In this document: positions 1-37,484 of the stretch, piece after piece
Layout of the letters: each line of letters begins with the position of its first letter
How positions within the stretch are numbered: the stretch's first letter is position 1
From: Betaproteobacteria bacterium
GTDB lineage: Bacteria > Pseudomonadota > Gammaproteobacteria > Burkholderiales > Burkholderiaceae_E
Length of the DNA stretch: 37,484 nucleotides
Assembly (NCBI GenBank): GCA_018970865.1
Contig: JAGWVN010000027.1
Span: forward strand, 1 to 37,484
Direction of reading: 5' to 3'
Program-made: the position numbers and the translations under genes
Notes under the pieces: model-generated
Told to the model about the DNA's origin: nothing
The model's input: only the letters and a program-made list of their open reading frames with translations
Databases searched by the model: none

Positions 1-708
1 GTGGCCGACGACGTGCACCTGGGCGGCACGCTGGGCAAGTACGCCGTGACGCAGCTCAAGGGCAAGGCGATCGCGATCATCGACGACCGCACCGCCTACG
101 GTCAGGGCGTGGCCGACGAGTTCGAGAAAGCGGTGAAGGCCGCGGGCGGCAAGATCGTCGGGCGCGAGTACACCAACGACAAGGCCACCGACTTCAATGC
201 CGTGCTGACCAAGCTCAAGGGCGCCAAGCCCGATCTGGTCTTCTTCGGCGGCATGGACGCCGTGGCCGGCCCGATGCTGCGCCAGATGAAGCAGCTCGGT
301 CTGAACGCCAAGTTCATGGGTGGCGATGGCATCTGCACCGGCGAACTCGCCAAGCTGGCGGGCGATGCCATGGCCGACGGTCAGGTCGTCTGCGCCGAAG
401 CTGGCGGGGTGACGGCTGACAAGGCCAAGGCCATGGACGACTTCAAGGCGAAGTTCAAGACCAAGTTCAACGCCGATGTGCAGATCTACGCGCCCTATGT
501 GTACGACGCCACGATGGTGATGGTGGCTGCCATGCAGAAGGCCAACTCGACCGACCCCAAGAAGTACCTGCCGGAACTCGCCAAGATCAGCCATGACGGC
601 GTGACCGGCAAGATCAGCTTCGACCCCAAGGGCGACATCAAGAACGGCGCCCTGACGCTGTACACCTACAAGGCGGGCAAGCGCGAGCAGATGCGCGTGG
701 TGCAGTAA
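1..708 (+). CDS. Branched-chain amino acid ABC transporter substrate-binding protein, 3' part (5' end outside window)
   Basis: The reading frame is open from base 1, so the gene begins upstream; the first GTG is probably an internal Val codon, not the start. The 235 visible residues match the C-terminal two thirds of LivJ/LivK-type periplasmic binding proteins (type 1 fold). Seen: the stretch [17 protein letters not shown], then the second-lobe segments [14 protein letters not shown] and [16 protein letters not shown], and a final beta strand before the stop at 706-708. Such proteins bind leucine, isoleucine, valine or related ligands in the periplasm and hand them to a LivHMGF permease. No permease gene is visible here, so ligand and partners are unknown. 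The gene converges on ppsA. Confidence 0.9.
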
Positions 709-721
709 GTCTGCACGCTCC

Positions 722-745
722 GCGCGCGGCAGCCTCGCCGCGCGC
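722..745. terminator. GC-rich hairpin between convergent livK-like gene and ppsA
   Basis: GCGCGCGGC (722-730) and GCCGCGCGC (737-745) form a perfect 9-bp stem with a 6-base loop. It begins 13 bases after the stop of the upstream gene. There is no clear T-tract on either strand, so this is a probable bidirectional or Rho-assisted terminator. Confidence 0.6.
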
Positions 746-747
746 AA

Positions 748-774
748 GCCGGGGGGCCGGACGGCCGCCCCGGC
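748..774. terminator. Second hairpin before the ppsA stop
   Basis: GCCGGGG (748-754) pairs with CCCCGGC (768-774), and a nested GGCC/GGCC pair (755-758 with 763-766) extends the stem. It lies six bases from the ppsA stop codon and likely serves as the ppsA terminator. No T-tract is seen. Confidence 0.55.
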
Positions 775-780
775 GCAGGC

Positions 781-3207
781 TCAGTCGGCCAGACCGACCG
801 GCGGCAGCGACGCGGCTAGCTGCTTCCAGGTGGAGATCACCGTGTCGGGATTGAGCGATATCGAGGCGATGCCCTGCTGCATCAGCCACTCGGCAAAGTC
901 CGGGTGATCCGAGGGGCCCTGCCCGCAGATGCCCACGTACTTGCCGGCCTTGTTGCAGGCGGCGATCGCCCGCTCGAGCAGGGCACGAACGGCGGGATCG
1001 CGCTCGTCGAAACCTTCCGCCACCAGGCCGGAGTCGCGGTCGAGGCCCAGCGTGAGCTGGGTGAGGTCGTTCGATCCGATGGAAAACCCGTCGAAGTGCG
1101 CGAGGAACTCGTCGGCCAGGATGGCGTTGGAGGGCAGCTCGCACATCATGATCACCCGCAGGCCGTTCTCGCCACGGCGCAGCCCGTTGCGGGCGAGCAG
1201 GTCGATCACGCCGGCCGCCTCGCGCACCGTGCGCACGAAGGGGACCATCAGCTCGACGTTGGTGAGACCCATCTCGTCGCGCACCCGCTTGAGCGCGCGG
1301 CACTCCATCTCGAAGCACTCGCGGAAATCCGGCGATACATAACGCGACGCGCCGCGAAAGCCCAGCATGGGGTTTTCTTCCTCGGGCTCGTAGCGCGTGC
1401 CGCCGATCAGCTTGCGGTATTCGTTCGACTTGAAGTCGGACAGTCGCACGATCACCGGCCTGGGGTAGAAGGCCGCGGCGATGGTGGCCACCCCTTCGGT
1501 GAGCCGGTCGACGAAGAACGCGCGCGGGGTGCTGTGACCGCGGGCCACTCCCTCGACCGCCTTGCGCAGCTCGGGATCGACATTCGGATAGTCGAGGATG
1601 GCCTTGGGATGGATGCCGATGTGGTTGTTGATGATGAACTCCAGGCGGGCGAGCCCGACACCGGCGTTGGGCAGCTGGCAGAATTCGAAGGCGAGCTGCG
1701 GATTGCCGACATTCATCATGATCTTCACGGGCAGCTCCGGCATGTCGCCGGTCTCGACCTCGGTGACCTCGGTCTCGAGCAGACCCTCGTAGATGAAGCC
1801 GGTGTCGCCCTGCGCGCACGACACGGTCACCAGCGCACCATCGCGCAGGTGACCGGTGGCATCGCCGCAACCCACCACGGCCGGAATGCCCAGCTCGCGG
1901 GCGATGATCGCCGCATGGCAGGTGCGTCCGCCCCGGTTGGTGACGATCGCCGAGGCGCGCTTCATCACCGGCTCCCAGTTGGGATCGGTCATGTCGGTGA
2001 CGAGGACATCACCGGGCTGCACCCGCTCCATCTCGGCGGCGTCGTTGATCACGCGGACCGGACCGGCGCCCACCTTCTGGCCGATCGCCCGACCGGAGGC
2101 GAGCACCTCGGAAGAGCCCTTCAGCCGGAATCGCACCTGGCGCAGGGCCGAGCTCTGGGACTTCACGGTCTCGGGGCGGGCCTGGAGGATGTAGATGCGG
2201 CCATCAACCCCGTCCCTGCCCCACTCGATGTCCATCGGACGCCCGTAGTGGCGCTCGATCTCGACGGCGTAACGGGCGAGCTCGATCACCTCGCCGTCTT
2301 CGAGCGAGTAGCGATAGCGCATCTGCTCGCTGGTCTCCACCGTGCGCACCGTGCGGCCCACCGATGACTCGGGGCCATCGACCGGCGCCGCCGGATCGGC
2401 GAACTCCATGCGCAGCAGCTTGCTGCCGAGCTGCCGGCGCACGATCGGGTACTTGCCCGCGGCGAGGATCGGCTTGTGGACATAGAACTCGTCGGGGTTG
2501 ACCGCGCCCTGCACCACCGTCTCGCCCAGCCCGTAGGAGCTGGTGATCAGCACCGCGTCGCGAAACCCGGACTCGGTGTCCATCGTGAACATCACCCCGG
2601 AGGCGCCGAGGTCGCTGCGCACCATGCGCTGAACACCGGCCGACAGCGCCACCTCGCCATGGCTGAAGCCCTTGTGCACCCGGTAGGAGATGGCCCGATC
2701 GTTGTAGAGCGAGGCGAAGACATGACGCACCCGTTCGAGCACCGACTCGATTCCGGTGACATTCAGGTAGGTCTCCTGCTGACCGGCGAAGGAGGCATCG
2801 GGGAGGTCTTCAGCGGTGGCGGACGAACGCACCGCCACCGACACCGGACCACCGGACTCGGCCTCGAGCCGGGCATAGTGCTCGCGAATGCCGGCCTCGA
2901 GCTGCGGTGGCAGCGGGCTGTCAATCACCCAGCCGCGGATCTCGGCGCCGCAGGCGGCCAGCGCCTTGACGTCCTCGGTGTTCAGGCCCTCGAGCCGGGC
3001 GGCGATGCGCTCGGTGAGGCGGTTGTGGGCGAGGAAATCGCGGAAGGCTTCGGCGGTGGTGGCAAAGCCGCCCGGCACGCGCACGCCCGAGGCGGACAAC
3101 TGGCTGATCAGTTCACCCAGCGAGGCATTCTTGCCGCCGACCGATTCGACATCGGTCATGCGCAAGTCCTCGAGAGCGACGACGAATCGCCCATCGAAAC
3201 GGTTCAT
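781..3207 (-). CDS. ppsA: Phosphoenolpyruvate synthase (pyruvate, water dikinase)
   Basis: Converts pyruvate, ATP and water to PEP, AMP and phosphate, the entry step of gluconeogenesis from three-carbon acids. The 808 residues match the usual length. Seen: an N-terminal ATP-grasp part beginning with the family segment [12 protein letters not shown], the mobile phosphohistidine domain with [20 protein letters not shown] (His431 by my count), and a C-terminal PEP/pyruvate barrel ending in [14 protein letters not shown] and [20 protein letters not shown]. Thr429, two residues before the active His, is the position known to be phosphorylated by PpsR, whose gene is divergent next door. The ATG at 3207 has AGGA seven bases upstream. 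Long frames on the other strand are coding shadows. Confidence 0.98.
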
Positions 3208-3452
3208 GGAAAAGTCCTGGCATGTTGGGAAACGGGAGCCATGGGCGCGGTGGCACGGCCCCGGGGCCGCGCCAGCCGGCCAAGCGTTGTAGACGCCCCC
3301 CGGCAGCGGATCGGCAGAGACAGCCGATCGGCGGAACTGGGGCGCGACTGCAACACTCGGAACGTCAGCCCTGGAATGTTACTGCGGCGCAGCGTCGGGG
3401 GCACGAAAATGGCCGATCCCCTCCTGATCCGGCTCGCCCGCCGGCCAATACC
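3208..3452. other. Divergent ppsA/ppsR intergenic region
   Basis: These 245 bases separate two genes that read away from each other, so both promoters should lie here. I found no convincing -35/-10 pair. The one clear element is the 7-7-7 inverted repeat at 3309-3329. The ppsA side ends in an AGGA ribosome-binding site; the ppsR side has no obvious one. Confidence 0.5.
3309..3329. repeat. Perfect 7-bp inverted repeat, possible operator
   Basis: GATCGGC and GCCGATC flank a 7-base spacer (AGAGACA). It lies midway between ppsA and ppsR. Its symmetry fits a dimeric regulator site or a small hairpin in the ppsR-side transcript. I recognise no regulator. Confidence 0.35.
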
Positions 3453-4277
3453 ATGCCAGACCAGCCTCCCGCGGACCGATCGGTCTTCTATGTCTCCGAC
3501 GGCACCGGCATCACCGCCGAGACCTTCGGGCATTCGCTGCTCAGCCAGTTCGAGGGCATCCGCCTGCGGGAGATCCGCTTGCCGTTCACCGACTCTCCCG
3601 AAAAGGCCCGTGAGGCGGTCAACCGCATCCGTCAGCAGGGCGAGATCGACGGCGTCCGACCGATCGTGTTCAGCACCCTGGTCAATCCCGAGATCAGCCG
3701 CGAGCTGCGAGACATGCCGGCGATGTGCATCGATCTGTTCGCCAACTTCGTCGAACCGCTCGAAAACGAGTTCGGCGTGCGCTCCACGCACCGGATCGGC
3801 CGCTCGCACACCGCCACCGACTCCGGGCAGTACCAGCGGCGCATCGAAGCGATCAACTTCTCGCTCGCGCACGATGACGGCCAGTCGAACACCGGCCTCG
3901 AGAAGGCCGATGTGATCCTGGTGGGGGTGTCGCGCTGCGGCAAGACACCCACCAGCCTGTACCTCGCCATGCAGCACGGCATCAAGGCGGCGAACTACCC
4001 GCTGATCCCCGAAGACTTCGACCGCGGCCGGTTGCCGGAAGTGCTCTACCGCCACCGCAGCAAGCTGTTCGGCCTGTCGATCGCCCCGGACCGCCTGGCC
4101 GAGGTGCGATTCGAGCGCCGCCCGAACAGCCGCTACGCCTCGATCGAGAACTGTCGCGCCGAGGTGGGCGCGGCCGAGGCGATGATGCGTCGGGAGGGCA
4201 TCCGCTGGCTCTCGAGCACCACCAAGTCGATCGAGGAGATCGCCGCCACGGTGCTGCAGGAACTCGAACTGCGCTGA
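3453..4277 (+). CDS. ppsR: PEP synthase regulatory protein (kinase / pyrophosphorylase)
   Basis: A DUF299-family bifunctional enzyme. It inactivates PpsA by ADP-dependent phosphorylation of a Thr next to the catalytic His and reactivates it by phosphate-dependent removal. The chosen ATG gives 274 residues, the normal family size, beginning just before [20 protein letters not shown], the conserved N-terminal segment. A longer frame from 3222 would add 77 unrelated residues. The family P-loop-like motif [16 protein letters not shown] lies near residues 157-172. No strong Shine-Dalgarno is seen at this start. It sits back to back with ppsA, its substrate, and its stop is only 8 bases from that of the convergent RNA methyltransferase gene. 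Confidence 0.97.
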
Positions 4278-4278
4278 G

Positions 4279-4293
4279 CCGCCCCTCAGGCGG
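4279..4293. terminator. Small hairpin between convergent ppsR and methyltransferase gene
   Basis: CCGCC (4279-4283) pairs with GGCGG (4289-4293) over a 5-base loop. It spans the 8-base gap and the opposing stop codon. The stem is short and there is no T-tract, so terminator function is uncertain. Confidence 0.3.
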
Positions 4294-5200
4294 AATGCGG
4301 GGGCCCCGGCGCCCGGGCCTGGGCCTGGGCCGAGTCCCCGACCTGCGAGGGAACCTGGCGCTGTCGCTGCTGCTCGAAGAGGCACACCGCCACGGCGGCG
4401 GCCACATTCAGCGACTCGACCGCCGACGCCTGGGGGATGCCGATCCAGCTCAGCCCGGGGGCGATCCGATCCGGATCGAGGCCCTGCCCTTCCCGGCCGA
4501 ACACCCACAACGCCGGCGGCCGGAGATCGGCCTGCCAGATCGTCGATGGCGCCCTTGGCGAGGTCGCCCTCACCGGCAGGCTCAGCCGGGCGAGCACCTC
4601 GGGCCAGGACACCGACTCGTGGAGGGTGAGCCCGAAGTGCGCGCCCATGCCGGCGCGAAGCACCTTGGGCGACCAGCACCAGACCGTCCCCGGCGCGGTG
4701 AGCACCCGGGCGACGCCGGCGGCCGCGCAACTGCGCAGGATGGTGCCGACATTGCCGGGATCCTGGAGGCCGTCGAGATAGACACCATCCTCGTCGAGTC
4801 GCTCGGGCAGCTCGGCTCGGGGCGTATCGATCAGAAAGGCCACGCCGATGCCGTTCTCGACCTGACTCAGCAGCGAGAACAGCGGCGCGGCGATCTCCAC
4901 CGGCGCCGTGCCCGCCGGCAGACCCTCGATGGGCGCGCCAGCCTGGCGCGGCGCTCGCCCTGACGGGCTCTCCGAGCCCTGAGCCAGCGCCGCGAGCAGC
5001 GCCGCCACCTCGGGTTGCGCCTGCGCCTCGGGCGTGACCAGCGTGAGGCGAGGACGCCCCACCCGCGCGAGATAGGTCGCGCACAGATGCACGCCCTCGA
5101 TGAAGCTCACGCCGAGCTGGCGACGCTCCCGCGAGGACTCGACGATCCGCACCAGTTGCCGCAGCAGCGGATTGTCACGGGAGCTCAGGCGGCGCGTCAT
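4286..5200 (-). CDS. SpoU/TrmH-family RNA 2'-O-methyltransferase
   Basis: An SAM-dependent RNA ribose methyltransferase of the SPOUT superfamily, probably acting on 23S rRNA; the target nucleotide cannot be read from the sequence. Seen in 304 residues: an N-terminal substrate-binding part with SFIEGVHLC, then the three SpoU motifs: [31 protein letters not shown] and [20 protein letters not shown]. Between the halves is an Ala/Gly/Pro-rich insert around residues 75-105, and the C-terminus is a low-complexity tail. The hexamer GGGCCT is tandemly repeated near 4314-4330 in the 3' end. The ATG overlaps the rnhB stop by 4 bases, so translation is probably coupled. It is the last gene of the long rpsB operon. 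Confidence 0.9.
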
Positions 5201-5841
5201 GGCCGGGACGATCCGGAGCCGGCGCCAGTCAGCGCGGCGCGCACCGGCGCGAAGCTGCGCCGATGATGCTCGCAGGGCCCGAAGGCGGACAGCGCGCGCA
5301 GATGCGCCGCTGAACCGTAGCCCTTGTGCCGGTCGAAGCCGTACTCGGGGTGGCGCTCATGAAGGGCGATCATGAGGCGATCACGCTCGGTCTTGGCGAG
5401 GATGGAGGCGGCGGAGATCGCCGGCTCGGTGGCGTCGCCACCCACCACCAGGCGCAGCTCGCAGGCCAGGCGCGGCGCCCGGTTGCCATCGATCAGCGCC
5501 AGCGTCGGCGGCACCGGAAGCGCCTGGACCGCGCGCTGCATGGCCAGCAGGGTGGCGGCCAGGATGTTCAGGGCGTCGATCTCGGCCACCGAGGCGCTGG
5601 CCACCGCCCAGCCGAGCGCCTGATCGCGGATCTGCGCTGCGAGCGCCTCACGCCGCGCGGCCGACAGCTGCTTGGAATCGCGCAGCCCGTCGATGGGCCG
5701 CGCCGGATGGAGGACAACCGCCGCCGCGAACACCGGGCCGGCCAGCGGGCCCCGCCCCGCCTCGTCGACACCGCAGACCCGGGATGCATCCGACAGGAAG
5801 AGCGCAGGCTGCGCAGCTGGCGAGGGCATGGCGCGCCGCAT
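5197..5841 (-). CDS. rnhB: Ribonuclease HII
   Basis: Cleaves RNA in RNA/DNA hybrids and starts removal of single ribonucleotides from DNA. The 214 residues carry the full catalytic set: Asp26-Glu27 in [14 protein letters not shown], Asp118 in LIDGNRAP and Asp136 in VVGGDAT, matching D16, E17, D108 and D126 of the E. coli enzyme with a constant offset of 10. DSKQLS and [14 protein letters not shown] are further family signatures. The ATG at 5841 is preferred over the ATG at 5829 because GAGG lies seven bases upstream. It starts one base after the lpxB stop and overlaps the next gene by 4 bases. Confidence 0.97.
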
Positions 5842-5842
5842 C

Positions 5843-7003
5843 TCATCGCCTCGTCATCAGATCGCCCAGCACCTCCGCGCAGCGCGTGGCGCAGTCCTGG
5901 CGCAGGCTGTGGTGCAGGGCCTCGAAGCGGCTGGTGATGCGCTCGCGGCCCGCCGGGTCGTCGAGCTGCGCGAGCAGCGCGGCGCCCATCGCGGGCGCGC
6001 TCGCCGCCGACTGGATGAACTCGGGCACCACCCAGTCCTGGCACAGGATGTTCGGCAGGCCGATCCACGGCAGATAGCCCATGCGCCGCATGATGAGGTA
6101 GCTGAGGGCGGGCATGCGATAGGCGATCACCATCGGCCGGCGAAAGAGCGCGGTCTCGAGCGTGGCGGTGCCGCTGGCCACCAGCGCGGTGTCGCACGCG
6201 GCCAGGGCCTCATGCGAGCGGCCCTCGGTCAGCAGCACCGAAGCGGGCGCATCGGGCCGCGCGGCGAGCATCGCGCGCAGGCTGCGGTATCGATGCTCGC
6301 CCGCGGCAGGCAGGACGAAGCGCAATCCGGGTCGCTGGCGCGCAAGCCAGTCGGCGGTGTCGAGAAAGACCGCGGCCATGCTGCGCAGTTCGGCGGCGCG
6401 ACTGCCGGGCAGCAGGGCAACCACGGTGGCGGAATCCGGCAGGCCCAGGTCTCGCCGCGCCGATGCCCGGGTGTGAGGCCCGGGAATGGCGTCGGCCAGC
6501 GGGTGTCCGACATAGCTCGCCGGGATGCCCGCTGCCGCGTAGAGCGGCGGCTCGAAGGGGAAGACCAGCAGCATGTGGTCCACCGCGTCGCGGATGCGCC
6601 CCAGGCGCTCACGGCGCCAGGCCCACACCGACGGGCCGATGAAGTGCGCGGTGGGAATCCCGGCTGCGCGCAGCCTGCGCTCGAGCTCGAGGTTGAAGTC
6701 GGGCGCGTCCACCCCCAGGAACAGGTCGGGGCGCCAGGCCAGCACCCGCTCGCGCAGATCGCGTCGCAGCCGCAGCAGCCGCGGATACTCGCGCAGCACC
6801 TCGACATACCCGCGCACCGAGAGCGCCTCGATCGACCACCAGGACTCGAAGCCCTCCGCCTCCATCGCGGGCCCTCCGATGCCGGCAGCCCGCAGACCCG
6901 CCGTTGGCGCGCCCGCGCGAAGGCCGCGCAGCACGCTGCTGGCGAGCAGATCGCCGGAGGCCTCTGCAGCCACCACGGCCAGTTGCGGCGCGCCCGCAGC
7001 CAT
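5843..7003 (-). CDS. lpxB: Lipid-A-disaccharide synthase
   Basis: A GT19 glycosyltransferase that joins UDP-2,3-diacylglucosamine and lipid X to give the lipid A disaccharide at the inner face of the inner membrane. The 386 residues are of normal length. Family motifs seen: EASGD near the N-terminus, [35 protein letters not shown] and LLPGSR. It starts five bases after the lpxA stop in the lpxD-fabZ-lpxA-lpxB cluster, the classical lipid A operon order. UDP-diacylglucosamine hydrolase (LpxH), needed between LpxD and LpxB, is not encoded here. Confidence 0.97.
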
Positions 7004-7008
7004 GCCGG

Positions 7009-7809
7009 TCAGCGAACGATGCCGCGGGTGACCTGGTCGAGGAAGCCGGCGAGCAGGGCGAGATCGCCGCCGGCCGTGCCGTCGGGATCGATGCGCGCGG
7101 CTGCCTCGCCGGACAGGGCGGCGCGGGCCTCGGCCAGGGTGAGGCCTTCCTTGTAGAGCAGCTTGTAGGCGCGCCGGATGGCGTTGATGCGCTCCGGCGA
7201 GAAGCCGCGACGCCGAAGGCCCTCGGCGTTGATGCCGTGTGCCGAGGCGGTATTGCCCGAGACCATCACGAAGGGGGGCACATCATGCAGCACCACCGAT
7301 CCGACGGCGGTCATGGCATGCGCGCCGATCTTGCAGAACTGGTGCACCCCCGACGCGCCGCCGAGGATCACCCAGTCGCCGATGTGCACATGACCACCGA
7401 GATTGGTGCTGTTGGCAAAGATGGTGTGGCTGCCCACCACGCAGTCATGCGCGATGTGCACATACGCCATGATCCAGTTGTCGTCCCCGATGCGGGTGAC
7501 CCCGCCATCCTGCACGGTGCCGCGGTTGACGGTGACCGACTCGCGGAAGGTGTTGCCGCTGCCGATCTCCAGCCGCGTGGGCTCGCCGCGGTACTTCTTG
7601 TCCTGCGGATCGGCGCCCAGCGACGCGAAGGGAAACACGCGGTTGTTGCGGCCCAGGGTGGTGTGGCCATCGATCACCACATGCGCTCCGATGACGCTGC
7701 CTGCCCCGATGCGCACCTCGGGGCCGATCACCGAGAACGGGCCCACGGTGACATCGGCATCGAGCTCGGCCCCGGCGGCCACCAGCGCGCTGGGGTGGAT
7801 GCGGCTCAT
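7009..7809 (-). CDS. lpxA: UDP-N-acetylglucosamine acyltransferase
   Basis: Transfers a 3-hydroxyacyl chain from ACP to the 3-OH of UDP-GlcNAc, the first step of lipid A synthesis. The chosen ATG gives 266 residues and overlaps the fabZ stop by 4 bases (ATGA); the open frame runs on upstream into fabZ but without LpxA homology. The protein is a left-handed beta-helix of hexapeptide repeats followed by a helical tail ([20 protein letters not shown]). His121 in HIAHDCVVG matches catalytic His125 of E. coli. The residue aligned with the E. coli chain-length ruler Gly173 is Val169, which predicts a shorter acyl chain than C14. Confidence 0.97.
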
Positions 7810-8273
7810 TCCGGGCTCTCCGGCTGCGGGTTGATCTCCCGCAGGGTGCACATCAGCTCGGCCTGCGCGGCCACCTGTCCATCGACCGTCGCCTTGCCGG
7901 CGTATTTCCAGATCGAGCGCGCCACCCGGACGATCTCGACTTCGAGCCGCAGCTGATCGCCCGGGACCACCGGCCGCTTGAAGCGGGCGCTGTCGATGCC
8001 CACGAAGTAGTAGACCGACTGGTCGTCGGAAACCCGGCCCATGGTCTGGAAGGACAGGATGCCGGCAGCCTGCGCCAGCGCCTCGATCTGCAGCACACCC
8101 GGCATGACGGGCATGTGCGGGAAATGGCCGACGAAGAAGGGCTCGTTGATCGTGACATTCTTGATCGCGACGATGCGCTTGCCCTTTTCGAGCTCGAGCA
8201 CCCGGTCGACCAGCAGGAAGGGATAGCGGTGCGGCAGGTACTCGAGGATGGCCCGGATGTCGAGCTGAGTCAT
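7806..8273 (-). CDS. fabZ: 3-hydroxyacyl-ACP dehydratase
   Basis: Dehydrates 3-hydroxyacyl-ACP in fatty acid elongation and so competes with LpxA and LpxD for 3-hydroxyacyl-ACP. The hot-dog fold motifs are [31 protein letters not shown] (catalytic His50 and Glu64) and [14 protein letters not shown]-like [15 protein letters not shown] start at the ATG at 8273 (155 residues) because AGGG lies seven bases upstream; a TTG at 8279 in the same frame would overlap the lpxD stop. It lies two bases after lpxD and overlaps lpxA by 4 bases, so the three are probably translated together. Confidence 0.96.
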
Positions 8274-8275
8274 GG

Positions 8276-9388
8276 TCAATCCCTGGAATCGTTGGCCGGA
8301 GGGCCTTGTGGTGAAGGCCCGTCGGGCCCGGGGTCGGGCATGCGGGCGCCCGCCGACAGTTCACGCAGCCGCTGACGCAGGGCGGGCAACTGCTTGAGCG
8401 AGGCGGCAGCGCGCTCCCATTGCGCATTGGGCATGAGCGGAAACACGCCGGTGTGCAGGCCGGGCTCGGTGATCGAGCGGGTCACCAGGCTCATGGCCGA
8501 GACGACCGCGCCGTCGCAGACGCTGAGATGGCCGAGGATGCCCGCGCCACCGCCGATCATGCATCGCCGCCCGATCACCGCGCTGCCGGCGATGCCGACG
8601 CAGCCCGCGATGGCGGTGTGTTCGCCGATGCGCACGTTGTGGCCCACCTGGATGAGGTTGTCGAGCTTGCAACCGTCGCCGATCAGGGTGTCGTCGAGCG
8701 CGCCGCGATCGATCGCGCAATTGGCGCCGATCTCGACCACATTGCCGATGATCACCCGGCCGAGCTGGGCGATCTTGGCCCAGCCGTGCGGACCCGGCGC
8801 GAATCCGAAGCCGTCGGCGCCGATGACGGTGCCGGCATGGATCAGGCAGTCGGCACCGATCTCGCAGCCGTGATACACGGTGACGCGGTGATGCAGCACT
8901 GTTCGCTCGCCGATGCGCGCCCCTGCGCCGATGAAGACCTGCGCGCCGATGACTGCGCCCTCTCCCACCTCGGCGCCGGCCTCGATGACCGCGCCCGGAC
9001 CGATGCTGGCCTGGGGATGCACGCGCGCATCGGAGTCGATCAGCGAGGCGGGGTGACGAAACCCGGCCGGGGGCAGCGCCTGCTGACGAGCCTGCAGCCA
9101 GCGCGACGCCGCCGCGTAAGCCGCGTAGGGATCGGACACCAGGAGCCGGCCGGCTGCGGCCGGAAGCGCCCTGGCCAGCGCCGCCGAGACGATGAACAGC
9201 CCTGCGCGGCATTGCGCTGCCCGAGCCCGCAGGCGGGTGGAGGCGAGGAAACTGAGATCATCCGGGCCGGCGCTCTCCAGGGAGGCCAGCCGGCGCAGAC
9301 GGCGATCGGGGGCGATGCCGATCAGTTCACCCCCGAGATGAGCCTGCAGTTCAGCGGCGGTGAAACCCGGCGATGCCTCAGGCCCCAT
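8276..9388 (-). CDS. lpxD: UDP-3-O-(3-hydroxyacyl)glucosamine N-acyltransferase
   Basis: Adds the N-linked 3-hydroxyacyl chain in the third step of lipid A synthesis. The 370 residues comprise an N-terminal uridine-binding domain ([18 protein letters not shown]), a long left-handed beta-helix of hexapeptide repeats from about residue 115, and a C-terminal helix. His250 in [16 protein letters not shown] matches catalytic His239 of E. coli LpxD. The last 25 residues form a Pro/Asp-rich tail beyond the usual end. The ATG has GAGG seven bases upstream, overlapping the skp stop. Confidence 0.97.
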
Positions 9389-9397
9389 GCCCGGGCC

Positions 9398-9949
9398 TCA
9401 CTTCGCGGTGGCCAGCGCCCGCAGGACCTTGTCGGTGACATCGATGCGGGGATTCCAGTACACCGCATCCTGAACGATCAGATCGAACTTCTCCTGCTCG
9501 GCAATCTGACGAATGATGCGGTTGGCGCGATCGATGAGTTGCTGCACTTCCTCGTTCTGGCGCTGGTTGAGGTCCTCGCGGAACTCACGCTGCTTGCGCT
9601 GGAAATCCTTCTCGAGTTCAGCGAATTCACGCTGCCGCCGGGTTCGCTCGGACTCGCTGGTGACGGCTGCATCGCGCTCGAGCCGCTCGCTCAGAGACTT
9701 CAGGCGCGCCGCCATGTCCTGAAGCTCCTTGTCACGCTTGCCGAACTCGGCTTCGATCTTGCGCTGCGCCGCCTTGGCCGGCTCGGCATCCCGGAGGATG
9801 CGCTGGGTGTTCACGAAACCCAGACGAAGCTCCTGGGCGGACACCGGTGGGAGGGCGAGCACCAGGCCAAGGGCCAGAAGGATGGCTCGCCAGGCGGCTC
9901 TGGGAAAGGGACTCGGGAAGGGGAATCGCATGGCGGCGGATTGTCGCAC
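9398..9949 (-). CDS. skp: Periplasmic chaperone Skp/OmpH
   Basis: A trimeric periplasmic holdase that keeps unfolded outer-membrane proteins soluble on the way to BamA. An N-terminal signal peptide ends near PPVSAQ, followed by LGFVNTQRILRDAEPAK and a long charged coiled-coil (the tentacles), then a C-terminal strand region. I choose the GTG at 9949 (183 residues) because GAGGAG stands at ideal distance upstream and overlaps the bamA stop; the ATG at 9931 has no ribosome-binding site but would also leave an intact signal peptide. It lies directly after bamA, whose substrates it delivers. Confidence 0.93.
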   Translation of the reverse strand: MRQSAAMRFPFPSPFPRAAWRAILLALGLVLALPPVSAQELRLGFVNTQRILRDAEPAKAAQRKIEAEFGKRDKELQDMAARLKSLSERLERDAAVTSESERTRRQREFAELEKDFQRKQREFREDLNQRQNEEVQQLIDRANRIIRQIAEQEKFDLIVQDAVYWNPRIDVTDKVLRALATAK

Positions 9950-9959
9950 AGTTCACTCC

Positions 9960-12275
9960 TCAGAAGCCCGAGCCGATCTGGAACTGCATCCGCTGCAGGC
10001 GATCGCCCTCCTGACGACGCAGGGGGAAACCGAAGCCGATCTTCATGGGCCCGATGGGGCTTGCCCAGTTCAGGCCGATGCCGGTGGATGCCCGCATGGT
10101 GCTGAGATCTATCGCACCGGCAGAAAAGACATTGCCCACATCCAGGAACACGAACGAACGGAAGCTGCGGTCGTTGCCGGTGCCCGGCAGGGGAAAGATG
10201 AACTCGGCGTTGCCCACCAGCCGGGTCTGACCGCCCAGTGGCACATTGTCGACCGGGTCTCGCGGACCGAGCGACGACTGCGAGAAGCCACGCACGCTGC
10301 CGATGCCGCCGGCATAGAAGTTCTTGAAGAGCGGATAGATGTTGCCGCCGAGCGGACGCCCGACGCCGACATCGGCATTGAGCGCCAGCGTGTAGTCCTT
10401 GGTGATCGGCAGGAAGGTCTGGTGGACGAAGGTGGTGCGGTAGTAGCGCAGGTCTGCCGCCGGCAGCGTGATCTCGAGGTTGGCGGTGTTCAGGTGCCCC
10501 CGGGTGGGCGCAAAGGCGCTGTCGCGGGAGTCGCGGCGCCAGCCGAGATTGGCCAGCAGCGCGTTGCTGCTTTCGCCGAACGAAGCCACATAGTCCTTGA
10601 ACCGCTGCGGCGGATTGGAGCCGAGAGTCAGCGTGTTGTTCTCGGCGACCACGCCGAAGGACACGCGGTCTACCTCGGTGTAGGGCACGCCGAAACGGAT
10701 GCCCGCGCCGCTGCTGCGCCAGCGGTAATCGCCGAGGTTGAGCGCCGAGGCATTGAAGGTGCGGGTGTAGAGATCGAAGCTGCGGCTGATGCCGTCCTGC
10801 GTGTAGTAGGGATCGGTGAAGGAGAGATTCACCGTCCGGTTGATGCGGCTGGTGTTGACATCGAAGCCGAGCGACTGCCCGGAACCGAGGAAGTTCTGCT
10901 GGTTGATCGATGCCGACAGGATCAGCTTCTCGGCGGTGGAGATGCCCACGCCGAAGTTGATCGCGCCGGTGGGCTGCTCGCGAACCACCAGATTCAGGTC
11001 GATCTGATCGGGCGCGTCGGGCACCGGCGAGTTGTCGATGCGCACATCGACGAAATAGCCCAGCCGCCCGATCCGTTCGCGTGAAAGCCGGATCTTCTCG
11101 GCGTCGTACCACGCATCTTCGAACTGGCGCATTTCCCGACGGATGACTTCATCGCGGGTGCGGGCATTGCCGGAGATGTTGATGCGCCGGACATAGACGC
11201 GACGCCCCGGATCGATCAGGACATCGAAGGCCACCTCGCGCTTGTCGCGATCGATCTGCGGCACCGCGTTCACATTCGCGAAGGCATAGCCGAGGGCCCC
11301 CAGGCGCTCGCTGATCAGCCGGCTGGATTCGGCCAGCTTGCGACCTGAGAACACATCGCCGGGCTTGAGCTGCACCAGACGGGCGAGCTCGTCCTTGCGG
11401 CCGAGCAGCTGCCCGCCCAGGTTGATGCCGCTGACCTTGAACAGCCCGCCTTCGGTGATGCCGAGCACGATGTGCACGGCTTCCTTGTCGGGCGTGATCG
11501 AGACCTGGGTGGAATCGAGCGAGAACTCCAGATAGCCGCGATCGAGATAGAAGGATCGCAACGTCTCGAGATCGCCCGCGAGCTTCTCACGGGCATAGCG
11601 ATCGGTCTTGGTGTACCAGGTCAGCCAGTTGGGGATGGTGAGCTTGAACTGGTCCAGCAGCACCGACTCGGGAAACGCCTTGTTGCCGACGATGGCGATG
11701 TTGCGGATGCCGGCGGTGTCGCCCTCCTCGACGGCCAGGGTGATGCCGACCCGGTTGCGCTCGAGGGGCGTGACCGTGCTGGTGACCTGCACGGCGTACT
11801 TGCCGCGTGACAGGTACTGGCGCTTGAGCTCCTGCTCGCCACGCTCGAGGAGGCTGCGATCGAACACCCGGCTCTCGGCCAGGCCGATGTCGCGCAGCGC
11901 GCGGCGGATGGTGTCCTTGTCGAATTCCTTGGTGCCGGTGATGTCGATGGTGGCCACCGCCGGGCGCTCCTCGAGCACCACCACCAGCACATCGCGATCG
12001 ACCTCCAGCCGGACATCCTTGAAGAATCCGGTGGCGTAGAGCGCGCGGGTGGCCGAGACGGCCTTGTCGGGGGTGAGGGTGTCGCCAACCTTGACGGGCA
12101 GATACCCGAAGACCGTGCCCGCCTCGGTTCGCTGCGCGCCTTCGATGCGGATGTCGCGAACGACGAAGGGCTGGAATGCGAAGGCCGACTGGGCCAGAAG
12201 CCACACGGCGACCGCCGCGCACGCCTGGAACAGGCGCCTCGCGGCAGCGCCGCGCCAGTAGCGCGGAAATCGCAT
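9960..12275 (-). CDS. bamA: Outer membrane protein assembly factor BamA
   Basis: Central subunit of the BAM complex, which folds and inserts beta-barrel proteins into the outer membrane. Seen in 771 residues: a signal peptide ending LLAQSAFA, five POTRA domains beginning FVVRDIRIEGAQRTE, and a C-terminal Omp85 barrel with the loop-6 motif VRGFSQSSLGP. The chain ends in Phe (QIGSGF), as expected for a barrel signal. The ATG shares one base with the rseP stop (TGATG), suggesting coupling; no strong Shine-Dalgarno is seen. Its neighbours rseP (envelope stress protease) and skp (chaperone) act in the same process. Confidence 0.98.
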   Translation of the reverse strand: MRFPRYWRGAAARRLFQACAAVAVWLLAQSAFAFQPFVVRDIRIEGAQRTEAGTVFGYLPVKVGDTLTPDKAVSATRALYATGFFKDVRLEVDRDVLVVVLEERPAVATIDITGTKEFDKDTIRRALRDIGLAESRVFDRSLLERGEQELKRQYLSRGKYAVQVTSTVTPLERNRVGITLAVEEGDTAGIRNIAIVGNKAFPESVLLDQFKLTIPNWLTWYTKTDRYAREKLAGDLETLRSFYLDRGYLEFSLDSTQVSITPDKEAVHIVLGITEGGLFKVSGINLGGQLLGRKDELARLVQLKPGDVFSGRKLAESSRLISERLGALGYAFANVNAVPQIDRDKREVAFDVLIDPGRRVYVRRINISGNARTRDEVIRREMRQFEDAWYDAEKIRLSRERIGRLGYFVDVRIDNSPVPDAPDQIDLNLVVREQPTGAINFGVGISTAEKLILSASINQQNFLGSGQSLGFDVNTSRINRTVNLSFTDPYYTQDGISRSFDLYTRTFNASALNLGDYRWRSSGAGIRFGVPYTEVDRVSFGVVAENNTLTLGSNPPQRFKDYVASFGESSNALLANLGWRRDSRDSAFAPTRGHLNTANLEITLPAADLRYYRTTFVHQTFLPITKDYTLALNADVGVGRPLGGNIYPLFKNFYAGGIGSVRGFSQSSLGPRDPVDNVPLGGQTRLVGNAEFIFPLPGTGNDRSFRSFVFLDVGNVFSAGAIDLSTMRASTGIGLNWASPIGPMKIGFGFPLRRQEGDRLQRMQFQIGSGF

Positions 12276-13633
12276 CAGGATCCGATCAGGCGGCTGAGGT
12301 CGTTGAACAGGGCCACCGCCATCATGAGACCGATGACGGCCAGGCCTGCTTTCTGGGTGAGTTCAAGGGAGCGCTCCGACAGCGGGCGACCCCGGATGGC
12401 CTCAAGTCCGTAATATACCAAATGCCCCCCGTCGAGCACCGGGACCGGCAGCAGGTTGAGCACGCCCAGGCTGATGGAGATGAGCGCCAGGAAACCGAGG
12501 TAGGCGTACCAGCCCACCCGGGAGCTCTGACCGGCATAGTCGGCGATGGCCACCGGGCCGCTGAGGTTGCGCCAGCTGAGCTCGCCCATGACCATCTTGC
12601 CGAGCATGCGCAGCGAGAACACCGACATGTCCCAGGTGCGGACCACCGCGCGCTGGAGGGATTCCAGCGGGCCGTAGCGGACATCGACCATCGCGACCCG
12701 CGCGCCGATGCCGGCCCCGATCCGCCCGATGGTCTGGCCCTGCTCGCCGGGCCGCTCCGAAGCCGCCGCGTCGGGCATGACCTCGATGCGCAAGCCCACG
12801 CCGTCGCGCTCGATGTCGAGACCGACCGGCCGGCCGGGGTTGGCCCGGATGAGATCGATCAGCTGCGACGGCCGGGTGACCGGCGCGCCGCCCGCGGCGA
12901 TGACCTCATCGCCGGCGCGAATGCCCGCGCGCTGCGCGGCCGACCCGCTGGTGACGCTGGCGATGCGGACCCGTCCACCGCCGAGCTCGAGGCCCAGGGT
13001 GCGAAGGAAGTCGCGCTCGAGCTCCCCCGGCGGCAGGCTGTCAGTGGCCAGGCTGAGGGTGAGCTGCTCGGCGCCCCGCGCCACGCCGACCGCCACCGGC
13101 CGGCGCTCGATCAGGCCGTCGATGAACTGCAGACGAACCTCGTTCCACGAGCGCACATCGCGGCCGTCGATCGTGACCAGGCGATCGCCGCCGGTGAAAC
13201 CGGCCTGGGCCGCAGCGGAGGCCGCGGGGGGCGGTGCGACCACCGCGGCCGGCTCGTCGACGCCGATGAGGTTGATCACGCCGTAGAGGCCGATGGCGAG
13301 GATGAAGTTCGCCAGCGGACCGCTGACCACGATGAAGGCGCGCCGACCCAGCGACTGACGGGAGAAGGCGCGCGGCAGATCGGCTGACGGTATCGCCGAC
13401 GCGCCCTGCTCGCGCTCGTCGAGCATCTTGACATAGCCGCCCAGCGGAATGGCCGAGAGCGTCCATTCGGTCCGATCGGGCCCGACCCGCCAGGAGAAGA
13501 GCGCGGGGCCGAAGCCGACCGAGAAGCGCAGCACCTTGACCCCACACCAGCGGGCTGCGAGGTAATGGCCGAGCTCGTGGACGAACACCAGCAGGGTGAG
13601 CGCGACCAGAAAGGCCAACAGTGTCTGGATCAT
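12275..13633 (-). CDS. rseP: Site-2 zinc metalloprotease RseP
   Basis: An intramembrane protease that cuts anti-sigma factor RseA, and remnant signal peptides, inside the inner membrane. The 452 residues carry HELGH in the first membrane helix (His19, Glu20, His23), two PDZ domains between about residues 115 and 300 (VTSGSAAQRAGIRAGDEVIAAG marks the second), and the third metal ligand in LLPVPVLDGGHLVYY. I use the ATG at 13633 because AGGA is six bases upstream; the in-frame ATG at 13639 would sit right against it. It follows dxr by 46 bases and is followed by bamA with a 1-base overlap. Confidence 0.95.
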   Translation of the reverse strand: MIQTLLAFLVALTLLVFVHELGHYLAARWCGVKVLRFSVGFGPALFSWRVGPDRTEWTLSAIPLGGYVKMLDEREQGASAIPSADLPRAFSRQSLGRRAFIVVSGPLANFILAIGLYGVINLIGVDEPAAVVAPPPAASAAAQAGFTGGDRLVTIDGRDVRSWNEVRLQFIDGLIERRPVAVGVARGAEQLTLSLATDSLPPGELERDFLRTLGLELGGGRVRIASVTSGSAAQRAGIRAGDEVIAAGGAPVTRPSQLIDLIRANPGRPVGLDIERDGVGLRIEVMPDAAASERPGEQGQTIGRIGAGIGARVAMVDVRYGPLESLQRAVVRTWDMSVFSLRMLGKMVMGELSWRNLSGPVAIADYAGQSSRVGWYAYLGFLALISISLGVLNLLPVPVLDGGHLVYYGLEAIRGRPLSERSLELTQKAGLAVIGLMMAVALFNDLSRLIGS

Positions 13634-13679
13634 GGTCATTCCTGCCAACGGTGAACGGGGTGGGGCTGCAGACGGTCGC

Positions 13680-14873
13680 TCAGGCCGCGCGGGCCAGAAC
13701 CTCAGCGGCGGCCCGGCGCCGGGCCTGGGCATCGATCTCGACCGCCGCCTCGATGGAGGCCGGCGACGCAGCGCCGCCCAGGGACTGCAGCGTGGATTCG
13801 ACCACATCGGCGATCCGAGTGAAACCGATGCGTCGCTCCAGGAAGGCGGCAACCGCGATCTCGTTGGCGGCGTTGAGCACGCAGGACGCGCCGGTGCCGG
13901 CCTCGAGCGCCTCGCGCGCCAGACGCAGGCAGGGGAAGCGCTGGGTGTCGGGCGCCTCGAAATCCAGCCGGGCCAGCTGGGCGAGGTCGAGGGAGGCCAC
14001 GCCGCTGTCGACCCGTTCCGGGTAGGCGAGCGCGTGGGCGATCGGCGTGCGCATGTCGGGGTTGCCGAGCTGGGCGAGCATGGAGCCGTCGTGGTATTCG
14101 ACCAGGGAGTGGATGACGCTCTGCGGATGCACCACCACATCGAGGCGGCTGGAAGGCAGACCGAACAGGCAGTGGGCCTCGATCACCTCCAGCCCCTTGT
14201 TCATCATGGTCGCCGAATCGACCGAGATCTTTCGCCCCATGCTCCAGTTGGGGTGGGCCACGGCGTCTTCCGGGGTGACCGCGTGCATCTCGGCGAGGCT
14301 GCGACGCCGGAACGGACCACCCGAGGCGGTGAGCAGGATGCGCCGCACGCCACTGCCTGCCGGCGCGGCCTGACCGGCCTGGACCCCGGCTGGCATGCAC
14401 TGGAAGACCGCGTTGTGCTCGCTGTCGATGGGCAGCACCCGGGCGCCGCTGGCGCGGCACACGCTCATGAAGAGCTCACCCGCCATCACCAGCGATTCCT
14501 TGTTGGCGAGCAGGATGCGCTTGCCGGCGCGGGCCGCCGCCAGCGTGGGCGCGAGGCCGGCGGCGCCGACGATCGCGGCCATCACGGCATCGACCGCCGA
14601 CGCGCTGGCCACGGCGGCGAGGGCCTGCGGCCCGTGACCGATCTCGATGCCCTCCCCGGCCAGCAGCGCGCCCAGCCGCCGCGCGTCGGCTGCGGTGCCC
14701 ACCACCGCCCAGGCAGGCCGATGCTGGCGGCACAGGGCGGCAAGCTCATCCACCCGGGTGTGGGCGGTGAGCGCGTGCACCCGGTAGCGGTCGGGATGGC
14801 GGGCGATGACATCGAGCGTGCTGGCGCCGATGGAGCCGGTGGCCCCGAGAATGGTGATCGCCTGGACGGGCAT
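13680..14873 (-). CDS. dxr: 1-deoxy-D-xylulose-5-phosphate reductoisomerase
   Basis: Converts DXP to 2-C-methyl-D-erythritol 4-phosphate with NADPH, the committing step of the MEP isoprenoid pathway, which supplies UppS in the same operon. The 397 residues show the Rossmann motif GATGSIG (10-16), [15 protein letters not shown] and the metal-binding segment [12 protein letters not shown], then [19 protein letters not shown]. The ATG at 14873 has GGAGG four bases upstream; a GTG at 14885 opens the frame but lacks such a site. It lies 16 bases after cdsA. Confidence 0.97.
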
Positions 14874-14889
14874 TGCGGCCTCCACAGTG

Positions 14890-15846
14890 TCAGCGCAGCA
14901 GTTCGTAGATGAGCAGCACCACCGGCATGGTGGGAATCAGGGCATCGATGCGATCGAGCACGCCGCCATGACCGGGCAGCAGGCGACTGCTGTCCTTGAC
15001 CCCGGACTGTCGCTTGAGCAGCGACTCGTGCAGATCGCCGACGATGGACAGGGCGACGATGCCGGCGAGGACCAGCGCCGCCCCCAGGGCCCCGATCCCC
15101 TGCACGAGCACCGCGGGCAGCGGCTGCGACTGGCGCAGCCATGCCGGACTGCCCAGCCAGGCCAGCGCCAGAGCGAGGACGACCACCGCGACCAGGGCGC
15201 CGTACACCCCTTCCCAGGTCTTGCCCGGGCTGATCGCGGGCGCGAGCTTGCGCCGCCCGAAGGCGCGGCCGCTGAAGTAGGCGGCGATGTCGGCAACCCA
15301 CACCACGGCCATGCCCGAGAGCAGCGCCACCGCGCCGATCTGGCGCAGCTCGAAGAGCGCCAGCCAGCAGCCGAACAGCAGCAGTCCGATCAGCACCTGG
15401 CCCGCGCCATGGGCATCGTGGCGGCGAAGGTGGACCGGGCCTGCCCACAGCCAGAAGCCGGTGAGCGCCGCCATGAGCGTGGCGAGCACGCCCGCGGGCC
15501 AGGGATGGGCCTGTCGCCAGACCAGCACCAGCGCGCCGGCCAGCGCAAGCCATGCCGCCAGGGGCCAGCCCCGGTGCGGCAGCCAGGCCGTGGATCCGGT
15601 GACGGGGAGCGGCGAGACGGCAGGGGCCGTTGGGGCGGCGGGGGCCGCGACGCTGCCGGCGGCCCCCGCGGCCATCCCGGGAGCGCGCGCGCGCGGGGCT
15701 GCAGGCAGCAGGCTCACCCATTCCGCCGCGGCGAGCGACAGGAAGGCCAGCGACACCGCGCCCCATACCCAGGTGGGCGCGAGGAAGATGGCCGGCAGCA
15801 GCACCGCCAGCAGCGCCACGGCTGTGATGACGCGCTGGCCGAGCAT
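14890..15846 (-). CDS. cdsA: Phosphatidate cytidylyltransferase
   Basis: Makes CDP-diacylglycerol from phosphatidate and CTP in the inner membrane, the precursor of all phospholipids. The chosen ATG gives 318 residues with many membrane helices. The C-terminal CDS signature is intact: [18 protein letters not shown] followed by [15 protein letters not shown]. Residues about 48-88 are an Ala/Pro/Gly-rich insert between the second and third hydrophobic segments, longer than in typical relatives. The open frame continues 46 codons upstream into uppS, but those residues are Arg/Pro/Ala-rich and look non-native. The start has no clear Shine-Dalgarno at ideal distance. Confidence 0.92.
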
Positions 15847-15892
15847 GGCGCTCAGCGCTCCGGCCGCAGGCTGGCGTCGCGCCGCCCGCGGC

Positions 15893-16657
15893 TCATCGGC
15901 CCGCTCCGACCTGCGCGCTGGTGCGGCCGAATCGCCGCTCGCGCTGGCGGTAGGACGCGAAGGCCGCGTCGATGGCCGCGCCATCGAAGTCGGGCCAGTA
16001 GGTCTCGGTGAAGTAGAGCTCCGTGTAGGCGAGCTGCCACAGCAGGAAGTTGCTGATCCGCTGCTCGCCCCCGGTGCGGATGAACAGGTCGGGTTCGGGC
16101 AGGCCCGCCATGGCCAGGTAGGGCTCGAAGGCCGGCTCGGTGATCGCGGAAGGATCGGCCGCGAGCTCGGCGTGCTCGGCCAGCATGCGCCGAACCGCCT
16201 GGAGGATGTCCCAGCGGCCGCCGTAATTGGCCGCGACCGTGAGCACCATGCGCTCGTTGGCCGGCGCCCGGGCGGTGGATTCGAGGATCAGGTCGCGCAA
16301 GCGCGGCTCGAAGGCCTGGATGTCACCGACCACGCGCAGCCGGATGCCGCGCGACGCGAGTTCGGTGATCTCGCGCTGCAGCGTGCGGATGAACAGGCGC
16401 ATGAGCAGCGCCACTTCGTCAGGGGGGCGGCGCCAGTTCTCGGAGCTGAACGCGAACAGGGTGAGATGTCCCACCCCGCGCTGGTAGCAGGCCTCGACCA
16501 CCCGCCGCACCGCCTCCACCCCGCGCACATGGCCCGCGAAGCGCGGCAGCATCCGCGAGGTGGCCCAGCGCCCGTTGCCGTCCATGATGATGGCCACATG
16601 CCGGGGCACCGTGCCGACCTCGGGAACGGCTGTGGTGGAGCTGGTGAAGTCGGCCAT
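15893..16657 (-). CDS. uppS: Undecaprenyl diphosphate synthase (cis-prenyltransferase)
   Basis: Adds eight isopentenyl units to farnesyl diphosphate to make the C55 carrier for peptidoglycan and O-antigen. The 254 residues carry all conserved regions: [13 protein letters not shown] with catalytic Asp26, [11 protein letters not shown], and [19 protein letters not shown], then [15 protein letters not shown]. It begins 17 bases after frr and is followed by cdsA after 46 bases. The frr-uppS-cdsA-dxr order is conserved across proteobacteria. Confidence 0.97.
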
Positions 16658-16674
16658 GGTGGGGCGGCGGACGA

Positions 16675-17235
16675 TCAGATCGTCATGATCTCCTGCTCCT
16701 TGGCCACGAGCAGCTTGTCGATCTCGGCCACGAACCGGTCGGTGAGCTTCTGGACATCGTCCTGGGCGCGACGCTCCTCGTCCTCGGAAATGGTCTTGTC
16801 CTTGAGCAGCTTCTTGAGCTGCTCGTTGGCCTCGCGGCGCAGATTGCGCACCGCGACGCGGGCATGTTCGCCCTCGCCCTTGACCACCTTGGTGAGCTCG
16901 CGCCGGCGTTCCTCGGAGAGCGGCGGCATGGGGATGCGGATGAGCTCACCCATGGACATGGGGTTGAGCCCGAGGCCGGAGTCGCGGATGGCCTTCTCGA
17001 TCGGGCCGGCCATCTTCTTCTCCCAGGGCGCGACGCCGATGGTGCGGGCATCGACCAGGGTGATATTGGCCACCTGGTTGATGGGCACCGGGCTGCCGTA
17101 ATAGTCGACCTGCACATGATCGAGGATGCCGGCATGGGCGCGTCCGGTGCGGATGCGCGCGAGGCTGGTCTTCAGCGACTCGATCGACTTCTGCATCTTC
17201 TGATCGGCGGACTTGCGGACTTCGGCAATGCTCAT
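16675..17235 (-). CDS. frr: Ribosome recycling factor
   Basis: Splits post-termination ribosomes together with EF-G. The ATG at 17235 gives 186 residues, the normal size, with GGAG five bases upstream; the open frame runs further upstream into pyrH without homology. Seen: the three-helix-bundle segments [16 protein letters not shown] and [18 protein letters not shown], with the domain II segment [16 protein letters not shown] between. It lies 26 bases after pyrH. Confidence 0.97.
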
Positions 17236-17261
17236 GTTGGCTCCGGGGAAACAGGAAGGAC

Positions 17262-18023
17262 TCAGACGTGCACCAGCGTGCCCTCGTCCTCGCCGCGCAC
17301 GACGCGGGCGAGCGCGCCTTCCTTCAGGATGGAGAAGACCTTGATCGGCAGACGCTGGTCGCGGCACAGCGCGAACGCGGTGGCGTCCATGACCTTGAGG
17401 TTGCGCCCGATGGCATCGTCGAAACTGATGCGGTGGTAGCGCACCGCGGCGGGATCGCGAGCGGGATCGGCGGTGTAGACGCCATCGACCTTGGTGGCCT
17501 TGAGCACGATCTCGGCGCCCATCTCGGCGCCGCGCAGCGCCGCGGCGGTGTCGGTGGTGAAGAAGGGGTTGCCGGTGCCGGCCGCGAAGATGACGACCTT
17601 GCCTTCCTCGAGATAGCGCAGGGCCTTGGGACGGATGTAGGGCTCGACGACCTGCTCGATCTTGAGCGCCGACTGCACCCGCGCCACCACGCCGACCTGC
17701 CGCAGGGCATCCTGCAGCGCCAGCGAGTTCATGACCGTGGCCAGCATGCCCATGTAGTCGGCGGTGGCGCGGTCCATGCCCGAGGCGCCGGGCGCCACGC
17801 CACGGAAGATGTTGCCGCCGCCGATCACCACCGCAAGCTCGATGCCCAGCGCGACCACTCCGGCGATCTCGGTGACCATGCGATCGATGGTCTGGCGGTT
17901 GATCCCGTAGGCATCATCGCCCATGAGGGCCTCGCCCGAGAGCTTGAGCAGCACCCGGCGATAGGCCGGGCTGCCGGCAACGCCCGGGCGTTCAGGACTG
18001 CGATTGATCGGCACGGTGTTCAC
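17262..18023 (-). CDS. pyrH: UMP kinase
   Basis: Phosphorylates UMP to UDP as a hexamer of the amino acid kinase fold. In 253 residues: [11 protein letters not shown] (phosphate binding), [10 protein letters not shown], and [16 protein letters not shown], ending with [13 protein letters not shown] and VRGEDEGT. The start is a GTG at 18023 supported by GGAGG seven bases upstream; a nearby ATG at 18027 is out of frame. The first 20 residues form a short Pro/Ser-rich extension before the fold. It follows tsf by 81 bases. Confidence 0.97.
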
Positions 18024-18104
18024 CCATCGTCCTCCGGTGAGATGGCCACCCGCCGCGTTGGCGGCGGATGGCGCTGTTGGACTCCGGACCGATTATCGCG
18101 GAAA

Positions 18105-19031
18105 TCAGCGACCCGCCGCAGCCGCTGCGGCCGCCTGGGCGGCCACTTCCGCGGCGAAATCGTTCGATTTCTTCTCGATGCCCTCGCCGACGATGAACAG
18201 GGCGAAGTCGCGCACCTGGGCGCCGCGCTGCTTGAGGAGCTGCTCGACGGTCTGCTTGTCGTCCTTCACGAAGGGCTGGCCGAGCAGGGTGTTCTCCTTG
18301 AGGAACTTCTGCACCGAGCCCTCGATCATCTTGGCGACGATCTCGGGCGGCTTGCCCGGGCGGCCCTCGGCCGCAGCCTTCTGCTGCTCCTCGGCGGCCT
18401 TGAGCTCGGCAATGGAACGCTCACGGGCGATGTCGGCCTCGGCCACGCCGTCGCGGGACACCGCCTTGGGCTTGCTGGCGGCGATGTGCATGGCCAGATC
18501 GCGGGCCAGCGTTTCGTCGCCGCCGGCGAGCTCGAGCAGCACGCCGATCTTGGCGCCGCCGTGCACATAGCTGGCCAGACGGGCATCGGTGTCAAAGCGG
18601 CGGAAGCGCCGGATGCTCAGGTTCTCGCCGATCTTGCCCACCAGCGCGGTACGCACCGCCTCGACGGTCTGACCGTTGCAGGGCAGCGCCGAGAGCGCCG
18701 CCACATCGGCCGGGTTGTGCTCGGCGACCAGCCGCGACAGGGTGGCCGCGAGCGCGAGGAAGTCGTCGTTCTTGGCGACGAAGTCGGTCTCGCAGTTGAG
18801 TTCGACGATCGCGCCGCTGCGGCCATCGGCCGACAGATGCACGCCGACCACGCCCTCCGCGGTCACGCGGGTGGCTGCCTTGGAGGCCTTGTTGCCGAGC
18901 TTGACCCGAAGGATCTCTTCGGCACGGGCCATGTCGCCGCCCGCCTCGGTGAGCGCCTTCTTGCACTCCATCATGGGCGCGTCGGTCTTCTCGCGCAGTT
19001 CCTTGACCATGCTCGCGGTGATTTCCGCCAT
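18105..19031 (-). CDS. tsf: Translation elongation factor Ts
   Basis: Guanine nucleotide exchange factor for EF-Tu. The 308 residues have the N-terminal UBA-like domain ([19 protein letters not shown]) and the core motif TDFVAKN at 82-88, which inserts into EF-Tu. The ATG at 19031 has GGAG seven bases upstream. The C-terminus ends in an Ala run. It is the second gene after rpsB, as in most bacteria, separated here by a 158-base spacer that holds two hairpins. Confidence 0.97.
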
Positions 19032-19057
19032 TTCAGCTCTCCGGTTTGAAAGGTGAC

Positions 19058-19107
19058 GGGGCGCCGCGCAGGCGCCCCCGACACTGAGTGATGCCCCCTG
19101 GCGGGGC
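19058..19107 (-). promoter_or_regulatory. Two hairpins in the rpsB-tsf spacer (attenuator-like)
   Basis: GGGGCGCC (19058-19065) and GGCGCCCC (19071-19078) form a perfect 8-bp stem over a 5-base loop. GCCCC (19093-19097) and GGGGC (19103-19107) form a second stem. No T-tract follows on the minus strand, so partial termination, an RNA processing site or mRNA stabilisation are all possible. The rest of the 158-base spacer shows nothing I recognise. Confidence 0.4.
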
Positions 19108-19189
19108 GGTGTCATGGCGCCGGCCGAAAGCCGCGCGCCGCCCTGCGGACGACCGGTGCGCACCGAGCGGCACACCCCGGCCCGCGGGC

Positions 19190-19933
19190 TTACTCGCTGG
19201 CGGCCACCTCGACGAACTCTTCGGTGCTCTCGCCCTGCACGATCTCCTGGATCGCGGCGTTGCGGCCCTCGAGCACGGCGTCAGCCGCGCCACGAGCGTA
19301 GAGCCGGATGGCCTTGCCGGAGTCGTCGTTGCCGGGGATGACATAGTCGATTCCCTCGGGCGAGTGGTTGGTGTCGACCACCGCGATCACCGGAATGCCG
19401 AGCTTGTTGGCCTCGGTGATGGCGATCTTGTGGTAGCCGACATCGATCACGAAGAGCGCGTCGGGCAGGCTGACCATGTCCTTGATGCCGCCGAGGCTCT
19501 GGTTGAGCTTGGTGAGCTCGCGCTGGAAGGTCAGCCCTTCCTTCTTGGACATGCGCTCGAGACCGCCCTCGGCCATGATGGCTTCCATGTCCTTCAGGCG
19601 CTTGATCGAGCCCTTGACGGTCTTGAAGTTGGTGAGCATGCCGCCGAGCCAGCGCTGATCGACATACGGCATGCCGGCGCGGGCGGCTTCCTCGGCCATG
19701 ATCTCGCGCGCCTGGCGCTTGGTGCCCACGAAGAGGATGCTGCCGCGATTGGCCGACAGCTTGCGCAGGTACTTCATGGAGTCCTGGTACATGACCAGGG
19801 TCTTTTCGAGGTTGACGATGTGGATCTTGTTGCGATGGCCGAAGATGAACGGGGCCATCTTGGGATTCCAGAACCGCGTCTGGTGGCCGAAGTGAACGCC
19901 GGCCTCGAGCATTTCCCGCATGGTGACGGACAT
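19190..19933 (-). CDS. rpsB: 30S ribosomal protein S2
   Basis: Small-subunit protein S2. The ATG at 19933 gives 247 residues beginning [18 protein letters not shown], the classical N-terminus; AGGAG lies seven bases upstream. Further signatures are [37 protein letters not shown] and [18 protein letters not shown]. It is the first gene of the sixteen-gene minus-strand run and is divergent from map. The open frame continues upstream without S2 homology. Confidence 0.98.
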
Positions 19934-20167
19934 GGTGTGACTCCTGTCAGGGTTTTGACTGACGCGGTGCCCTGGCCGTCCGGCCGTGCCCCCACCGCCC
20001 AAGACGGTGAAAGGACCCTGGAGAGCGCCGCGCGCGTTTTGGGTTCGGCCCACTGCCCGGGCAGCCCAGGCGGCATTCAGCCGACCGGGCACGCGCAGAC
20101 CAGGACTTAGCCCTGCAAGCCGGAACCCGCAACGCATTCAGCACGCGCGGCCCCGAGCTAACCTATA
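19934..20167 (-). promoter_or_regulatory. Structured 5' leader of the rpsB operon
   Basis: About 230 bases between the putative rpsB -10 box and its ATG hold several potential stems. These are GTCAG/CTGAC (19946-19950 with 19959-19963) just before the ribosome-binding site, GGCC/GGCC (19974-19977 with 19982-19985), CACCG/CGGTG (19993-19997 with 20005-20009) and the 12-bp palindrome at 20053-20064. In E. coli the rpsB leader mediates feedback by S2. A similar role here is an inference from position and structure. Confidence 0.45.
20053..20064. repeat. 12-bp perfect palindrome in the rpsB-map intergenic region
   Basis: CTGCCCGGGCAG is identical to its reverse complement. It lies about 120 bases upstream of rpsB and 112 bases upstream of map, so it could be an operator or part of the rpsB leader structure. 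Confidence 0.35.
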
Positions 20168-20169
20168 AT
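20164..20169 (+). promoter_or_regulatory. -10 box of map, placing the start site near its ATG
   Basis: A perfect TATAAT ends six bases before the map ATG at 20176. Sigma-70 transcripts usually begin about seven bases after the -10 box, so the mRNA would start at or within a base or two of the ATG. No Shine-Dalgarno is seen. No good -35 is visible at 16-18 bases spacing. Confidence 0.55.
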
Positions 20170-20173
20170 CATA
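20168..20173 (-). promoter_or_regulatory. Possible -10 box of rpsB
   Basis: The minus strand reads TATGAT (five of six consensus bases), overlapping the map -10 box. It would start the rpsB transcript near 20161. The -35 region would lie inside map and is weak. Confidence 0.35.
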
Positions 20174-20175
20174 GC

Positions 20176-20997
20176 ATGGCAATCACCCTGAAGACACCCG
20201 ACGAAATCGCCGCGATGCGGATTGCCGGCCGCCTGGCGGCCGAGGTCCTCGATTACATCGCCCCGTTCGTCAAGCCCGGCATCACCACCGGCGAGATCGA
20301 CACCCTCTGCCACCGCTACATGGTGGATGTGCAGAACACCATCCCGGCGCCGCTGAACTACGCGCCGCCGGGCTATTCGCCCTACCCGAAGTCGATCTGC
20401 ACCTCGGTCAACCACCAGGTCTGTCACGGCATTCCGGGCGAGAAGGTGCTGCGCAACGGCGACATCGTGAACATCGACATCACCGTCATCAAGGATGGCT
20501 TCCACGGCGACACCAGCCGGATGTTCGTGGTGGGCGAGCCCTCCATCGCCGCGCGCCGGCTGTGCGAGGTCACCCATGAGTGCCTGTGGATCGGCATCGG
20601 TCAGGTCCGCCCCGGCGCCACGCTCGGTGACATCGGTCATGCCATCCAGCGCCATGCCGAGGCTGCCGGCTACTCCATCGTTCGCGAGTTCTGCGGCCAT
20701 GGCATTGGCCGGCGCTTCCACGAGGAGCCGCAGATCCTGCACTACGGCCGCCCGGGCACCGGCGAGCGCCTGCAGGCCGGCATGATCTTCACCATCGAAC
20801 CCATGGTCAACGCCGGCCGGCGCGAGATCCGCGAGATGGCCGATGGCTGGACCATCGTCACCAAGGACCACAGCCTCTCGGCCCAGTGGGAGCACACCGT
20901 CCTGGTGACCGAGGCCGGCCATGAGGTGCTGACCGTGTCGGCGGGCATGCCCGCCCGCCCGCCGGTGCCCGAGCGCGCCGGGTCGACGCCGGCCTGA
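20176..20997 (+). CDS. map: Methionine aminopeptidase, type I
   Basis: Removes the initiator Met from new proteins. The 273 residues begin MAITLKTPDEIAAMR, the standard type I start, which fixes this ATG. The five metal ligands are present by my count: Asp101 (VNIDITV), Asp112 (GDTSRMF), His175 (FCGHGIGRRFHEEP), Glu208 (FTIEPM) and Glu239 (QWEHT). His84 in VCHGIPGE is the conserved helper. The last 20 residues are a Pro-rich tail. It reads away from rpsB, and glnD follows after 19 bases in the same direction. Confidence 0.98.
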   Translation: MAITLKTPDEIAAMRIAGRLAAEVLDYIAPFVKPGITTGEIDTLCHRYMVDVQNTIPAPLNYAPPGYSPYPKSICTSVNHQVCHGIPGEKVLRNGDIVNIDITVIKDGFHGDTSRMFVVGEPSIAARRLCEVTHECLWIGIGQVRPGATLGDIGHAIQRHAEAAGYSIVREFCGHGIGRRFHEEPQILHYGRPGTGERLQAGMIFTIEPMVNAGRREIREMADGWTIVTKDHSLSAQWEHTVLVTEAGHEVLTVSAGMPARPPVPERAGSTPA

Positions 20998-21016
20998 GCG
21001 GCGGCGCCGCGTCGCC

Positions 21017-23644
21017 GTGTCGATCCCCGACGATCCCGCCCGGCCGGGTCCGGCCGCGCAAGACGACAGCGCCCAGGCAGCCGGCCTGACTCCGGCCGCC
21101 ATCGCCGCCATCCGGCAGGCCTGCCATGAGCGGCGCGAGCAGGCCATCGACGCCTTTCGCCAGGATCGCCGCCCTTCCCGCCTGCTCAAGCGGCTGACGG
21201 CGGCCACCGACCAGTGCGTGCGCGAACTCTGGCTGGCCGCCGAGATGCCGCGCGGCGCGGTGCTCGCGGCCGTGGGCGGCTACGGACGCGGCGAGCTCTA
21301 CCCGCATTCCGATGTCGACCTGCTGGTGCTCACGCCGGCCGCGCCTGAGCCGCCGGCCGACGCCTCGATCGAGGCCTTCGTGGGCGCCTGCTGGGATGCG
21401 GGCCTGGCCATCGGCCACAGCGTGCGCAGCGCCGAGGAATGCCTGAGCGAGGCCGCTGCCGACATCACCGTGCAGACCAGCCTGCTCGAAGCCCGCTGGC
21501 TCGCCGGCGACGCCGAGCGCCTGCAGGCCCTGCTGGCGCGGCTCGAGCGCGACCGCGATCCGGCGGCCTTCTTCACCGCCAAGCGCCTGGAGATGCGGCA
21601 GCGCCACATCAAGTACGACGACACGCCGTACAGCCTCGAGCCCAACACCAAGGAGAGCCCGGGCGGCCTGCGCGACCTGCATGTGGTGCTCTGGACCGCC
21701 AAGGCCGCGGGGCTTGGCCGGCACTGGCGCGAACTGGCCAGCCGTGGCCTGGCCACCGCCGAAGAGGCCCGCGCTCTCGCCCGCAACGAACGCATGCTCC
21801 AGGCCACCCGGGCCTGCCTGCACATCGTCTCGGGACGCCGCGAAGACCGGCTGGTGTTCGACCTTCAGGCCCAGGTGGCGGCCGCGCTCGGCACGGGCGG
21901 CACCGACCCGCGGGCGGCCTCGGAGGAACTCATGCAGCGCTACTTCTGGGCGGCCAAGACCGTCACCCAGATGAGCGCCATCCTGCTGCAGAACCTGGAG
22001 TCTGCTCTCCACCCGCAGCCCGATGCCACGCCCGAGCCGATCGACCACGAGTTCCGCAACCAGCTCGGCCTGCTCGACATCATCGACCCCCAGCTCTTCG
22101 AGCGCGATCCGGCGGCCATCCTGCGGGCATTCCTGGTGCTGGCCAGTCATGCCGAGCTGAGCGGCATCAGCGCGCCCACGCTGCGCGCGATCTGGCATGC
22201 CCGCACCCGGATCGACGCGGCCTTCCGGCGAGACCCCGCCAACCGGGCGCTGTTCCTGACGCTGCTGCAGCAGCCGCGCGGCGTCACCCGCGTGCTGCGA
22301 CGGATGAACCAGTGGTCTGTGCTTGGCCGCTACCTGCCGGAGTTCCGCCGCATCGTCGGTCGCATGCAGCACGACCTCTTTCATGTGTACACCGTCGACC
22401 AGCACATCCTGATGGTGGTGCGAAACCTGCGCCGCTTCACGATGGCCGAGCATGTGCACGAGTACCCGTTCTGCAGCCAGCTGATGGCCGCCTTCCCGGC
22501 GCCGTGGCGCCTGTACATCGCGGCGCTCTATCACGACATCGCCAAGGGCCGCGGCGGCGATCACTCCGAGCTCGGCCGCGTGGACGCCGCCCGCTTCTGC
22601 CGGGCCCATGGCCTGAGCGAGGAAGACACCAGCCTGGTGGTGTTCCTGGTGGAGCATCACCTCACCATGTCCTCGGTGGCCCAGAAGCAGGACCTCAGCG
22701 ACCCCGATGTGGTGCTCGCCTTCGCGCAACGGGTGGGCACCCAGGAGCGGCTCACCGCGCTCTATCTGCTCACCGTGGCCGACATCCGCGGGACCAGCCC
22801 CAAGGTGTGGAACGCCTGGAAGGGCAAGCTGCTGCAGGACCTCTACCAGGCCACGCGGCGGGTGCTGGCCGGCGAGGCGCCGCAGGCCGCCTCGGCCCTC
22901 GACTCCCTGCGCGAGGAGGCGCATCGCATCCTGAATCTGTACGCGGTGCCCGAGGAACGCTACGCGAGATTCTGGTCGCAGCTCGACGCGCCCTATTTCA
23001 TGCGCACCGACGCGGCCGATGTCGCCTGGCACACCCGCGTGCTGCATGCCCATGCCGACACCACCGTGCCGGTGGTGCGCACCCGCCTGGCGCCGATCGG
23101 CGAGGGCTTCCAGGTGGTGGTCTACCAGCCTGACCGGCCCGAGATCTTCGCGCGCATCTGCGGCTTCTTCGACAGCCGCAACCTCTCGGTGCTCGACGCC
23201 CGGGTGCACACCACCCGTCACGGCTACGCGCTCGACAGCTTCCTGGTGGTCGACCCCGGATCGGGGATCCATTACCGCGACATCCTGCCGCTGATCGAGG
23301 CCGAGCTGGTCGAGCGGCTTCAGGCCGACGCGCCGCTGCCGCCGCCCGTGCGCGGTCGCATCTCCCGGCGATCGCGCTACTTCCCGATCCAGCCCACGGT
23401 GGACCTGCGGCCCGACGAGCGCGGCCAGCACTACCTGCTCGCGGTCACCGCGAACGACCGCACCGGACTGCTTTACGGCATCGCCCGGGTGCTCGCCCGC
23501 CATGGCGTGAACCTGCGCACCGCACGGGTCAGCACGCTGGGAGAGCGGGTGGAGGACACTTTCCTGGTGGATGGCCCCTCGCTGGCCAAGGCCCGCGAGC
23601 AGATCGCGCTCGAAACCGACCTGCTGGCCGCGCTGCAGGCCTGA
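21017..23644 (+). CDS. glnD: Bifunctional uridylyltransferase / uridylyl-removing enzyme
   Basis: The nitrogen sensor that adds UMP to PII proteins under low glutamine and removes it under high glutamine. The 875 residues contain, in order: the nucleotidyltransferase motif GGYGRGELYPHSDVDLLVL (about 87-105), the GlnE/GlnD linker domain, an HD phosphohydrolase domain (YHDIAKGRGGDHSELG, His506-Asp507), and two C-terminal ACT domains (about 698-780 and 805-875) that sense glutamine. The start is a GTG 19 bases after map with no clear Shine-Dalgarno, so coupling to map is likely. A long antisense frame is a coding shadow. Confidence 0.98.
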   Translation: MSIPDDPARPGPAAQDDSAQAAGLTPAAIAAIRQACHERREQAIDAFRQDRRPSRLLKRLTAATDQCVRELWLAAEMPRGAVLAAVGGYGRGELYPHSDVDLLVLTPAAPEPPADASIEAFVGACWDAGLAIGHSVRSAEECLSEAAADITVQTSLLEARWLAGDAERLQALLARLERDRDPAAFFTAKRLEMRQRHIKYDDTPYSLEPNTKESPGGLRDLHVVLWTAKAAGLGRHWRELASRGLATAEEARALARNERMLQATRACLHIVSGRREDRLVFDLQAQVAAALGTGGTDPRAASEELMQRYFWAAKTVTQMSAILLQNLESALHPQPDATPEPIDHEFRNQLGLLDIIDPQLFERDPAAILRAFLVLASHAELSGISAPTLRAIWHARTRIDAAFRRDPANRALFLTLLQQPRGVTRVLRRMNQWSVLGRYLPEFRRIVGRMQHDLFHVYTVDQHILMVVRNLRRFTMAEHVHEYPFCSQLMAAFPAPWRLYIAALYHDIAKGRGGDHSELGRVDAARFCRAHGLSEEDTSLVVFLVEHHLTMSSVAQKQDLSDPDVVLAFAQRVGTQERLTALYLLTVADIRGTSPKVWNAWKGKLLQDLYQATRRVLAGEAPQAASALDSLREEAHRILNLYAVPEERYARFWSQLDAPYFMRTDAADVAWHTRVLHAHADTTVPVVRTRLAPIGEGFQVVVYQPDRPEIFARICGFFDSRNLSVLDARVHTTRHGYALDSFLVVDPGSGIHYRDILPLIEAELVERLQADAPLPPPVRGRISRRSRYFPIQPTVDLRPDERGQHYLLAVTANDRTGLLYGIARVLARHGVNLRTARVSTLGERVEDTFLVDGPSLAKAREQIALETDLLAALQA

Positions 23645-23667
23645 GACGAGAGAGCCGCTTGCGTCGG

Positions 23668-27696
<4,029 letters not shown>

Positions 27697-27700
<4 letters not shown>

Positions 27701-30700
27701 GCCGCCTGCGCCATCTGACGCGCCGAGTCGATGTCGACGGCGACGATGCGCGACACGCCGCGCTCCTGCATGGTGACGCCGACAAGCTGCTGGGCGAGTT
27801 CCATCGCGATCTTGTTGTGGGTGATGAACAGGAACTGGGTCTGGTCGGACATGCGCCGGACCATCTCGCAGTAGCGCTCGGTGTTGGCGTCGTCGAGCGG
27901 CGCGTCGACCTCGTCGAGCAGGCAGAACGGGGCCGGGTTGAGCTGGAACATGGCGAACACCAGGGCGATGGCGGTGAGCGCCTTCTCGCCGCCGGAAAGC
28001 AGGTGGATGGTGGTGTTGCGCTTGCCCGGGGGCTGGGCCATCACCTGGATGCCGGCGTCGAGGAGTTCGGCGCCGGTGAGAATGAGGCGCGCCTCGCCCC
28101 CGCCGAAGAGCTCGGGAAAGAGCTGACCGAAGCCGCGATTGACGGCATCGTAGGTCTGCTGCAGCAGTTCCCGGGTCTCGCGGTCGATGCGGCGGATGGC
28201 GTCTTCCAGGGTGTTGATCGCCTCGGTCAGGTCGGCTGACTGGTCATCCAGGAACTTCTTGCGCTCCTGGCTGGCGCCCAGCTCCTCGAGGGCCGCGAGG
28301 TTGACCGCGCCCAGGCCGGTGATGGCATTGTCGAGCCGGGTGACCTCGCCCTGCAGCCAGGAGGCCCGCGGCTCCTGGGGAAAATGCGCCCGCACCGCGG
28401 ATTCGTCGAAGGGCTTCTCGGCGATGAGCGTGGCGTACTGCTCGACGCTGAGGCGGGCCGCCTGCTCGCGCATCTGGGCCTCGACCAGGCGCTGGCGCAG
28501 CGGCTCCTGCCGGCGCTCCAGCGTGAGCCGCTCCTCATCGCGGCCGCGCAGGGTCTGGGTGATGTCGTCCAGCCGCTGGCGCGCGGCCGACAGCGACTGT
28601 TCGGTCCCGGCGCGGGCGGCCAGCGCGGCATCGAGCGCTTCGCGCGTCTCGGCGTCGGACAGGCTGGCCAGGCGGCCCTCGAGCGCGGCCGCCTCTTCCC
28701 GGCTTTCCTGCTCCTGCTGCCGGGCCTGCGCGATGCGGGCCTCCAGGCGCTCGATGCGGGCCTGCGCCTCGCGGCGGGCGAAGTCGGCTTCCTGCTCGGC
28801 TCGCTCGGCGGCGCGCACCCGCTCCCGGTGCGCGGCCAGTTGCGCCTCGATGCCTTCGAAGGCCTGGGCCGCGTCCTCCTGCACCTGCTGGTGCTCGGCC
28901 AGGTCGGCATCGAGCTGCTCGAAGGCCGCCGACTGCTCCTCGACCGTGGCGAGCGCCTCCTCGATCAGGCCTGCCACCTCGGAAAGATCCTGCTCGAGCC
29001 GGCCGCGGGTCAGGCGCGCCCGCTCGTGGAGCTGCTCCAGCCGCTGGGCGTCGAGCCGCGCGGTGGCCAGATCGCGCACGGCGCGGCTGTGCGCGTCCCG
29101 GGCCTGGCCAAGCACGCGCCCGGCCTCGGCGGCCTGCTTCTCGATGCGGCCGGTGGCCGCGCGCGCCTCATCGGCGAGCAGCTGACGAGCACGCTGCTCG
29201 CGGGCGAGGTGCTCGAGATCCTGCTGGCGGGCGAGCACACCCTCCTGCGCCGAATCGGCCGCGTAGAGCTGCAGCGACTGGGGCCCGACCACATGACCTT
29301 CGCGGGTGACCAGGCGCTGCCCCGCCAGCAGCTCCGCGCTGCGGGCAACCGCCGCATCGAGCGATTCGGCGGCCCAGTGGCCATGCAGCCAGTCGGCCAG
29401 CACCGCGTGCAGCCCGGCATCGGTGACCCGGATGACCTCGATCAGGGGGCGCAGGCCGGCCAGCGGCGCGGCCACCACCGGCTGGACCCGCGGCGACAGG
29501 AAGGCGACCTTGGCGGGCGGAGCGTCAGCCACCAGCGCCGCGGCGGTCTGCAGGCGGCCGATCTCGAGCGCCTCGACCCGCTCGCGGATGACCGACTCGA
29601 CCGCGGTCTCCCAACCCTCTTCGATGCGCAGGCGTTGCCAGAGGCGGCCCAGGCTGTCGAGGCCATGGCGGCTGAGCCAGGGGCCGATGCGCGACTGGCT
29701 CTGCGCCCGCTCCTGCAGCTGCTTCAGGGCAACGATGCGGGCCTCGACCCGGGTGAACTCGCCCTCGGCGTCGCGCAGGGCCTGCTGCGCCGGCGCCCGG
29801 GCCTGCTCGGCCTCACGCCAGCGGGTCTCGGCCTCCGACTGCGCCTGGAGGCCGCGCTGCTCGGCCTCTTCGGCGATGGCCAGGGCCTCGCGCACCGCGG
29901 CGAGGTCTTCCTCCGGGGGCGACTCGACCTGCGCGCGCTCACCCTGCAGCCGTTCCTGGCGGCGCTGGGCATCGGCGAGCGCACGCTGGGCATTGCGCTG
30001 GCGCTCGGCGCAGAGCTCGATCGCCTGCCGCGTGCTGATGGCCACCGCGCGGGCCTGCTCCAGGCGCGCGCGGGCCTCGCGCACCTGCTGCTCCAGCGGC
30101 GTGGTGGCCTCGGTGAGTTCGTACAGCTGGCCCGTGAGGTCCTCGGCGCGGGCCTGGGCCTCTTCCAGCGCCCCGCGCGCCTCGTCCTGCTCCTCGAGGG
30201 CCCGCTCGCAGTCCTGCCGGGCCCGGGTCTGGCGGGCCTGCAGCCCCGAGAGCCGACCGCCGATCTCCTCCTGGGTGTCGACGACCCGGCGGATCTCGGT
30301 CTCGAGGCGAACCACCTCGGCATTGGCGGTGTAGTGGGCAGCCTGGGCGGCATGGACCTCGTCGCTCGCGGCATAGTGACTGCCGCGCAGACCCTCGAGC
30401 GCGGCCTCGAGCTCGCGCAGTTCGGCCAGCGCGCCATCGACCGCGATCTGGGCGCGACCGGCATCCTGCGCCAGCCGTTGCTGCTCGGCCCGGGCCTCGT
30501 CGCGCCGGACCAGCCACAGCATCTGCTGCTTGCGCTCGCGGTCGGCTTCGAATTCGCGGTACTGCCGGGCCACCTCGGCCTGGCGGGAGAGCTTGTCGAT
30601 CTGGGCGTCGAGCTCGCGCCGGATGTCTTCCACCCGGGTGAGGTTCTCGCGGGTGTCCGCCAGGCGGTTCTCGGTCTCGCGGCGGCGCTCCTTGTAGCGC

Positions 30701-31212
30701 GAGATGCCGGCGGCCTCCTCCAGGAAGACCCGCAGATCCTCGGGCCGGGCCTCGATGATGCGCGAGATGCTCCCCTGGCCGATGATGGCGTAGGCGCGCG
30801 GCCCCAGCCCGGTGCCCAGGAACAGGTCGTGCACATCCTTGCGGCGGACCGGCTGGTTGTTGATGTAGTAGGCCGACTGGTTGTCGCGGCTGAGCACCCG
30901 CTTGACCGCCAGCTCGGCAAAGCTCGACCAGGCGCCGCCGATGCGGCCCAGGGAGTTGTCGAACACCAGTTCCACCGAAGCCCGCGAGGCCGGCTTGCGA
31001 TCGGCCGAGCCCGAGAAGATGACATCCTGCATCGACTCGCCCCGCAGCTCCGAGGCCTTGGACTCGCCCAGCACCCAGCGCACCGCGTCGATGATGTTCG
31101 ACTTGCCGCAGCCGTTCGGACCGACCACGCCCACGCGCTGGCCGGGCACCTCGAAGGCGGTGGGATCGACAAAGGACTTGAAGCCCGACAGCTTGATCTG
31201 CTTGAGTCGCAC
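27697..31212 (-). CDS. smc: Chromosome partition protein SMC
   Basis: A condensin ATPase that extrudes DNA loops and helps segregate chromosomes. The GTG at 31212 gives 1171 residues beginning RLKQIKLSGFKSF, the classical SMC start; the frame is open to 31410 but the added residues are unrelated. Seen: Walker A GPNGCGKSN (31-39), long Glu/Gln/Arg/Ala-rich coiled coils, a hinge at about 505-660 (SRIGPWLSRHGLDSLG onwards), and the ABC signature LSGGEKALTAIALVFAMF (from about 1072) with Walker B CLLDEVDAPLDDAN. It heads smc-zipA-ligA. ScpA and ScpB are not encoded here. The start has no strong Shine-Dalgarno. Confidence 0.97.
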
Positions 31213-31400
31213 GCGCGAAACACCCCGGAGCGATGGGCCCGACAGAAAAGCGAAAAGCCGCGCTGGCGGCTTCGACCCGCCTATAATAGCACCCGCCCAT
31301 CCTGGCCCCGCCGGTTCCCAGCGAACCCTGCGCGGGGCTTTTGGTTTCAGGGGAGCTCGCCGCGCGGCGGGCGCCGCCCCGCCCGGAAAGCCGCCCGTCC
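31213..31400. other. Divergent smc/queF intergenic region
   Basis: These 188 bases hold the symmetric TATAATA at 31282-31288 and, on the queF side, GC-rich potential hairpins such as GCCGCGCGGC near 31359. I looked for the short A-rich preQ1 class I riboswitch often found before queF and saw nothing like it. Confidence 0.5.
31282..31288. promoter_or_regulatory. Symmetric -10 box shared by smc and queF
   Basis: The plus strand reads TATAATA and the minus strand TATTATA, so each strand carries a good -10 hexamer (TATAAT and TATTAT). Starts would fall near 31294 for queF and near 31276 for smc. No clear -35 element is visible on either side. Confidence 0.5.
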
Positions 31401-31817
31401 ATGCCCTCAAAGCCCAGCCTCAGCCTAGACACCTTTCCCAACCCCGCGCCCGGACGCGACTACCTCGTGCATCTCGAGGTGCCCGAGTTCACCTGCCTGT
31501 GCCCGCTCACCGGCCAGCCGGACTTCGCCACCTTCGTGATCGACTATGTGCCCGACAAGCGCAATGTCGAGCTCAAGAGCCTGAAGACCTACATGTGGTC
31601 GTTCCGGGACCAGGGCGCCTTCCACGAGGCGGTCACCAACCGCATCACCGACGATCTGGTCGCCGGCCTGGCGCCCCGCTACCTGAAGGTCACCGCGCGC
31701 TGGTATGTGCGTGGCGGCATCTTCACCAATGTGGTGGTCGAGCACCGCAAGCGCGGCTGGAAGCCGACGCAGCGGGTGGATCTGGACAGTTTTCCGCTCC
31801 AGTCGAACTTCAGATAA
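31401..31817 (+). CDS. queF: NADPH-dependent preQ0 reductase (7-cyano-7-deazaguanine reductase)
   Basis: Reduces preQ0 to preQ1 for queuosine tRNA modification. The 138 residues are the short, YkvM-like single-domain type. Catalytic Cys34 and Asp41 lie in CPLTGQPDF, with the same spacing as Cys55 and Asp62 of the B. subtilis enzyme. The family motif that follows is [18 protein letters not shown] use the ATG at 31401; the frame is open from a TTG at 31341 but the extra residues lack homology. No clear ribosome-binding site is seen. It is divergent from smc and 30 bases upstream of dapC. Confidence 0.96.
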
Positions 31818-31836
31818 CCAGCAATAACAGTCACTT

Positions 31837-31850
31837 GGAGGGGATTCTTG
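31837..31850 (+). promoter_or_regulatory. Strong Shine-Dalgarno before a TTG start
   Basis: GGAGGGG (31837-31843) lies four bases before TTG at 31848. The spacing and strength decide the dapC start, since no ATG or GTG stands at the conserved N-terminus. Confidence 0.7.
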
Positions 31851-33041
31851 AACCCTAGACTCAAGACCCTGCAGGCCTACCCCTTCGAGCGCCTGCGCGG
31901 TCTGCTCGAGGGAGTCAGCCCCGATCCCGGCTTCACGCCGCTGAACCTGTCGATCGGCGAGCCCAAGCACCCCACGCCGGCGCTGATCACCGACGCCCTG
32001 ATCGGCTCGCTGGCCGGCCTGTCGAGCTATCCGGCCACCGCCGGCTCGCCCGAGCTGCGCCGCGCCCTCGCCGCCTGGCTCACCCGCCGTCATGGCCTGC
32101 CGGGGGTCGATGCGCGCCATCAGGTGCTGCCCATCAACGGCAGCCGCGAGGCGCTCTTCGCGTTCGCCCAGACCGTGGTCGATCCCGCCGATGGCGCGCT
32201 GGTGGTGTGTCCCAACCCCTTCTACCAGATCTACGAGGGGGCGGCCCTGCTCGCCGGGGCCAGCCCCTGGTATGTCGACCAGAACCCGGCCAATGGCTAC
32301 CGCTGCGACTGGCAGGCCGTGCCTGAGGCGGTCTGGCGCCGCACCCGGCTGCTCTTCGTGTGCTCGCCCGGCAACCCCACCGGCGCGGTGATGACCCAGG
32401 CCGAATGGGATCTGCTCTTTCGCCTGTCCGACGAGCACGGCTTCTGCATCGCCGCCGACGAGTGCTACTCCGAGATCTACCTCGACGAAGCCCAGCCGCC
32501 GCTGGGCGCACTGGCCGCGTCGGTGGCGGCGGGCCGGCCCGACTTCCGGCGGCTGGTGGTCTTCGGCAGCCTGTCCAAGCGCTCGAACGCCCCGGGCATG
32601 CGCTCGGGCTATGTGGCCGGCGACGCCGAGCTGCTCGCCGCCTTCCTGCTCTATCGCACCTATCACGGCAGCGCCATGAGCCCGCCGGTGCAGCAGGCCT
32701 CCATCGCCGCCTGGTCCGACGAGGCCCATGTCGCCGAGAACCGGCGCCAGTACCGCGAGAAGTTCGCCGCGCTGCAGCCCCTGCTCGAACCGGTGCTGGG
32801 CGTGCAGCGCCCGCAGGCCGGCTTCTACTACTGGGCCCGCGTGCCGGGTGGCGACGACGAGACCTTCGTGCGCGAGCTCTACCGGCGCTGCAATGTCCTC
32901 ACCCTGCCGGGCAGCTACCTCGCCCGCCCGGGGCCCGACGGCAGCAACCCCGGACGCGGCCATGTGCGGCTCGCCCTGGTCGAGCCGCTGGCGGCCTGCG
33001 TCGAGGCAGCCGGCCGCATCGTTCGCTTCGTGACCGGCTGA
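31848..33041 (+). CDS. dapC: N-succinyldiaminopimelate aminotransferase
   Basis: A PLP enzyme that makes N-succinyl-LL-diaminopimelate in the succinylase branch of lysine and peptidoglycan synthesis. The 397 residues are a fold-type I aminotransferase: LNLSIGEPKHPTP near the N-terminus, CSPGNPTGAVM, the PLP-contacting DECYSEIY (Asp204, Tyr207), and SLSKRSNAPGMRSGY with the Schiff-base Lys244. The sequence resembles the DapC branch common in betaproteobacteria. Its location directly before dapD supports the call. The start is TTG with a strong ribosome-binding site. Confidence 0.94.
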   Translation: MNPRLKTLQAYPFERLRGLLEGVSPDPGFTPLNLSIGEPKHPTPALITDALIGSLAGLSSYPATAGSPELRRALAAWLTRRHGLPGVDARHQVLPINGSREALFAFAQTVVDPADGALVVCPNPFYQIYEGAALLAGASPWYVDQNPANGYRCDWQAVPEAVWRRTRLLFVCSPGNPTGAVMTQAEWDLLFRLSDEHGFCIAADECYSEIYLDEAQPPLGALAASVAAGRPDFRRLVVFGSLSKRSNAPGMRSGYVAGDAELLAAFLLYRTYHGSAMSPPVQQASIAAWSDEAHVAENRRQYREKFAALQPLLEPVLGVQRPQAGFYYWARVPGGDDETFVRELYRRCNVLTLPGSYLARPGPDGSNPGRGHVRLALVEPLAACVEAAGRIVRFVTG

Positions 33042-33084
33042 GGCCGGCGCGCTTTCCTGATCAACCCCCTTCGAGAGAACCCGC

Positions 33085-33906
33085 ATGAGTGACCTGCAGA
33101 CCACCATCGACCAGGCCTGGGAAGGCCGCAACGAGCTCTCCCCCAAGGCCGCCCCGGCCGCCGTGCGCGAGGCGATCGGCCATGTGCTGGCCGAGCTCGA
33201 CGCCGGCCGGCTGCGCGTGGCCGAGAAGCGCAACGGCGAGTGGATCGTGCACCAGTGGATCAAGAAGGCGGTGCTGATGTCCTTCCGGCTGGAAGACAAC
33301 GCCGTCCTGCCCGCCGGCGGCCTGCAGTTCTACGACAAGGTGCCCACCAAGTTCGCCGACTTCTCGGCGGCCGACTTCGCCCAGGGCGGCTACCGGGTGG
33401 TGCCGCCGGCCGTGGCCCGGCGCGGTGCGTTCATCGGCCGAAATGTCGTGCTGATGCCCTCGTATGTGAACATCGGCGCGTATGTCGATGAAGGCACCAT
33501 GGTCGACACCTGGGCCACGGTGGGTTCCTGCGCCCAGATCGGCCGCAATGTGCATCTGTCGGGCGGCGTGGGCATCGGCGGCGTTCTCGAGCCGCTGCAG
33601 GCCAACCCGACCATCATCGAAGACAACTGCTTCATCGGCGCCCGGTCCGAGGTGGTCGAAGGGGTGGTGGTCGAGGAAAACTCGGTGCTGTCGATGGGCG
33701 TGTTCATCGGCCAGAGCACCAAGATCTTCGATCGCACCACCGGGCAGGTGCTCTACGGCCGTGTCCCCTCGGGCTCGGTGGTGGTGCCTGGCTCCATGCC
33801 GTCGGCCGACGGCCGGGTGAATCTGTATTGCGCGGTCATCGTCAAGCGCGTCGACGCCCAGACGCGGGCGAAGACCGCGATCAACGAGCTGCTGCGCGGC
33901 GACTGA
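33085..33906 (+). CDS. dapD: 2,3,4,5-tetrahydropyridine-2,6-dicarboxylate N-succinyltransferase
   Basis: Transfers succinyl from succinyl-CoA to tetrahydrodipicolinate, the step before DapC. The 273 residues show an N-terminal helical domain, [11 protein letters not shown]-like [14 protein letters not shown], and a left-handed beta-helix with [35 protein letters not shown] and [18 protein letters not shown]. The ATG has GAGAG seven bases upstream. It lies 43 bases after dapC. dapE, the next pathway gene, is not in the window. Confidence 0.97.
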
Positions 33907-33939
33907 GCGCCGGGCGGCACGAGCGAAAGGCGGTCACTC

Positions 33940-35094
33940 GTGTCGATGATGGAAAAGCTGCTGCGGCTGCTGGCCGAGAAGAAGGGGTCTGACCTCTTCC
34001 TGTCGCCCGGGTCGGCAGCCCACATCAAGGTCAACGGCCTGACCGTCCCGATCAACCAGCAGCGCCTCGACCCGGCCGCGGTCATGGCGCTGCTGCGCCA
34101 GGTGGTCTCGGAGCGGCACTGGCAGGAGTTCGAGGACCGGCGCGAGCTGAACCTGGGCTACAGCGTGACCGGGGTGGGCAGCTTCCGGATCAATGTCTTC
34201 CGGCAACGCGGCTCGCCAGCCTGCGTCATCCGTTACATCCCGGGCGACATCCCGCGCTTCGAGCATCTCGGCCTGCCCGAAGCCATGCGCCAGATGGTGA
34301 TGGAGCCGCGCGGCCTTGTCCTGGTGGTGGGCTCCACCGGCTCGGGCAAGTCCACCACCATGGCCTCGCTGATCGAGCACCGCAACGAGAACCGGTCGGG
34401 CCACATCCTCACCTTCGAGGATCCGATCGAATTCACCTTCCGCAACAAGCGCTCGATCGTCAATCAGCGGCAGATCGGCACCGACACCGACTCCCTGCTG
34501 GTGGGCCTGCGCAATGCCATGCGTCAGGCGCCCGACTGCATCCTGATCGGCGAGATCCGCGATGTCGAGACCATGTCGGCCGCCATCGCGTACTCGCAGT
34601 CGGGTCACCTGGTGCTGGCCACGCTGCACGCCAACAACGCCAACAACGCGCTCAACCGCATCGTCAGCTTCTACCCGCCCGAGAACCGGCGCGTGATGCT
34701 GTCAGACCTCGCCGGCACCCTGAAGAGCATCGCCTCGCAGCGACTGGTGCGCAGTACCGGCGGCACCCGCATTCCGGCGGTGGAACTGCTGCTGAACACC
34801 CGTTATGTGGCCGAGCTGATCGAGGCCGGCAATCTCGGCGACATCAAGGACGCGATGGAGAAGAGCCTCGCGCCCGGTTCGCAGACCTTCGAGCAGAGCC
34901 TGCTGCAGCTGGTACGCCAGGGCAAGATCACCCGGGAAGACGCGCTGGCCAATGCCGACTCGCCCACCAATCTGCTCTGGCTGATGGAGAACTCCGAGCG
35001 CCAGGTGAATGCATCCGAGAGCAAGAGCGAGAGCACCGAAACCAAGCGGCAGGGCGACGGCCCCTCGTTCGCGGAGTTCCTGCTCAATGTCTGA
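33940..35094 (+). CDS. pilU: Type IV pilus retraction ATPase, PilU type
   Basis: A hexameric PilT-family ATPase that supports pilus retraction from the cytoplasmic side. In 384 residues: Walker A GSTGSGKSTTMASL (from 131), the Asp box ILTFEDPIEF, Walker B CILIGEIRDVETM, and the His box HLVLATLHANNANNAL. The length and the C-terminal tail ending SFAEFLLNV favour PilU over PilT. I keep the GTG at 33940, nine bases after AAAGG; ATG codons at 33946 and 33949 are also possible. No pilT is adjacent. It lies 33 bases after dapD on the same strand. Confidence 0.9.
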   Translation: MSMMEKLLRLLAEKKGSDLFLSPGSAAHIKVNGLTVPINQQRLDPAAVMALLRQVVSERHWQEFEDRRELNLGYSVTGVGSFRINVFRQRGSPACVIRYIPGDIPRFEHLGLPEAMRQMVMEPRGLVLVVGSTGSGKSTTMASLIEHRNENRSGHILTFEDPIEFTFRNKRSIVNQRQIGTDTDSLLVGLRNAMRQAPDCILIGEIRDVETMSAAIAYSQSGHLVLATLHANNANNALNRIVSFYPPENRRVMLSDLAGTLKSIASQRLVRSTGGTRIPAVELLLNTRYVAELIEAGNLGDIKDAMEKSLAPGSQTFEQSLLQLVRQGKITREDALANADSPTNLLWLMENSERQVNASESKSESTETKRQGDGPSFAEFLLNV

Positions 35095-35126
35095 GGCTGC
35101 GCCGGGCATCTGAGGCTGCCCCGGGC
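35090..35126. repeat. 19-bp tandem direct repeat after pilU
   Basis: Bases 35090-35107 (TCTGAGGCTGCGCCGGGC) recur at 35109-35126 with one mismatch, a period of 19. The first copy contains the pilU stop codon. Confidence 0.7.
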
Positions 35127-35145
35127 GCGATGACCCGGCGCAGCC
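35095..35145. terminator. 12-bp stem between convergent pilU and the caspase-domain gene
   Basis: GGCTGCGCCGGG (35095-35106) and CCCGGCGCAGCC (35134-35145) are exact reverse complements, with a 27-base loop. It lies in the 58-base gap between two convergent genes. No T-tract is present, so it may act as a bidirectional or Rho-assisted terminator. Confidence 0.5.
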
Positions 35146-35152
35146 TATCGCC

Positions 35153-37484
35153 TCAGGGCTTGGTTTTCTCCACCTCGCGGCGCTCGAACAGGTAGTCGGT
35201 GTTGCCCTCGTGGCCGGCAAAGCGCGAGGCGCCGTACTGCGGGGTCTGCGGCACATCCTTGCTGACCTCGGTCTTGAGCGTCTCGAACACCGACACGCCC
35301 AGGTTCCAGTCATTCACCTTGCGCAGCAGATCCATGAAGTGCCAGGCGAAGCTGGAGTGGCCTTCCCGCCCGTCGTCGCTCACCGGCTCGTTGCCGCCCG
35401 ATGACATCACCACCGCCGCCTTGCGGCCAAGCAGGCTCTTCGCATCGGCCGCGGTCGGACGGGTAACCCGCTCGCCGCCCGCGAACGCCCCCGAGAAGCA
35501 GCTGTCGGACACCAGCATCAGCTGCTTCGCGCTGATCCGCCCCAGCAGCCGAGAGATGTCGCCATTGGACAGCCAGGACTGCGGCCGGTCGGCGGTGCTG
35601 TCGTTCATGATCCAGTAGCCGGTCTTGCCGTTCTCGATCGCCTCGCCGTGGCCGGCGTAGTAGATGATCACCGAGTCATTGGGGCCGGTCTCCAGGGCGA
35701 GCCTGTTCAGGGTGCGGATGACGGCCTGCTTGGTGGCGTCGGTGAGCAGCACGGTGTCATAGCCCAGCGTTTCCTGGAGCAGCTGGCCCACTGCCTTGGC
35801 GTCGGCGCCCGCGTTTTCCAGGGTGGGGATGTTGCGATCGGCGTAGTTGTCATTGCCGATCAGCACCGCCACCTTGCGCTCGATCTCGGGCACGGCGGCC
35901 TGGCGCACCGCGCGCCGCGACTCACGGGCGAGCTTGCGCACCTCCCGGGCTTCCTGGATTTCCTTCTTGAGTTCCTCGGTCACCAGGCAGTTGCCCTGAT
36001 CGAGCTCGGCCTCGTTCTCGCAGGCCCGCACATCGGCCAGCGCCGGGTTCACCTCCAGGCTGTTGATCGCTGACGCGAAGACCTTCTTCTTGTACTCGGC
36101 GCGAGCGGCGAGCAGGGTCTGCAGTTCGGCCCGGGTCATCTGGCCGGCGCTCACGCTGCGGAAGGCCACCTGCGCGGTGCCGCCCGAACCCGAGGCCGTG
36201 CTGCCCGAACCGGTGCTGCCCGCGGCGGCATCGGTGGCGGTGATCTCCTCCACGCCACCGGTGGTGGTGGTGCCTGCCAGCGCGGGCACGGCATCGAGCA
36301 CCCGGCCGCGGGTGGGCGTGGACATCTGGGTGGGAATGGCCACCGCTGTCACCGCGCTGGCCACCGCCACGGTGGTGACATTGGTCGGCGCGTCACTTGG
36401 TTGGGTCTGGCTCTGGCGATAGAGCGCGCCGTTGCCGGTGCCGGTGGGCTGGGTGATGCCGTAGAACGCGCCGTACTGCTTGAAGTCGGGCACCAGGCCG
36501 CCGAGGGTGTCGGCATCCGGGTTGTTGGAGTAGACCAGCCAGCGCGTGCCGGACGGGATGGAGAACACGCCCGTGCCGGCCTGGTTGACGAAGGCGCCCC
36601 CACCGGCGTCGACGATCAGCGGGTTGGCGCCGCCTTCGCGGGCGGTGATGGTGGTGCCGCTGCGCAGCAGCGCGCCGGCACTGCCCGAAAGCGCCACGGA
36701 AGTGCCGCTGGCCGAGCCGGCGAGATCGAGGGTGCGGGCGTTGACGGTGAGGGTGCCCCCCGGGTTCAGGCCGGTACCGGCGCCGGTGGACAGGTTGCCG
36801 TTGACGGCATTGATGGTGACATTGCCGGAGGCGACCGTGTTGGTGCCGTAGCGGCCGATGCCCACCGGCGCATCGGCTGCGCTGCCTGCGGTGAGCGTGA
36901 TGTCGCGACCGACGGTGAGGTTCAGGTTCAGCGGCTGCAGGCTGGATTCGTTATTGGACAGCCCTGCCCCGGCGCGCGCTGCGCTCCCGCCGGTAAGCGA
37001 GAGACTCCCGCCCACGGTGAGCGCAAGATCGGCAGCAGCGGTAGCTCCCGAAATGTTGCTCGCGCCAATGCGCGTGCCACTTCCCGAACCACCCGTGACC
37101 TGCCCTCCGCTCTGCCCGCGCAGGCTCAGATCACCACCCACGCTGAGGGTTTGCCCCTGGCCGACGATCGCGGCGTAGTTGCCCTGCCCGCCCGTGCCAC
37201 CGAGCAGCGAGGCGTTGCCGGTGATCGAAACCGCCTGCGTGGCCGCATTCCCGCTGCCTGCCGAGATCAGCGCGTAGTTGTTGGTCCCGCCCGATCCGCC
37301 GGTCATGGCCAGACTGGCCGCCGAGACCGACTGGGCTCCAGCCGCGGTCTGGATGAACGCGCTGTTGTTCTCGGCGGTCGTGCCGCCACTGGCCCCGCCG
37401 GTCAGCGTCAGCGCCTTGACGCCGCGGATGGTCTGGGTGCCGGTGTTCTCGGCATAGATCTGCGCGAAGTTGCGTGAGCCGACG
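35153..37484 (-). CDS. Haemagglutinin-like beta-helix protein with C-terminal caspase (C14) domain, 5' end outside window
   Basis: The frame is open to the right edge, so the start is beyond it; numbers here count from the in-frame ATG at 37306. Residues before 250 are Gly/Ser/Thr/Asn-rich, with repeats at the far N-terminal side and phrases typical of large secreted adhesins (VGRDITLTAGS, GNVTINAVNGNLSTGAG). RWLVYSNNPDADTLGGL (255-271) resembles the segment closing the helix in filamentous-haemagglutinin-like proteins. A low-complexity linker (300-378) and a charged, probably helical part (387-478) follow. The caspase-like domain begins KVAVLIGNDNYAD (478) and has catalytic His553 (IIYYAGHGE) and Cys603 (LVSDSCFSGAF). 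The chain ends without a barrel or sortase signal. I infer an exported exoprotein with a cysteine protease domain. Its substrate, secretion partner and full length are unknown. Confidence 0.85.
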   Translation of the reverse strand, partial: VGSRNFAQIYAENTGTQTIRGVKALTLTGGASGGTTAENNSAFIQTAAGAQSVSAASLAMTGGSGGTNNYALISAGSGNAATQAVSITGNASLLGGTGGQGNYAAIVGQGQTLSVGGDLSLRGQSGGQVTGGSGSGTRIGASNISGATAAADLALTVGGSLSLTGGSAARAGAGLSNNESSLQPLNLNLTVGRDITLTAGSAADAPVGIGRYGTNTVASGNVTINAVNGNLSTGAGTGLNPGGTLTVNARTLDLAGSASGTSVALSGSAGALLRSGTTITAREGGANPLIVDAGGGAFVNQAGTGVFSIPSGTRWLVYSNNPDADTLGGLVPDFKQYGAFYGITQPTGTGNGALYRQSQTQPSDAPTNVTTVAVASAVTAVAIPTQMSTPTRGRVLDAVPALAGTTTTGGVEEITATDAAAGSTGSGSTASGSGGTAQVAFRSVSAGQMTRAELQTLLAARAEYKKKVFASAINSLEVNPALADVRACENEAELDQGNCLVTEELKKEIQEAREVRKLARESRRAVRQAAVPEIERKVAVLIGNDNYADRNIPTLENAGADAKAVGQLLQETLGYDTVLLTDATKQAVIRTLNRLALETGPNDSVIIYYAGHGEAIENGKTGYWIMNDSTADRPQSWLSNGDISRLLGRISAKQLMLVSDSCFSGAFAGGERVTRPTAADAKSLLGRKAAVVMSSGGNEPVSDDGREGHSSFAWHFMDLLRKVNDWNLGVSVFETLKTEVSKDVPQTPQYGASRFAGHEGNTDYLFERREVEKTKP
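37103..37484 (-). repeat. Four degenerate repeats of about 30-34 residues in the beta-helix protein
   Basis: Reading the minus strand from the window edge, units share the pattern Asn-x-Ala-x-Ile early (RNFAQI, NNSAFI, NNYALI, GNYAAI), a Gln-x-Val/Ile/Leu-Ser/Arg step in the middle (e.g. AQSVS, TQAVS), and end Leu-x-Gly-x-x-Gly-Gly (e.g. LTGGASGG, LGGTGG). Each unit fits coils of a right-handed beta-helix. The array continues off the window. Confidence 0.65.

Follow-up and report, generated by a model that had tools for sequence, protein, structure and literature searches.

The closest described relatives of the locus analyzed here are the TpsA exoproteins FHA/FhaB, HMW1 and EtpA, which share with the present family a signal-like start, a TPS domain, a repetitive stalk and an adjacent TpsB gene. 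They differ in how they end: known TpsA proteins terminate, to our knowledge, in adhesin repeats, prodomains or toxins, whereas the present family terminates in a C14 (caspase) protease. One exported protease, LepA of Pseudomonas aeruginosa, is a trypsin-like serine enzyme rather than a C14 enzyme. Its likeness to the present family, drawn from its description only, is that it too is a protease exported by a TpsB; the accessible portion of the two-partner secretion review that describes LepA contains no occurrence of the word "caspase" (PMC5422565).

The C14 domain with its catalytic His and Cys is shared with the bacterial metacaspase homologs, or orthocaspases. Our impression, formed partly from abstracts, is that the literature treats bacterial relatives of caspases mainly as enzymes of stress, cell death or defense. 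A 2012 survey of prokaryotic caspase homologs, in the portion available, reports that 398 of 671 lack any other Pfam domain and that the commonest partners of C14 are WD40, TPR and Sel1; the terms "haemagglut", "hemagglutinin" and "adhesin" are absent from its text (PMC3501461), as are "hemagglut" and "adhesin" from the accessible part of a 2016 aquatic survey (PMC4933709). Caspase-like domains also occur in the large exported proteins of polymorphic toxin systems (Zhang et al. 2012, PMC3482391). The sections of that paper on which we draw tie these domains to T2SS, T7SS, PVC and TcdB/TcaC; HINT is the only protease in the T5SS row of its Table 1, and some toxin rows of Table 2 pair T5SS and caspase, making a T5SS case possible. 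All three of our search terms occur in the available text of one further paper (PMC11077975), in unrelated places. Among the matches listed, no paper on a TPS–caspase fusion was found by title or abstract, subscription literature lying mostly outside the search. The TPS and C14 parts are thus each known, and their combination and its spread appear to be undescribed within the literature searched.

The window, that is, the whole stretch of 37,484 nucleotides that was analyzed, is the entire contig C45 of draft genome G000 (3.9 Mb, 192 contigs); throughout, G-numbers denote the compared genomes and C-numbers their contigs. Its final gene, of tpsA type and with a caspase domain at the C-terminus, is represented by its 3' part (35153..37483, minus strand), which comprises 776 codons and a stop, has no internal stops and is open at the contig edge. 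The initial annotation had described a single frame joining a Gly/Ser/Asn-rich, haemagglutinin-like beta-helix to a C14 domain, and the intact frame bears out the joining. All of its parts lie on the minus strand. Residues 1-345 (36449..37483) form a repetitive stalk rich in Gly, Ser, Asn and Thr, so the proposed composition held; a Pfam search of the 776-aa frame assigned nothing above cut-off to the stalk, and the beta-helix assignment therefore draws on composition and on the relatives described below. A low-complexity Thr/Gly/Ser/Ala spacer (residues 346-445; 36149..36448) leads to a conserved linker (residues 446-535; 35879..36148) that carries a Cys pair, Cys488 and Cys499 (C-x10-C; 35987..36022, from alignment A2), and a basic stretch immediately before the protease. 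The Peptidase_C14 domain itself (residues 536-750; 35234..35878) is the sole Pfam family over its cut-off in the frame (E 3.3e-22, 79.8 bits against a cut-off of 21.4). Alignment places the catalytic His612 in YYAGHG (35648..35650) and the catalytic Cys662 in SDSCFSG (35498..35500), numbered from the contig edge; these are the two residues that had been proposed as catalytic under the numbers His553 and Cys603, counted from an ATG at 37306.

The nearest solved structures by sequence are Metacaspase-1 (4f6o, E 2.7e-9) and the MALT1 paracaspase (3v4o, E 8.2e-9). Membership in the EACC1-associated caspase family (NCBIfam NF047832) was considered and rejected, the score of 82.5 bits falling below the curated cut-off of 140. 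A role in defense, which the initial annotation had entertained, finds little in its favor: the general "caspase" model of PADLOC is matched in part only (E 4e-8, positions 5-129 of 453), a match that a common C14 fold would account for. Three further C14 matches lie on other contigs of the same genome.

A second species of the genus, G006 (contig CAIZPE010000173.1), encodes a protein 91% identical to that of the window across 775 of its 776 residues, and comparison of the two genes gives a dN/dS of 0.18 in the stalk, 0.13 in the linker and 0.10 in the C14 domain. These values indicate that the frame is real coding DNA and that the C14 tail is under purifying selection. A frameshift between the stalk and C14 halves was looked for in the frame and in the comparison with G006, and none was seen.

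The initial annotation had proposed looking for a TPS domain and for a TpsB partner, and both turned up on another contig. A search of G000 for TPS domains gave two places, one of which lies on contig C104 and runs off the contig end. There, C104:500-2137 encodes a TpsB (POTRA_2, E 5.6e-13; ShlB, E 5.4e-19) and is followed by 139 codons of a TpsA start that contain the first third of the TPS domain (PF05860, E 6.8e-15) and open with a hydrophobic stretch and then HAQA, signal-like by eye. G006 shows the same split: its contig C148 holds TpsB and 1206 TpsA codons up to the contig end, its caspase end is on C173, and no match exists between the two contigs. Because C148 and C173 do not overlap, the G006 protein would have at least 2041 residues if this is one gene. 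The 1206-aa part, searched in G000, matched only the C104 start (91%) and a different TpsA gene on C174, so the middle of the gene seems to be unassembled in G000. C104 and C45 share two short matches only, both outside the gene, and their ends do not overlap.

The genes on either side of the gap indicate how the pieces belong together. The caspase gene converges on what we take to be pilU, a pilU-like ATPase gene (33940..35094, plus strand) that bounds the insertion on the left, with 58 bp between it and the caspase-gene stop; beside it lie the presumed dapC and dapD (31848..33906, plus strand), which also figure in the synteny. Beyond TpsB, both C104 and C148 of G006 carry arsC- and prmB-like genes, and in both G000 and G006 the caspase gene end adjoins pilU and TpsB adjoins arsC-prmB. 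The comparison covered four of the eight other genus-mates (G003, G002, G007 and G008, with G001, G004, G005 and G009 outside it), all of them without a close match to the caspase protein. In these four, arsC follows pilU after 12-24 bases, as judged from match ends, and prmB comes next (in G002 about 1.1 kb beyond arsC). The row dapC-dapD-pilU-arsC-prmB is whole in G003 and G008; in this comparison dapD was unmatched in G002 and both dap genes in G007. Since pilU, arsC and prmB stand together in the four genus-mates, C45 and C104 border one insertion. The simplest reading is that a single TpsB-TpsA(C14) insertion separates pilU from arsC and that its repetitive TpsA middle failed to assemble, and the missing 5' part of the window gene is very probably the one on C104. 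We infer from synteny and from the relatives, rather than from joined sequence, that the TPS and C14 domains sit in one protein of G000.

Complete relatives carry both domains in one frame. The linker and C14 tail were searched in 399 genomes of the order, of which 18 matched at E 1e-30 or better and 14 were examined (G131, G189, G348 and G369, with frames of 594-879 aa, fell outside this set). Half of the 14 (G050, G051, G214, G359, G409, G335 and G249) encode a TPS domain, a stalk and a C-terminal C14 domain in a single frame of 1280-2139 aa, and TpsB adjoins TpsA in all seven of these complete loci. The TpsA(C14) gene of G406 is cut at a contig end on its upstream side, and that of G000, also among the 14, is split; in G055, G218, G117, G151 and G148 a C14 domain is present and a TPS domain was not found by the comparison. 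The region G406:C85 lay outside the set used. Stalks vary among these proteins, with YDG or MBG repeats in G050, G051, G409, G249 and G406, FG-GAP repeats in G050, G214 and G359, and no assigned repeat family in G335. MBG-type repeats had been named as one of the endings to be expected in place of a protease. They are no such alternative, because the proteins with YDG or MBG repeats still end in C14.

Beyond the order, the tail matched 37 of 369 genomes of a class sample and 27 of 398 of a phylum sample at E 1e-40. Twenty regions were fetched from the two samples, three of them from two genomes of the class; class-sample frames of 1034-1065 aa (G627, G618 and G770) and phylum-sample frames below 1100 aa lay outside this set. 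Among the 20, TPS and C14 occur together in G538 (two genes, with TpsB seen beside one) and G875 (one gene, with TpsB beside it). The 17 long-frame regions of the phylum sample comprise one with a TPS domain, 14 with DUF4347 and two with neither, the latter cut at their 5' side; a related C14 tail thus ends giant DUF4347 proteins, and the assumption that all long C14 frames encode TPS proteins was rejected. Five plasmid records match the C14 tail (E limit 1e-15), four of them from Azospirillum, where the genes' sole annotation is "filamentous hemagglutinin N-terminal domain-containing protein". Three of these four were opened and have TPS and C14 in one frame with identical gene order; TpsB was not found in the three stretches. 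An Azospirillum-like TPS domain is present in 156 plasmid records (E limit 1e-10), and only the four Azospirillum records also match the C14 tail, which argues that the fusion is rare in plasmids. The architecture, which the initial annotation had suggested counting across genomes, was found in seven genomes of the order, in G538 and G875 and in the three Azospirillum plasmids opened, and the fusion recurs in several bacterial families.

The catalytic His and Cys are invariant in all 12 rows of alignment A2, which consists of ten TPS-type rows and two others. A simple motif test likewise recovered both residues in all 16 TPS-linked rows; across 54 C14 cores it missed the His in two and the Cys in four, all of them rows without a TPS domain. 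Loss of the pair in close homologs, which would have weighed against a protease, was therefore seen neither in A2 nor among the TPS-linked rows. The linker Cys columns are also invariant in A2 (12/12), with a spacing of ten in nine rows and of six or nine in three. Neither Azospirillum sp. B510 nor G875, which are not part of A2, has the Cys pair in its linker; the architecture can thus do without a disulfide, and a linker disulfide acting as a stop was rejected as a general rule.

We also placed the C14 domains in a tree built from 54 cores out of 67 frames matching the C14 profile, the 13 with a core shorter than 170 residues having been dropped. The tree is a quick one, with SH-aLRT support only and with long-branch warnings (one of the rows is the G875 TPS protein). 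It omits the remaining three C14 proteins of G000, and its window and G006 rows were labeled TPS by hand because their genes are split. The window C14 groups with TPS-linked C14 domains with SH-aLRT values of 93 (eight rows) and 84 (11 rows), both below 95. The 11-row group, made up of ten TPS rows and G406, sits inside a 16-row set (support 95) that also holds C14 proteins without a TPS domain. This set leaves out the TPS-linked C14 domains from Azospirillum and from G875, and the TPS label has to change at least twice to fit the well-supported branches. Because the Azospirillum and G875 domains lie apart in the tree, more than one fusion is possible.

Read together, the architecture, the TpsB partner, the intact catalytic pair and the purifying selection are nearly shown, so far as sequence comparison can carry them, and the window protein is most likely adhesin-like and exported, carrying a cysteine protease of its own. 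The reading we favor, at a probability of about 0.5, is that an FhaC-type TpsB exports a TpsA composed of signal, TPS domain, stalk, linker and C14, and that this protein cuts itself. We envision a scenario in which TpsB would carry the stalk to the cell surface and the C14 domain would be the last to cross, or would stay at the base. The protease is predicted from its sequence to be active, and its first substrate may be its own protein, most simply at the basic linker just before C14, so that the stalk or the protease could be released when conditions change. Separate proteases trim FhaB and LapA, and a built-in protease would be their counterpart. Like metacaspases and MALT1, the enzyme may cleave after Arg or Lys, a specificity suggested by the Asp that precedes the catalytic Cys by two positions (DSC). 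We prefer self-processing because the protease is constant while the stalks vary, because the locus is accompanied by neither an immunity gene nor a shared substrate gene, and because a basic linker precedes C14 in several members, a linker window of 23-29 residues containing 5-10 Lys/Arg in six of the 12 rows. In the same count just one or two Lys/Arg occur in the linkers of G249, G055 and both G335 proteins, and three in that of G406, and such poorly basic linkers speak against self-processing; for L088 the linker and Cys gap in this count were wrongly picked, A2 showing the x10 Cys spacing there.

The constancy of a terminal protease on variable stalks also speaks for a reading in which the stalk would hold an active C14 domain outside the cell to cut nutrient, matrix or neighbor-cell proteins. 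This is the main rival to self-processing, and we regard it as doubtful. It has a precedent in LepA as a protease secreted by the two-partner route (PMC5422565, in the portion available), and other secreted clan CD proteases such as the gingipains act extracellularly, according to the relevant section of PMC3482391. No substrate is indicated, however. By analogy with FhaB, TpsB may also be unable to pass a folded C-terminal alpha/beta domain, which could then remain periplasmic.

Precedent in exported proteins bears on both self-processing and a further reading. Caspase-like domains are used for the self-processing of exported proteins, yet in the sections of Zhang et al. 2012 available to us those involved in processing are usually internal, and the C-terminal-most ones are read as toxins of polymorphic toxin systems (PMC3482391). 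By this token the C14 domain could be a toxin tip (Tox-Caspase) delivered to neighboring cells in a contact-dependent or polymorphic system, and in G050, G359 and G051 the cassette does lie near a type VI cluster. However, conservation across families here lies in the tip and variation in the stalk, opposite to the pattern of a polymorphic toxin. Nor is there space for an immunity gene in the window, with its 58 bp to the convergent pilU, or in G335, where TpsB and TpsA stand alone between housekeeping-type genes, 161 bp from a convergent mutL-like gene. In G214 and G359 the next gene is not small and encodes a large Big_5/RTX-type protein, and VipB, taken as the marker of T6SS, is absent from five of the ten genomes checked. 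A toxin is in our view improbable, and the variable stalks, constant C14 tail and short downstream interval make a CDI-type toxin/immunity pair in particular unlikely.

The neighboring genes also bear on a role in signaling. In G050, G051 and G359 the genes that follow in the cassette encode an FHA protein (NCBIfam assigns that of G050 to TagH), a PP2C, an OmpA-like protein and a DUF4384-bearing kinase, and VipB of the adjoining type VI cluster, whose other tss genes were named by eye, lies about 18, 32 and 20 kb from the TpsA gene, respectively. The G050 kinase matches several PADLOC kinase models, best mad6 (E 3.3e-46) and also PD-T4-6. G214 keeps a PP2C remnant and an OmpA-like gene and lacks VipB; the VipB genes of G406 and G249 sit away from this locus, and in the regions retrieved neither genome shows FHA or PP2C next to TpsA. 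FHA and PP2C were rejected as obligatory partners, being absent from most loci. As G335, and apparently G000 and G006, have the two genes alone, the minimal unit is TpsB plus TpsA, with the phosphorylation genes optional.

These neighbors allow a reading in which export stalls with the stalk displayed and a periplasmic C14 domain works with the OmpA-like protein and the DUF4384 kinase. OmpA-like and kinase-type genes are indeed found in the cassettes of G050, G051, G359 and G409 (with DUF4384 in the first three), G409 retaining them though VipB is absent and neither FHA nor PP2C was found in its stretch, and OmpA-like and C14-DUF4384 genes lie just upstream in G249. However, no such neighbors occur within contig reach in G000 and G006, in G335 or in the opened Azospirillum stretches, nor in the 8.5 kb downstream in G406, whose upstream side is cut. 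FHA and PP2C accompany the cassette only where a T6SS cluster adjoins, the G214 PP2C remnant apart, and may thus belong to the T6SS. We consider a periplasmic signaling protease unlikely.

Returning to self-processing, we speculate, as a tentative possibility, that the helical linker and C14 domain could serve giant surface proteins across the phylum as a general, self-acting end module, a built-in switch that would release or shed the adhesin and that would operate on two unrelated export routes. The routes on which such a tail is found are two-partner secretion and, for the DUF4347 proteins, a type I-like one, as indicated by the neighbor genes at one locus.

A caspase domain on an adhesin-like exoprotein is, on the comparative evidence assembled here, a recurrent and selected fusion with its own exporter, and better supported than the initial annotation of a single window could know. 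We infer that the window protein is exposed at the surface and active as a protease. If so, exported caspases built into adhesin-like proteins, with a dedicated exporter, would widen the known roles of caspase relatives. Whether a caspase domain cuts its own stalk at the cell surface is a directly testable case, for which uninterrupted copies of the gene are available in Azospirillum.

The linker motif, a conserved stretch with a Cys pair directly before the C14 domain in the tail of the TPS-caspase protein, is also present in short C14 proteins that lack a stalk, encoded at L031:9593-10642, L093:7328-8653 and L163:5474-6529. All three have starts that look signal-like by eye, and the short gene of L031, like that of L093, is followed by another C14 gene. 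A C-terminal C14 domain related to that of the window is found, too, in giant proteins of 1082-2375 aa from 14 loci of the phylum sample (L144, L147, L152, L154 and ten others among L145-L159). Their N-termini carry a DUF4347 domain, detected by Pfam in 4 and by our own profile in 14; a LEPR-type motif is present in 10 of the 14, and three of the four giants scanned have Ig or cadherin repeats above the cut-off. OEP and HlyD genes adjoin the DUF4347-C14 gene of L144.

Type VI secretion clusters lie beside the TPS-caspase cassette in G050, G359 and G051 (loci L114, L115, L116 and L117, with L029, L087 and L030). The cassette kinase of G050, which contains DUF4384 (L029:17291-19003), matched PADLOC kinase models, the best being mad6 (E 3.3e-46) and PD-T4-6, and these matches probably reflect a shared kinase fold.

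The window's genome contains a second TpsA gene (L057:7414-9678, contig C174), incomplete and running into the contig end, with a CHASE2-cyclase gene nearby (L057:3380-5638); another CHASE2-cyclase gene lies 3' of the TPS-caspase gene in G875 (L160:3060-5189). Directly 3' of the TPS-caspase gene in two loci is a gene for a Big_5 protein with RTX calcium-binding repeats (L086:10264-13290; L087:8278-9882, where the repeats are a weak match). In G335, TpsB-TpsA(C14) (L090:9619-19501) is flanked by mutL- and miaA-like genes, named by eye, and these surroundings are another housekeeping site for the pair.
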